Source: Plicaturopsis crispa FD-325 SS-3
Taxonomy: Eukaryota > Basidiomycota > Agaricomycetes > Amylocorticiales > Amylocorticiaceae
DNA: 64,000 nucleotides
Reading direction: 5' to 3'
NCBI GenBank assembly: GCA_000827205.1
Contig: KN832560.1
Coordinates: 1,082,743 to 1,146,742, forward strand
The position numbers and the translations under genes are program-made. Shown one piece after another: positions 1 to 64,000 of the stretch (positions within the stretch are counted from its first letter, which is position 1; each line of letters starts with the position of its first letter). The notes under the pieces are model-generated. The model was not told the origin of the DNA, made no database searches, and was given only the letters and a program-made list of their open reading frames with translations.

Positions 1-40
1 CACCACCTCCTTCGAATAACAGCCCCCAAGAATTGAAACG

Positions 41-1817
41 ATGCTCTCCCTTCTCGCGGGCATTCTGCTCACCTGTACCCTCTCGGTCTCTGCTTCATCA
101 GGACCTCGCGCCGATGCTTCGCCTTCCCCTCCTGCAAACCTCTTCTCCCCGCTCATTGCCCAGAAAGTCCTGGCAACAGCAAACGCCCGATCCTCTAAGC
201 CATACCCGCAGTACACGACACGTACCGATGGCTCCTGGATCTACTTCCCCGCCGACGGATGGACGTCGGGATTCTTCCCCGCGACACTGTACGCGTTGAA
301 CGAGCGCGAACGCCTGTGCCCGGGATCGACCAGTGTGGGGGGCACAAACCCTGACTGGCTGGCCTTGGGTAGGACATGGAGCGCGGGATTGGTCCCGAGT
401 GAGACGCATACCGGCGTTGGACACGATGTCGGCTTCCTGAGTTTCCCGTTTGTACAGGAATTATTGATGTGAGTCCTGGTCCTGGTCACGCGCCAGAAGG
501 GGGTCAGGTCCGACCAGTCATCCGCTCGATAGAAACCCGCAGAACCAATCCGCAATTAATGCCGTCAACGATTTTGCTGGGGAGCTCGCCGCCCGCTTTA
601 ATCCGGTCGTTGGGTGCACCCGGAGCTGGGACAATAACACTGACCCAACAGACTTCATAGTACGATTCCTTGTCCGAGAGTCTTTGCGCGTCCGTGCTGA
701 TTTGAAGGCGACTGTAGGTGATCATCGACAACATGATGAATCTCGAGGTACGCCGCACTCTTGAGGAAGAGAATCCGACGTCGTTAACAAGTACGACAGG
801 TGCTGTTCAATTCGGAGGCGTTGACGGGAAACCACACGCTTAGCGAGATAGCCATGTCGCACGCCAACACGACGATGGTGAATCACGTTCGACCAGACGG
901 TGCGCAAAATCTACTGTTTGCCCAAATCATAAAGTATCAGCAAGTGTTGACACGCAAATTGGAAAGGCTCCTCGTACCACGTCGTCGAGTACAACGAGAC
1001 AACAGGCGCAGTCATCGCCCGACGCACAAGTCAAGGATACGCGGATAACAGGTACGCATTTAACCGTCGCAGCAAGTTCAGCCGCTATGAATTGACGCAC
1101 GCTGTATTGCAGCACATGGTCGCGAGGACAAGCTTGGGGGATTTACGGCTTCGCGAACAGTGCGTTTTCCTTCTGAGCGAGATTGAAACAGGTTGCATTG
1201 TCGCATGACATTGACGCCAGCTATGATGAATAGTGTACAAGCATACTCAAGTCGAAGCGTACCTCGATACCTCTCGACGCATGGCGGAGTATTTCGTCTC
1301 CAATATCCCGTCCGACGGAATCGTCCCCTGGTAAGCCGTTGTAGGATGATAGCCCGTCGTTTCATTGAACAATTTGAAGGGACTTCAACGCGCCGCTGAC
1401 GCCACCAAGACCCGCAGATTCGTCGGCAGCAATGGTGGCTGCAACGGGCCTGCTCCTTCTCTCCGACCAAGAAAAGGCCATCTCAAATTCGACAGGCGCA
1501 GCCATCTGGAGTGATGCTGCAGTCAAGGTACGCAATCCACATTGCAGCGCATTCGAAAGATAACGAATGGGTCTAGATATTGGCCGATACGACGGGGCTG
1601 GCATGGCGCCCAGAATGGGAGAGCATTCTATCGAACGGAACGGTGAACAATCCAGCGTCACCGCCGAACAACCTCACTGGGATTGTGTATGGTGCGGCGT
1701 TTCGTACTTCTCGTCCGCGAGCCATTATTAAAGGGCGCATTCCGTGCGATAGGCGATTATTACTATGTGGTGGGAGGAAATGAGCTCCTCGAGAGACAGG
1801 TCGCAACCTGCCCTTGA
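41..1817 (+). CDS. Secreted glycoside hydrolase family 88-type (unsaturated glucuronyl hydrolase-like), about 10 exons
   Basis: The start at 41 gives a clear signal peptide (Leu/Thr-rich, ending near Ala-Ser-Ser). Reading through about nine short introns gives a continuous protein: exon 1 ends near 468 with the block THTGVGHDVGFLSFPF; later exons carry IIDNMMNLE (718-747), SSYHVVEYNETTG (~970), TWSRGQAWGIYGFAN (~1113-1159), MYKHTQVEAYL (~1235), WDFNAPL (1382), and the end GDYYYVVGGNELLE before TGA at 1815. The two Asp residues in HDVGF and DNMMN match the catalytic pair known in Bacillus unsaturated glucuronyl hydrolase. Family members hydrate and release unsaturated uronic acid from lyase-cut glycans; a fungal substrate cannot be read from sequence. 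The final intron (1691-1752) has phase-correct ends. GH105 is the main alternative. No break was found, so it is probably functional and extracellular. Confidence 0.85.
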
Positions 1818-2633
1818 TTGCAAGGGTCTGGCGCCGGTGGTTCGTACTTATCGATGCAGGAAGGCGTCAGGAGGGTAGCAAGCGGGACCGAAGATCGCGC
1901 TCGTATTGAAAGACGAGCGCAGAACGTTTTCTTTTTGATTGATTCGCGCCGCATGAGGACCGGCCCTGCCATGAGATGAGAAAGAAGCCGTTGTTCCGGT
2001 AGACAGACGCCCACAACTCCACAGTGCTGGCCATAGCTCCTTCATGAGAATCGTCCATAGATAGCTCTCTCTTTCAGAGACAACGCAAACGCCAAAGCAA
2101 GGAGGTCGGCCAACAAAGGAGAGAGATAACGGAGACATGAGAGAGGAGCATGGGAGATTGGTTGCCAGGACAAACGGTCGAAATCGGAAAAGCGCCAGGA
2201 ACAAAGGGATAGCCGGAAGAAGCCGGTGATGCAAGTCATCGCCTTCGAGATTGCGCGCCTACCTCGACGCTAAGAAAAGAGACTCAACGTCGTCGGGCGA
2301 GATATTGGAGTTGAGGTAGAGAGAACGTCAAGCTTGTAGAAAATTGTCAACGAACGCGAGCAAGGATAATTGACTTACATCCATAGTTACGTCTCCGACA
2401 CCATTTCACAAGTGAAACGTCCTCGTTGTCGACCTCCCGTGCTTGAACACACTCCCTGAAGATGCCAAAGAGACCTCAAGATACACAATGCGGCTCGAGC
2501 AGCAGAATGGAGAGGGAAAGACAGCGGAGAGCACAGAAAGTGGACGCAAATGAGGACATCAAACTGAGATGAAGGGGGAACGAAAGCAAGATAGGAATAG
2601 GGGCTTTCATCGGAGGCGGTGAGCGGAGTTTGA
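1818..2633. other. Intergenic, no recognised gene
   Basis: This stretch lies between the GH88 gene and the duplicated TBP promoter. The minus strand holds a 128-codon open frame (1848-2234), but it lacks an ATG at its start and resembles no family I know. Splice-like signals on the minus strand near 2380 (an ATG followed by a GTAAGT donor) could belong to a short non-coding or unrecognised transcript. Otherwise I see nothing in it. Confidence 0.5.
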
Positions 2634-2644
2634 ATTGAAAATGG

Positions 2645-2652
2645 TATATAAA
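2645..2652 (+). promoter_or_regulatory. TATA box of the TBP gene, copy A
   Basis: TATATAAA lies 121 bases before the TBP ATG. The same element, TATATAAG, stands at the same distance in copy B (14242). The 5' leader contains pyrimidine-rich tracts typical of fungal transcription starts. A TATA box ahead of the gene for TBP itself suits autoregulation, but that is inference. Confidence 0.7.
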
Positions 2653-2772
2653 GAGCAAGTTTGCCCTCAATCTTCTTCCACTTTTCCCCCGTTCCCACGC
2701 CTGTGCACGCCCGCCACCGATTTTTTTTTCTGGTTCCACTTGCAATTTACTCTGCAATCTACAATCGGTGCC

Positions 2773-3920
2773 ATGTCGTTCGCACTCCCCGCCCGTCAAG
2801 TAACGTTTGGACGTTCGCATGTGCCTCTGCAACAGCAGCAACAGCAACAACAGTTCCAACAGCAGCAGCAGCAGTCTGCGTACCAGCAGCAGCCGCCCCC
2901 GCCACACGGCCTCGCACTCCCATCCAGCTCCAACAACAACGCATTCGCAGGGCCTTCGAACCTGTCGCTCCCAGGGCCAGCGCCCTCAAATCCATACCAA
3001 TCCCCCCAATACTCCCAGTCGTCATCGCAGTCGCCCACTTCGCAATCGACTCCCGCGACGAGCATCCAATCGGCGCCGGCGGGTCCTTCTACCCCTAAAC
3101 CGTCGTCGGTGCCATCCACACCCGTACCGCTCACGCTCGAGCAGCAGCACATCACTGCTGTTGAGGGCATTGTGCCGACGCTCCAAAACATCGTCGCCAC
3201 CGTCAACCTCGACTGCCGCCTCGACCTCAAAACCATCGCCCTGCACGCACGGAACGCAGAATACAACCCCAAGGTTTGTATTTATTGATATTTTCTATGT
3301 GAATGTTCGAACTTCTATCGTTCGTCCATTCCATATTATAGCGTTTCGCCGCCGTCATTATGCGCATTCGTGACCCCAAGACCACCGCCCTCATCTTTGC
3401 GAGCGGCAAGATGGTGGTCACGGGTGCCAAGTCGGAGGACGACTCGCGCCTGGCGTCGCGCAAGTACGCGCGCATCGTCCAGAAGCTTGGCTTCGACGCC
3501 AAGTTTAGCGAGTTCAAGATTCAGAACATCGTCGGCAGTTGCGACGTCAAGTTCCCCATTCGCTTGGAGGGACTGGCGTACAGCCACGGACAGTTCAGCA
3601 GTTATGAACCCGAGGTGCGTCGCTCGCAGTCTTCTGCCGTAGCTGTTATCTGATGTTTGTCTTTTAGCTTTTCCCTGGTTTGATCTATCGCATGATCAAG
3701 CCCAAGGTCGTGCTCCTCATCTTCGTCTCCGGCAAGATCGTCCTCACTGGCGCCAAGGTAAATACGTTCATCATATCTTTTCTTTCGACGCCGGGTCTTT
3801 GTTCAGTGGATTAGCACATCCGCTTACACCTTTTTGTTGCGCCACCGTCAGGTCCGCGAGGAGATCTACACGGCGTTCAACACCATCTACACGGTGCTCT
3901 GCGAATTCCGCAAACCGTGA
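2773..3920 (+). CDS. SPT15: TATA-box binding protein (TBP), intact copy
   Basis: Four exons (about 2773-3273, 3342-3614, 3668-3757, 3852-3920) encode about 310 residues. Residues 1-115 are a low-complexity tail with poly-Gln tracts and Ser/Pro/Gln-rich stretches. The conserved 180-residue saddle follows: first repeat from [15 protein letters not shown] through [19 protein letters not shown], second repeat from [19 protein letters not shown] through [13 protein letters not shown] and [14 protein letters not shown], ending [19 protein letters not shown] is the DNA-bending core of TFIID and also serves RNA polymerases I and III. Introns are 68, 53 and 94 bases with good consensus ends. This is the only complete TBP in the window, because the second copy lacks part of the first repeat. 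The coding part lies wholly left of the assembly gap. Confidence 0.95.
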
Positions 3921-3927
3921 TCGCCGT

Positions 3928-4437
3928 NNNNNNNNNNNNNNNNNNNNNNNNNNNNNNNNNNNNNNNNNNNNNNNNNNNNNNNNNNNNNNNNNNNNNNNNN
4001 NNNNNNNNNNNNNNNNNNNNNNNNNNNNNNNNNNNNNNNNNNNNNNNNNNNNNNNNNNNNNNNNNNNNNNNNNNNNNNNNNNNNNNNNNNNNNNNNNNNN
4101 NNNNNNNNNNNNNNNNNNNNNNNNNNNNNNNNNNNNNNNNNNNNNNNNNNNNNNNNNNNNNNNNNNNNNNNNNNNNNNNNNNNNNNNNNNNNNNNNNNNN
4201 NNNNNNNNNNNNNNNNNNNNNNNNNNNNNNNNNNNNNNNNNNNNNNNNNNNNNNNNNNNNNNNNNNNNNNNNNNNNNNNNNNNNNNNNNNNNNNNNNNNN
4301 NNNNNNNNNNNNNNNNNNNNNNNNNNNNNNNNNNNNNNNNNNNNNNNNNNNNNNNNNNNNNNNNNNNNNNNNNNNNNNNNNNNNNNNNNNNNNNNNNNNN
4401 NNNNNNNNNNNNNNNNNNNNNNNNNNNNNNNNNNNNN
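3928..4437. other. Assembly gap (510 N)
   Basis: A run of 510 undetermined bases follows directly after the TBP stop region. Sequence resumes at 4438 in the middle of TBP exon 2. The flanks repeat each other (3471-3927 versus 4438-4895), differing by one T in an intron poly-T run. This pattern is typical of two contig ends that overlap but were scaffolded apart. Confidence 0.95.
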
Positions 4438-4895
4438 CGCATCGTCCAGAAGCTTGGCTTCGACGCCAAGTTTAGCGAGTTCAAGATTCAGAACATCGTC
4501 GGCAGTTGCGACGTCAAGTTCCCCATTCGCTTGGAGGGACTGGCGTACAGCCACGGACAGTTCAGCAGTTATGAACCCGAGGTGCGTCGCTCGCAGTCTT
4601 CTGCCGTAGCTGTTATCTGATGTTTGTCTTTTAGCTTTTCCCTGGTTTGATCTATCGCATGATCAAGCCCAAGGTCGTGCTCCTCATCTTCGTCTCCGGC
4701 AAGATCGTCCTCACTGGCGCCAAGGTAAATACGTTCATCATATCTTTTTCTTTCGACGCCGGGTCTTTGTTCAGTGGATTAGCACATCCGCTTACACCTT
4801 TTTGTTGCGCCACCGTCAGGTCCGCGAGGAGATCTACACGGCGTTCAACACCATCTACACGGTGCTCTGCGAATTCCGCAAACCGTGATCGCCGT
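4438..4895 (+). repeat. Repeated 3' part of TBP (exon 2 end, exons 3 and 4), probable assembly duplicate
   Basis: These 458 bases repeat 3471-3927 with one single-base length difference in the poly-T of intron 3. They encode the end of TBP exon 2, exon 3 and exon 4 with the stop at about 4886-4888, then run on into the true 3' flank shared with copy B. Copy B has this segment only once, at the spacing expected without the extra copy. So I read it as an artefact and not as a partial tandem gene duplication, though a true duplication cannot be excluded from sequence alone. Confidence 0.8.
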
Positions 4896-5108
4896 CGTCG
4901 CTTGGCCCGTCCCACTCGCGTTCGTCGCTCTGGGCCCCAAAATATCATGTATCGTGGTTGCGGGGCGGTTCGCTACGGACGGTCATCCTGCCTGCGTACG
5001 CTCCTCGCCGTCCTCTGATCGTGTCGTTTGTTCTATTATACTTAAATTTCTCTTTTCTCTCTGGTCCTCTCACGCATACTCCATCACTCCCCTACCCTCC
5101 ATCCATTC

Positions 5109-5114
5109 AATAAA
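5109..5114 (+). terminator. Likely poly(A) signal of TBP copy A
   Basis: AATAAA lies about 225 bases after the TBP stop and just before a run of CATA repeats. The same hexamer and context are kept in copy B at 15543-15548, so both lie between TBP and the WRS start. Confidence 0.5.
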
Positions 5115-5379
5115 GACATACATACATACATACAGTACAACATTCGTGGTTTAGTTGGTGTTTTACTTTTTTTTGCACCTTGTCCGTAGCCCATCACAAT
5201 TGTACCGATATTCGCATCATCCGTCGACGTGTCAGTTGCCTCCGAGATTGAAAGATAAGATGAAAAGATTTTCGAGTGAACGGCATCGACTTTGACTCAT
5301 CTCGTTACTCCTCATTCGCAAACCGACGTCGATCTCGCAAAGTCCAGCGTAACGAACCGTCGCCCAATTTTGTACGAAA

Positions 5380-5925
5380 ATGTCTGGTCCTCCGGTCGTA
5401 GTCCCCGATCTGCTCTCGACGAGCGTCGCAGCGCCAGCGGCAGTCGACACGATAACACAAACGCTTGAAAACACCACCCTGACTCCGTGAGTACACCCCG
5501 TCCGCCATACTACTCCGCACTCTAACGTCGCACTCTCTAGAGAGCCTTCCGCCGCCCCCACCCCCGCGCCCGAATCCGTCAAGCCCGCAGACGCCCAAGC
5601 CCAGGTCGTCACGCCCTGGGACGTGCAGGGCTCCGTCTCGTCCGACGGCAAGCAGCTCGCGATCGACTACGACAAGCTGATCGAGCAGTTCGGCACGCGC
5701 AGGGTCGACGAGGCGCTGCTGCAGCGCTTCGAGCGCGTGACGGGGCACAAGCCGCATGTGCTCCTGCGCCGGGGCGTCTTCTTCTCGCATCGGTGCGTCC
5801 TGTGCGCTGTGCTTGGGGGATTGGGTGCTGACTTGGATTGAAGAGAGTTTGACAAGATTTTGGATCGGTATGAGCAGGGGAAGCCGTTTTATCTCTACAC
5901 GGGACGAGGGCCGAGCAGCGATAGC
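5380..5925 (+). pseudogene. Truncated tryptophanyl-tRNA synthetase, copy A
   Basis: Two exons and the start of a third match the intact WRS at 15810: [19 protein letters not shown], then [11 protein letters not shown] through [23 protein letters not shown], then [20 protein letters not shown]. Homology ends at GPSSDS, immediately before the residues that form the ATP-binding HIGH motif, and the sequence then passes into unrelated GC-rich repeat. All catalytic parts are absent. The promoter and start are kept, so a short transcript may still be made. The truncation is shared in position with the edge of the segmental duplication, so it is likely a duplication breakpoint and not a later deletion. 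Confidence 0.9.
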
Positions 5926-6019
5926 GGGCGGGTTGTGTTTGCAGAGCGGCAGCGGTTGGGGCGGGTGTTTATGCGCGGTGCGTTCGACTTACCGCGCGAG
6001 GATCAATCTGACCGTGCTG

Positions 6020-6312
6020 TATCGTTGCCAGGGCGTGTCGCTGGCGGGCGCGTTGAACGGACGTCGCCCTTCCCGAAGACGTATGCCGCGCGCGGCGTCC
6101 TAGTTTGTCGTCGTCGTGGTCGGGCACGCCCTTGAGGCCAGCCTCGCGGGCGCTTGGTACGACGATTTGCGTCTATCGCTGCCAGGGCGCGTCGTTAGCG
6201 GGCGCGCTGACCAGACGTCGCCCTCCCCGAAGACGTACGCCGCGCGCGGCGTCCTAGTCTGCCATCGTCGTGGCAGGCACGCCTTGAAGGACAGCCTCGC
6301 GGGCGCGTGGTT
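6020..6312. repeat. Two-unit direct repeat, period about 153 bases, GC-rich
   Basis: Unit 1 (about 6020-6160) and unit 2 (about 6173-6312) share GCCAGGGCG, GACGTCGCCC, CCCGAAGACGTA and GCCGCGCGCGGCGTCCTAG with scattered changes. The block lies right after the truncated WRS. Open frames here are by-products of the base composition and match no family I recognise. The following stretch to about 6650 is GC-rich with no recognised gene. Confidence 0.75.
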
Positions 6313-6744
6313 TGCGGTGATCTGCGTCGACGCGCACGATGACGGGCGAGACGGTGAGCCCTCCTTGTTCGGCATGCGACCCCGTTGGCGTCGGTGAACT
6401 TGCTGACACGGCAGGCGGCGTTGTCCCCGTTCGAGCCGTTGACTATCCCCAAACACGACCGGAGAGGTTCCCCGCGTCGCTGCGTGCATCTACGCCAGGA
6501 GCACGGCATCGTCCCGGCCAGCCCGCGGTCACAGCCACTGTCCTGCGCATCGCAGTCGTAGGACTCCGTTCTCGCCGTCGCTGGCATGGGACTCCCATGC
6601 GCTATCCATCTCATCCGAGGGTTGTGTGCTCGTATTGGTGAAGATATCATTGTAAAGCTGTACGGTACTTCTGTGGTAGTATACGAGCATGAATAATGAG
6701 TGGATTATGACTTGAATGTCCTGCTCGCACGCGTGCAACCTGAT

Positions 6745-7960
6745 AATATATGTCTTTTTCGGAGAAAACCCGTCCGCCCCCGTAGAAAAATGAACGCCGC
6801 GCAACGAATACGGCGGTCCAGCCTGTCTTATAAGCAATTCTCGCCTCGTCTACGATGTCCACACCATACGCCATTGCTCTGACTGCTCTCCGCGACCTTT
6901 CGAAAAAAATTGCCATGAAATGACGGATCGCGCAAATATGTAAATCGAGACTTGCACGGCGAACTCGCACAACAGCGGCCTGGATAGAACGGCGCTGGAC
7001 GCGCGCAGACGTTCCCCGTCGCATGCGAGGAGAGCAAGGAGACAGATACAAAACGTGCAAGCCAAAAACAAACTAACGGTCAAAATCCATCCGCCGCCCG
7101 CAGAAAAACGGATCTGACACGAGGAATACGGACCGCGCCGCGCACCCATCAACACGCCTATGCTCGTTGAGAGTGCCCTGGCCGATCCCCGCCAGTTTGA
7201 CGGCCGCGGGGCACTTTCGAAAAAATCGCCATGAAATCTCAAAAAACGCGAAAACGCGTAAATGAGGAATTTCACGGCGAGTTTGTACAATCACCGCGAC
7301 AGAAATACGGCACCGGACGCGCGTACCCCATCCCCGTCCTGTGCGAGAGAGGCAGAAACCTGGTAGCAAAATGCGGGCGCCAAAATCAAATAAACGGTCA
7401 GAATGTATCGGCCGCCCGAAGAAAAACGGGTCTGACACAACGAATACGGACCGCGCCGCGCACACATGCACACGCCCATGCTCTGTGAGAGTTCACTGAC
7501 CGCGCCCCGCAAGTTTAGACGGCCGCGGTAAGCTTTTGAAGAAAGTCACCATGAAATCTCGAAAACGCGAAAACACGTAAATCAAGAATTTCACGGCGAG
7601 TTTGTACGATCACCGTGTCGTAGATACGGCACCGGACGCGCGTACCCCGTCCCCTTCCTACACCAGCGAGGTAGAAACCTGGGAGCAAAATGCGGGCGCC
7701 AAGATCAAATGAACGGTCAGAATATATCTCCCGTCCGCAGAGAAATCCGCGTCGCAAGGCGAGCAAGACACTCGCGGCCACCCCACGACCACGCACGATA
7801 CCGGATACGATGCTAGAACCAACTATGGATGATCTAGAGCATCTCCGCGACGTTTGGAGAAAACGCCGTGAAAACGACGTAGCCGCGGGAAAGTGAATCT
7901 CGCGAATTTCTCCGCGAATCCCGCAGCCAGCCGCGGTGAAGACACACGGACTACCCCACA
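6745..7960. repeat. Four-unit direct tandem repeat, period about 316-320 bases
   Basis: The anchor GCCATGAAAT occurs at about 6912, 7228, 7548 and (as GCCGTGAAAA) 7865, and the block GAAAAACGG with AATACGG occurs near 6785, 7100, 7420 and, decayed, 7740. The units share GCGAAAACGCGTAAAT, TTCACGGCGAGTTTGTAC and GGTCAAAAT-type blocks. Units 2 and 3 are the most alike; units 1 and 4 are more diverged. No reading frame is kept across units, so this looks like non-coding satellite-like DNA. Confidence 0.8.
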
Positions 7961-8091
7961 AACACCTTCCCCATCATATGAGATGATAGGGATGGCCCTT
8001 TCCATGAATTGCACACCCTCAGGGCCGCGTCGGTATGTCCCCAAAATATGACTCCCGCCCAAAATGGATCGCGCCAACGCAAATCGAGTGC

Positions 8092-8577
8092 TCACCTCAA
8101 CATGACGGCACGCGCGGCGAGCGTACACGTCCCACGTCTAAAGCCGCAGAAGATGGTGGAGTGTGCGAGCTCGGAGGCTGCGCGTTGGATTTGTAGCAAG
8201 CCGTCGTCGAAGCGATCGTGCCGGGCAGACCTGTTCCGGCGGGTAAGCTCGAGGACACCACAGCAGACTTGCGTGAACTCACCGCTGGCAGCGAGGAGGA
8301 AGGGGCTGTCGAGGCGAACACAGGGCAGACGACATTGACGGCGGGACTGACAGGCGGGACTGACAGACACAGTGAGCAGCATGAAACGAGACGGCTGCGC
8401 AACAGGACTTACCACGAGCGGTAGCAGCGAGCTCACGGTCGCAGATGTCGACGAGCAGATTTGCAGGACAGGAGGATGGGGAAGGAGGTGAAGGAGGACG
8501 GAATGAAGAAAGCGATGACATTTCCGCTCCCTTTTATACGAGAAATCCTCGGCTAATTTATTCCGGATCTTCCGCAA
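8092..8577 (-). other. Possible unrecognised minus-strand gene or fragment
   Basis: On the minus strand a TATA-like CGTATAAAAGG (about 8530-8541) is followed by an ATG at 8521 and a Ser/Pro-rich frame (MSSLSSFRPPSPPSPSSC) that ends at a GTAAGT donor. Further intron-like pieces follow, including a GTGAGT donor and a CCGGAACAG acceptor. An overlapping minus frame reads RHDRFDDGLLQIQRAASEL. The parts look more gene-like than the surroundings, but I recognise no domain and cannot settle the exon chain. It may be a decayed gene or a small lineage-specific one. Confidence 0.3.
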
Positions 8578-8599
8578 AGGAAGGCGGCGGAAACGTTAC

Positions 8600-11590
8600 G
8601 CCTAGTTGGAAGGACGCGCGCGCCACCTGCATTCTCTCACGATTTACGCGCTAGCTTTGTGGTCGCTGCAGCATCGTTATTTCGGGTCGCGTTTCGAGGG
8701 TGGAGGCGGCCTTGGGATCCCCGCGCAGGGTGCAAAAATTAGTGGCGTACGCGGGAGCAGACGCGGGGAACTCACCACTGCGCGGCACGGCCAATGGCGT
8801 GACGCCGCTTGGACATATTCCTGTGACCTCTGCAAATTAATACTGGGCAGAGACTACATCCGGCGAGCGGGCGCCCGTCTCCCTGCGTCAGGCCTGGCCG
8901 CCTTCGAGCTCCTTCACTCTGGCGCTATCCGTTTCGTCCGTCTGTAGACTGTTTCGGCCGGGGAACACGTCGTCGGGTATGCGCTTTGCGGGCATTGCGT
9001 CGTAACGTAGGCTGCGTATGTATAGACGGTGTCGCTGCTAGTAGCGGGCGGCGGGTACGGATGCTACTTCCAGGTATCTAAATGGCGCGAAGATGCGGAC
9101 AGGGATGAAGAGTTGGCCCGAGGCCGCGCGAATCAAGGCGCCGTGCCAGAGCGCCAAGACCTCGTAGCCTCGTGTCCAAACCCTGGATACACAGGCCACT
9201 GGTCCGCTACAGACTGAAGCACGGAAGAGATCCAATTTCATCAAGATATGAGCTCGGTTAGATGAGATGGAACTCACTGGTGATTTTCGTCACTGGTAAA
9301 AGTCTGTGCATGCGAGTTTTACTTAGCGCACGGGAACATGTCCAAATATGAAACACAAAACCATGCAGTATTGAATCAAGTTTGCGGATTCAGGAGGACT
9401 GTAGCGACAGAGACCTCGTAGAGCAAGAGATTTGACGATGAGCGTTCAAATTTGAAGCTCAGAGAAATTCGACGCGTCGGTTTCATGGATTCTCGTTTCT
9501 TCAACTTCAAGTTCCCGCGTCTCGTTCTTTCCTCTTGCTCTCGAGTTCAGATAGCTTCAGATATGCTTATGCTAAGTGCTATCATTATCGCACTATCCAG
9601 ATATCTGGATCTACTACCACACATATTGTTGATTACACCGTGTCCAAGTCCGTCTGCCAGTAAGATTTCCTTCCATTCAGTGTTCTCGGCGTATCTTTCT
9701 TGACAACTTTATCTGCGCATCGCGTGTTACTCCTTCCTGCAGATATTGCCGCATTATTCAAGATAAAATCATGAGATACATGATTCTCATACCTGGCAAT
9801 GATCGCAGCTCACGCTGCCATGAAGTACTATCTGACAGAATTCCTGTGAACCGCGCGGCACAGCCAGAGGACTGAGTGCTTCAAGCCTCATTCAAGATCG
9901 CCGTGATCAGCACATATGCTCTAGGTAGGTTTGCATTCTACCGTATCAGATTTACCACTAATGCTATATTTTATGATTGTACTGCGGCACCTTATCTAGC
10001 AAATCATGAACCATTTGAAGGGACAAGAAATATCTTGTCCGCCGGCAAATAATCGAGCTGGCTCGGCGTGTTGGACTGGTAAGTGCTATAGTACTATCAG
10101 TGGTTTTACTATTAGGAGAACAGCTAAGCCCGCTGCCTATGCACTGCTCAGCTCTAGCTATTTTACCCTACCGTGAAGATGGTTCTGGCAACACAACATC
10201 GGTGCAGTCCGTATCTTGATCACAGTTTCAGACCATTCATTCTTCAAAAAATGCACCCTGTAGTTTCAGCTGCTACAGAACACTGAGGGCTGATCCCTAG
10301 ACTATGGTATCTTACATTCACTGATCACTGAATCTAAGGATGGATAGCAAGCGTAGTATACAATGTCTGATGTTCAAGATCTAGAACAGTGAACGGAACC
10401 AGAATACCAATTGCTTCTTCGGGTGTGGCGGAGGTTGCAGGGTCATTGCACACTGCGCCAAACCGGGAGAAGCAATTGGAATCACTTACTTACGCACCAT
10501 CAATTCACAATTTGCAGTTCAATACAAGGCCGTCCACAGCACGGCACACTGCACTGCTTGTAATCCTGTCCTCAGGCTGCAGCAAGGGGCCACCACTGAG
10601 ATTAGTATATATCTTCCTATGCCTGTGCGAGGTAAATAAAATACAGTGCTAGGAGAAGGGACTCACACTGCACGGCGGAAGGAGTTTGGCAAAGTGTAAT
10701 AGAATTGTGTGACATGCCGAAAGGTGCATCAGCCAATTTCGGTTGATCACCACTGTCATGACATTTGGTTTGCGGCGTCACAACTTACGTGCACGGTGAC
10801 CTGGTGCCGCCGCAGAAGCACCTAAATTTAAAAGTGCCTTCGGGTAATGCTTGGACTCCTGGCATATATATGCTTCATTATTTTCTTTGCAATTTGCCCG
10901 CTCACCTTTCCTCTAGGCGTCCTAATGCCACTCCGCCTCCCCATCCTCCCCATCGTAACCTGTCAGGCACTGTGTTGTGCCAGTCAATATCTCGCACTGT
11001 ACAACGGACACAAATTTGTTGCTCTTCACCTCACATTGATGGTCAGTTTTCACCTGTCGCATTTTTTGGATGTTGTAGGCTTGTAGCAGTCGCGCTGACC
11101 GCCATCGATGCAGGAGGAGAATGAGAACGGGCAGCGCCGCGCGCGGCGCGGCACGCGAGTTACATCTCCGATTGGCGTCCGATACTCCGCGGCGTCCGCC
11201 ACTTCTTTTCCATCTTGACTCTCGATTTCATTCTGCGACGATGCATGGCACTTTTTGCTACCGCGGCGATGAGATTCTGGGCAGCGCAAGGCTCGCAAGT
11301 GAGCTGGGATGATGAATGAGTCGGTGCGAAACCTTCTCTATTCTTACTGCGCGCATGCGAATAACTAATCCCCAATTTCACTTGTGTTTGTTCGCGCAGA
11401 CTCGTTGGTTTCAATCGCTAGCTCAACATGTCCTAGCTTATAGCCTGGACTATTTCATAGTCTCTGTGTGACGGGCGCGAATTTTCTGGTTGAACTGCAC
11501 CACTATCCCCGCGCACGAGCGACAACAATCGCTACGGCCTCGAGTCGTCATGCTGCTGGCTTCGGGCATCATTTTAGGATTTTTGCCCCA
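8600..11590. other. Gene-poor spacer between the two duplication copies, AT-richer part
   Basis: After about 9250 the base composition drops from GC-rich to near 45 percent GC and frames become short and broken. No transposase, reverse transcriptase or host protein motif could be read on either strand. A TATATATG run at about 10863-10870 precedes a pyrimidine-rich stretch and could be a promoter for the transcript proposed downstream. Short ORFs (10389-10652, 10765-11124) have no recognisable features. It may be decayed mobile DNA, but nothing shows this directly. Confidence 0.45.
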
Positions 11591-11664
11591 TCCCGCAAAC
11601 TGATGTGCGTATGCCTCTCCTGTCGTCGATTCTTCCTTGGCTAATTCCGTCTCATTTAGACGAA

Positions 11665-11910
11665 AATACGCATCCCGCTGCGCGGGATTTTGGCCAGCGA
11701 GCGCGCGAGGCACGAGCGCGTTCGCGTCTCGTTACACGGATAAAGCCTGTCTCCTGGTGGTTGTGGATCCCGGTAAGTTGCTTCTTCCTATTCTCTTTGT
11801 GAGTGCACTCGGCTAATTTCGGCTATTTTGTACGAGAAGACACATCCCGCTGCGCGGGATTTTGGCCAGCGAGCGCGCGAGGCACGAGCGCGTTCGCGTC
11901 TCGCTACAAG
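11665..11910 (+). repeat. Two-copy exon-like repeat, about 60 bases each, 175 bases apart
   Basis: Copies at about 11669-11731 and 11844-11906 are almost identical: CATCCCGCTGCGCGGGATTT, then GGCCAGCGAGCGCGCGAGG and ACGAGCGCGTTCGCGTCTCG. Each contains a short perfect stem (CCCGC TGC GCGGG). Each is preceded by an intron-like acceptor and followed by a GTAAGT donor. In one frame both read THPAARDFGQRAREARARSR; the second copy meets a stop soon after. They look like the founding or upstream members of the hairpin array that follows. Confidence 0.7.
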
Positions 11911-12032
11911 GATGAAGCCTATGTTGGTGATCTCGTAGCCGTAGGTGGCTCGTGTTCGCTGTGGTGACGATGTAAGTATCGTCTTTTCCTCGTTGTTATT
12001 TCCCGTCGGCTAATTTTCTTGTGTCCCAACGA

Positions 12033-13290
12033 TAAAGTCTATATAGAAATGAATCCCGCGAGCGAGCGCGCAGCGCTCGCGCCCTTCCTGCATGGAAGTA
12101 GTACGTTGCTCCGTGTTGCCATCGTATGTGGGCGTCATGCTGACTGATCTGTGCAGATTGTCCGGGATGATGAAGTATATATAGAAATGAATCCCGCGAG
12201 CGAGCGCTGCGCGCTCGCGCCTCTTCCTGCATCGCAGTACGTTTCTCCGCATCCCCACCGTATGTGCGTGACGCTGACCGATCTTTGCAGTCTGTTCAGG
12301 CCAGGATGACGAAGTATATCTATAAATAAATCCCGTGAACGAGCGCGCAGCGCTCGCCTCTCCTCTTCCATGCCAGTACGTCGCTCCCCATCCGCATCGT
12401 ATATGCGCATGATGCTGACCGATCTCTGCAGATCATCCAGGCCAGGATGACGAAGTATATATAGAAATGCGTCCCGCGAGCGTGCGTGCAGCGCTCGCGG
12501 GTCTTCCAACTTCGCAGTACGTCTCTATGCCTCGCCTTTGCACGCGTGGACGGTGCTAATTGGCGTATACAGGTTGACAAAGTATATACAGAAACGCGTC
12601 CGGCGAGCAGCGCGTAGCGCTCGCGTGTCCTTCCTGCTGCCACCAGCCTGTGCCGCGTACCGCCCCTCCTAGTCGTCGCGTTTGGACATCCTCCCGGCCG
12701 ACAATGTCTATATGGATCGAAATCCGCAGAGCGAGCGCGTAGCGCTCGCCCATTCCCTCTGCTCTCTGTCTCCGGCGCCACCTCTCCTCGTCTTCACGTT
12801 CTCACACCCCGCTGCATGACAAAGTCTATATGGATCGAAATCTCGCGAGCGGGCGCGTAGCGCTCGCGCATCCTTTTTGCCTTCGCCGCCCATCCTTCCT
12901 GCCTTCGCCGCCTCGCCTTGCCCCGCTTGTCTACACACTCGCACATGATGGAGTCCATATGCATCGAAGTCCCGCGAGCGAGCGCGTAGTGCTCGCGCAT
13001 GCTTTCTTCATTTGCCGCCCATCCTTGCCGCTCTCTGTGTCCAACACCGCCCCTCCTCGTCTCCGCCTTTCCACATTTCGCTTCAAGACGAAGTCTATAT
13101 GGATCGAAGTCCCGCGAGCGGGCGCATTTCCTCCTTGCCGTCGGTTTCCCGCCCTACAGATCGACTTCCCGCGAGCGCGCGCACGGTGTTCTTTCTGCCG
13201 CCCTCGAGCCCCTCCTCAATGCTCGCATCTCTCCTGGTCTCCGCCTTCGCATATGGATCGACTTCCCGTGCGTGTTCGCGCATTGCTCGT
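12033..13290 (+). repeat. Tandem array of about 11 hairpin units, period about 117-141 bases
   Basis: Cores start near 12033, 12172, 12311, 12452, 12579, 12703, 12820, 12950, 13090 and, decayed, 13157 and 13251. The consensus is AAGTATATATAGAAATGAAT or AAGTCTATATGGATCGAAAT, then CCCGCGAGC and the palindrome GCGAGCGC-GYA-GCGCTCGC. Stem changes tend to keep pairing: unit 2 has loop TGC with the same arms, and units 7 and 8 have single changes that leave G-T pairs. Units 1-4 are each followed by a 54-56 base intron-like segment; units 6-11 have lost it and are C-rich between cores. All units point the same way. Confidence 0.85.
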
Positions 13291-13969
13291 CGCCGTCATT
13301 TCCCTGCCCGGCCTCCCTTCATCGCCGTCCTCGTGCCCTCTGTCCTGGAGGTCGTACCTCCCGGTGAATTATCCCTGCGGTCTTTGTAAGTCATCACCGG
13401 CACATTCCTTCCAGTACCCAAGTCTCACTCTGGCTATGTTTTCGCGCTGTAGGTGAGACATCGCTTGCGTCGCTCGGACGGAGATAGTCTCCTCGCGGCG
13501 GCATGTTCTTCGGTAAGTCGTTTATCGTTACGTGTCTGTGTTAATGGCTCAATATATCCCGTTTAGACGATTCAACTCATGAATAAACGGAGCGTTGGGA
13601 AAGCCGCGGCCTTTTTACTGCGGTATTGCTCTCAAGACACGGTACGTTCTGTGCTCTTACAGTGTCTGCAAAGTCGTTTCTGACTGATTGCGTTTACGTG
13701 TAGTTGTGTGGTTCCCGCGCGGCCCGCATTTCTTTTTCGATCCCGTTAAGCACGCGTTACGATCGCCAAGCCCATTCAAAAACGGCCATTAGCAATGTGT
13801 TCCCGCGAGCGCGTTGCGTGTTTCGTTCTCGCGTACCCGAACTTTTATGTATTTCGGTGAGCTCCACGAGTCTCGATTAATTTGACGACTGACGGACTTC
13901 ACAGTTGTGTATCCAATGCGAGCGGAGTGTATTTTCGCACTGTAAGGATTTCGAGTAGAACTAGAGACA

Positions 13970-14012
13970 CGCTGCGCGGTGGGCCCTCCATGTGAGGGCC
14001 CACCGCGCAGCG
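13970..14012. repeat. Perfect 19-base inverted repeat (hairpin)
   Basis: CGCTGCGCGGTGGGCCCTC at 13970-13988 is followed by a 5-base loop and its exact reverse complement at 13994-14012. It sits at the end of the hairpin-exon region and about 220 bases before duplication copy B. An AT-rich stretch follows. It could end the proposed transcript, form a cruciform, or be a remnant of a foldback element. Confidence 0.85.
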
Positions 14013-14241
14013 ATTACAAAAAATAGATACTTGCGCAGGAACCATACTTATTTTTTTCCGGCCCTAAACTTCGAAATGACTTGGAATCGACGAGCGACGA
14101 GGAGGAGGTGAGGCGGCGAGATTAGATTAGATCTGAAAATTCAAAGCTGTTGGACAACAAATGTCAACAAAGACGTTGACTGACGACGTGACCTTCGTCC
14201 TCGTCCCACCACCACCACCATGTACTCTCGATTGAAAACGG

Positions 14242-14249
14242 TATATAAG
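14242..14249 (+). promoter_or_regulatory. TATA box, TBP copy B
   Basis: TATATAAG lies 117 bases before the copy B ATG (14366), the counterpart of 2645-2652. Because it is kept, the broken TBP copy may still be transcribed. Confidence 0.65.
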
Positions 14250-14365
14250 GAGCAAACTTGCCCTCAATCTTCTTCAACTTTCGCCCACTTCCCACGCCTG
14301 TGAAAGCCCGCCACCGACTTTTTTTGCTTCGCTTGCAATTTACTCTGCAATCTACTACCGGCGCC

Positions 14366-15325
14366 ATGTCTTTCGCCCTCCCCGCCCGTCAAGTAACGTT
14401 CGATCGTTCGCATGTGCCGCTGCAACAGCAGCAGCAACAACAGCAGTTCCAACAGCAGCAGCAGCAGTCCGCGTACCAGCAGCAGCCGTCCCCGCCACAC
14501 GGCCTCGCCCTCCCATCCAGCTCCAACACCAACGCTTTCGTAGGTCCTTCAAAACTGTCGCTACCAGGGCCAGCGCCCTCAAATCCATACCAATCCCCTC
14601 AATACTCCCAGTCGTCATCGCAGTCGCCCACTTCGCAGTCGACACCCGCGACGAGCTTCCAATCGGCGCCGCAGGTTCCTGAACAGCCGTCGGTGCCCGT
14701 ACCGCTCACGTTCCAACTTCTATCGTTCGTCCATTCCATATTATAGCGTTTCGCCGCCGTCATCATGCGCATTCGTGACCCCAAGACCACCGCCCTCATC
14801 TTTGCGAGCGGCAAGATGGTGGTCACGGGTGCCAAGTCGGAGGACGACTCGCGCCTGGCGTCGCGCAAGTACGCGCGTATCGTCCAGAAGCTTGGCTTCG
14901 ACGCCAAGTTTAGCGAGTTCAAGATTCAGAACATCGTCGGCAGTTGCGACGTCAAGTTCCCCATTCGCTTGGAGGGACTGGCGTACAGCCACGGACAGTT
15001 CAGCAGTTATGAACCTGAGGTGTGTCGATCGCAGTTTTCTGCCGTAGCTTTGTTCTGACGTTTGCCTCTAGCTTTTCCCCGGTTTGATCTATCGCATGAT
15101 CAAGCCCAAGGTCGTGCTCCTCATCTTCGTCTCCGGCAAGATCGTCCTCACTGGCGCCAAGGTAAATACGTTCTTCATATCTTTTCCTTTCGACGCCGGG
15201 TCTTTGTTCAGTGGATTAGCACATCCGCTTACACGTTTTTGTTGCGCCACCGTCAGGTCCGCGAGGAGATCTACACGGCGTTCAACACCATCTACACGGT
15301 GCTCTGCGAATTCCGCAAACCGTGA
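14366..15325 (+). pseudogene. TBP copy B with internal deletion
   Basis: The poly-Gln N-terminal tail and exons 2-4 are kept, but a 170-base deletion removes the last 46 codons of exon 1 and the 5' half of intron 1 including its donor. The missing residues include [15 protein letters not shown], the start of the first saddle repeat. Translation from 14366 now runs across the junction into former intron and stops at about 14744. Exon 2 onward is open from an internal ATG at 14765 ([13 protein letters not shown]), so a protein lacking about 50 residues of the first repeat is possible but would hardly fold as TBP. Exons 3 and 4 are undamaged, which suggests the loss is young. Confidence 0.88.
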
Positions 15326-15809
15326 TCGCCGTCGTCGCTTGGCCCGTCCCACTCGCGTTCGTCGCCTTGGGCCCCAAAATATCATGTATCACGGTTGCGG
15401 GGCGGTTCGTTACGGACGGTCATCCTGCCTGCGTACGCTCCTCGCCGTCCTCTGACTGTCGACTGTTCTATTATACTTAAATTTCTCTTTTTCTCTGGTT
15501 CTCTCACGCATACTCCATCATTCCCCTACCCTCCATCCATCCAATAAAGACATACATACATACAGTACAACATTCGTGGTTTAGTTGGTGTTTTACTTTT
15601 TTTTGCACCTTGTCCGTAGCTCATCACAATTGTACCGATATTCGCATCATCCGTCGACGTGTCAGTTGCCTCCGAGATTGAAAGATAAGATGAAAAGATT
15701 TTCGAGTGAACGACATCGACTTTGACTCATTTCGTTACTCCTCACTCGCAAACCGACGTCGATCTCGCAAAGCCCAGCGTAACGAACCGTCGCCCAATTC
15801 CGTACGAAA

Positions 15810-17491
15810 ATGTCTGGTCCTCCGGTCGTAGTCCCCGATCTGCTCTCGACGAGCGTTGCAGCGCCAGCGGCAGTCGACACGATAACGCAAACGCTCGAAA
15901 ATGTCACCCTGACTCCGTGAGTACGCCTCGCCCGCCCTACTACGCAGCACCCTGACATCGCTCTCTCAGAGAGCCTTCCGCCGCCCCCACCCCCGCGCCC
16001 GAATTTGTCAAGCCCGCAGACGCACAAGCCCAGGTCGTCACGCCCTGGGACGTGCAGGGCTCCGTCTCGTCCGACGGCAAGCAGCTCGCGATCGACTACG
16101 ACAAGCTGATCGAGCAGTTCGGCACGCGCAGGGTCGACGAGGCGCTGCTGCAGCGCTTCGAGCGCGTGACGGGGCACAAGCCGCATGTGCTCCTGCGCCG
16201 GGGCGTCTTCTTCTCGCATCGGTGCGTCCTGTGCGATCAATGCTCGGGGGATCGGTGCTGACTTGGGTTGAAGAGAGTTTGACAAGATCTTGGATCGGTA
16301 TGAGCAGGGGAAGCCGTTTTATCTGTACACGGGGCGAGGGCCTAGCAGCGATAGCATGCATTTAGGGCATATGGTGCAGTTCATTTTCACAAAGTGAGTC
16401 GCACTACTTTCTGTTCGATCTCCTTATCTCACCGCAGCGAAGATGGTTGCAGGACGTCTTCGATGTCCCCCTCGTCGTTCAAATGACAGGTGTGTCTTAT
16501 TCTATCCTTTGTGCCGCGTGTATCTAATACATCGACAGACGACGAGAAGTTCTTGTTCAAGCACGAGCTGAAGCCTGAGCAGACGCGCGCCTTCGCCTCG
16601 CTGAACGCACGAGATATCATCGCGGTCGGCTACGACCTCAATCGCACGCTCATCTTCAGCAACTACGACTACATGGGCGGGGCCTTCTACCGCAACGTCT
16701 CCAAAATATCCCGCCAGATCCCGTACAACCAGGCGAAGGCGACGTTCGGCTTCACCGACAGCGACAACATCGGGAAGATCCACTTCGCCGCGATCCAGGC
16801 CGCGCCGGCGTTCGCGAACTCGTTCCCGCAGATATTCGGCGACGCGACGGGCATCCCGTGCCTCATCCCGTGCGCGATCGACCAGGACCCGTACTTCCGC
16901 CTCACGCGCGACGTCGCGCAGAAGCTCAAGTACCAGAAGCCCGCGCTGCTGCACTCGCGGTTCTTCCCCGCGCTGCAGGGCCCGCAGACGAAAATGAGCG
17001 CATCGGACGCGAACTCGAGTATCTTCATGACGGATACGCCGAATCAGATTAAGAATAAGATTAACAAGCACGGGTTTTCGGGAGGGAAGGAGACAGAGGA
17101 GGAGCACCGGAAGTTTGGGGGCGATACAGACGTCGATGTCAGTTATCAATACCTGAGTTTCTTCCTGGAGGACGACGAGGAGCTCGCAAGAATTGGCGAG
17201 GTTCGTTGACTTCGCATATTGACCACTACATATAGTCAAACTGACCACGCGTTGCCTTATAGGAGTACCGCGCAGGGACGTTGTTGACTGGCCAGCTGAA
17301 GGGAAAGTGCATCGCGCTTCTACAAAAATTCGTCAAAGATTTCCAAGAAGTACGCAGCAGCCTCACTCATTTTTTCGCATTATCCTGACTAGTTGGCGCA
17401 GGCAAGAGCAAAGGTTACGGATGAAATGGTCAAGGAATTTATGGACGGCACGCGGAAGATTGTGCCCACATACGGGAAGAAAGCAGCATAA
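15810..17491 (+). CDS. WRS1: Cytosolic tryptophanyl-tRNA synthetase, intact copy
   Basis: The gene charges tRNA-Trp. Exon 1 (15810 to about 15917) reads [19 protein letters not shown]; exon 2 ends GVFFSHR; exon 3 carries the first signature [14 protein letters not shown] (HIGH-type HLGH); a short exon holds [15 protein letters not shown]; a long exon carries [15 protein letters not shown], the substrate pocket [18 protein letters not shown], and the second signature [13 protein letters not shown] (KMSAS, the usual eukaryotic variant). Two more exons end with [14 protein letters not shown] and TAA at 17489. Domain order and length (roughly 420-430 residues) fit fungal cytosolic enzymes. The first three exons belong to the segmental duplication, the rest is unique. 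It is convergent with RAD18, with 163 bases between stops. Confidence 0.95.
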
Positions 17492-17654
17492 CGTGGGCTG
17501 CATCCCGTGTATTCGTATTCGCGGCGGTGCCGCTGTTGTACGGTGGAGAAGTCAAAGCAAAGATGTTGTTGTGATTTTACAGGATGTATGGTATATCGTT
17601 CGGTGGTGGACTGACTACCCTCTCGGCCCAATAGAGGAATTTTTAATATTAGAT

Positions 17655-19182
17655 TCAGCATGCGACGGCGTCTGCCACGACCATGTCGCTAGTGTCCGAG
17701 TTTTGGCGCGATAAAGAGCGCGCTGCTTCCTCTGGGACGTGCCTGGGTTTTTGTGGTCTTGCCGCCGCCGTTAGCGCCTTGAACTGCGTGCCGTGTTTTC
17801 TCTGCTGGCTGAGTCAGTACCTGTCGCTGTACGGCTCACCGTGTTTGCGCACCTGGTATTCATCGTAGGCCCGCCCGCCCTCCTTCTCCTTCGGGATGCC
17901 ACCGAGCGGATCTACGTTCTTCTCCTTAGCGGAGGCATGACGCCGCGAATCGTCTTCCCATTTCTTCAGCTCGTCGCGGAGAGCGGGGAGGGTCCGCCGT
18001 TGTGCCGGGGCGCAGTCAAGATTCGCGTTGTAGATGGTTGTCCATCTAAATGGGTTGTTAATGATGCTCATTAGATCCAGATACAGCGGAGATTAGTGGC
18101 AAGGTACTGACCGCGAATACCTCGCCATCCAGGCCGTACGGTCACCGCTAACTGGCAAGCCCTGGTCCACCAGCATATCCCTGATCGCCTTGTCTTTCAG
18201 GACAGCATACGACACGTTCGGTAAAGGTGCGGCAGTTGTCAAATCTGTTCTATACACGAATATGAGCGCACGGACTTTCGTTGTGTGATGAAAACATACT
18301 GGTCCTTGGAGCTCCCCGTCCGACTAGGTCCCATTATTTTCGACCATTCTGTTCTCGCATTTGTCTTGCCCTTTGACGCACCCGCAGAAGTTTTCGATTT
18401 CGGCCGCGCGGTAGACGGTATGAGCGGTGTGCAGCCCGAGTCCATGTGCGCGTTGATAGAATTGAAGTGCACTTGCCGCGCACAAAGCGGGCAAGACACG
18501 GGCAGATTGTCTGTATGAGGGTGAGTTTCTGTGGCACGGAGAGATCCACGGAGGACGCACTGTGGGCGTCGGGTACTTCTGCCTCCCGGGCCTCTGAGGC
18601 GGAACGCGTACGGTTCGGTAGCTTGGAAGGTCCCGCAATGCACTCAATCTCTTCGTCAGAACTGGGCACATTCTGAGCCCTCTTGCGTTTCTTTCTTGTG
18701 GTAGGTTCTGGCGAACGGCTCTGTTCTGATGAGCCTTCGCTTTCCCGCGTTGAGAGCTCAAGCACGTATCGTCTGCACGAGCTGTTTGAATTCGTTTGAA
18801 GAGAAGAGCAAAGAACATGGACGCGTACCTAGCCGATGACCAGGCGACGACGGCCTCCTCTAGCATGGGGTTCTTCCTCAGGTGCCCCACGCTCGCGCTC
18901 TCCGTGCACACTGGGCACAGCGCCTTCTCTGTTAAGTGATTTCTGATGCACTGCAGGCACTCATAAACACATATACGCGCGCGTATTCTATAACGCACTA
19001 CGCACGACAGAACAGAAGGTGTGGCCGCATTTCAGCGAGACGGGCCCTGCGAGGAGCTCGGTGCAGATCTTGCAGCGCAATGCAGAGTCGAGTAGGCGGA
19101 GTCCTGGGGCCTTTTCTTGCGACGGGAAATCGGAAGGGTCGGGGACGTCTGCGGAGAGCAACGCAGAAAGCGAGTTTGCCAT
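17655..19182 (-). CDS. RAD18: Postreplication repair E3 ubiquitin ligase RAD18
   Basis: Start at 19182 (MANSLSALLSADVPDPSDF). A C3HC4 RING follows, split by an intron: CKICTELLAGPVSLKCGHTFC then CIRNHLTEKALCPVC. Next come a Lys/Arg-rich linker (TTRKKRKRAQ), a UBZ4-type zinc finger (VSCPLCARQVHFNSINAHMD, ending SGC), and a SAP-like DNA-binding segment (LPNVSYAVLKDKAIRDMLVD). The C-terminal part reads NANLDCAPAQRRTLPALRDEL, then through a likely 69-base intron FKALTAAARPQKPR, stop at 17655-17657. RAD18 with RAD6 mono-ubiquitinates PCNA at stalled forks. An alternative is that the penultimate exon reads through to a stop at about 17814. The gene is divergent from the next gene (311 bases between starts). 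Confidence 0.9.
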
Positions 19183-19493
19183 CGAGGTTGTGGTCGTTGG
19201 AAGGAAGACGCGATGCGCAGGGAAATTCACGCGTCGGTCGCGCTCGTTGTTCACTTGAATCTCGTCTCTTTCCTCTTCTCTAAGTCTTTCGTGAAATCGG
19301 GTCCGATTTTGCTCGCTTCCAGCCTCGTCGCTGCATGAACGAGGACATTATCGAATAAATCGACTTGTACAGGACAAGCGATCTATACCTTGCCCACGTG
19401 GGTACCCAAGTTGTTCTCCTCCGAGACTCGAGTCCACGCAACCTCCACGATTTCCGAAGTTTGGGAGCCCAGACGCCTTCTTTCTGATCTACA

Positions 19494-21124
19494 ATGTCGT
19501 CCTTGGCCAGTGGCGGCTATATACCCCCTCCCTCTTCCATGCCCCAGGAAGTCCTCCGCCCATCGATGCGTCGCAAATCCTCAGCCCAGAACCTGCTTTC
19601 CTCCTTCAAAACGTCCACCGGCCCCACCATATCAACCAACCTCCCCCCGGCGTTGCAGTCTAATGCGGTCGGCACACCTACCACTGCACGCGCTAGCGAG
19701 TGGGATGTGCAGAGCTCCAGCACCCACCACTCCGGGGACTCGGGCACGACGCTGACCGTCGGCGCGCAGCCTACGAGTGCGGGGGCGAGCCCCGCGATGC
19801 AGGGCACGACCGTCGAGTACCTCAGGGAGATCGTGCAGAAGCGCATAATCACGCTCACATATATGCGAAACGTACACGAGGGGTGCGTGTCCTGTTCTAT
19901 TGACGGGGGGCTTGGCCTGATGGGCGTGCATCTAGGCGGAGCCATTGGTTCCACACGATCATGATGTCGCGCGCAGATTTGGATAGGGTGTTTAACAACA
20001 CCGCTATGAAGAGACGGTACGCCTCCCTGATGCTTCGTGCCGCTGAAATCAATTGCTGAACCGTTACGGTACACAGGACATATCGCTTCGCGATCCTAGG
20101 CATGTCCCTCTCCAACCTACTGGATATACACCAACCGCAGGATTTACTGCGCGGGATGCTTGGGACGCTGACGGAATACGATCAGTGGAAGGAAGAAAGC
20201 GACAAACCCAAGATGGTACGTGACGTCTCTGTTCGCTTGACAATTATATCCCCGTTGTACCCGACTCGGAATCCGTCATTCAGGCCATACATATCGCATA
20301 TATGCTGACACCGAGTCTTCACAGCGTCTATTCCGCTCCAAAATAGCCAAACGCCAGGCCGGGGGCGGCCTAATGGATTACAATATACCGTACACCGACT
20401 CATCGGAAACATCCTACCTCATAACACCCCACATGGTACGTCCTTCCTAGCTCCCCTCGGGGCGTAATTTCTCAGACAACACCACAGCCGTTCCCGCTTG
20501 ATTACCACCAAACACTCCTCTCCCTCCTTGACGTCCTCTCCGAATCCTACAACAAACTCTCAAAACTCCTCGGCCCGTCCCCCTTCCCGCACTCCGCACA
20601 CTCACACATGCACGGGCCCCTCGGCACACTCGCCCCGCATCCAGGCGTCTCGTACCTCTTCTCCGAGGCGCCCAATTCGTCAGCGCAGGCGCAGACGGGA
20701 CACGCGCCGACCTCTGCGGACGGGAGCCTGTGGGGTATCGCGAACGCGGGGCTGCCTGCGAACGGGCCCGGATCTGCGATGGGCATGGGCATGGCTGGGG
20801 GTGTGAGCGCTGGCACGGCGCCGTGGGTAGGTGGGTTCGCGGGGCCGCTAGGAAGCCCTCCGCCTAGCTGGGCGCCCGCGATGGGAGAGAGCGTTCTTAA
20901 AATCGACGCCAAGTTCAAGGTGTGCTATTTTCCATGCATTATCGTGCGTTTCATGTGTTAATGCACCATTTCATCAGAAAATCACGACAACGCTGCTGAA
21001 AGAGCTCGACGCGTTTGCGCGCAATGGGATAAAGGACGAGCTGGCCTCTTTGGATCCTCTTCTTAGGAATGTTGCCGTCACGGACGATGGGCGAGAACAA
21101 TATGACTTTGAAGGGACTGTATGA
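19494..21124 (+). CDS. Conserved fungal protein of unknown function, multi-exon
   Basis: Exon 1 has a Ser/Pro-rich N-terminus with RRKSSAQNLLSSFK, then the start of a helical domain, TVEYLREIVQKRIITLTYMR. Later exons read HWFHTIMMSRADLDRVFNNT, TYRFAILGMSLSNLLDIHQP, YDQWKEESDKPKM, RLFRSKIAKRQAGGGLMDYN, and PFPLDYHQTLLSLLDVLSES, then a Gly/Pro/Ser-rich linker and a final helical piece KITTTLLKELDAFARNGIKD ending at TGA 21122. Five introns are placed with correct phases. The conserved helices give the look of an old fungal gene, but I cannot name the family. No membrane segment or enzyme motif is visible. Expressed divergently from RAD18. Confidence 0.8.
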
Positions 21125-21411
21125 TTATCTGTATGTATGTGCTCGGCGTCTCGCTTTCTTTTTCCTGTGGATCTTATTGTGGATTGCTATTTCTTGTATT
21201 TTGGAGACCCAACATGATAGAGAGCTTTCATGCTCGTGTATTTTACATTTTGCGAGACTTATGAGCTGACGCGCGCCTGAACACGAAATATTTGGCGAAG
21301 CACCACGTGAACGATTGAAGATTGAACACAGTCAAGTTTTACCGCCTTGTCTTTCGCGTTCACCTCGAGTCCTCTCCTTACCCTACCTGCTACCACACAA
21401 ATAACTGTAAA

Positions 21412-22040
21412 ATGGCAGACATCAACTCTATCGCGAAGCAGTTCACCGATTTCTACTACACCACATTCGACTCTAACCGCGCCGGCCTCCAAAATCTCTA
21501 CGTCCGTCCATAAATTCGTCCCGATCTCCTCGATCTTACATCCGATCTCTCTACAGCGCGACGTGTCGTTTCTCTCCTGGGAGGGCACGCCGATACAGGG
21601 CGCGACCAACATCTCCGAGAAGCTCACAGTACGCAGCATTGCCCCCACTGTCGTAAACGCGCGCTAATTGTTACGGCGCGCCGCCCTTGTATATAGAATC
21701 TGCCCTTTGAAAAGGTGCAGCACAAAGTGACGACGCTCGACGCCCAGCCGTCCTCGCCGACGATCGCGAGCCTTATTGTCAGCGTCACGGGCCTCCTGGT
21801 GGTGCGTATACGCGTCCTCCGCAGCCTAGTTTCTCGTTTGTTTGTTTGCTGATCCGTTCGGCAGGTCGACGACAGCACGAACGCGCTGCAGTTCAGCCAG
21901 GTGTTCCAGCTCATCCCTGATAACGGGAGCTACTATGTGTGCGTTGCCCTCGCTTTCGTTATTTTTCGCGGGTCCTGACGTCACATCTTGTGTGCACACG
22001 CAGATTGAACGACATCTTCCGACTCAACTACGGCGCATGA
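21412..22040 (+). CDS. NTF2: Nuclear transport factor 2
   Basis: Five exons give a protein of about 125 residues, the usual NTF2 length: MADINSIAKQFTDFYYTTFD, NRAGLQNLY, RDVSFLSWEGTPIQGATNIS, LPFEKVQHKVTTLDAQPSS, VSVTGLLVVDDSTNALQFSQ, FQLIPDNGSYYV, LNDIFRLNYGA, stop at 22038. The cone-shaped fold and the FxFG-binding and Ran-GDP-binding surfaces are those of canonical NTF2, which imports Ran-GDP into the nucleus. Intron 1 uses a slightly unusual GTCCGT donor. The final LNDIFRLNYG is the family's typical C-terminus, so the model is complete. Confidence 0.95.
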
Positions 22041-22444
22041 TCCATCGCCGCTCGTGCTGTATCCTTTTTTTAAATATCGTGGAGAGGCGGGGATTTGATG
22101 TGCGATGAAGGGATGGTATAGGATGGAGTATGTAGGGAAGTTCGTTGTATGTTGTCACATCTGTTTGTCTCGTTGCTCCGTATTACAGGTTCACGCTCGA
22201 TTATACATACTTGCAATATCATGTCTATGTCACACTTGTATGTTGTCGCAAGAGTTATGCAGTCCTGACGCCGGTCCGGGCAGATAGACTACTTGAACGG
22301 GTGCGGCGCCCTGGCGAAGTGAACGTTGCAGCAGCTGTGATAAACAATGTCATTTACAGTAAGCCTGAGCTGCAAAGTTGAGTAGTACATGACGGCGCAG
22401 AGAAATACCCCAATACCCCAAGTAGTACTTAGGAGGAACCAATT

Positions 22445-23948
22445 CTACGGCAAGTCCGTGGCCCCGTCGAACAGTACATTTAGCCATGCGGCCAGACGGA
22501 AACCTACGAAACATGTCAGGATAAGGAGGAGGAGGGAGCATCGGTAATGACGCACCCTGTTTCGCAATCTGCAAGTTTATCTACGAGAGCAAAGAGTCAC
22601 TCAGTCTATGGGCAATAGAAATATCGTAAACGCGCAACTCACGATCGGGATAGCCGTCTTGAAGTACGACCCCGTACACAGGTCCTGGCCCGTCTTGAAG
22701 TTGAAAACGGCAGACTGACCAATCCATAAGCCCGACGTTATCTTGCCCAGATGGTACAGTACGCACGCAGTCAAACGCATTCGACTCCTTCGCCCACACC
22801 AGGGGACACGCGAGCGCCTCCGTCGAGCGCCCTGCAATCGTAGCGATGATCTCGGCTTTCAAATCGTGCGCACGCGTACCCAGTAAACCCGCAAGTTCGC
22901 GCTTGCTGGAGACCTGCGTCTCCGTGGTGCTGGAGCATGATATCCAGCCGCTGGCGTCCGATTCGAACGAGCCCGTCTAAGCATATAGCAGGAAATCAGG
23001 AAGATGCGCGGACAAGGGAGAGATATGCGGGGAGGGGGGGGGGCTTACCTTGATGTCGGAAATGAGAGAATTTGCCCAGCTGGTGACTGACCCAGAGAAA
23101 TTGGCGTCGAGCATCGTTTCGATCATGCCGGTATCCCATGTCTACCAGTCCCCAGCATCAGCCTCGCGAATAACGCATAAGGCGAAACATATACGTACCG
23201 CGTGCAGATTCGTAGACTTCCCGCCGCATATCGCGTCGATATCGTTTCCACCGACTTCAAAAGCCTCGACATGCAGGGGCTGGCCAATGTCGCCCAGGAA
23301 CTGTACGGGCACCAGGCCACTGTGAACAGGGATTCGCGTGCTAATTGAAGAAGATACCCACATGGTCGAGGAACATGAGGGCCTGCTGCACTTGCGTCGC
23401 GCCGAGGCTCGTGTCCACAACACGCGTCGTGTAGTTTGCGATCGCGGTCACTGGATGTCAGTGGCCTGTGAGCTTTCTCGACAGGTAAGATGGTTTGAAG
23501 ATGGACACACAAATGCAGCCGCTGGACCCGCAATCGCGGCTTTGAACGACGGAGCACGACCCGCCCTCAGGATCGTCTGCACGAGCCTCAAATCAACACC
23601 TCCTTCAATTTCAAAATCAAATTCGGATGCACACCCTCGGCGTCGATGAAATGGAACGGCGCGCTGAACCTGAACGCGGCCTCCTCGCGCACGGTATCCG
23701 CCCACTGCGTACGTTCCCGCTGTCAGCTACGTCCCGTACTGCACGGATCGAACGCGACGTACCGGTCCAGCAGGCCCAAGGCTGTGATTGAACTGCGCCG
23801 AGATGGTCTTCTTCACGAACGCGAGCGATTTGGGCGCGAGGAACTCCATCGCGACATAGCCGACGGCCTGGTGCCCGAGGCTGCCCCACGCCGCCGCGCT
23901 CGATGCGAGGAACACGGGGAGGGCGATGGCGATGACTGACAATCTCAT
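22445..23948 (-). CDS. Secreted S1/P1-type nuclease
   Basis: Start at 23948 with signal peptide MRLSVIAIALPVFLASSAAA, after which the mature chain begins with W-G-S-L-G-H, matching the N-terminal Trp and His zinc ligands of P1 nuclease. Further pieces: FSAPFHFIDAEG, VVDTSLGATQVQQALMFLDH, FLGDIGQPLHVEAFEVGGND, STNLHAVWDTGMIE, and a C-terminus YFKTAIPIV, NLQIAKQG, FRLAAWLNVLFDG. The HxxW...D zinc residues (HAVWD) and Asp of GNDI are present. The family cuts single-stranded DNA and RNA at acid pH with three zinc ions. At least seven introns; stop TAG at 22445-22447. It is probably secreted or vacuolar. Confidence 0.92.
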
Positions 23949-24026
23949 CCTTCAGCGTCTAATAGGCGGTAGAGCCGAGAGGTTTGAGACACGGCAGGGC
24001 AACGGCAGGGTGATGCGCCGAGGCAG

Positions 24027-24033
24027 TTATATA
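24027..24033 (-). promoter_or_regulatory. Probable TATA box of the S1/P1 nuclease gene
   Basis: Read on the minus strand the sequence is TATATAA, 79 bases before the nuclease ATG. The region from here to 24661, which separates the nuclease from the 3' end of the next minus-strand gene, shows no other recognisable feature. Confidence 0.55.
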
Positions 24034-24661
24034 GTGATCTGCGCACGCAGTCCTGGGCATTTCTTCTCTTCTACAGATAGAGACGCGTGGTCGTGCTGCC
24101 ATCGTGCGTGTGTCGAGCGTCGAGATCAGCGGGCGGTTGTATTTTAGGGACCATGGGACACACCTTCTCGCGAACGTTTCTTTGCCTGGCACGGCTGCGT
24201 TTGGACCAGGTCAACGCAGCATGTGGACGCGGGAATCTTTGGCTGAGGATGGCAGCGCGTATAGGTCCAGCCTGCCGTCCATAGGCTGAGCCATTCCAGT
24301 TCCGTATACGGCAGGTATACGGTTTGCGAGTTCAGGAAAGAGTATGAAGTATGACTGTGTCTGTCTTTTGGACAAGCTGAGTGATCGAGAGTAAGGTAGT
24401 CGGGGATAAAATAGATTGAATGAAATTATTAGAGTAGAGTGGGAGCATAGAGTGTGTTGTTGCTACAGGTATATGTCTAAGCATACTAGGGTATAGATAT
24501 ATGGCATAAGGCTACAAAGGCATGCGTCGTTCGGTGTTGCTACAGTGCGAGATTCCGGTGTATGCTGTGTGTATGAATGAGACGGGGAACTTGCAGATGA
24601 TAGAGAAAATAGACGGCGGGAGGGCGACGACCGGGTCGCTCTCCTCTCAGCCCTCAGTGGT

Positions 24662-25461
24662 TCAGTCCTCGAGCAGGAAATCCCAGTCGACAGCGGTCTC
24701 CGGCGCACGGCGCACGCAGCCAAACATCCTCTTCCACGTCTCCCGATGGCGATTCTCCGGCGCCGACGTGTTGGTGTCCCACATGCGGAACATTATGCGA
24801 CCCGACGTGGCAACGACGACCTCGTCGAACAGCTCGTCGTCAGCGTATATCTCCTCGTTGAGCTGAACGTTGTGCATGATGCGGTTGATGAAGCCGTCCG
24901 AGAACACGGCCTTTCCGGAGTGGTGGATGTGCCCGCGAAAGTCGGAAGGCAGCCACACCGTGACATCGGACGTAGCTGCCTGCACGTCAAGGTAGAAACG
25001 CGCGCGCATGAGCGGTCGGCACTGTTTACGCGTGGTCAGAGCCAGGTGAATGGAATGTGGAGCAGCACTACGCACAACTTTAACTTTGACGGGCCCAGTC
25101 TCACTCCCAATAAAGATACCCATGCGATGCTCGACGGGCTGATAGCGCGCGCGATAATGGGGCATGACGAGCGACAGGTCTATTGGTTTATGTGTGACTT
25201 CAACAGAGAAGTCCCATTCGTCTTCAGCGTGGTATTTGATTTTGTGTAGGCCTTTGCATTCGTCGAGCTGTTCCATGAACGTCAGTCCTGCCCCAGCGGC
25301 GCACGAAACTATAAGCTCACCAATGGGCTCTCGTGGTCCGAGGACGTCCAGGATGCTTTCTTTTCGAGCGAAGGGCTCTGCATCGCGTCATTAACATGCT
25401 GAAAGGACGCCATTGACCGCCAGCGCATACATACCGAGCTAGCACTATCCGACATGGCCAT
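24662..25461 (-). CDS. DUF7330-like protein, first of two neighbours
   Basis: Three exons: MAMSDSASS (start 25461), then HVNDAMQSPSLEKKASWTSS, then a long exon beginning LDECKGLHKIKYHAEDEWDF and ending TAVDWDFLLED at 24662. The intron between exons 1 and 2 is only 36 bases and a multiple of three, so it may be retained. The long exon is rich in beta-strands and carries the block VWLPSDFRGHIHHSGKAVFS, typical of a basidiomycete family I know as DUF7330 (function unknown). No signal peptide or membrane segment is seen. The next gene upstream on the same strand has a related block. Family naming is from memory and should be treated as probable only. Confidence 0.7.
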
Positions 25462-26080
25462 ACCGCACGAACAAAGGAAGTATGAGTGGCGGTAAGGAAA
25501 AAGGGGACGCGTTAGGGCGACTTCTGTGATACCGCTCGCCATCCGTGCTCGAGGTTTAACTAGTTTTCCGGAAGGCACCCACGAGGGCGATCGTTGTTTT
25601 TGCTTTGTCCCGAATTCCCCGATCGGGAAGGCGTTGTATTTGGCGCTTTTTGTTTCATCGCTTCCCGGGCTGCACTGTCCGCCGAATAAGGCACACTCGT
25701 GCTACAGGCGTGGCACAGCGATACGGCAGACTATAAGGGCGTAAGTAGGATATAAGGAACCTCTATCGCATTTGGCAAATGGAGCGCTTGTGAGTCGCGA
25801 CTGCAACTCCGATTCGGAGATCGTGGTACTCCACGTGCGGATCGACAAGGCCCTGCTGCACGCTTTGGGAGAGCAACAAATAATCATAGGAATACGAGCT
25901 CGTGAAGTACAACGGATGCTAGAGCTACATGTTCGAGAAAGGAAGGTGTGCAAGTGAGTGTCAAAAAGAGAATGAGTGTGTGATGTTATGCGAACGCAAA
26001 ATAATCCAAGGAATGTGATTTCTGGTTGGGTCGGCGTGCCCGTGCACGACGGCCCTTCCCCCGCAGACACCGAAGCGCCA
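25462..26080. other. Intergenic between the two DUF7330-like genes
   Basis: This holds the promoter of the first DUF7330-like gene and the 3' end of the second. A 61-codon plus-strand frame (25772-25957, MANGALVSRDCNSDSE) is isolated, has no recognised motif, and is probably chance. Nothing else is visible. Confidence 0.45.
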
Positions 26081-27092
26081 TTAGGATGATGGGCGCAAGC
26101 GCACCCACTTCGTCCCCCGCCACATCTCCCAGAGGGGACGTTTCTGGCCAGCATCGTCCGCGAGTTTTACCCGAATTTTGCCATGCGCGCGTATGTACAC
26201 AACGTCTTCTTCGCCATCTAGCTCTGGATCGCGTGTTTCGAAGCGAATATATCCCTTATAGACGCGTCCGAGGGCCCCAGGCGTGCATACGACGGGGCTA
26301 CGCTTCATGCGCATAGTTCGATCGTTTGGGATGACGACCGTCCCTTCGAAGAATTTAGGCAGGGTCAGCGTGACGTTGCCCTGGCACGAGACGATGTTGA
26401 CGCGGAGATGGTGTGGACGAGGTGCCCCAACAAGACGGAACTGCGTGTTTTGCTGCGTTAATCTCCGTGGGTTATGGTACGTAACGGACTCACAATCTCG
26501 ACATCTACGTTCCCGTAGTCGCTGCTGACGTTGGCCACGGACATCGCATACTCGAGACGGTCACTGTCTCCAGGAAAGGGAGGGAGGACGATCAGACGTG
26601 CATTGAGGTCTTCATGGCGCGTCGCAATGTTGGTAGCGCAGAGGTTAGGGTCGAATACGGCATGCCGTCTACGGGGAACAAGTTGTTCTGTGACTGTTCG
26701 AATCTGGTTGACAGACTGTGGAGTGGACGTAAGCGAGACTGGAATTCCTTTATAGAATTGCCGTGAACTTGCGATTTCAGCGGGGCGGGGAGGAAATGCG
26801 AAGTTCGGGGGTCCCTATCAAGAGCAAGGGGCGCTCGTTAGGACGTCCTGCGTCTGGTTCACAGCATGCGCGTCACTCACCGTGAATTGACGGCGCGTCG
26901 TTAAAGGGCGACGATCGCTCAGTCTAGAGAAACGGCGACTGTGGAAAGCTCTTGAGCCCCTTCGAGGGCGCAGCAAGCGCAATCCTTTAACAAGCCCTAA
27001 TTTGCTGACGAGACGCTATGGTGAAGTCAGTGCCGATCGTGCAAAGTCTGCAGATCAGTACTCACAGAGAATGGATTTGAGCCTTTGGCCAT
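26081..27092 (-). CDS. DUF7330-like protein, second of two neighbours
   Basis: Start at 27092 (MAKGSNPFS), then an Arg-rich segment (GLRLLRPRRGSRAFHSRRFS), then GPPNFAFPPRPAEIASS and a beta-rich domain: NLCATNIATRHEDLNARLIV, RLEYAMSVANVSSDYGNVDV, LRVNIVSCQGNVTLTLPKFF, GRVYKGYIRFETRDPE, ending WEMWRGTKWVRLRPSS before TAA at 26081. The block SCQGNVTLTLPKFFEGTVVI resembles the PSDFRGHIHH block of its neighbour, which suggests old tandem paralogues. The basic N-terminus could be a mitochondrial or nuclear signal, but this is not clear. Three introns with good ends. Confidence 0.68.
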
Positions 27093-28022
27093 GTTGATAT
27101 GTTGTGGGGTGAGAGTGAATAAGTTTAATGGAGAGACATGGTAATTTTGCATCGCCTTTTAAGCTTGACTCTGTGTGGACTTCGGTGCTACAGCGAGCGG
27201 CCGTGCACGCCAAAGCGAGTCAAAGGGGAGACAAAGGAGAATTCTCTTAATTTATTGAGTATCTAATCGCGTCTGTGGATTTCGTTAGTCTTCATATCCG
27301 TACAATTGGAGAGATTTGGCGCTCACTACTTTATCGCATGCAGGGCCGGGTATGCATCATGTTTGGCACGCGTGAGGATATTCTTACACGAGACAAAGGA
27401 TTGTACCAGGCGGAATGTCCTCGTGTACCGCGTAAGCGCCAGGCTGTCAGGGTGACCGGAATGCAGGGTTTCGATACCACTCTGGCGCGAATGAGATACG
27501 TTTCACAAACATCTTTAGGAAGCTTTCCGATAGACAAGGCCAGTCGCAGCGATTCCCGACGCGCCATGTACAGTAAAGGGACGATATTGCCGCTCACGAG
27601 CCGGCCAGAGTCGGAGCTGAACAAGCGTTTCGCATATCCTTGTCCAAGGATGCGGTCGTTCGGTCCTTTGAGTCTTCTCATCAGTACCTATTGGACTGCT
27701 TTGTGGCGAATTTTGTGGCGGTCATATTCCGGGCACCCCGAGTTTGGAACGTATCCGTGGATAAAACGGAATCGCATCCGTTCGCAACTGCCAGCAGCAA
27801 ATCTAGCGGTATTCCGTAGTGCATTACACGTCGTTTGCCAGAAGAATCCAGAGAAAACTATCGGATGACGAGGATGTAGACAGGTTTGGGAGGCTGCGGC
27901 GGAAGGTTTGCGACGGTTTGGTCAAACAGACGCTGCGGCTTGCACCGCTCCTGCGCTTGCGTTTCATTCATCGTTCCCTACTTCCTCTACCTTTCTCGTA
28001 CCACCATAGACCTCTCTGTATC
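27093..28022. other. Promoter of VPS1 and uncertain overlapping frames
   Basis: Two open frames overlap here: plus 27275-27868 (197 codons, GEIWRSLLYRMQGRVCIMFG) and minus 27331-27681 (116 codons, GPNDRILGQGYAKRLFSSDS). Neither carries a motif I recognise. The minus frame is preceded by an ATG-containing piece with splice-like ends near 27683-27715, so a small minus-strand gene is possible. I do not call either as a gene. The last 150 bases form the pyrimidine-rich leader of VPS1. Confidence 0.35.
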
Positions 28023-30815
28023 ATGGCTGCAAACTCAACTGGTCTCGGCACGGAAATTGTCTCTGTCATCAACAAACTCCAGGATGTCTTTACCGCTGTG
28101 GGCTCGTCGGCGGCGCAGATAGACCTTCCCCAGATATGCGTACTGGGTAGTCAAAGTAGCGGAAAGAGTAGTGTTCTTGAGGTTCGTGACGCGTATAATG
28201 CTCCGGGATACATTTGCTGACCTGCTGGTGAACGCCAGAACATCGTCGGCCGTGATTTCTTGCCTCGTGGAACAGGAATTGTGACGAGACGACCTCTGGT
28301 AAGTCGTGCAATAAGAGCTGTGCACCTCATGCATGATTCTAAACACACTTCTAGGTCTTGCAACTTATCAACCGTCCCGCAAATGCTCCCAAAGCCAATG
28401 GCGCAGGTAAGTATAGCGTTGCAGCGTAACAATGCATCGTCTGACCTGCCCGTAGCCGCACCCGCCCCAGAAGGTTCTGGTGATGACAAGGCCGCCAACG
28501 AAAACGAATGGGGAGAGTTCCTCCATTTACCCGGGGAGAAGTTCTACGACTTTAACAAGATTCGGGCGGAAATCGTACGCGACACCGAGGCGAAGACAGG
28601 ACGAAACGCGGGTATCTCGCCCCAACCCATCAACTTGCGGATATTCTCTCCAAACGTCGTCACATTGACTCTCGTCGATCTTCCTGGTTTGACGAAAGTC
28701 CCTGTCGGCGACCAGCCGCGGGATATCGAGAAGCAGATTCGCGACATGCTGCTCAAGTACATCTCCAAACCTGCATGTATCATCCTGGCCGTGACTGGTG
28801 CGAACACGGATTTAGCAAATTCGGATGGGCTGAAGATGGCACGCGAAGTTGATCCTGAGGGAACGAGGACAATCGGTGTCCTGACGAAAGTCGACCTCAT
28901 GTGAGCATGGCCTCTTGTTGCAGATGCGAGTGTGACGATATTGACGCTACGCGAAGGGATGTCGGCACCGACGTCGTGGATATCCTGGCCGGACGTATCA
29001 TTCCCCTTCGTTTAGGCTATGTGCCCGTGGTCAACCGTGGTCAACGCGATATTGAGTCTTCCAAGCCTATTAGCCAGGCTCTAGAAAACGAGCGCCAATA
29101 CTTCCAAAACCACCCGTCGTACAAGGGCAAAGCTCAGTACTGCGGTACACCTTTCCTGGCGCACAAGCTCAACACGGTACGTCGTATCCGCAAGGTTCTT
29201 GTTAGAGCGAGATGTTCATTCCACAATTACAGATTCTCATGAGCCATATTCGTGCCACCCTCCCGGACATCAAAGCGCGTATCACACAGCAGTTGCAGCG
29301 GTACTCGACGGAGCTGCGCAGTCTCGGTGGTCCTCTCGGTGACGGAAACTCCGGCAACATCGTGCTCTCTGTTATCACAGAGTTTACCTCCGAGTTCCGC
29401 ACTACTATCGACGGAAACACGAATGACCTTTCGCTGAATGAGCTATCTGGTGGTGCACGAATCAGTTTCGTGTTCCACGAGCTGTTCAACAACGGTGTAA
29501 AGAGCATAGATCCCTTCGACCAGGTCAAAGATGGAGATATCAGGACGATATTGTACAACTCTTCGGTTGGTCACTTTTGGACTCTTCGTAATCCAGTAAG
29601 CTAACATCAAAGGACAGGGTTCGACACCGTCTTTATTCGTCGGTACAACTGCCTTTGAGGTTATCGTCAAGCAACAAATTAAGCGCCTTGAGGATCCCAG
29701 TCTGAAATGCTGCCAATTGGTGTATGACGAGCTCATCCGGATTCTCGGGCAACTGCTCGGCAAAGTGGTTCGTAGTCTTACCCCGGATTCCCGATTTTGT
29801 GGAAAACTGACGCGGTGTCATTTTTGTAGCAAGCTTTCCGACGGTTCCCCGCTCTCCGTGAGCGATTCAACTCCGTCGTTGTCAACTTCTTCAAGCAGTC
29901 GATGACACCAACAACGAAACTTGTAACCGATATGGTTGCGTAAGTCACACATTAAATTTGAACTGCTGCATCGTCTCATGATTTTATGCTAGCATGCAAG
30001 CCTGCTACGTTAACACGACACACCCCGACTTCCTCAACGGCCATAAGGTAAGCCTTCGCCGGTACCGTATACTCGAGCACATTCTAACCTACGAATTATC
30101 GCAGGCCATGTCCATAGTCAACGACCGGCTGAACGCTAACAAGCCACCGCCTCCAGCTATCGACCCGAAGAAACAGATCAACAACAACCGCGACTTGGAC
30201 GTCGAGGCGAAGAAGGAGGAGCCGTCATTCTTCGGCTCATTCTTCTCGTCCTCCAAAGCCGCGGCCTCGAAGAAAAAGGGCGGACCTTCAATGGAGTCGG
30301 TAGGTTTCTGCAGTTCGACTTGGCTTCGGGCATCGCCTAGTCAGACGGGAGTACTCATTGATATGTTTGGACCATGACGCAGCCGCCGGCCATCATCCGA
30401 CCTCAAGCTGCTTTGAACGAGCGTGAGACTATGGAGACCGAGGTCATCAGTACGTCGTGCATCGTCGATCTCCTGACATATTGCCTCACCCCTTACTTGC
30501 AGAGCTGCTTATTCACTCGTACTTCAACATTGTGAAGCGTGAGATGATTGACATGGTCCCGAAGGCCATCAGCTTGACCTTGGTGAACTACGCGAAGGAG
30601 AACTTGCAGCGCGAGCTCCTTCAAGAACTGTACAAGCCCGAAGTGCTCGATGACCTGCTCAAGGAGAGCGAATTCGTTGTGAACCGACGGAAAGAGGTCA
30701 CATCCATGGTCCAGGCCCTCAACAAAGCCGAAGAGTACGTCCCTGTTCATTCAAACATTGCACATTGCAATGGTGTACTAACCTTGATAATTACAGGATC
30801 GTCGCGGGTGTATGA
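28023..30815 (+). CDS. VPS1: Dynamin-like GTPase VPS1
   Basis: Start at 28023 ([20 protein letters not shown]). The GTPase domain shows G1 [13 protein letters not shown], the switch-I region [19 protein letters not shown]3 [16 protein letters not shown] and G4 LTKVDLMD. The middle domain includes [20 protein letters not shown] and [20 protein letters not shown]; a variable loop with [20 protein letters not shown] precedes the GTPase effector domain ([20 protein letters not shown], ending [13 protein letters not shown]). About twelve short introns; stop at 30813-30815. No PH or proline-rich domain, as expected for the VPS1 class, which acts in vacuolar sorting, endosome fission and peroxisome division. 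The coding model seems complete. Confidence 0.95.
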
Positions 30816-31003
30816 GCATAGTTCTTCGGAGCCCTCGGGATAGTGTTTCTCTGGATAGTGTGTTTGTTTTACTTTTCTTTACGCGCATACATGCAGTAGT
30901 AGTATAATACCCTTACATTTCTCGCCTTGGTTCTCTTCAACTACTTTCCTCTCTCCGTGCATGTGTTTGCGGCGAGCTCACCGAGGGGTGATGTCTACTT
31001 CGA

Positions 31004-32057
31004 CTACGAGCCTGGCACCGCGGTCCCGGCAGTACCACCGTTGACGCGTTTTGACCAATCGTACGCGGCGGTGGGGAGGTCTTCGGGTACCCACGAGTCA
31101 ATCGCCTCGACGGCGGCCTTACCCCAATCGTAATTTTCGTGCGTGGCATGGTCTGCGGGCCCATCTACGAAGACGATAATGCGCTCACTGCGCGGGTGGA
31201 TGAAGCCGGCGTCGATTCCGCTCCGTATAAGCGCCCGTAGCGGCTCCCAGAACGACAACACGTTGAGTACGACCACGGCTGATAGAGAGTACGACGTCAA
31301 AAATAGCCAGGGCCTTGAGAACCGGAGATGTAGAAACGTAGACGCACGCTTATTGTGGATGCCTACTTGTGTCCATGTACTTACTTCGAGAACCTAGCGG
31401 GTATTAGGTTAAATGGCGTAGACAAAACTTTAACGTTGTGCATAGTCCTGACCTCCTCGAATGTCCCGAAGCCGCCTGGTAGTCCTATGAAGCCGCCTGA
31501 CCGCTTGGCCATCTCCACTTTCCGCTCATGCATCGAGTCCACGATTATCTGTGGGGGTGGCAATCACTTGACAGACGTCCTACACCGACATTCCGAATTT
31601 CAGAACTCACTGTCTCAACCTATGCGGGGGTGAATTTGAGAATCAGGGAGCGCACGGATGGGGCAAAGATGGGGCAGCACGTACATTTTCCCGCCCCGTA
31701 TCGTCCAACACGATTTTTGCTACCTTCGAAGAGGAGTCTGCACCGGTTTTGTCGCCCTCGCCGCCTGCTGCGACCATCGCGTGCGGTATAATGCCTATAA
31801 CTTTTCCGCCGTACGCGCGCACTGTGCCCGAGACGACACCCATGATGCCTTTCGACCCTCCACCGTACACCAGAGGCCGTTTGGCGGCGACCAGTGCGTT
31901 TCCGACAGCTATATTCTCGTTGGTCAGATACCGGAGGAAAGCCGCAAGCGGGTAGACGGTGCTTTGACGGACATATTGCAGCATTCTGATAAGCCTTCTC
32001 CTTCCCTAAGGACGAGGCACAGTACACGGCTATAGCGGAAGGTGCTGAGGCGGACAT
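31004..32057 (-). CDS. LOG family nucleoside 5'-monophosphate phosphoribohydrolase
   Basis: Start at 32057 ([20 protein letters not shown]). Later exons carry [56 protein letters not shown] continuing with the family signature [10 protein letters not shown], then [20 protein letters not shown] and [20 protein letters not shown], ending [11 protein letters not shown] at 31004. The PGGxGTxxE motif and the Arg-Lys pair in MHERK match the active site of plant and bacterial LOG enzymes, which split cytokinin riboside monophosphates to the free base. Such genes were long labelled lysine decarboxylases. In fungi the substrate is usually AMP-like or unknown. The start lies only 107 bases from the divergent small gene. 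Confidence 0.92.
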
Positions 32058-32164
32058 GGCTGATAAGAACTTTCGAGCGGTGAGTCGCAGTAATTTGGAG
32101 GATACAGCAGCAACAGCCTGAAAGGTTGGTGACTCACTGTGCACACAGCATGTCTTATATATCG

Positions 32165-32518
32165 ATGGCCACTACTTCTCCAGAGACGTAAACCAAGGCG
32201 CGTTCTATGGCAAGCATATTCGCAAGGAGACAAGGAGACTTTCAAGCGTAAAGCTACAGCAAGTTTACAGGCGGTAAAATTACAGAACACAGGATAGAGT
32301 TCAGCGCTGAGCGCTGGTTCAGCCGCGGCACGCGAATCGAGTCCGGGCTCCCACCGTTCCACAACCCTTTTTCTCCTCCACCATCGTCGTGTTTCAAGTT
32401 ATTCGCTAATAATCCGGTCGACACCATATCGTGGGTCATACTTGAGCGGCTGTACATCCCCCAGAGGTTTGCCGAATTTCCAGATGCACCGAAAAAACAA
32501 AATGCCGACGATGGCTAA
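32165..32518 (+). CDS. Small two-exon protein of unknown function next to the transposon
   Basis: ATG at 32165 opens MATTSPET, a 66-base intron with a GTAAAC donor and CTACAG acceptor follows (about 32188-32243), and exon 2 gives KFTGGKITEHRIEFSAERWF, then RGTRIESGLPPFHNPF, then FANNPVDTISWVILERLYIP and QRFAEFPDAPKKQNADDG, stop TAA at 32516-32518. About 93 residues with no family I know; a hydrophilic, slightly acidic end and no signal peptide. The stop codon lies inside the 8-base target duplication of the hAT element, so the transposon begins four bases after it. Either the gene is naturally this short and lost only its 3' UTR, or it once ran further through an intron. Sequence alone does not settle this. 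Confidence 0.5.
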
Positions 32519-32521
32519 TCT
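32514..32521. repeat. Target site duplication, left (GCTAATCT)
   Basis: GCTAATCT immediately precedes the element's terminal CAGTGTTGTC and is repeated exactly at 35853-35860 after the right terminus. Eight bases is the size made by hAT transposases. Confidence 0.93.
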
Positions 32522-35500
32522 CAGTGTTGTCCAGGTCAATTTGACCCCGTCAAAAAGGTCAAGTCAATCGGGGGGTCAGTCAATATTAACCGGTCAGTCA
32601 AACTGGTCAATCGGGGGTCAATGTCACATGATTAGTTAGACCGAACGATATACCGAGTAGTCCTGACATACATCGACGAGGCAAGGAAAGGATCGAGAGG
32701 AACCACGGAGAGGATCGAGAGAAAAAACTATGTATTTAGGGCCTGTGCCATCAACTACGAATGCCCCGAATGTCCTGCTATGCCTCCGAAAAGTCCCCTC
32801 TGGAAATATTTTCACTCGATACGCGGTGTAAAGTTCGGAGAGAACAATACCCATATGAAGGCATGGTGCAAAGGATGCCTCACGCGCTACATTGACGACC
32901 GCGAAGAAGCGGACGCTGTAGCAGTTGCGTCGGGCGTACTGGGTACTGCGCGGCAACGCTCTGATCTGCACGAAGAGGGTGAATGAATTAATTTCTATGC
33001 ATTCGGAAAACACATCACTCACCGAAATTACAGCCCTCGCGAACATCACATGTATCTGCGGGAAAATAAGTAACATGGAGAGGCACCTGCGAACCTGCGG
33101 TAACTTACAACCCGGTACATGGGCCATCGCGCAACGGGAACTTGAAGAAGCAAAGGAGAATACTCGCCGCGAAACAGCCATGGCAGCGCACCCGGCTCCG
33201 ATCCATCCAGCTGTTGCATTTTCCCCTTCGACTCCCAACTCAAGCCTGCATCGGGCTCATGCTGGTTCGGCATCCTCGAGTAGCTTCGAGCATCTTGCTC
33301 TGACAGCGAGCACTCCTGATAGTCCAAGTCCATTAAAAAAAGCGAAAAGCGGCAGTTTCAACAGCACACCTACAAAATGGTCGCCGAATCACCAGACAGA
33401 GTTCGACCAGGATCTATGCAACGTCTTCGTGGCCTGCGGAATCCCGTGGAACGCTGCGGCCAATCCGCAGCTAAAGCTGTTCACGCAGAAGTGGATACCA
33501 GGTGCGAAGGTCCCTGATCGCAGGGCACTGTCGGGGAAAGTGCTTGATGGGGAGGTCGCGAAGGTTGAAGAGAAGACGCGCGTGAAGATCCAAGGGAAGC
33601 TGGCGACGGGCCAATGTGATGGGTGGAAGAACATCGCGAAGACATCTGTGGTCACGTCGATGGTTACTGTGAAGCACGAGGTGAGAAGAAATCATTGTAC
33701 GCTCTCTAATTTTCATTACTCACCTATGTTTCGAAAGGCGTACCTTGTGCGAACGCATGATGTCTCGAACGCGCCAAAAACAGGCGACCATCTCCTCGAA
33801 CTCACCGTCGCCGACATCCAATACGTGCGCGATAAGTTTGGTTTGACCGTGATTGGCTGGTGTACCGACGATGGCCCGGACGGAAAGCGAATGCGACGTC
33901 TCTTGAAGGACCTGATGGCCTGGATGATTGTGACCGTCTGCTGGTCGCACCAAATAAATCTAATAGTCGGCAACTATCTCACCTTGGACGAAACGTTCTT
34001 GAAGGTCGTAACTCTTGCTCTGGATGTCGTGAAGTGGTTCAATGGCCACAGCCGTGCGCTTGGATGGTTCAATGCCGAGCAGAAACTCACCGCTGAGCAA
34101 AAACGAATCCTCGCCCTTCTCCTCCCTGTCATCACTCGTTGGACGGCCCACTATCTCTGCGTAAGCCGCCTCCTTCGGTTATCGACGCCGATGAAGACGT
34201 GCTGTCTGCGACATTACGACGCGCTGCTCCTTTGTGCGGGAACTAAACCGCACCTCAAAGCTGAGGCAAAGCGGATTGTGGATACGGTCGGAGAGAGTAG
34301 TTTCTGGGTTAATTTAGCCAAGTGAGTCCAGCAGTAAAATCTCGCGAGCAGAGTTATAATTAGTTCCGGACAGGGTCAAAACGCACCTCGAACCACTCGC
34401 CATTGCCGCAAACATCACACAGTCTGCTCACACTCGCCTCGACCACATTCTCCTCGTCCTCGCAAACCTCACGCGAATCTATTCGAACCCGGCTATTGAT
34501 CAGGCAGTCCGCGAGCGCATTTGCAACAGCCTCGAGACACGCTGGCGAAGTGCGGACCAGGACGTTTTCATCTTGGCGGTATTCTTCAATCCCTACATCC
34601 GGAGCCGCTGTTTCGCGCCAAGTATCACTCAAGCGAAGATATGGGCATGCGTTGAGCGTGTGTATAAAAGGATCTACAACCAAGACGTCAGTGTCGAGCT
34701 TTTTGAGGCATTTGGAGAGTATTACAGGCGATGTGGAATGTTCTCGGACGAAGACATGGCTCTGGGGAACATGAAGGCTATGTTCGATAAGAAGGTGAGT
34801 CTGCTATCACAATATACTAGCAAGCAACACTCACCCCATCATGGCAGGATATGGACATCGATCTGGTATTGATATGGGAACGCCTCGAAGACGACGCCGA
34901 CGTCGATCCTGCCACACCGCGCAATGGACCCCAAGGTCTTATCAAGCTCGCCATCCGTCTACTGAGCGTTATCGGAAACTCCGCCGGATGCGAACGAGCA
35001 TTCAGCGACTTCGGCGTCATCCACACGAAGCGTCAAAACAGAATGGCTGCCGAGAAAACCCATAAAATAGCAGTGGTCAAGATGGAGCTGCGGCGTGCGC
35101 ATGTGGCTGCAGGCTTAACACGGCCTCGTCGCAAACGTGCCTTCGGCGAGCGTGAAGACCAACCCACACCATCAACCACCCCGGACGAAGCTACCAGCTC
35201 GAATACCGAAGTCGACGACACATCGGACTTCGAGGGTGACTCAGATCCAGCCAATTTCCAGACCCTCGCGGACGACCTCATACGCGACTCGATTAACGCA
35301 CGCGACGAGCAGGAACTCGACCCACCAGCCATGCCACGGCCCAGTCGAGGGACGAAGACTCCGCTGATCGACCTCTTCCGTTTTCCACGAAACCCAGCGG
35401 GAGAGATAGATGGGACGGATGCCGCTTCAGACGCGGGAGGGCTTGCATTTTACTGGCGCGGTGGAGTGGTGAATCTCGACAAAGAGTTGGCAGCATACGA

Positions 35501-35852
35501 TTTATTGCACGACTTGAACACTACAGAGGGCGCCGTTGGAAACTCCGATGAGTCGGTCGCCGCCGCCCCCGAGCAAAGCAGTGGCCCCGACTCAACGATG
35601 CCTAGCGCGTAGTCCAATGTGCTCTTATTTTTCCTCGACGTAAGCCTCACGAACTACAGTACTACGACTCGGATGTCCTGTTTATTCATTATTCGTCGAC
35701 TCTAATCATCCCGGATCCGCCTGTCTACCTACTTATGCATATTTAGGCTATTGTCGCACGCCATTGACCCGTCAACCATTGACTGACCTCTCTTGACCTA
35801 TTGACTTGACTTATTGACTGACCGGGTCAGACCCCGGTCATTGACAACACTG
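32522..35852 (+). mobile_element. hAT family DNA transposon, complete-looking, 3331 bases
   Basis: Both ends begin with the inverted repeat CAGTGTTGTC and extend into imperfect pairing (CCAGGTCAA against AATGACCGG). The 8-base target duplication is perfect. About 120 bases at the left end and 90 at the right are crowded with GGTCAA or TTGAC motifs in both orientations, typical of subterminal transposase-binding repeats. Inside is one spliced transposase gene without visible damage. Taken together the element looks recently inserted and possibly still autonomous. It lies between a small gene on the left and an F-box gene on the right. Confidence 0.93.
32780..35612 (+). CDS. hAT transposase with BED-type zinc finger, five exons
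   Basis: Exon 1 (32780-32942) begins MPPKSPLWKYFHSIRGVKFG and holds the first half of a BED finger (MKAWCKGC); after an 91-base intron the second half is MERHLRTCGN. The RNase H-like core includes QCDGWKNIAK and GWCTDDGPDGKRMRR with acidic residues at the expected places, then CWSHQINLIVGNYL. The C-terminal dimerisation region carries LIKLAIRLLSVIGNSAGCER followed by AFSDFGVIHTKRQNRM, with the conserved Glu in CERAFS. An acidic, Ser-rich tail of about 170 residues ends at 35612. Other introns lie at about 33680-33739, 34322-34376 and 34796-34847. No stop or shift interrupts the spliced frame, so the enzyme may be active. The long acidic tail is unusual for the family. Confidence 0.9.
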
Positions 35853-35860
35853 GCTAATCT
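35853..35860. repeat. Target site duplication, right (GCTAATCT)
   Basis: Exact copy of 32514-32521. Removing the element and one copy gives an uninterrupted pre-insertion sequence in which ATGGCTAATCTAACG opens a 49-codon frame (MANLTSINPVGLV...) ending at 35999; its status as a gene is unknown. Up to 36077 a GTGAGC donor and TTTTCGCAG acceptor suggest a 5' intron of the next gene. Confidence 0.9.
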
Positions 35861-36077
35861 AACGTCTATCAACCCCGTGGGGCTCGTCAAACCGCGAGCT
35901 GGTAGCGTGTCGTCGGAAGATCTCACGCTGCCTGAAATCACTATCCTGGCGGAAGGCTCCTGGGCTGTTATGTATAAAGCAGCCATCCGTTGCAGATAAG
36001 GTGAGCCAACTGCGAAACATCTCTTCTTCTGTGGTTTTCGCAGTCAAGTGAACGTCGCGCAACTGCATCGGCAGATC

Positions 36078-37547
36078 ATGCACATGTCTAGGCAAGCTCC
36101 GATTTCACCGTCTTTGCGTGCTGTGGCCGATATCAATATTGAACGTTACAGGTTGAGAAACGCGACGCAGCAGCGCGGTACAGCTGCACACATACTGGAT
36201 GAACGGGTGTCCCCGGTCGATCGCATCCCGAACGAGATACTCGGCGAAATATTCACATTCTGCCTTCCCGACACCTATGTCACCCCCTCTCCCCAAAGCG
36301 CCCCCCTTCTGCTGCTGCAGATATGCCGCGTATGGCGTGCCGTATCGCTCTCCACGCCCGCACTGTGGTCGTCCATATCGGTCAACGCCACGCCCCGGTA
36401 CATGAGCGACGAATATTGCGACGGCATAGAGGCGTGGCTGAAGCGTTCTGGCGCGTGCCCACTGCACTTTAGTCTCAGCGACGCACCGGGCGTGCCAGAT
36501 ACGCGCATGCTCAACCGCGCACTGTCGCTCTTTCTCGAGCATATATCCCGCTGGCACGATGTCCGCCTCCGCGTCTTCGCGCCATACGACTCCGCTGCCC
36601 TGGCGCCCCTCCCGGACTCCGGGACGCCGAGCTTGGAGCGCATCAATATCGCGATGTACAGCGACGTCCCGCGGGCGTGGTTCGCGCCCATCTTCGCGCA
36701 CTCCGAGAATCTGCGCCAGCTCTCGTGGACGCCCGCACCCGCGTTCGACCTCCTCACCGTCGGCGTGCCCTGGGAACAGCTCACGCATCTCACGCTGAAC
36801 CACACCATCTCCTTCGACGAATGCGTCGCCATCCTCCGTCAATCGCCCAACCTCGTAGCGTGCCGCATCGACGTGCACACCTACGGGCAGCACGCCACTT
36901 CCACTTCCACAACAACATCGCCCTCATCGTCCTCTTCATCGCTCCCCATCTCCCTCGCGCGCCTCGCCGCGCTCGAGCTCGGGATCCACTCCGACCGCCC
37001 GGACATCCTGCTCTCCCAGCTCACCCTCCCCGCCGCGCGCAACGTCGTGCTGCGGCAGTGCGTGCAGTGGCCGCAGGCGCAGTTCACCGCGCTGCTGCTG
37101 CGCTCGAGGTGCGCGCTCCAGCGGCTCGTGCTGTCGCTCGTGAATATCACGGAGGACGATTTGTTGGAGTGTCTGAGGAGCACGAGTGCGTCGCTTGAGG
37201 TGCTGAATGTTGGCGAGCAGGCGGACGCGTGCGTCACGGATCGTACGCTGCGCTTGCTCACACATACACACACCCACACGAGGGGGCACACGAGGGGGAA
37301 CACGAGGGGGCGGTGCCTCGCGCCGGGGCTGCAGCGCATCCGATTCTACCGGTGCATGCGTGCGACGGACGGCGTGCTCGCCGACATGGTCGCCTCGCGG
37401 TGGAGCGCGCATCCGGGGCGTTTGGGGCATGTCGCGTGCCTAGTCCTCCTGCTGGTGCACATGCCCGCGGGGGAGGAGCACGGGGCGGACGTCGAGCGGC
37501 TGCAGGCGCTGCAGGCGCAGGGGTTGAGGATGCGGTATCTGCACTAG
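36078..37547 (+). CDS. F-box protein with leucine-rich C-terminal part
   Basis: A single long exon opens at ATG 36078 (MHMSRQAPISPSLRAVADIN); the open frame reaches 10 codons further upstream without an ATG, and an intron-like acceptor at 36043 suggests a 5' UTR intron. The F-box lies near residues 45-95 (VDRIPNEILGEIFTFCLPD ... LQICRVWRAVSLSTPALWSS). The remainder has irregular leucine-rich repeats such as LTHLTLNHTISFDECVAILR, ALELGIHSDRPDILLSQL and DDLLECLRSTSASLEVLNVG. A His-Thr and Arg-Gly repeat (THTHTHTRGHTRGNTRG) marks a coding minisatellite. This build is very common in Agaricomycetes, where large F-box families vary between strains. Such proteins bridge SKP1-cullin ligases to targets; the target is not predictable. 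Confidence 0.88.
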   Translation: MHMSRQAPISPSLRAVADINIERYRLRNATQQRGTAAHILDERVSPVDRIPNEILGEIFTFCLPDTYVTPSPQSAPLLLLQICRVWRAVSLSTPALWSSISVNATPRYMSDEYCDGIEAWLKRSGACPLHFSLSDAPGVPDTRMLNRALSLFLEHISRWHDVRLRVFAPYDSAALAPLPDSGTPSLERINIAMYSDVPRAWFAPIFAHSENLRQLSWTPAPAFDLLTVGVPWEQLTHLTLNHTISFDECVAILRQSPNLVACRIDVHTYGQHATSTSTTTSPSSSSSSLPISLARLAALELGIHSDRPDILLSQLTLPAARNVVLRQCVQWPQAQFTALLLRSRCALQRLVLSLVNITEDDLLECLRSTSASLEVLNVGEQADACVTDRTLRLLTHTHTHTRGHTRGNTRGRCLAPGLQRIRFYRCMRATDGVLADMVASRWSAHPGRLGHVACLVLLLVHMPAGEEHGADVERLQALQAQGLRMRYLH

Positions 37548-37610
37548 GGTTGGTATCTGCACTAGGGCCCGTATCTGCACTAGGCTTGCGGATGCGGTAT
37601 TTGCATTAGG
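37530..37610 (+). repeat. Short tandem repeat at the F-box stop codon
   Basis: GGTATCTGCACTAGG and close variants occur four times from about 37532 to 37608. The first copy contains the stop codon (CAC TAG), so the repeat duplicated the 3' end of the coding sequence. Any slippage would add or remove alternative C-termini only if the first stop were lost. Confidence 0.75.
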
Positions 37611-37819
37611 GTTGGTGATAGGTGTTGGGCGCGTTTACCTGGGTCTGTTTAACTTTATACGCGATCGTTCATGGCTCCATATACCCGTTCGTCTACGCAT
37701 GCGAGAAAAGAAGGGTGGAATAGTCATTGTACATTTAATCACGTCCTCGAAATACAGCAAGCGTCCAGATCGAGTACATTGTACGTTGTGAGTTCGTGAG
37801 GTCCATTCGCTGATGTCCC

Positions 37820-37885
37820 GAGGCGTGTAGCGGTCTCTCGAGGCGTGTAGCGGCCTCTCGAGGCGTGTAGCGTGTAGCGGCCTCT
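37820..37885 (+). repeat. Tandem repeat CGAGGCGTGTAGCGG
   Basis: About three to four copies of TCTCGAGGCGTGTAGCGGCC and shortened forms. The surrounding 37611-38063 has no recognised gene and contains the 3' flanks of two converging genes. Confidence 0.7.
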
Positions 37886-38063
37886 CCTCAGCGCGCTGTG
37901 CGAGCGTCTAGCACATCCCGGCGCGCGAGGGCCTAGTGAGTGTAGTTGCCTAGTAAGTAGGTGGGTGGGTGGGCGTCGTCCAGCGCTCCTGCTCCTGTTC
38001 CGTAATGACCGTAGATCATCTCCAACTGTCCGCGTCCAGCGTCCGTGTCCATAGCTCCCTCCG

Positions 38064-38714
38064 CTATTGCATGCCCTTCTTCCCCGCCGCCGCCATCTTC
38101 CCCGCCACCTTCCCCACCACCTTCCCCGTCATCCCAGCCCGAGCAGGTCGCCGCCCCTTCTCAGCATACACAACCGGCAAGAGCTCCTTCTCCTGCAGCG
38201 CGACCGCGCGGAACGACTCTGCCGCCTGCGCGAGCGTGCGTACCGGCCGCGAGAGCGCGTCGGGGGCGAAGTGCAGCTGCTGCACGCCGCCCGGGTGGGA
38301 TGAAGCTTCGCCCGGGTGGGATGACGCTTCCCCCATGATATTACTCCCCATGATATTGATACTGGATGCGGCGGCGGCAGCGCGCTTGCGGCGTAAATCG
38401 AAGCGCGAGGCGCGGGGGAGGTCGAAGCGCGGTCCAGGTACGGGGACGGGGGGAGGGGGAAGAGGGAGGGCGACGCGGACGCGCACGCTGGCGGGTAGTA
38501 GAGCGGGGTCGAGCCCGAGGCTGGCGTGCACGCTCTTCCAGCGTCCGACGATGGGGATGTCTGTGTATTGTTGCGGCGGGGCGGGCGCGCTTGAGGAGGG
38601 AGAAGAGAGGGGGATGTGGTGGAGGTGGAGTGTGAGGGTGAGTGTGAGGGTGAAGAAGAGGGTGCAGGCGAGGGCGAGGAGGACGAGGAGGGGCGGGAGG
38701 ACACTGGCGGCCAT
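38064..38714 (-). CDS. Single-pass membrane or secreted-pathway protein, unknown function
   Basis: A single exon of 216 codons from ATG 38714 to TAG 38064. Residues 4-31 form a strong hydrophobic segment (LPPLLVLLALACTLFFTLTL), most likely an N-terminal membrane anchor. The body includes YTDIPIVGRWKSVHASLGLD, a Pro-rich run and PRFDLPRASRFDLRRKRAA, then twin short repeats (NIMGSNIMGEASSHPGEASS) encoded by direct DNA repeats. The basic Gly/Lys-rich end is GKVVGKVAGKMAAAGKKGMQ. I recognise no family. Long opposite-strand frames exist, but the anchored frame with good flanks is the most likely one. It may be a lineage-specific gene. Confidence 0.55.
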   Translation of the reverse strand: MAASVLPPLLVLLALACTLFFTLTLTLTLHLHHIPLSSPSSSAPAPPQQYTDIPIVGRWKSVHASLGLDPALLPASVRVRVALPLPPPPVPVPGPRFDLPRASRFDLRRKRAAAAASSINIMGSNIMGEASSHPGEASSHPGGVQQLHFAPDALSRPVRTLAQAAESFRAVALQEKELLPVVYAEKGRRPARAGMTGKVVGKVAGKMAAAGKKGMQ

Positions 38715-38990
38715 GGCGCTGGCGTGGGGTGTGTGGGGTTGGATAACTTACCAGCTGCGGTCGAAACCAAACAAATTATTTATTTGAACGCGAACTTTGA
38801 ACGTCAGCCGTGCTCGGGTCAGCCCCCGCACGTGATCGAAATGGATCTTAGGGTTAGGGGTTATTTCTCTATCTTGCTGCGCGTCTGGTCATTTAGCCAA
38901 AAAATGTTATATCGACTCGAAAAATACCGTAGATGTAGTGTATGTCCATCCTATGACTAGATATATTCACGCAGCAAATGTCCGGATCCT

Positions 38991-40540
38991 TCACGCACTC
39001 CCAGTACCAGCGCGCTTCCAAGCGACGAACTCGTCCAGCAGCGTCGGCCACGCCTGTTTTCAGCCCCGTCAGCCCCGTCAGCTCCAACACTCGAATGAAA
39101 TACAAATAAACAACGCACCCCATCCATCTCGTACGCCTCCAGCCCCGTGTGCACCGTCTGGCAGAATTCGAGCATCATCCCCCACAAATCGCGGTTCACG
39201 CCCTTCCACTTCCCCGCGTCGCCGATGAACGCCACCACGTCCAGCATGATCGGGAAGCGCGGGGCGAGCACGACCGTCCACAGGGCCGTTGCTGTCTGCA
39301 CACGTCTGTCTGTCAGCAAGAGCGTCTCTAAGAATGAGAATGAGGCACGGGGCAAGCACCTCCATGTCGATATTCCGCGCTTGTCTGTGGGAATACACAC
39401 ACGTGTGAGGATGGGACGAGAATGAGGGAGGGCAAGACGCACGGCGGTTTCGCGAGAGCGAAACAGAACGCGTAGAGCTGCTTGAACGCGGCCTCCGCAT
39501 CAGCGGCGCACGCGTTGTACATCGCGCGATTATACGTCCACGCCGCGTTTCCCCCCTCCACCACCTTCTGCACGCGCGACGCCTTCTTCGTCGGATGTTG
39601 TGGCCTGGACGTGGACGTAGAGCCGGGGTTCTGCTTGATGAGCAACTCCTCCAAATCGCGCACAGCATCCCGAAGGCCCAACAGGGACGCGATCCTTCAT
39701 CCCAGTCAGCCTCCACACACACAATTCGATGAAAGGTAGGGGGTAGGGGGACTCACTCGACCCGGCCCATCGCGCCGACCCACTCGTCCTTAGATATGCT
39801 CCCCATGACCGCGGCTTTGACGAGCCAGGCGAGCACGAGCGGCTGCGCGCCGTCCATCGCGATGCGCGCGTCCGCGCATAGGCGCTCGAAGCCCGCCGGG
39901 GTGATGGTAACCGTATTCGGGTCGTCTTCGTCGGCGTCGGTGTACTTGAGGAAGAGCGCGAGCGCGCGGGAGGCGGTGTATGGGATGTACACGGGCTCGG
40001 GCTCGGGATCTAAGGCAGTGTGGGTGCTGGGACCCGCGTCGTCGTCGCTGGCCGTGGGGTTTGTTGCTGCTGCAGCCTTTGCTGAAGTCTTCTTCACAGG
40101 CGTCTTGCGCGGCGCTTTTGCTTTCGCCTTCTTCGCAGGTGGTGCCTACGATCGCAACGGCCGACATGAGTATGACTCTACAGCGCGGCAGATAGTACTA
40201 CGTACCGCGTCACCTTCTTCCTCCTCCTCCTCAGGTCTACGAACGCATAATTAGCGCGACCGGTCAAAGACAGTGAAGCACACACATATGTAACGCACGC
40301 GGGAGCCGCCTTTTTGCGCGTAGGCTTCGTGCTGGTGGTGGCCTCTGCTGAGGAACTTGTGGCCTCTGCCGAGGAACTTGTGGCCACTGCAGACTCATCG
40401 GCAGGGGTCTTTGTGAGGCGCGAGGAGCTGCGGGTGGCGCGCGTCGACGCGGGCTCGTCTGTGCGTTTGCGCTGTCGCAGTCATAGTCAGTAACGACTAC
40501 TAAGCGTCTAGGAGCGAGATATACGTACCTTGGGTGGCAT
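38991..40540 (-). CDS. DCN1: DCN1-type cullin neddylation E3 (potentiating neddylation domain)
   Basis: Start at 40540 gives MPPK, a GTACGT intron, then a Lys/Ser/Thr-rich tail (RKRTDEPASTRATRSSSR) with three TSSSAEA repeats. The PONY domain follows: YTASRALALFLKYTDADEDD, GFERLCADARIAMDGAQPLV, LAWLVKAAVMGSISKDEWVG, YNRAMYNACAADAEAAFKQL, TATALWTVVLAPRFPIMLDV, DLWGMMLEFCQTVHTGLEAY and the hallmark end AWPTLLDEFVAWKRAG, stop at 38991-38993. The DEFVxW ending binds the cullin WHB region. The basic N-terminal tail looks like a nuclear localisation sequence, more like animal DCUN1D4/5 than yeast DCN1, which has an UBA domain there. About seven introns. Divergent from CIA2 with 265 bases between starts. 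Confidence 0.9.
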
Positions 40541-40747
40541 TTCCTGCGGCTATCGAGACCTGCTGCCGTACCCTTGATACTACCAGAAATCGAAACAACG
40601 AGGTAAGTAATGTCGACAAGAAAAGTCGAAAGAGGCGCCTCGACGACGCGCCCAATGTCAGTGTCGTTCGGCAAGCGCCGGCATCACGTGTTTCTGCCAT
40701 TTCTAATCATCGTTTGCTCGACGACGCCCTCTCCGACTTTGAATTTA

Positions 40748-40794
40748 CTCGTTTCTCTATTTGCTCGTTTCTCTACTTGCTCGTTTCTCTATAT
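40748..40794 (+). repeat. 13-base minisatellite in the CIA2 promoter/leader
   Basis: TGCTCGTTTCTCTA-like units occur three to four times just before the CIA2 ATG at 40806, between DCN1 and CIA2. The pyrimidine-rich units could hold transcription starts. Confidence 0.75.
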
Positions 40795-40805
40795 ATCCTA
40801 CCACC

Positions 40806-41936
40806 ATGTCGAGCACGATATTCAACGCAAACCCTACGATATTCGCACCCGCGCAGCAGCCGTCCTCCTCCTCCCGCGACGCTGGCCGGTCTCTCTGGAT
40901 CGCCGACTCGGATGAAAGCGAGCCTGGTTCGGACACGGACGACGGGGCGGTGGAGGCTATCGATAGGGACGAGATATTCGGTGCGTGCAGTCTTGTTCGT
41001 ATATCTTCCAGTCTTGTTCGTATATCTTCCAGTCTTGTTCGTATATCTTTCAGCTTGTTCGTATATCTGCTGCGACTAGTACTAGTACTGAACGTGGATT
41101 GGACGGGGATGTAGATCTGATACGCGGGATCTACGACCCCGAGCACCCGAACACGCTCGAAGAGCTGCACGTCGTCTCCGCCGCGCAGATATCCGTGCAC
41201 TCGTCCTCGTCCTCCACATCTCCTACTACATCTCCTACTACATCTCCCAACCCCAACCCCAATAGCACGAGCACGAGCACGAGCCTCGTGACAGTCGAGT
41301 TCACGCCCACGGTCCCGCACTGCGGGATGTCGACGCTCATCGGTGCGTCCGCTTTTCTCGTCACCGTGGTACATGGTGCAAGCTGACTTGACTGCGAACC
41401 AGGTCTCTCCATCCGCGTACGCCTGATGCGGAGTCTGCCTACACGGTACAAGGTGGACATCGTGGTGAAGCCGGGGTCCCATCAGAGCGAGCTCGCAGGT
41501 GCGTCGGCGTCTCCTCCTCTTGCGGTACGGTTCCACCGAGCCTCTCGAGCGCTCCTTCCGCATGAGCATGATATTCCTCTGCTCGGAGAGTGTTTCCTCT
41601 GCTCGGAGAATGTTTCCTCTGCTCGGAGAATGTTTCCTCTGCTCGAAGAATGTTTCCTCTGCTCGGAGAATGTTTCCTCTGCTCGCAGAATGTTTCCTCT
41701 GCTCGGAGAATGTTTCCGCGGCCGGGATCTACGGCTCTCCACCCCATCTCCCTACGGTTCTCCACACCATCTCCCTACTATTCCCCCGCTGCACTATGCA
41801 CTATAAACGCTCCCGCTGACTCAAAACAGTGAACAAGCAGCTCAACGACAAAGAGCGCGTCGCAGCCGCGCTCGAGAACAGTGCGCTGGTTGATACGCTC
41901 GAGCAGACTCTCGCGGGGGTTGGGCGGAGAGTTTGA
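40806..41936 (+). CDS. CIA2: Cytosolic iron-sulfur assembly component CIA2 (MIP18 family)
   Basis: Four exons: [20 protein letters not shown] with [20 protein letters not shown], then [20 protein letters not shown] with [16 protein letters not shown], then [20 protein letters not shown] with [12 protein letters not shown], then [20 protein letters not shown] ending at TGA 41934. The conserved Cys in [10 protein letters not shown] and the motif IRDPEHP-like [12 protein letters not shown] identify the MIP18 fold. CIA2 works with CIA1 and MET18 to pass iron-sulfur clusters to apoproteins, among them DNA polymerases. A Ser/Thr/Pro/Asn-rich insert (about 30 residues, [16 protein letters not shown]) interrupts the core after QISVH. 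Introns 1 and 3 are enlarged by minisatellites. Confidence 0.93.
40991..41068 (+). repeat. 21-base minisatellite in CIA2 intron 1
   Basis: TCTTGTTCGTATATCTTCCAG occurs three times and part of a fourth. Every unit ends in CAG after a pyrimidine tract, so each is a potential splice acceptor. The true acceptor is probably the later TAG at about 41111 that joins to the [12 protein letters not shown] exon. Confidence 0.85.
41573..41717 (+). repeat. 20-base minisatellite in CIA2 intron 3
   Basis: Seven units of TGTTTCCTCTGCTCGGAGAA with one or two single changes. The intron (about 41497-41829) is roughly six times as long as its neighbours because of it. All frames stay open through the units on both strands, which creates long spurious ORFs. 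Confidence 0.92.
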
Positions 41937-42174
41937 TGTTTGATGTTTGGTCAGTGGGAGTGGGAGTGGGAGTCGTGCATACTGTTGTTGTTGTAGTGGG
42001 GTAGTGGGGTAGTTGCTGGCCTGCAGTGCGTCCTTTTGAATAGGGTAAAATGCAAGGTGCTGTAGTTGTGCTATGTTATGAAGTGTACTCTATGTTGTAT
42101 CCATACCATCTTTTCTGGCTAGGTTGCTAGGTTGCTAGAATCCTTATTTTTGAGTTACTTGACTTATGCCTTCC

Positions 42175-42265
42175 ACAGTATGGCTATGGCTCATTCATTA
42201 GCTTTGGTTCATTCATTAGCTATGGCTCATTCATTAGCTTTGGTTCATTCATTAGCCTTGGCACC
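42175..42265 (+). repeat. Short repeats TTCATTAGC between CIA2 and the next gene
   Basis: GGCTCATTCATTAGCTTTGG-like units occur four times between the converging genes. The rest of 41937-42299 has no recognised feature. Confidence 0.75.
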
Positions 42266-42299
42266 GCTATCGGATAGATGGATATACTTAACCCTCTAA

Positions 42300-43735
42300 T
42301 CAATCAAACCCCCGCACCGTACACCCCACGCCCAACGCCTTTGCGCGCTCCACGATGGCGTACGCGATGGCGACGTCCTGCGCGGCGAGGCCGACGGATT
42401 TGAAGAGGGTTATGCGGCCCGTGTGGGCTGGCGTTATGCGGCCTGTGGTGGCTGGCGTTATGCGGCCTGTGTGGGCTGGCGTTAGGCGGCCCGTGTTGGC
42501 GTTTACTTCTTCGCGTACAGGAGGGGTGGGGAAGGGGGTGGACCAGTCGGCGACGTAAGGCTGGGGTGGAGGGGCAGGGACATGAGGAGCAGAGGAAGGA
42601 GCAGGACGAGGGGGAGGGGAAGAGACGAGTTCGCCGAGTTCCACGACGTCCTCCGCACGCACCCCCGCGCTGATGAGCTCGCCCGCCTCGCGTGCGCATG
42701 CTGTGCGTGAGTCTACCGCGATGCGCCCTCGTGCGCGTGCCTTCCTACCCTCGTGCCCCTCCCCACCCTCGTGCCCCTCCCCACCCTCGTGCCCCTCCCC
42801 ACCCTCCTGCCCCTCCATACCATCCCCCTCTCCCTCGCCCCCCTCACCGCCAATCAACGCCCGCCTCACCAGCTCCGAGTCAACCTCGTGCATATCGGGC
42901 CTATAACTGCCCACCAGCACGACGTGCGCGCCGTCCCTCACCCACGCGGAGGGGACGAGCGGGGTGGTGGAGGGTGTGGCGAAAATGAGGAGGGGGGCGG
43001 TGTGGATTAGGTTTATCGATTGCGCGTCTTCCTCGCCTATACTCCCTTCTGCGTTATACGGCGGTGCCACCCGCGCTTCCACCCGCACTCGCTGAAACTT
43101 CTCGCACAGGTTCCGCGCGCGCGCCTCGAGCCGTGCCGTCCGCGCGCGCCCGAAGATAGTTACGCGCGTTATGGAGGGGAGGGCGCGCAGGAAGAGGGAG
43201 GCGTGTGCGGCGATTTGGAGGCCGGAGCCGAAGGCGACGAGGGAGGTGGGGTGGGGCGGGGCGAGGAGGGTTGTGGAGAGGAGCGAGCCTGCGCGATGTC
43301 ATTACTGTTAGTTACAACGATTAAGCATTAAGTGCCGGCGACGAACGGACCTGCTGCATTCCTTAGCGCCGTCAACGCGCGTGCATTCACCAGCGCACGC
43401 ACCGCGCCCGTTTGCGCGTCCAGGAGTAACGTCGACGCTGGCAATCCCTCGGCCGAGGCGGACCGGGGGACGGAGACGATCTTGACGGCTGCGAGGGGCG
43501 GGGTGCGGGGCATGTCGAGGCGGGCGGGCATGATGAGGGTGGCGTGGTGTGGGAGGGGGAGAGTGGTGCGGTGGGGGTTGAACGCGTCTGACTGGGAGGC
43601 GGCGGAGGAGTCGGGGGATTGGGAGGAGGAGAAAGACGAGAAGACGCGAGCCATGAGGGATGTTAGTTCTGAGGGGTCGTACAGGGCCGCGATGGCGTCG
43701 ACGTCGGCGCCGGTTAGCACCAGTAGGTCCGTCAT
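42300..43735 (-). CDS. Ornithine cyclodeaminase / mu-crystallin family protein
   Basis: Start at 43735 (MTDLLVLTGADVDAIAALYD), one intron near 43290-43350. The N-terminal part holds HHATLIMPARLDMPRTPPLA and VSVPRSASAEGLPASTLLLD, and the NAD-binding part GSLLSTTLLAPPHPTSLVAF, GSGLQIAAHASLFLRALPSI, TRVTIFGRARTARLEARARN, then ILFATPSTTP-like LLIFATPSTTPLVPSAWVRD and GAHVVLVGSYRPDMHEVDSE. The end, TLFKSVGLAAQDVAIAYAIV, is the usual C-terminal signature. The family ranges from ornithine cyclodeaminase to imine reductases and amino-acid dehydrogenases; substrate unknown. Two in-frame repeat inserts, (EGGEGH)n near residue 290 and (TGRITPA)n just before the LFKS signature, are encoded by minisatellites. 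Confidence 0.88.
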
Positions 43736-43865
43736 CGTCGACTTAAGCTAGAGTGAAGAAGGCAGAAGGAAGAGGGAGATCGGATAAGAAATTGTAGGAG
43801 GCGGAAGGCGACGGGCTCCGAGAATAACGGACGCAAACAACGCCACTGGCACGCAATTGCAAACG

Positions 43866-44092
43866 ACACGGACTCTGGCCGACGCGCAGGTTATAGAGAA
43901 ACTTGCGAGGCAAAAGCAGAGGCCGGTCACAAATGAGCAAGGAGAGAGGCTTGCCAGGGAGCTGGGTGCAGTGAAGTACGCAGAAGGGCTTGAAGAATGT
44001 GTTCGACGAGGTACGTCCTCTTGTGATTCCGACCTCTTATCCAGTGCTCACCCTGCGCCTTTTATCTGCCCTCGAGCCTCCCGTTGTCACAG
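43866..44092 (+). pseudogene. CDC42-type Rho GTPase gene fragment
   Basis: Translation gives VIEKLARQKQRPVTNEQGER, LARELGAVKY, then KGLKNVFDE in another frame after a short loss, then ALEPPVV after an intron-like stretch. This is the order of the last third of fungal CDC42. The segment holding VECSALT is missing, the left part (TRTLADAQ) is already diverged, and no GTPase P-loop is present in the window. It is therefore a decayed 3' fragment of a host gene, lying between the ornithine cyclodeaminase-like and reductase genes. The intron-like stretch with a GTACGT donor between KNVFDE and ALEPP suggests a genomic, not an mRNA-derived, copy. Confidence 0.7.
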
Positions 44093-44170
44093 CACCATCC
44101 AGCATTCGAAAACATTACGATGTCATAAAATACAGCAGTCTCTATACAGCACACACGTCCAAACGTTCCT

Positions 44171-46003
44171 CTAAGCAAAGTTATACACCAACTTCTCCCG
44201 CCCATACGCGCCCTCCTTCATAATCTCCAGACCTTCCACGACATCTACGTATCGCATCCGCATCAGTACACCATCCAACGCCCAATCAAACCCAGAACGT
44301 ACTATCGAGCCCTCCAGGCAGGCGCCTCAACTTTTGCGGCTTGATACTACTACCGAAGCGGGGGAACGTCGAGCTGACGTACGCGAGGGAACGCGTCCTG
44401 TCCTCTGGGAGCGCGTCGACGGGGACGACGCCCGCGAAGTTGATCTAGGGGTTTACGTGAGTATGCAGTCTTACGGTGAGTATGCATGCAGGTATGGATA
44501 AGGGAAGGGGAGAGGAGAGGAAGGGGAGGGAAGGGTGGACGCACGGGTTTACCCAGCAGGGAGTACACAATCGTGAACCTGTTCGAGCGCCAGACAGTTA
44601 GCGTCTGTGTATGTAGACTGAACAGAGCGGGCGCGTATACGCACTCGACATTAACGTCTGCCCTCCGGTTCCGAATCTCCTCCGAGACAGGGAGCGTCGT
44701 GATAACCGTCCCGCCAGAAGGGCCGATCGAATCCTACATAGGCGCAACCGCGTTAGTTTGTGTCAAGTTACATCCATGCTGGCGACTTACGATACACGCC
44801 TCAGTACTCCCCCCCTCACACACCGCGTCCAGCGCATACGTCACCTCTCCCTCCCCCTTACTGCTGGCGCGGATGGCGCTCGCGACGTGCGGGTCACGGT
44901 AGTCGAACAACTCTACGGCGCCGACGGCTGCGACCTCAGCGTGTGCGGCGCCGAGGGTCTTGAGCGCGGGGTACGCGGAGGGGGAGGCGGTGGCGAGGAC
45001 GCGCGCGTGCGAGAGGCGCGCGAGTTGGATGGCGTGGTGGCCTCTGTGTGTATGCCGAGGTCAGCGGGTTTATGTAGGCTGGTTAGTGGAGAGAGGGAAG
45101 GAGGGGGAGGAAAGCGGCGTACACGGCGGTGGAGCCGCCCCAGATGAGGACTGTGGGCGCGGGCTGGATGCTGTCTAGAGTTGGGGAGGGGAGAGGGAGG
45201 GGCACGCGCGGGCGGACTGTGTTTTCATCTCACATCAGTCTCTAGAGGGAGGAAATCAGATGAAGTAGGAGGAAGACGTACTATAGAGTGCTTGCACGGC
45301 TGTGAGATGCGGGATCTACATATAGTGCCAGGAGACTATGAGAATCAGTTCACGCGTCTCGAAACAAGGTAAACGTACGGGGAACGACGCAGCCTCCTCG
45401 TACGACATGCCCTCCGGCACCTTGAACGTGACAGCGGCATCCAGACGCACGTATCCCGCGAACGACCCGTTGTTTGGCTGGCTCGTCCCGTATCTATGTA
45501 GCAACAAGATGTCAGCAACTCACAATCAAAACACACGCACGAACGCGCCACAATCAAAACACGCAGAGGAAGGGGGACTCACGCGAATCCCGCTACGCGG
45601 TCTCCGACCTTGACGTGCGCCACTTGCGGGCCGACTCCGCGGAGTCGCAGCCGACGACGAAGCCGGGGGCACCCCACTCGCCCAGGGCGTGCTGCATACA
45701 CCATACACGTACCCCCATCATCAATAACGTCCTACCGCTGCCTTCAGTCCGCAAAAACGCGAAAACGCACCTTCCAGTCAGTGGGGTTCAGGCCCACCGC
45801 GCGGACGCGTATCTGTCAGTAAGTAAGTATTCATCAGTAAGTAGGTAGGTAGGGGGGAAAGGGACACGGAGGAGGGGAGGGGAGGGAGAGGGACGCACGA
45901 TGAGTTCCTCTGGCCCGACGTCGGGGGAGAAGGGGATATGCTGGATGCCGGCGGTGCGGCCCTCCTGCGAGACGAGCGCTTTGATGGTGGTGGGGATCGA
46001 CAT
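44171..46003 (-). CDS. Medium-chain reductase, trans-enoyl reductase-like (MDR superfamily), first of a divergent pair
   Basis: Start at 46003 (MSIPTTIKALVSQEGRTAGI). Exons carry IRVRAVGLNPTDWK, HALGEWGAPGFVVGCD, YGTSQPNNGSFAGYVRLDAA, VTFKVPEGMSYEEAASFPV, VLIWGGSTAVG-type nucleotide-binding turn, ARLSHARVLATASPSAYPAL, KTLGAAHAEVAAVGAVELFD, RDPHVASAIRASS, YALDAVCEGGSTEACIDSIG, FTIVYSLLGKP and a C-terminus EIMKEGAYGREKLVYNFA, stop at 44171. The lack of the two structural zinc Cys and the NPTDWK motif place it with fungal zinc-binding-like oxidoreductases and polyketide trans-enoyl reductases (LovC type). It would use NADPH. Eight or more introns. A 1 kb promoter region separates it from a second reductase. 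Confidence 0.85.
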
Positions 46004-47052
46004 TGCGTTATGTTTCAGGGTTGTGTTTGTGTGTACGGTTTAGCTAGTATTGGAGATGTGGGAGATGAGATGTGGGAGATGAGATGTTATTTGTTGGATT
46101 GGATCGAACGGAGTGCAGTGGTTATATACCGACGAGAGCAGCATCTCCTCGTCCACGCTGGACAGTGGGCTTCAGCTTTCATGGCGCTTCGAGGAGTGGG
46201 TGAACGTTGAGCTCTACGGCGCGTTGGTAAGAGTGGACGGCAGCTTAGCAAGTGGTGTGGTACAGTAAGAAAGTGGGAAGAAGCACGTACTTGCTCAGTG
46301 CTGCATGCCGAGTCGAGAAATCAATGCTGCGATGGTGACGTCCATTGCCGCTTTTGTGTTGAGGTCTAAAGCTTTGAACGTCGAGACTTCAAGTACATCG
46401 TTAGATCTAAAGAGACGAGAACGTGAAGCTCGAGGCTTTCGTGTGCGATGCCTGCAACTCGGTATAGCTTCACAACGGTTGGAAGGGACAACTTGAAAGA
46501 GTCCACCAGTGCCGACGCGGGACAAACTACTACCGCTCGCCGGTGAGCGTCAGGTCAGATCGACTCCATGATCAGGTCAAGACAAGCTTACTTATTCTCC
46601 TGCTCTGCTCAGCGCTCAGCGACGAATCTTACGATTCTCAGTCTTCGAAACACACCTCGACGTGTCCATGCTATGAGGTATGCTGATTTGCTATGTCATC
46701 CTCTCTGTACCTCACCTGCAGGAAGCAATGGCGCGTGGAATGACTCGCCGAATGCTCCTGGTGGAGAGTAGAACGCTCGACAGATTTCGTCCATGGGAAT
46801 AAAAACGGTTGCAGCGTACGACAGGCGGCGTTAGAGTGTGAGTAGTCCGCGACAGAGACGTCGCTGTCATCTGTGAGGGAAGAAATATTGGACTGGAGTC
46901 AAAAGATCTCCAAGGGATCCCGCCGCAATGACGCGGACGAACGGCTTGAGCGCTTACTGACTGACTGCTTCAGGCACCTGGCACTTGCCTGGCACATCCT
47001 GGACATAGAGCACAGGCGCGTATAGCAGGAAACTAGGTTTTGCACCACTACA
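46004..47052. other. Shared upstream region of two divergent reductases
   Basis: No recognised gene. A 76-codon minus-strand frame (46295-46525, ending AAMDVTIAALISRLGMQH) and an overlapping plus-strand frame are open, but neither matches a family I know. The block may hold the promoters of both reductases. Confidence 0.45.
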
Positions 47053-48430
47053 ATGTCTGATATTCCCACCACCACCCAGAAAGCATGGCTCGTCGTCCGC
47101 CGGGGAAAGCCTGCCCAGGCCGTCGAGCTCAACACCGATGTAGACGTACCATCCAAGCTCGATCCAGGCGAGGTCCTCGTCAAAGTACAGGCAGCCGCAC
47201 TGAATCCAGTGTCAGTCCTCGTTACCTTTCCCCCGAACGCCTTCTTCATGTATGTAATCCTCCTTGCAGCGGGTACAACATGATGGCGCTACGGCCCAAC
47301 TTCCTCGCCAACCGCCCGCACGTCGCCGAGCATGATCTCGCCGGCGTCGTCGTCGACGCGAACGGCACGCACTTCGAAAATGGCAACCCCGTCTTCGGGT
47401 TCATCCCCACAAGTGCGCTTCCCCACCGTCTCCGCTCCCCCACCCCATACCTCGCCCTTACTTTGACCTGCAACAGAGTTACAACAACAAACGCGCCAAG
47501 GCGCCCTACAACAATATGCGCGCCTCCCCGCCTCGCACCTCGCCGCGCGTCCACCCAACGTGCCTCCCGCCGCGGCCGCCGGCCTCGCGCTCGCCGGCCA
47601 GACCGCGTGGCGCGCGCTTTTCGTTGTGGGCGGCCTGCGGGACGGCCAGCGCGTGTTCGTGAACGGTGGCAGCTCGAGCGTCGGTGCGTGCGCGGTGCAG
47701 CTCGCGAAAGCGCACGGGTGCCACGTCGCTGCGAGCGCGTCGGCGGAGAGCGCGGCACTCGTGAAAGCGCTCGGCGCCGATGACGTGCGTCCATGCATCC
47801 TCGTTCCTCCGCTTGAACGCACCGTACTCACACGCCCGCCCACGCAGGTCCTCGACTACACGTCCGGGGCCCTTCACTTGGCTCTCGTAGCGGCGGCGCG
47901 GGATGAGAAGAAGTACGACGTATTATTCGACGCGGTGGGCTCGAGCTCGCCCGCGCTGTACACTCACAGCCCCGCGTACCTCGCGCCGCGCGGGGTGTAC
48001 GTGTCCACGGGCCCGCAGGCGTCGCTCTCCCTCGACACGCTGCGCACGATCGTGAGCGTGTTCCTGCGGCCGGCGTGGTTGGGCGGGACGAGGCGGGCGT
48101 GGAGGTGCGCTCGTCTTCCCGCTCCGGCGCTCGGTCCTAGTTAATCATCGTTCGGGTAACAGGCTCGTGGGCATGCTGGAGAACGACCCGGAGGCGCTGG
48201 AGGCGCTGCGCGCGCTTGCTGCGGACGGTGCGGTTTAAGTTCTGTTGATTATGTATATCATGTATATCGCCGTGTCCCCGCTGACGTAGGGAATGTTTGG
48301 TGTAGGCCGGCTGAAGCCCGTGGTGGACTCGGTTTACGCGTTCGAGGACGTGCAGGCGGCGTATGCGCGGATCATGACGCGGCGTGCGAAGGGGAAGGTC
48401 GTCGTGCGGGTCGTTGCAGAGGCTGAGTGA
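47053..48430 (+). CDS. Medium-chain reductase, quinone oxidoreductase-like (MDR superfamily), second of a divergent pair
   Basis: Start at 47053 (MSDIPTTTQKAWLVVRRGKP). Exons read LDPGEVLVKVQAAALNPV, GYNMMALRPNFLANRPHVAE with HDLAGVVVDANG, then GALQQYARLPASHLAARPPN with AAAAGLALAGQTAWRALFVV, then the nucleotide-binding turn VFVNGGSSSVGACAVQLAKA, VLDYTSGALHLALVAAARDE, KKYDVLFDAVGSSSPALYTH, APRGVYVSTGPQASLSLDTL, and the C-terminal VVDSVYAFEDVQAAYARIMT, RRAKGKVVVRV, stop at 48428. This is a typical zinc-free reductase; close types are RTN4IP1/AST-like and quinone oxidoreductases. Only about 30 percent of it looks alike to the neighbouring divergent reductase, so the two are not a fresh duplicate. 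Confidence 0.88.
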
Positions 48431-48789
48431 GTTGTGAGTTGCGGTGGTTTGCGGTCTGCGTGTCCCTACTTGCCTTTCGCCTTGTCCTTCGTACTCGTGC
48501 GAGGACAATCCCTACTTCGACAGCGATCCTGGCCGGGGAGGAAATGTCCAGACGCCAGCCAGATCTAGAGCACTGCAAGGCCTGGAGGGGCCAAATACAT
48601 AGTACATAACATGTAACTATCGAGCGGCAAACTTGTACATTTTAGGAGCACCGACGCGTCTGAAAGTTACAGCCTGCCCTTGTCCCTCCATAAATACACA
48701 CCCCGTCCGATGGGCTCGCCCCCGTCCAGTGCACCCGTCAGGCACGCCCCGCCGGACGCACTCAAAAGCACGACGCAAACGCTCACAGA
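48431..48789. other. Intergenic between convergent genes
   Basis: The 3' regions of the reductase (+) and HAT1 (-) meet here. I see nothing else in it. Confidence 0.5.
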
Positions 48790-51332
48790 TCACAGAAACG
48801 CCTTCACCATACCGAGTATGCGCAGGTAGTCCGCGCGCACGCTCTGGAACGTCTCCTCGAGCTTCTCCACGCGCTCCGCCTTGTCAAGCTGCACGAGGAC
48901 CTCCTGTTTGCGGTATGTTAGCGCGTGGATAGGTATGGGGGAATGGCATTGGAGGAGGGATGAGATGGAAGGAGAGATGGGACGGAGAGGGGATGGGACG
49001 GGACGGAGGTGGGACCACAAAAATATGCGATGCGACGGGTGGAAACGACGTCTCGATGCGAGGAAACGACCACTTGACGCGAGCGCGATAGAACGACCCC
49101 ACAACAAAACAGACACAGACAGACCACGCACATAATTAAACCTATACAGCCGCTCCTTCACCTGCAGGCGGTACGCGCGCTCGTCCGCGGCGTCGAGGTG
49201 CAGCAGCAGCAGCATCTCCGCGAGGCGCTGGAATTGACGCTGTGGGCGGAGAGGGCATCAGCACGGCGATGTTCCAGAGCCGGAACTTAGCACCAGAGCA
49301 CTCACGCTAGCGATCTTAAACTCCACCCGCCACTTTTCCAACCACCCCTTCTCCGCCGGCGGGCCCATCTTCCCTCTGCCCTTCCCCCTCGCCTTACTTT
49401 TCCCCTTCTGCACTTTCCCCCCTCCTCCGCCTGTATTCGCACCCGTCCCAAATGCTTCTTCGATGAAGACAGAGTGAGAGAGCAACATACGCAAATCGCA
49501 CGCATCGCGCAGGTCCTCGAACGCCTCCGCGGGGTCCTCGACGGTGAGCTCGGCGACGTCCGGGCGGGAGCGGACGTGTGTGTAGAGGGCGGTGTAGAGT
49601 GCGGCTGCGGGGAGGGGGAGGGGTGAAGTGTATGGTTCGAGATTGACGGCGTGGAAGTCGGGTGGTACGGGGATTGGGGACGGGGAATTGGGGGCGGGCG
49701 CAGGGAGGGCAGAGGGGAAGCAAAACGTCAGCGCGTGCGGGGAGTTTGTGAGGAAGGAGGGGAAGGACGCACATCCGTGCCCCTGCCGCTGGTACGGCGG
49801 GAGGATCACAAATTGGCTACGCACACCGCGAGATCAGCTACGCGGACGGCAATTGCGCGAGGTGGAGGAACGGAGCACCCCACACACGATGCACAGGGCA
49901 CAAGGACGCGAGCAAATTGATGAACGGAAGCACGCACCTCAGCCGCATGCGGATGCGCTCCGGGAAGCAGTAAAAGTTGTACAGCGAGGAGTAGCCCGCG
50001 AAGTGGTACGTGTATGCGTCGGTGGAGGGGCGCTTTCGTTTCTCGTACCTGTAGGGGCGTATTGCGGGTTAGATGCGAGTGAGAGTCGGATGTGAGGGTA
50101 AAAGTCAAAGGAGAGCGCGGAAGTCAAATGCGAGCGCACAAGGCAGACGCGAGGCGTAAAAGTGGACACAAGCGCGAAAGCCAAACGTGAGTGCACAAGT
50201 CAGATGCGATTCAGACGCGTAAAAGTCAGACACAGACATCAAGAAAGAAAGGTCTGGCGACGCAACCTGCAATAACCTCGCGACGCGCACCGCGCAGACC
50301 ACGCGCACGACAAAAAACCCCGCCACCACCGCCTTCCAGCCGTCCCCCCAAAACAAGAACACTCACAGCACAACAAACTCCCACCGATCCTCGTCCTCCG
50401 CGATATACGAGCCCGCCTCGATGTACAGCAGGACGAAGAGCTGCATGCGGCGGTGGTACTCCCTGAAGCCCGGGGTCGCCCATGTCGTCTGTTGGTGTGG
50501 ACAGTGTTTTGGGTGGTGCGTAGGTTATCATACGGTCGTGGTCAGTGGGTGCAGTAGATATGGTGGTCGGTGGGAGTGGATACGGTGGTCAAGGTTAAAT
50601 TTGGGGGTCGAGGTCAAAGTCAGAAAAAAAACACAACACGAGAAAGGCATAGACACGCACATGGTACACCTCAAACTCCACACCTCCCTTCACATACGAA
50701 TGTATACGTTCCCCCAGAGGCTTGAACGCGTCCGCGTCCGCCTCTACGCGCGCGCGGAACGCTGCTTCGTCCGTGTAGTAATCTGTGCCACGCCAAAAGA
50801 TAATTTCATGCATGAATATATATGGATGGATGAACGCAGAGAAGCGGCACGCACCGGGCGGAATGACCTTGGCGAGCGCGCCCTCTACATCGTCGACCGT
50901 CTTCGACGCCGGTAACTTGGCTGTGTGCGTAACGGCGAGGTACTGCGCGAGGGAGCCTGACGCGAAGCGGAGCTGTACAGTACGCGCGCGCCTCAGTCAT
51001 CCGCACAAAGTACAAAGGGCGAAAGAAGGAGAAAGGGACGGACGTCGATGCGGAGGCCGTCGTAGCCGTATATCGTCTCCTCCTCGCCATATATCTGCGT
51101 AGTTGTATTTGTAAGCAGGGAACGGTGAGCGGTGGATGGACGGGACGGGGCGCACGGGGTAGGTGAATGTGGGATGGAAGGGCGGTGGTTGGTCGTCGTC
51201 GGATGCGCGGACTGGAATAGCAAGTAAGCGTTACAAGGTTAGATAGGGTTAGGGTTAGACTGGGAGGAGGGGGCTGTGCTGACCAAGGGATATGTGGAGA
51301 GCGGTGTTTGCGTTTGTCGTCCAGTCCGTCAT
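48790..51332 (-). CDS. HAT1: Histone acetyltransferase type B catalytic subunit
   Basis: Start at 51332 gives MTDWTTNANTALHISL, followed after a short intron by VRASDDDQPPPFHPTFTYP and then IYGEEETIYGYDGLRID, the classic HAT1 N-terminus. Further exons: LRFASGSLAQYLAVTHTAKL, YTDEAAFRARVEADADAFKP, GGVEFEVYH, TTWATPGFREYHRRMQLFVL, LLYIEAGSYIAEDEDRWEFV, YTYHFAGYSSLYNFYCFPER, RMRLSQFVILPPYQRQGHG (acetyl-CoA-binding QxxGxG) and ELTVEDPAEAFEDLRDACDL (the catalytic EDP region), then RQFQRLAEMLLLLHLDAADE and a helical end, stop at 48790. HAT1 acetylates newly made histone H4 at Lys5 and Lys12. About ten introns; one carries two telomere-like TTAGGG units by chance. Confidence 0.93.
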
Positions 51333-51866
51333 CGTGATTCGTCGCGGTCGGGTGCCAAGTCTTTGAGACCGGCGCGTCTGTTGAGGGCGTTGTTTGTGGG
51401 TGTTGATCTCGGGGGCTGTCGTCTTCCGGCGACGTCACGGTCCTCTTTGCGCCACACCTTTTGTCTCTCTGACCGCATCTCTGCTCAACCTCCGCTGCTC
51501 TTCAAGCGTCAAGTTCCAAGCTCCACCAGCGTCTCGAAACGCGCCATTCTGCTCACGAAAAATGCGCGCTCTTGAATAAGACCGGATCAGTAGTATGCCC
51601 GCAACGAGTCGCGTCACATCATACATGGCAATTAAGTAGGTTTCTCGTCGTAGCAATGCTGTTAGTTACTCTTCACGTTGCTGCTGCGTTCAGATGTCAG
51701 AACAAAAGCGACTAAATAGTACGGTTGGACTAATGTATCGCCCTTTTCACCTTTCGGTGAGTGCGTATAGAACTTTGGTCGCATTGCAAAAACTCGGTGG
51801 CTCAAACAAAATGCAGAACTTGATGGCAATCCCCATCTTGGACCCCCAGAAAATGTCTCCTTCGGG

Positions 51867-51939
51867 GTGACATACGAAAAAATTGGAACGATACGGAGAA
51901 GTATATATCTCTACGATTGTGAATTTTTTGGTATGTCAT
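51867..51939. repeat. Inverted repeat with 18-base arms
   Basis: GTGACATACGAAAAAATT (51867-51884) faces AATTTTTTGGTATGTCAT (51922-51939), 16 of 18 positions pairing, with a 37-base loop containing TATATATC. Outside the arms the pairing resumes weakly (TCCTTC against GAAGGA). It may be a very small foldback element or a transcribed hairpin. Confidence 0.75.
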
Positions 51940-52430
51940 CCTTCCCTTGAAGGATTACGCCGGATTCGCCGCGAGCGCATGTTTTTGCCGTCACACCCGG
52001 AGCATAAATTGCCCAAGGATTGATATTGTCGGGAGGTGTAATCGTGTGCCCTCTGCTGCCTCCGCTATTTGACCTCCGGAGGCGGGCTCATTATGTCGCG
52101 ACTACTACTTACTATTTCGGGACTTACCCCTCAGCTACCGCTCCCCGCCGCTGCTGCCTCGATAATTTATTTCGTCCACGGATTCGGTGGATGAAACTCA
52201 AACAGTGGATGTGCATGGCCCCTGCACAAGGATGACACGCTTTCCCGGAGTGGTATCTCCACGGAGATCATTATTTATTTTTCCTCCTGCGGCGTTTGTC
52301 CTTGTCCTTATGCAGCTCCAATGTCTTTGTGATCTTGCTCTCAAATGTCTTTGTAATCTTGCTCATTTCCAAATGTACTTACTGCTTAAACCGGATTCTG
52401 GAATGGTGAGCTGCTTCATGACAGTGCGTG

Positions 52431-52432
<2 letters not shown>

Positions 52433-52459
<27 letters not shown>
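52433..52459. repeat. TA dinucleotide microsatellite
   Basis: About 13 TA units in a row in AT-rich intergenic DNA. Confidence 0.95.
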
Positions 52460-52461
<2 letters not shown>

Positions 52462-52835
52462 CGTGGAGGGTTTGAGGATCATGCTTTGCTCTAACGGTGG
52501 TCTACATGAGTCGTCCATAAATTGCGCGACAGTACTTGCTGAATTTCGAAACGCGTCATCGCGTGATCAAATCGCGTTGAACGCGCTCAGAGTCCTGTAC
52601 ACTGCAGTACTAGTGTACATCGACTGTCAATGTCATACTCTCATTAGGTCAGCAAGGGAGCCTGACTCCCAAATTCCAATAATATCCAAGCCTAGTGCAT
52701 AAAACCTATATCTAGCAATCCAACCACATCCCCACCATCCCCTCCACACCACAATCCAATCCAACCTCCACAATCCAATCCAATCCACCCCCAGCCCAAC
52801 CACAATCCACCCCAAACCCCCAAGTCACAGGCGTA

Positions 52836-54616
52836 CTACCCACCCCTCCCCAACCCCCTCCTCCCCCCAGGACCGAGCTGCACAACCCCCCGCTCCCGCC
52901 CCCGCGCGTCCAGCCGGATCGGGAACCCGCGCGCTTTGTAGAGATTATTCTCCGGGCCTGCGCGTAAGTCGAGCTTCGGCTTCGGGCCTGCGCGTATGTC
53001 GAGCTTCGGCTTCGGGCCTGCGCGTAAGTCGAGCTTCGGGCGCGCTGAGATTTCGAGTTTCCGTTTCTTGCTGTTATTGTTATTTTTGTCGACACCAACA
53101 CGAGGGGGGAGGTTCCAGTCGGTGCCGAACGTCGCGCCGGGGGTCCAGTCCGGTTCTGGGTCGTTGCAGGAAGGTGGGGGAGAGGAGCGGAGGATGGTGT
53201 GGGTACGGGTAAGAGAGGAGGAGGAGGGGGCGGGGCGGGGTGGGGATGTCTGTCCGTACTTAGGCTTATTAGTATAGGTATAGTGTGTTTGAGTATGGTA
53301 TGGAGAGGGGGACGTACAGCAAAATCACTCGTGTGTAACGCCAGCTCTTGCTCCCGCTCCAACGCGAGCTCCTGTGACTGCTCCTGCGACTCCGAGATAA
53401 CACGCAACGAATCATCCATCTCCATCTCCTTCTGCCCCAACACCTCCTGCAACCTCTTATTCTCCCTCTCCAGCCTCCTCACCTCCTCCACCAGGCCCTT
53501 CCTTTTTCGCTTGCCCGCCTCCGCCTATCGTAGTCCCAAATAAGTCAATCCCCTCGACGCACACGCACACAATGACAAGGACGCACCTTCATCTGGTGCC
53601 CCTGCACGATCCCCTGGAACCTAACCACCTCCGCCCGATCTCTTGCTCCCTCCGCCACCGCAGCCTCCCGCTCCCCCACCGCAGCCTTCTCCGCCTCCTG
53701 TGCGCGTGTAACCTCCTCCTGTGCGCGCGCGACCTCCTGGAGTAAGGAGCGGTTGGCGCGGCGCAGCTCGACGACTTCCGCGCCTGCGCGCGCGGCGGTG
53801 TCTACTGCGCTCTCTGCGAGGCGGGTTTGGCGGTGGACATTTGCGCGCAGCTCGTCTGCTTTGGCACGCAGCTCGACGGCTTCATGACGTAGGGCCGCCG
53901 TCTGTTGACGCAGTTCGGTAGCTTCACGACGCCGCTCGTCGGCTTCATTTCGCAGCTGGGACGCGCGGGAGCGGTCGGTGGAGGCGCGGGAGCGGTCGGC
54001 TTCGAGCGCGGAGATACGGGATTCGAGCGTGGAGACACGGGAGTGACAGGCGGCGAGGTCGGTTTTGCACCGCTTGAGCGTGTCCGCGAGCTCGAAAAGC
54101 GGGATTATGCGTTCTTTGAAGTCTGTGAGGGCTTGTAGGAGGAGTGGCTGCGTTAGTGCGCCCGTGTTCATCCATTAGTAAACGATATCCAAGACGGTAT
54201 GTAGTGGGGGGACGCACGACAGGCTCGGCATCCGCGATCTTCGCGAGCTCCTCCTGCGCCTTGCGCACGCTCCGCACGGGCGTGTCCGCGCCCATCTTCG
54301 CGAGGCCCTTCCGTACATATCTTGCGTGTTTCGCCAGTGCCCCCTCACCTGCCCTCTCCCCCTTCTCCCCATCCCCATCCCCATCCCCATCCCCATCCTC
54401 CTCCACGAAGTCGTCGTCATAATCATCCTCACCGACGATATCGATATGCACCCTAACCGCATCCGCGGGGCGGACTGGGACGCGGCAGAGCGGGCAGCGG
54501 GCGAGGCGCGGGGTACACTCCGCGCAGAAGGTGTGGCCGCATTTGGGGAGGGCGCGCGCGAGGGAGAGGGGGTGGGCGAATGTGCAGACGCCGCAGCGGA
54601 ATTTGTGGGGGGGCAT
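52836..54616 (-). CDS. RING-finger protein with long coiled coil
   Basis: Start at 54616. A C3HC4 RING stands at the very N-terminus (residues 8-47: CGVCTFAHPLSLARALPKCG, HTFCAECTPRLARCPLCRVP). An acidic stretch (EEDGDGDGDGDGEKGER) follows, then about 200 residues of heptad-rich coiled coil (VSTLESRISALEADRSRAST, RNEADERRREATELRQQTAA, EVARAQEEVTRAQEAEKAAV), a second coil (EEVRRLERENKRLQEVLGQK), and a C-terminal tail with three repeats of RAGPKPKLD before GPENNLYKARGFPIRLD and RGVVQLGPGGRRGLGRGG, stop at 52836. The build suits a self-associating ubiquitin ligase, but no family can be named. About four introns. A diverged copy of its last exon lies inverted at 55573-55710. Confidence 0.78.
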
Positions 54617-54744
54617 AATGTTTGAGTAAAGTAGAGAGGAGAGAAGAGAGGCAAGACCGCGTTGAGGTCACGGTCATGTGACTTGGTGTAAAACCCGCAG
54701 ACGAAATTCAGTCGAGGCCAAACATCTCAGCCACATCCAATAAT

Positions 54745-55560
54745 ACTTAGGTTACAGTCCCAGTCCTGAGTCTCGTCGATCACAGTGCGTCGCTAGTATG
54801 ACAACATGTGTATGATACATTACTTGAATCTCCATCCACCCCTCACGGAGACGCGAAACTAAACAGCCCCGCAATATTCCCGAAACCCGCCAGTCCGTAC
54901 GACCCGCCACGCCAGTCCATACGACACGCCACCCAGCACGCTCAAACGGCAACCGCGCTATCCCCGCCCTCGCCGCAGGATACGTACTCGTCATGCAGTG
55001 CACCGAGCGGCGACGCCCTCCCGGGGACGAAATCCCACGACGCTGGTTTTCGCGGTTGGTTACGCGCGCAGGAGCATTGTCGTGGTCGTAGAAGAGGACG
55101 GAGAAGCCCTCCGGGAGGTGTTCGCCACAGTAGCGGCATCTCTCCCGCGGGACGGGCGATATATGCAAGTCGAGATTCGCCCGTCCCCGCGTCCCACGAC
55201 GATGTATCAGCGCCTGTCTCTGTAGCGGTCCCGATGACCAGCCCACGTCCACATAGGCCCCTTCGACTCTGACAACCAGGTCCTTGGTATTGCAGCAGTC
55301 GGGGAGGACGGCTGGTAGTTGGCCGTTTGTGAGATCGATAAGCTCGACATTGCCATCATTCATGGAGAAAGCGACCAGCAGACGCTCGCTGCGGTCTGGA
55401 CGGCAGAGGGTGCTGAGGTCTGGACGGCAGGTTTGCTGCGGTCTGCACAGTATATGTGCCACAATTTCTTGACGGATCCCGGGCGGGACGGTAAAATTCG
55501 ATTCGATGTAGGCGTGTTTCCGATGGTCCACTGGTGGCTGCACCTTGCTCGTAAACTCGA
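54745..55560 (-). pseudogene. Partial duplicate of the SCAP gene 3' end, decayed
   Basis: Read on the minus strand this matches SCAP from about 62633 to 63955: CRPDRSERLLVAFSMNDGNV, LPDCCNTKDLVVRVEGAYVD, LHISPVPRERCRYCGEHLPE, then TNRENQRRGISS and the 3' flank GGTGGATGGAGATTCAAGTA beyond the SCAP stop. Compared with about 1320 bases in SCAP only about 815 remain, with several internal deletions and shifts, and a local tandem repeat of TCTGCCGTCCAGACC. Because at least 90 bases of 3' flank are included it is a genomic duplication, not an mRNA copy. It lies inverted relative to full SCAP, 7 kb away. Confidence 0.88.
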
Positions 55561-55572
55561 GCTATCCGTTGG

Positions 55573-55710
55573 TCCGGAGAACAACGTCCACCGTGCGCGC
55601 GGGTTGACGCGAAGGGGAGGGAGAGGGGGGTTGTGCAGCTTGGGCCTAGGGTTAGAGGTTGGGGTGGGGTGGGTAGTACGGGTGACTTGGGGGTGTATTG
55701 GATAGTGTAG
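55573..55710 (+). pseudogene. Fragment of the RING gene last exon, inverted
   Basis: GGTCCGGAGAACAAC and GTGCGCGCGGGTTGACGCG, then GGGGGGTTGTGCAGCT, GGTTGGGGTGGGGTGGGTAG and TACGGGTGACTTGGGGGT match the minus strand of the RING gene's end and 3' flank (about 52960 down to 52815). It joins the SCAP fragment directly at about 55560-55573, the two pieces pointing in opposite directions. No start or splice structure of its own. Confidence 0.75.
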
Positions 55711-55942
55711 TAGTATTGGGAGTTTAGACAAGTTTTATGCAAAAATATTGGAGCACCGTACCATCGCGTCGTGTACGCGTTTTGATCACGCGACTAGTAC
55801 TCTCATGCATGTCTTTCCGACGCGTCCGAGTTTGCACTTTCCACCCGCGTCCATGTCCATCGAACCGGAATCTATCTCTTCCTTCGTATACCTCTCATAA
55901 ACAACCCTTACACAACTCGTCCTCTGCGATACGTTCAAGAAG

Positions 55943-58003
55943 ATGTCCCAGCAGCCCGAAGACGCTGCAGTGAAACCTGTACGTCCCTCCCCGCCTCCCC
56001 GGCGCGTTTTCCACTGCCTCCCCTTCCCTCCTCCCCTCGCGTCGCGTCTTCCGCACCCATTCCGCAACCTTTCCACCGACCGTCTGACGAAGCGCACAGA
56101 TCCTGACAGCGACAGTGCACGACGTGCGCTACCTCTCCGCGCTCCTGCGCGGGGTTAACTTTGTTAATGTACACGTTTCGTATCTCCTCAGTCCTTACTA
56201 CTCTTCCTAACCAACTCTCTCGAACCAATGATTCATCCACCCCGGACGAACAATCTATCCACCCTGACAAATGACTTATCGACTTGGGCGAACGATCCAC
56301 CCACCCACAACCAGCGCGCAACAATCCAAGTCGAAGCAGGCGGGCTCGTCGTCACCGCCGAGGACGCGCGCTCGCTCCTGGGCACGGCGTACATCTTCGC
56401 TGCTGTCTTCGACGAGTATACGTTTAACGCGGGGTCTTTACCACGCACACATGCAAACGACGACGAGAGGGAAGAGGTGGAAGGAGAGGAAGAGGCAGAA
56501 GGAACATCATTCGAAATCCCCCTCTCCACGCTCATAGAATGCCTCAACATCTACGGCACCGCCTCTTCCACCCTCTCCTCCACCCTCTCCTCCTCCGCGA
56601 AGCATAAGAAGTGGCGAAGGGAGCACGACGATTCTGGTGACGAGGGAGGTGGGGGAGGGAGGGGAGGGAGGGGGATCGAGCAATACTTTACCGCAGGAGG
56701 AGGTGGAGGGGGAGGGGAGAAAAGGACGGGGATGAGGCTGTCGTTCGCGGGGCCGGGGTATCCGTTGACTTTGCTCATGTGCGTCGTCTCCCTTCCTTTC
56801 ATCCTTTCATCAGTTTACGCGAGGAATGGGTGGGGGCTAACGGGGGATTGTGTGGGGTGGATGGGGTGTATTAGAGCGGAAGACGCGTCCGGCCCGACGA
56901 CGAGGTGCGAGATCGCGACGTGCGAGGCGGAGGCGCAGCTCGAGCTGCCGTTTGATAATGATACGACGTGAGTCCCTCTTCTCCCTGCCCAATTCCCCTT
57001 GCCTCTGCTTCCCCTCCCACTCCTTGCACCCTGACCGCTTATACTCATACTCATACTCATGCTGACTGCTTTGCGTCCACACACAGCATCCTCAAGATAA
57101 TCCTGAAAGTGCGTCCTCCCCTCCCCCCCATTCCCCCCCTTCTCCCTCCGCCACTCCATCGCTGACACTAACCCGTGTGCGCGTAAAGTCCTCCTGGCTA
57201 CGCGACGCGCTCTCCGAGATCGACCCGTCGTGCGAGACGTTGACGTTCGTCGCTAACCCGCCGAACCCGCCGACAACAGGGCGCGATAACTCGACGACAG
57301 CGAACACGTCGAGGACAGGGAACACGGTGAGGATAGCGAGGCCGATGTTGCGGATCCAGGCTGCTGGGAGTGTTGGGAGTACCGAGGTGCGTGTTGTCCA
57401 TTTCCCGTGCATTTGAAACCCTTGCACCTGCACCTGCACCTGCACCTTTCCTCTTCCCCTGCTCTCCCTGCCATTTCAAACGCTGGGCCGAACGCGTGTG
57501 TGCGTGCGTAGTGAACTGAACTGACGACGCCGACGTAGATGGACTACCCGAACGACAGGGACGTGCTCGAGTCGTTCGAGTGCGCGCAGCACGTCCGTTT
57601 CAGGTGCGCTTCCCCCTCTCCTCCTCTCCTCCTCTCCCTCCCCCTCCCCTCTCCTCTCCTCTCTTGTGTTGCATTGTACTACAGCGAGGGAGGTGCATAA
57701 AAGCTGATATGGGAGTGACAAGCAGCTACCGCCTCACCCAAATCCTCCGCGCCCAACGCGCGCTACAGTCCTCAACGAAAACGTCCCTAAGGATAAACAG
57801 CGAGGGGTTGTTGAGTTTGCAGCTGCTCACGCCTCCCCCGCCCTCGTCTACGCACAAGCCCATGTCCATGTCCAAGCAGGGTAATGGGGGTGGGGGGAGC
57901 GAGGCGTATTTGGAGTTTCGGGTGCGTGGTTCCTATGGGGCTCGTATACAACAGGCAACGCTAATGAAATTTGTAGTGCTTGGCGCTGGATGAGGATGTG
58001 TAG
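55943..58003 (+). CDS. RAD1: DNA damage checkpoint clamp subunit RAD1 (9-1-1 complex)
   Basis: Start at 55943 (MSQQPEDAAVKP). Exon 2 begins ILTATVHDVRYLSALLRGVN; exon 3 carries RATIQVEAGGLVVTAEDARS, LLGTAYIFAAVFDEYTFN and FEIPLSTLIECLNIYGTAS, then an acidic/Gly-rich insert and MRLSFAGPGYPLTLL. Later exons read CEIATCEAEAQLELPFDNDT, SSWLRDALSEIDPSCETLTF, MDYPNDRDVLESFECAQHV, YRLTQILRAQRALQSSTKTS, LRINSEGLLSLQLL and CLALDEDV, stop at 58001-58003. These are the two PCNA-like halves of RAD1, which with HUS1 and RAD9 forms the checkpoint clamp of the nucleus. The inserts between strands (ERGIEQYF, Gly-runs) come from low-complexity DNA. About nine introns. A SCAP/RING pseudogene block lies just upstream. 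Confidence 0.88.
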
Positions 58004-58210
58004 TCTGTGAAGTGAATTTGGGCGCGGAGAGGCGGGAGGCGAGAGTGCGGACTTGCTGTATTGTATCGATACGCCCTCATTTGTACTCACCTGTAAAACC
58101 ACTGCTCGACTCCAACAAATTCTCGTATCATCAGTTGTAGGAAAATCATGAAATCTATATGTTAATGACCTATGAGAGCACCCTGTTACTAGCAAAGTAA
58201 ATTACTGTAC

Positions 58211-59474
58211 TTATATCAACCCATCTAAATACCCCGCGCTCCCACTCTTCCCGCTCCCCTGCACTGGTGGCGGCGGCGTCGTAGCAGCAGATTTAGGCGC
58301 GGGCGGCAAATAGTCCGCGATAACAGAGTCGAAGTCGGGCTCTACCACCGGGCCTGCATCACAATGACCTCGTCAGATGTCTGTTATACAAAGCGAGAGA
58401 GGAAGGGAGGGAGAGGGGGGGAGAGAGGGATAAGTACCAGGTACGGCAGCGCGTGCGCGTATCGACGCGCGGAGCATCGCCGAGACGATCTGTTGGCGGA
58501 TGGCCGCTCCGTCCAGAGGCTGCTCCCAAAACAAAAACCGTATCAGCAACGTGCCCTCATCCTTTGCACCGCGGACTGACCTTCACACCCTCAACTTTCT
58601 TAGCCGCAGACGCAGCTGCCACCTCAGACTTAGACGCCTCCTTAGAAGTCCCAAGCGGCCCAGAAGCCTTCCCGAGGAACGTCAGCACGTCGCCCTTGGT
58701 GAGCATCCCGCGCACGCCCGTCCCCGTTATCGTGTCCGCGTCGGTGATCCCGGCCTCGAGGAGCAGGCGGTGCACGGAGGGGAAGAGCGGGTGGGTGTGT
58801 TTTAGGGGGGTGTGGGCTTTTGGGGGTGGGGTTGGGGCTGGTGCAGAGGGTGTGGGAGGGAACTGGGGCTGGGGCTGGGGCGGAGATTGAGAGGGGGAGG
58901 GGGAGGACTCCTTTGGCGGCTGGAGGTTGGATATGTCGTCGCCTTCCTCTGCGAGGAGAGCGATGACTTTCCCGACCGCTATATTTTTCGTCCCGTCCGG
59001 TGCCTGGTCCGTCCGTCGACAATAAGTCAGAAAACATGAGATATATGGACTACAACAGGAACGTACGAGGATTTTGCCCATGACACCGTCATCCGGCGCC
59101 TCCACGTCGATTGTCGCCTTGTCCGTTTCCTTTGTGCCCCGTTACCCAGTCAGTCACTCCCTCCCCGTCGTTGCAGACTGGTGCACGAGGGACTTACGAT
59201 TTCGAGCAACACGTCCCCGGCGACGAACGCCTCCCCGTCCTTCTTCTTCCACTCGACGATCCCGCCCTCGGTCATCGTGGGCGACATGGCCGGCATCTGC
59301 AGGTGGGAGATCTCGTACCGCGTCGGCGTGCCGTGTAGACCTGTCATGCCACGCCGCCGTCAGTCGAGACCCTTGCAAATGAAACGACTACGGATACGCA
59401 CATCGTCTATGGGCGATACTGCGCGAGCGTATTGACCATGTTGCGGTGCGATATACTCCGGCGAGAGACTGCAT
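58211..59474 (-). CDS. PDX1: Pyruvate dehydrogenase complex E3-binding protein (component X)
   Basis: Start at 59474 gives a mitochondrial targeting peptide, MQSLAGVYRTATWSIRSRSI, then the lipoyl domain: PTRYEISHLQMPAMSPTMTE, GGIVEWKKKDGEAFVAGDVL, ETDKATIDVEAPDDGVMGKI with the lipoylated Lys in DKA. A Pro/Ser/Gln linker leads to the peripheral subunit-binding domain (HPLFPSVHRLLLEAGITDAD, GVRGMLTKGDVLTFLG) that holds E3. The end reads DFDSVIADYLPPAPKSAATT and AGYLDGLI, stop at 58211. It lacks the catalytic acyltransferase domain, as fungal PDX1 does, so it is not E2. Divergent from SCAP, 375 bases between starts. Confidence 0.9.
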
Positions 59475-59849
59475 GGCTACGGGCGAGCTGGTAGGGAAGG
59501 TAGGGAAATACTACGCGTCGAGGAGGAGGAGGAGGAGAATGTCGGAGACGGCGCCGGCCGCTGGGCAAATTATGGGCGGCGCACGTGGCAAAGACCCCTG
59601 GGCCTGAGCGCTGAGCCGTCGGAGGCTTTGCGTTTGCAAACTCAATCCCGACGTCGATTGCTGTTGGCGACAAGTTCCTCCACGCTCGGGCCTCTCTTAC
59701 TTTGCAACTGCCATGGTCCACTAGCGCACACGGAGAACACGTATCTGGGATCTATCGCAACTTATCTTGCTTTAACGTTACACAGGAGGACTCCGCACAC
59801 ATCTACTTATACTAGAACGCACTAGTACTGCCGCCCACCGTGTGCCTGC

Positions 59850-62800
59850 ATGCGAACGCTTCAAAACGCGTCTATCGCGAAGGATATGCTCCATCTAGCG
59901 CCGTCTCTGATTCAGCGCACGCGGACATTCGTCAGTAAATTCTTATATCACTTCGGAATGTGCGTACGCTCTTCGTCAATTTCGGAACCCCTCTCGCTAA
60001 CGCGCCCGCAGACATTGTGCAACTCACCAGATCCGCATCCTCCTAGTCTCCTGCGTGGTCATCACCTCGCTATTCTACCCTGCGCTTGCGACGTACTCGT
60101 CCTCGCAGCCGCAGTCTCTCACCGCCTCGACATTTCGCATCCTCGACGCTTTCCTCGCTGCGAACCCTGCTTCGGGCTTGGAGGCGCACCGGGATTTACA
60201 CAATCTATGGACCGGACACTCGTCGATACATGTACTCGAGGACGGCGCCCGCTCGCGGTGCGGGCTAGACAGGACTCTGCGCGCGGAAAAGATCCTCATA
60301 CAGAGCCCCCTTATCGAGGACGCCGGGACGCTAAACCAGAACATCCTGCTCTCGACGCTCCGCCTCGAACGTCACATATCGGACATCCTGGACTCGCACC
60401 ACATCCCCTGTCTCCGAGGGAGCAACGGACACTGTTTCGTCTTGAGCCCGCTCGCGTTTTGGCAGTACGACGAGCAGGCGTTACTAGCGGACGGTAATGT
60501 CCTGGATACGTTAGGCCTTTACAAGAACGTCTCTGTTGACGGCATCCCTATAACACCACATATGGTCCTGGCTGGTCGAGGCGTGAACGAGGACAATGCT
60601 GCGAATTTCGATTCCGCGATGTTCCTCGCGCTTACCTATTTCTTCCCTACGAAGGACTGCCTCGGGAATGCTGCACATACTGCTTGGCTGAAGACGGTGG
60701 AAAAGGCCATAGATCAGAGCGCAGATGTGCTGTTCGAGACTCAGGCCCCCGAATTGCTGACGCTTCGGGTTCGTGTTTATCTACATCCTACGATTTGACG
60801 CTAATATTCCGCTCGTGCAGTATGATGTCAATTCACCCGGAAGGAAGGCGTTCTCCGCAATAACTACGTTTTTCTACGTCGCCTATATCGCATTCTTTGC
60901 GTACGTCTCCTGGGCTATGAGACGCATGCGTGCTATACACTCCCGCATCGGACTCGTCTTCACCGCACTGGTCGAGATAGCAGTCAGTACGGTCACTAGC
61001 TTGAGTGTCTGTGCGCTGGTAGGCTTCAAAGTGACCATGGTGCCATGGTGAGTTATATCAGGACATTCTGCCATCCTGGTCGCTGATGTCTTTTTTTTGT
61101 ACAGGGAACTTCTTCCGGCTGTGATCATCTTTGTGGGAGCGGAGAACATGTTTGCTCTCGTACGTTTTGTTCATTGTCTTCATAATAACTCGCTAAACTC
61201 AGACGCACCACTGTCCTAGGTTGACGCCGTATCCACCACTGCGGTCACACTTCCCGTTAAATTGCGCATCGCCGAAGGACTAAGTCGCGCAGGGACCTCT
61301 AATACTCTCAAAGTACTTTCGTCGAACATTTTCCTTGGCGTCATCGGGTTCTTCTCCGTCGGCGTCATCAGGCAATTCTGTTTCTTCGCCATCGTCGTCC
61401 TCGTCGCGCACTGGTTCCTTGCGCACACCTTCTTCATGGCTGTGCTCTCGATAGACCTTCAACGACTAGAGGTACGTTAAGATTGCAATCTCATACGTGC
61501 CGGAAGCTCACTGTGGGTCGATGTCTGTAGCTTGATGAGCTGCTGACGCAGAACGCTGCCTTAGCGCCTGCTGTAGCAACTAGTCCGCGCAAAGAAACAC
61601 CTGTACAGTCGCACTCGACATGGAAGAAGATTGCCATTATGGGGCAAAACCTACTGAGAGGGCGCGCGACGAAGAACATTAGCTTAATTTTAGTACGTAC
61701 TATGTTCATCCAGCGCCTTCTATGCTGAATGGATCTCCGCATCAAGTTGCTGGCAATCACTGCAACGCTGTACTACACGACGTACTCGGTCGCTGCACAT
61801 GACAAAGACAGCCTTGCGGCAGCCTCTCCACGCGGCGCACTCTTCCGCCCGAAAGCCCCTTCCGCGGAACTCGAGGAGCACGCCACCCCTACGTGGCATA
61901 TATGGAACCTCTTCAATCCAGACGAAGACCGATACGTCCACCTCCGCATCGAGAAACCTACCATCGTCATCTTCAGGCCCGAGGACCCCGGGAACGAGCA
62001 CCGCCCGAAACGCAAAGTGCATCGACCGAGAGCTACGTTGCGCAGTTTCAGAACCCTGCTCACTGTGCTCAAGATCGTAGTGCTGCCGATCACCGCGACT
62101 ACCGTCGGCCTTTGGGGGATCCTGCTCTACCTTCTGAAGGACACTGAGCTGCTCGAGGCCCAGAGGAACAAGGCGGACGTCGATGTTCCGGATGTAGTCG
62201 AGAAGGCACCGTTGGACGAGCGGGTGTCATTTACGACTTTGCCGCGCGCGTTCTCGACCGATGTGGACCTGCTTGCAGCGAGCAAGGATGGGCAGATCGT
62301 TGCCGCCGTGGGCCTACAGAACGAGCTCGTCATCTGGCGGCTGGATCGTCAGTCTCATTCGCACATTGCTATCGACACTACGGACGTTCTTCTCCGCGCG
62401 GCCAGCACGTCGGATGCTAGACCCGATATCACTGCTGTTGCTGTCGATGTGAGTGGGCAGCTGTGTGCTGTCGGGACGGGTGCAGGTATTATTGCGGTGT
62501 GGGCTATTAGCGAGAAATCTGCTCGCGCTTTACCGCATCTCTATTCCGAACGCTCGGCTTCTCGCGTCGTGGATCTGCAATTCCTTGCTTCTTCACACAT
62601 GAATCCTACCTCCGCGATTCCCACCCTCATATCTACTTACGAGCAAGGCGCAGCCATCCAGTGGACCATCGGAAACATGCCTACCTCGAATCAAATCCTC
62701 CCCTCCCGCCCGGGATCCGTCAAGAAATGCACACTCTGCCGTCCAGACCGCAGCGAACGTCTGTTGGTCGCTTTCTCCATGAATGATGGCAATGTCGAGC

Positions 62801-63870
62801 TTGTCGATCTGACAACCGGACAATTGCCATCCGTCCTTCCTGACTGCTGCATCCCAGCAGGAAATCCCAAGGACCTAGTTGTAAGAGTCGAAGGATCCTA
62901 TGTGGATGTGGGCGAGGAACGCCGTCTAGTCATTGCGACCGCTACAGAAGCAGGCGCGGTCTCGTTGTGGGACGCCGGGACGGGCGAGTGTATCTCCGTG
63001 CTCGACGATATCTACGGTGCGATCGGTAGCTTGCATATATCACCTGTCCCGCGGGAAAGATGCCGCTACTGTGGTGAAAACCTTCCGGAGGGCTTCTCGG
63101 TGTCCTTCTCCGTCGCCCACGCCGTCCTCTTCTACAATGTGCTCACACCAAGTCCGGAGGCCCGGCAATGCTCCTGTGCGCATAACCAACCGCGAAAACC
63201 AGCATCGTGGGATTTCGTCCCTGGGCGTCGCTCACGCAGCGGCAGCGCCGCATCCTCCGTGGGCTCTGCAGCGCCATCGACAGCGCGAAAATCGTCCGCC
63301 GTCTCGAGCACGCTGGACAATATCTCCGCCTTCCCCGTATCGGGGCACGGCGTGCACTCGCGGCGAGCGTCGGAGAAGGACGCGATGCGGCGCGCGTCGG
63401 ACAACAACCTCTCCGTCGCGCTGGTCGCAGACGAGCGTGAGTCCGACCACCCCGTGGGCCCGGCCGTGGACGGCGCCAGCGTGGCCGCGTCCGCGCGCTG
63501 GCAGGACACCAGCGCGAGCCGCGTGGCGGACACGACGTGCGAGCGCGGGAGCTGGGGCGTCTGCGGCACGGGCGTCGTCGGCGTGCGCCGGAAGCCGCGC
63601 TCCTCGGCGCGCGTCGTAGGGGCGGCCACGCAAGGGCTGACGCCGTCTGTGCTGGACCGGTGGGAGGTGTGGATGTTCGACCCGGCGACGGCGCGCGTGC
63701 AGGCGTCGCCGCTCGGTGCGCTGCACGACGAGTATCCTGCGGCGAGGGCGGCGCAGAGCCGGATACCGCGGCTGCCGTTTACGCGTGTGCTTCCGCTGCT
63801 GGGTGGCGGTTCGTATGGACTGGCGGGCTTTGGGAATACCGTGGGGCTGTTTAGTTTCGCGTCTCCGTGA
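59850..63870 (+). CDS. SCP1: SREBP cleavage-activating protein SCAP
   Basis: Exon 1 (59850 to about 59956) ends HFG, spliced to IHCATHQIRILLVSCVVITS, the first membrane helix and a strongly conserved SCAP start. A lumenal loop follows (SLTASTFRILDAFLAANPAS, HISDILDSHHIPCLRG, GRGVNEDNAANFDSAMFLAL), then the sterol-sensing domain (TTFFYVAYIAFFAYVSWAMR, RIGLVFTALVEIAVSTVTSL, PAVIIFVGAENMFAL, SNIFLGVIGFFSVGVIRQFC). The last exon (about 61740-63870) holds the final helix and WD40 region (LLAASKDGQIVAAVGLQNEL, CRPDRSERLLVAFSMNDGNV, GAVSLWDAGTGECISVLDDI). SCAP escorts SREBP from ER to Golgi when sterol or oxygen is low. Stop at 63868. A decayed copy of the 3' end lies at 54745-55560. Confidence 0.92.
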
Positions 63871-64000
63871 CGGGTGGATGGAGATTCAAGTAATGTATCA
63901 TACACATGTTATCATTCTGGCGACGCACTGTAATCAACGAAACCTAGGACTCAGGTGCACTCCGCAGTGCCACCTTCATGCGCGAACCACGTACCATCCG
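63871..64000. other. 3' flank of SCAP
   Basis: The first 90 bases are shared with the SCAP pseudogene (minus strand near 54750-54850). Nothing else is visible before the window ends. Confidence 0.6.

Follow-up and report, generated by a model that had tools for sequence, protein, structure and literature searches.

A putative dispersed family of spliced, probably non-coding RNA genes with hairpin exons in Plicaturopsis crispa FD-325 SS-3

The 64,000-nucleotide stretch of Plicaturopsis crispa FD-325 SS-3 DNA analysed here (hereafter named the window) contains a hairpin array at positions 12031-13282. Eight well-kept and three decayed units were recognised by repeat search and covariance model, in agreement with the initial annotation, which had counted about 11 direct units. 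Eight copies of a 53-nt unit (B unit) were found by the repeat search at 12031, 12169, 12308, 12449, ~12700, ~12818, ~12947 and 13087, the last of which has lost its 3' arm and was counted as decayed; two shorter decayed copies were found at 13154 and 13251, and an additional unit at 12575 was detected by the covariance model. Nine B units scored 41-75 bits with this model, and the 13251 copy 13 bits. TRF recovered the array in part (12035-12498, period 139). The spacing of 117-141 bases given initially holds for the main units (~118-141), but not for the decayed ones (57 and 97). Two related units (A units) are located upstream of the B array. The features of the locus are listed below.

11042-11113, plus strand: predicted 5' intron with weak donor GTCAGT and branch site GCTGAC (relaxed intron model)
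11114-11298, plus strand: 5' exon, motif CTCCGCGGC at 11185 (local alignment to the C1b locus)
11605-11659, plus strand: predicted intron, 55 nt (strict and relaxed intron models)
11660-11772, plus strand: A exon 1, hairpin 1 (11672-11688, ATCCCGC-TGC-GCGGGAT), then the TTTGGCCAGC linker (model R2, 77 bits; pair count)
11773-11839, plus strand: predicted intron, weak acceptor (relaxed model)
11840-11971, plus strand: A exon 2, hairpin 1 at 11844-11860 (model R2, 71 bits)
11972-12037, plus strand: predicted intron, 66 nt, weak acceptor (relaxed model)
12038-12100, plus strand: B exon 1, hairpin 2 (12062-12080), GCGAGCGC-GCA-GCGCTCGC (repeat search, covariance model, pair count)
12101-12156, plus strand: predicted cassette intron 1, 56 nt (strict and relaxed models)
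12157-12236, plus strand: B exon 2, 80 nt (covariance model, relaxed intron model)
12237-12290, plus strand: predicted cassette intron 2, 54 nt (strict and relaxed models)
12291-12375, plus strand: B exon 3, 85 nt (covariance model, relaxed intron model)
12376-12431, plus strand: predicted cassette intron 3, 56 nt (strict and relaxed models)
12432-12516, plus strand: B exon 4, 85 nt, RNA fold z -4.0 (covariance model, relaxed intron model, fold score)
12517-12572, plus strand: predicted cassette intron 4, 56 nt (strict and relaxed models)
12573-13385, plus strand: long exon with the intron-less B units 12575, ~12699, ~12817 and ~12946 and the decayed units 13087, 13154 and 13251 (repeat search, covariance model, relaxed intron model)
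13386-13452, plus strand: predicted 3' intron 1 (relaxed model)
13513-13566, plus strand: predicted 3' intron 2 (relaxed model)
13642-13703, plus strand: predicted 3' intron 3 (strict and relaxed models)
13857-13904, plus strand: predicted 3' intron 4 (strict and relaxed models)
13954-14094, plus strand: conserved 3' module with a 19 bp hairpin at 13970-14012, fold z -7.1 (repeat search, genome matches, fold score)

The 3' limit of the 5' exon (11298) was read by eye, and the relaxed model places no intron there; in the C1b locus, a predicted intron likewise precedes the homologous exon. The four cassette introns, all of which have a GTACGT donor, a GCTGAC or GCTAAT branch site and a CAG acceptor, are those of 54-56 bases that the initial annotation had assigned to the first four units, and its four introns 3' of the array were recovered by the relaxed model at the positions listed. 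It had also placed three introns on the 5' side; introns are indeed predicted there, but the relaxed model gives four, the first donor and the last two acceptors being weak. An intron follows 4 of the 11 B units of the window, and 7 have none. The exons had been described as stem-loops; hairpins do lie in the exons, but the stem-loop takes up only 17-30 nt of an exon of 80-85 nt.

Donor, branch site and acceptor were found in silico in the order of a spliced transcript and on one strand, with both intron models. The strict model predicted 7 introns on the plus strand and none on the minus strand in the 3 kb of the window locus (0.8 in shuffled sequences), and 37 plus and 4 minus in 11 loci (4.8 in shuffles). 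With the relaxed model, whose donor list was drawn up after the array introns had been inspected, the figures were 12 plus and 0 minus in the window and 83 plus and 7 minus in 12 loci. The near-duplicate locus C9c was omitted from the relaxed intron counts and from the stop-run, Sm-site and perfect-stem counts given below.

The array, which had been treated as a single case, is real but not unique: the same build occurs at at least 13 further places in the genome, i.e. at least 14 in all, one of which (C9c) is a near-duplicate of C9a, with 1307 bp in common at 99%. Thirteen of these loci were read, and C1:1.234M was located only; the latter gave no match to the 3' module. Identities between loci, compared locally, were mostly ~65-90%. 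A single plus-strand copy of the 5' exon motif was present in 7 of the 13 loci, ~50-75 nt past an acceptor. The 3' module was found in four places of the genome; each copy closes such an array and has a hairpin of 18-19 bp, and the copy in the window is 84-87% identical to those of the three other loci. The sequence just past this terminal hairpin is (C/G)(A/T)TTACAAAAA(A/C)TAGATA.

Pairing in the hairpins was analysed between paralogous copies within one genome, so that many of the cells counted are not independent. The automatic RNAalifold structure of the B unit, on which model R1 was built, has a different register without two-sided change; the stem used for the pair count is the one that brackets the GNA loop, and it was chosen after unit L009 5178-5231 had shown changes in both arms. 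For hairpin 2 (62 copies, 31 distinct, including the decayed window unit 13087), two-sided changes were observed in 6 of 7 pairs (50 cells versus 18.9 in shuffles), and 91% of the cells were paired, versus 71% in shuffles and 34-52% in a slid register. Rows with 4-nt loops (L012, L052, L060, L011), fused copies (one each in L012 and L060) and L085 2047 were left out of this set, as were decayed units in which the position of the loop could not be recognised (13154 and 13251 of the window, L012 4217-4269, L052 1742, L049). Hairpin 1 showed two-sided changes in 4 of 7 pairs (12 cells versus 4.0 in shuffles); four such pairs were also reached in 99 of 500 shuffles, and its pair types were fewer than in shuffles. 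Four rows with changes in loop or arm length (L010 4740, L010 4589, L012, L049) were left out for this hairpin; 22 copies entered the mispair count, and seven same-letter repeats were left out of the pair count. The initial annotation had proposed a covariance analysis of the unit stems; its result is two-sided change in both hairpins, with the limits just given for hairpin 1.

Perfect stems of at least 7 bp numbered 8 in the 3 kb of the window locus (1.4 in shuffles). Ten loci, 21.9 kb in total, gave 62 of them (6.3 in shuffles), compared with 11 in the other 47.5 kb of the window; four of the ten loci had just 1-2. In a pair of diverged copies, 55 of 57 positions of hairpin 2 (three units) and 39 of 41 of the 3' hairpin were identical, versus 780 of 1022 (76%) in other exon sequence and 263 of 347 in intron bodies. 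RNA fold z values were weak for four of five window exons (-0.37, -1.11, -0.63 and -0.87), for a C1a stretch (-0.59) and for one of two C6 stretches (+0.18). A search with GATTTTGGCCAGC, allowing one mismatch, gave 72 matches, 12 of them in arrays, and 9 for the reversed control. The motif GCGCGNAGCGC showed no excess (223 matches versus 282 for its reversed control), and a single hairpin core is therefore uninformative.

One important question is whether these hairpins belong to RNA or to DNA. The GC palindromes, which have C(GNA)G loops, might act as DNA, either through hairpin extrusion or as binding sites for a dimeric protein, and their spread or conversion would be that of DNA repeats; the introns would then be relics of an older transcription unit. 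GCGNAGC is known as a DNA mini-hairpin of unusual stability; the GNA loop is present in 57 of the 62 hairpin-2 copies, and the GCGNAGC core in units of C7, C1b and C22. Two-sided changes fit palindromes as well, and the wobble-type mispairs of hairpin 1 (six A-C, no G-U) speak against an RNA stem. On the intron strand, however, the mispairs of hairpin 2 favour G-U over A-C by 17 to 2 (14 to 2 in distinct copies) and those of the 3' hairpin by 3 to 0; the linker after hairpin 1 is conserved yet unpaired, and one-strand splice sites persist in diverged copies. We consider this DNA-level explanation unlikely, although it deserves to be taken seriously.

The arrays might instead be non-coding cargo or a subterminal region of a DNA transposon (e.g. 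Plavaka) spread by a transposase, and the 1307 bp shared by C9a and C9c would suit such spread. A Plavaka transposase frame (PF18759, E 1.4e-15) lies upstream of the C1:3.135M array, and a frame near C9a matches DDE_Tnp_4 weakly (E 0.009, below the cut-off). The frames beside C1a and C8 that look Plavaka-like by eye, however, have no Pfam match, visual inspection of the frames listed to the left of the array in the window revealed no transposase, and the local identities between loci are mostly those of diverged copies (~65-90%). When 13 stretches were compared on the minus strand, the matches were confined to local palindromes, an inverted repeat of 42 bp downstream of the C9b array and a single stretch that C9a and C9c share in opposite orientation. 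No terminal inverted repeats bracketing an array were seen in the 13 loci, and transposon ends of this type were rejected; the stretches compared are only 2.4-9.9 kb long, so that distant ends could be missed. Altogether, a transposon origin appears rather improbable.

A protein-coding reading of the arrays was rejected, as the reading frame shifts from unit to unit (exons of 80, 85 and 85 nt) and no Pfam family was matched at E up to 0.1 by three open frames of the array in the window, of which two lie on the plus and one on the minus strand. Long stop-free runs in four loci qualify this rejection. The spliced stop-free run of C12, 308 codons, was equalled in 1 of 200 shuffles, and those of C1c, C1b, C7 and C1a in 6, 7, 9 and 12 of 200, respectively; in 4 of 12 loci the run was thus matched in under 10 of the 200 shuffles. 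These runs, together with a 237-aa open frame at 12743-13456, would fit pseudogenes whose arrays formerly coded for a low-complexity repeat protein. Against such decayed genes, the lengths of the units are not divisible by three, an identical motif appears, by eye, in three different frames of the translated C6 and C12 (relaxed splicing), stem changes alter the encoded residues while pairing is kept, and no Pfam domain was found as indicated above; we regard this origin as very unlikely. Rfam gave no match over the gathering cut-off in the window or in 14 loci, and at E up to 1 a single match in 10800-14200, far below its own cut-off; exact-pattern scans of viral and prokaryote collections gave none.

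That the arrays are long 5' leaders of downstream genes (TBP copy 2 in the window, a WD40 gene at C1:3.13M, a duplicated gene at C1:1.247/1.259M) is suggested by a same-strand ATG-initiated frame, read by eye, that starts ~155-275 bp downstream in all four loci with the 3' module, but it is highly improbable given that the window TBP copy is equipped with a TATA-like box of its own (14242), that the downstream gene of C22 runs toward the array (by eye) and that the terminal hairpin and the sequence after it look like a putative 3' end.

The reading we favour, with some confidence and from sequence features, is a dispersed family of RNA genes with several exons and probably no protein product, of which one lies at ~11.0-14.1 kb of the window; splicing is predicted, and the cassette-amplified exons contain one short hairpin or two, with loops that are conserved and stems that covary. 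Cassette amplification and a probably non-coding hairpin transcript had already been proposed in the initial annotation; the one-strand introns, the 13 other places and the compensated stems are in line with this, but only 4 of the 11 B units carry an intron. RNA polymerase II would transcribe the locus, the major spliceosome would excise the introns of 50-65 nt, and the mature RNA would be a row of many equal hairpins, with the terminal hairpin protecting or forming its 3' end. A hairpin-binding protein might then occupy the RNA many times over, and our guess is that the RNA serves as a multivalent scaffold or sink. The arrays may have expanded by unequal exchange of exon-intron cassettes, and the loci were presumably multiplied by duplication at the DNA level, because the copies retain introns. 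More tentatively, and with less than even confidence, they could constitute a new class of fungal RNA genes: a dispersed multigene family of spliceosome-assembled tandem hairpin exons acting as a multivalent platform, with a conserved terminal hairpin in part of the loci, in which stems are re-invented per locus while the loop and the splice signals stay fixed.

If made, such an RNA would be built from repeats in a way unusual for fungi, and a dispersed fungal family with hairpin repeats in its own spliced exons would represent an independent case of modular RNA growth via cassette amplification. The arrays also offer a way to test what lies behind covarying hairpins and conserved splice signals, a function as RNA or palindromes in the DNA. 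The non-coding RNAs with a repeat domain and an established role are, to our knowledge, those of animals. In the Xist A-repeat and in roX, tandem stem-loops with linkers lie inside a long RNA and are thought to bind proteins multivalently; the arrangement here is similar, but the repeats occur at several loci, are parted by their own spliceosomal introns, and suggest no chromosome-wide role. The introns of Firre are large, whereas those of the arrays are 50-65 nt long, and the repeated domain is here a short GC hairpin instead of the repeating RNA domain (RRD). According to a Firre study, the RRD is present in 7 of 13 human and 11 of 23 mouse exons, a repeated domain in many exons of a non-coding RNA (PMC4820808). 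A repeated domain in intron-separated exons was likewise found in silico in the arrays (in the window, an intron follows 4 of the 11 B units), but Firre is one locus with a mostly local repeat, and the fungal repeat is spread over at least 14 places. Introner elements are near-identical introns in unrelated genes, whereas here intron and exon were amplified together, and the introns of different loci look diverged by eye. Basidiomycete non-coding transcripts are on record in a brown-rot lncRNA paper, with 76 and 85% intergenic, and in a fungal lncRNA review (PMC6525899, PMC8113380); term searches of these two articles gave no hairpin-array or tandem-exon family, and no description of one was present in the titles and abstract openings among the PMC open-access matches listed.

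Sm-class snRNAs resemble the A units, in which a hairpin is followed by a RAUUUUGG-like site. Matches to the Sm-site pattern RAU3-6GR numbered 30 on the plus and 5 on the minus strand of 12 loci (7.9 in shuffles), in copies that are not independent and with none in C22. The arrays differ from such snRNAs in that their units are predicted spliced exons and no clear U2-type promoter element is present. The six U2 genes of this genome over the cut-off were used as yardstick; the two upstream elements read from them gave just scattered matches in the 13 loci, with 4-5 mismatches and on both strands. The sequence after the terminal hairpin, (C/G)(A/T)TTACAAAAA(A/C)TAGATA, bears what we take to be a resemblance to the metazoan snRNA 3' box. 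This identification was rejected, as no 3'-box-like element was seen by eye downstream of the six U2 genes and the arrays have no clear U2 promoter element. Each U2 gene also has a downstream hairpin, so that a hairpin near the 3' end does not separate the two, and the one of L087 shares by eye the outer letters GCTGCGC/GCGCAGC with the 3' hairpin of the arrays.

An array of intron-bearing hairpin cassettes at 11605–13960, giving rise to a spliced non-coding RNA, had been proposed by the initial annotation. A repeat search confirmed the direct repeats, with a 53-nt unit present eight times between 12031 and 13139 together with shorter, decayed copies, and intron models located the four cassette introns where they had been placed, as well as additional introns flanking the array on its 5' and 3' sides. 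Nine B units (units carrying hairpin 2) scored 41–75 bits with a covariance model built from such units, and two copies of the A-type unit (carrying hairpin 1) were found at 11636 and 11808 by the repeat search and model R2.

DNA searches of the 49-contig, 33.2-Mb assembly, with the window array and then successively, revealed arrays of like build at at least 14 places, a lower bound because the searches score the best candidates only. Lone pattern matches at C2:2.24M, C5:1.50M and C9:1.17M stand outside this count, and the sequence was read at every place except C1:1.234M.

Array places (contig and position, with locus name)
C7: the window array, the window being C7:1082743–1146742
C1:2.117M: C1a
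C1:3.135M: C1b
C1:1.234M: array
C1:1.244M: C1c
C1:1.256M: C1d
C28:101.9k: C28
C8:420k: C8
C9:1.213M: C9a
C9:1.251M: C9b
C9:1.303M: C9c
C22:243k: C22
C6:703k: C6
C12:862k: C12

The arrays open with short introns plus a 5' exon, continue through A exons and then B or C exons, and close with further introns and, at four loci, a conserved 3' module with a hairpin of 18–19 bp. C9c and C22 carry, by eye, a different long terminal hairpin followed by a T run in its place. The parts vary by locus, only A units being seen in C1a and no intact A unit in C22. Besides hairpin 1, the A-type exons contain the conserved linker RATTTTGGCCAGC.

Hairpins of the exons (arm, loop, arm)
Hairpin 1 (A exons), window: ATCCCGC-TGC-GCGGGAT
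Hairpin 1 (A exons), C1c, C1d, C6, C12: GTCTCGC-TAC-GCGAGAC
Hairpin 2 (B or C exons), C7, C1b: GCGAGCGC-GNA-GCGCTCGC
Hairpin 2 (B or C exons), C1c, C1d, C6, C12: GCGAGGCCC-GNA-GGGCCTCGC
Hairpin 2 (B or C exons), C22: GCAGCGC-GNA-GCGCTGC

Local alignment of A and B units connected the array classes, as did the 3' module (four loci), and C1d was connected to C6 and C12 in the same way. The motif GTCC[CG]GCGA[AG]C was common to 7 of 12 loci (20 occurrences on the plus strand, 0 on the minus strand, 0 in the window control). Likewise, 7 of 13 loci each had a single plus-strand copy of CTCCGCG[GA]C, the motif of the 5' exon, about 50–75 nt past an acceptor (by eye in C22 and C12). Genome-wide, GATTTTGGCCAGC with one mismatch gave 72 matches vs 9 for the reversed control (eightfold), 60 of them outside the arrays.

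Introns were counted with a strict model (donor GTRNG[TCA], branch site CTRAY, acceptor YAG, 45–80 nt), which gave 37 on the plus and 4 on the minus strand of 11 loci vs 4.8 in first-order shuffles, repeats inside one locus not being independent. Longer stretches of four loci gave plus/minus counts of 6/1 (C1c), 5/1 (C1d), 8/2 (C6) and 8/0 (C12). A relaxed model gave 83 and 7 in 12 loci; the strict count is the fairer, because the array introns were already known when the relaxed donor list was drawn up. The plus strand was in excess at every locus, with only 1–3 introns each at C28, C9a, C9b and C9c; for reference, the window as a whole, which has genes on either strand, gave 36 and 38 introns.

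Perfectly paired stems of 7 bp or longer numbered 62 in 21.9 kb from ten loci, stretches picked for holding arrays, vs 6.3 as the sum of shuffle means; the rest of the window had 11 in 47.5 kb. They were few at C28 (2), C9a, C9b and C8 (1 each). In hairpin 2 (62 copies, 31 distinct), 6 of the 7 pairs showed two-sided changes, a number reached by 7 of 500 shuffles, and two-sided cells numbered 50 vs 18.9. Hairpin 1 (15 copies, 14 distinct) showed them at 4 of its 7 pairs, although 99 of 500 shuffles reached this number and further pair types were fewer than in shuffles. Among well-kept copies, those with a lost arm or altered loop length being mostly excluded, 91.2% of hairpin 2 cells were paired vs 70.5% in shuffles, and 89.8% vs 81.9% for hairpin 1; slid controls gave 34–52% and 11–56%, respectively. 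The 62 hairpin 2 loops read GCA (37), GTA (16), GAA (4) or other (5). The main rival explanation is that the stems are palindromes of the DNA. Read on the plus strand, the mispairs were 17 G-U, 2 A-C and 20 others in hairpin 2, 3 G-U and 0 A-C in the 3' hairpin, and 0 G-U, 6 A-C and 4 others in hairpin 1. Folding was far better than in shuffles at the 3' end (z -7.1), followed by window B exon 4 (-4.0) and single stretches of C6 (-2.8) and C1c (-2.3); four other window exons (-0.37 to -1.11) and single stretches of C1a (-0.59) and C6 (+0.18) did not clearly outdo shuffles.

In the C1c/C1d alignment, 55 of 57 bases of hairpin 2 were identical (three units, chosen as intact in C1c; Fisher p 4e-5), as were 39 of 41 of the 3' hairpin (p 0.0015); other exon sequence had 780 of 1022 and the bodies of the introns 263 of 347. 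Of 24 GT/AG positions, 22 were the same in both copies (p 0.054), and the remaining two fall in gaps of the alignment, at an acceptor with the letters CAG in each copy. Since hairpin 2 is a repeated element, gene conversion could account for its pattern as well, but would do so less easily for the single 3' hairpin. Identity in the stretch downstream reaches 93% too, so conversion may have occurred there recently.

The predicted transcripts are probably non-coding, as initially annotated: window exons between cassette introns measure 80, 85 and 85 nt, and no Pfam family matched three open frames taken from the array in the window. In C6 and C12, by eye, identical motifs fall into three frames. 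Stop-free runs of the spliced versions (relaxed model, 12 loci) spanned 118–308 codons, reached by 1 (C12), 6 (C1c), 7 (C1b), 9 (C7) and 12 (C1a) of 200 shuffles, and by at least 21 at the other seven loci.

With the architecture, the intron strand bias, the paralogous family and the paired changes observed, we consider it somewhat probable that the arrays form a family of spliced, structured, non-coding RNAs. The loci would be transcribed by RNA polymerase II and the transcripts spliced, the hairpins might bind protein multivalently and the terminal hairpin might protect the 3' end. A scaffold role is more doubtful, perhaps half as probable as the family itself. In the portions of the literature covered, the Firre lncRNA is the closest comparison; a term search of a fungal lncRNA review and a paper on brown-rot lncRNAs gave nothing resembling the family, and titles and abstract openings among the open-access matches listed described no such family.

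The window array lies between two copies of TBP (2634–5925 and 14231–16355, 90–97% alike), with part of the gene that follows TBP also duplicated. An assembly gap (N at 3928–4437) interrupts copy 1, with the same TBP sequence on either side, perhaps a misassembly. Also between the copies, a 319-bp unit forms about two tandem copies (7061–7728, 84% matches). At C1:1234300–1259800 three array copies lie in tandem, about 10 kb apart; two have the 3' module followed by a copy of one same downstream gene, this gene after the module being duplicated at C1:1.247M and 1.259M, and the 3' module search gave no match at the third (C1:1.234M). C1b lies behind an adjoining Plavaka transposase frame, which suggests that the fungus is probably a basidiomycete, and is followed by a WD40 gene. 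C9c is close to a duplicate of part of C9a (1307 bp, 99%, local alignment), the common stretch taking in the final units as well as the 3' end, with an upstream stretch inverted between the two. A perfect 42-bp inverted repeat with arms about 450 bp apart (395–929 of a stretch at C9:1.25M) is probably a small inverted-repeat element. At C28:101.9k the array start seems, by eye, to lie inside a kelch-like gene frame that then breaks off.

Fungal snRNA genes with introns are known from Rhodotorula. Six U2 snRNA genes (L087–L092; C2:3.29M, C9:159k, C3:1.276M, C2:564k, C2:1.358M and C12:479k) passed the Rfam cut-off, all six with an insertion at one same place, after CTTAATAG (after CTTTATAG in L090), which by eye reads as a short spliceosomal intron. 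These intron-like insertions have diverged in sequence among the copies, and directly downstream of each gene lies a hairpin whose stem varies by copy.
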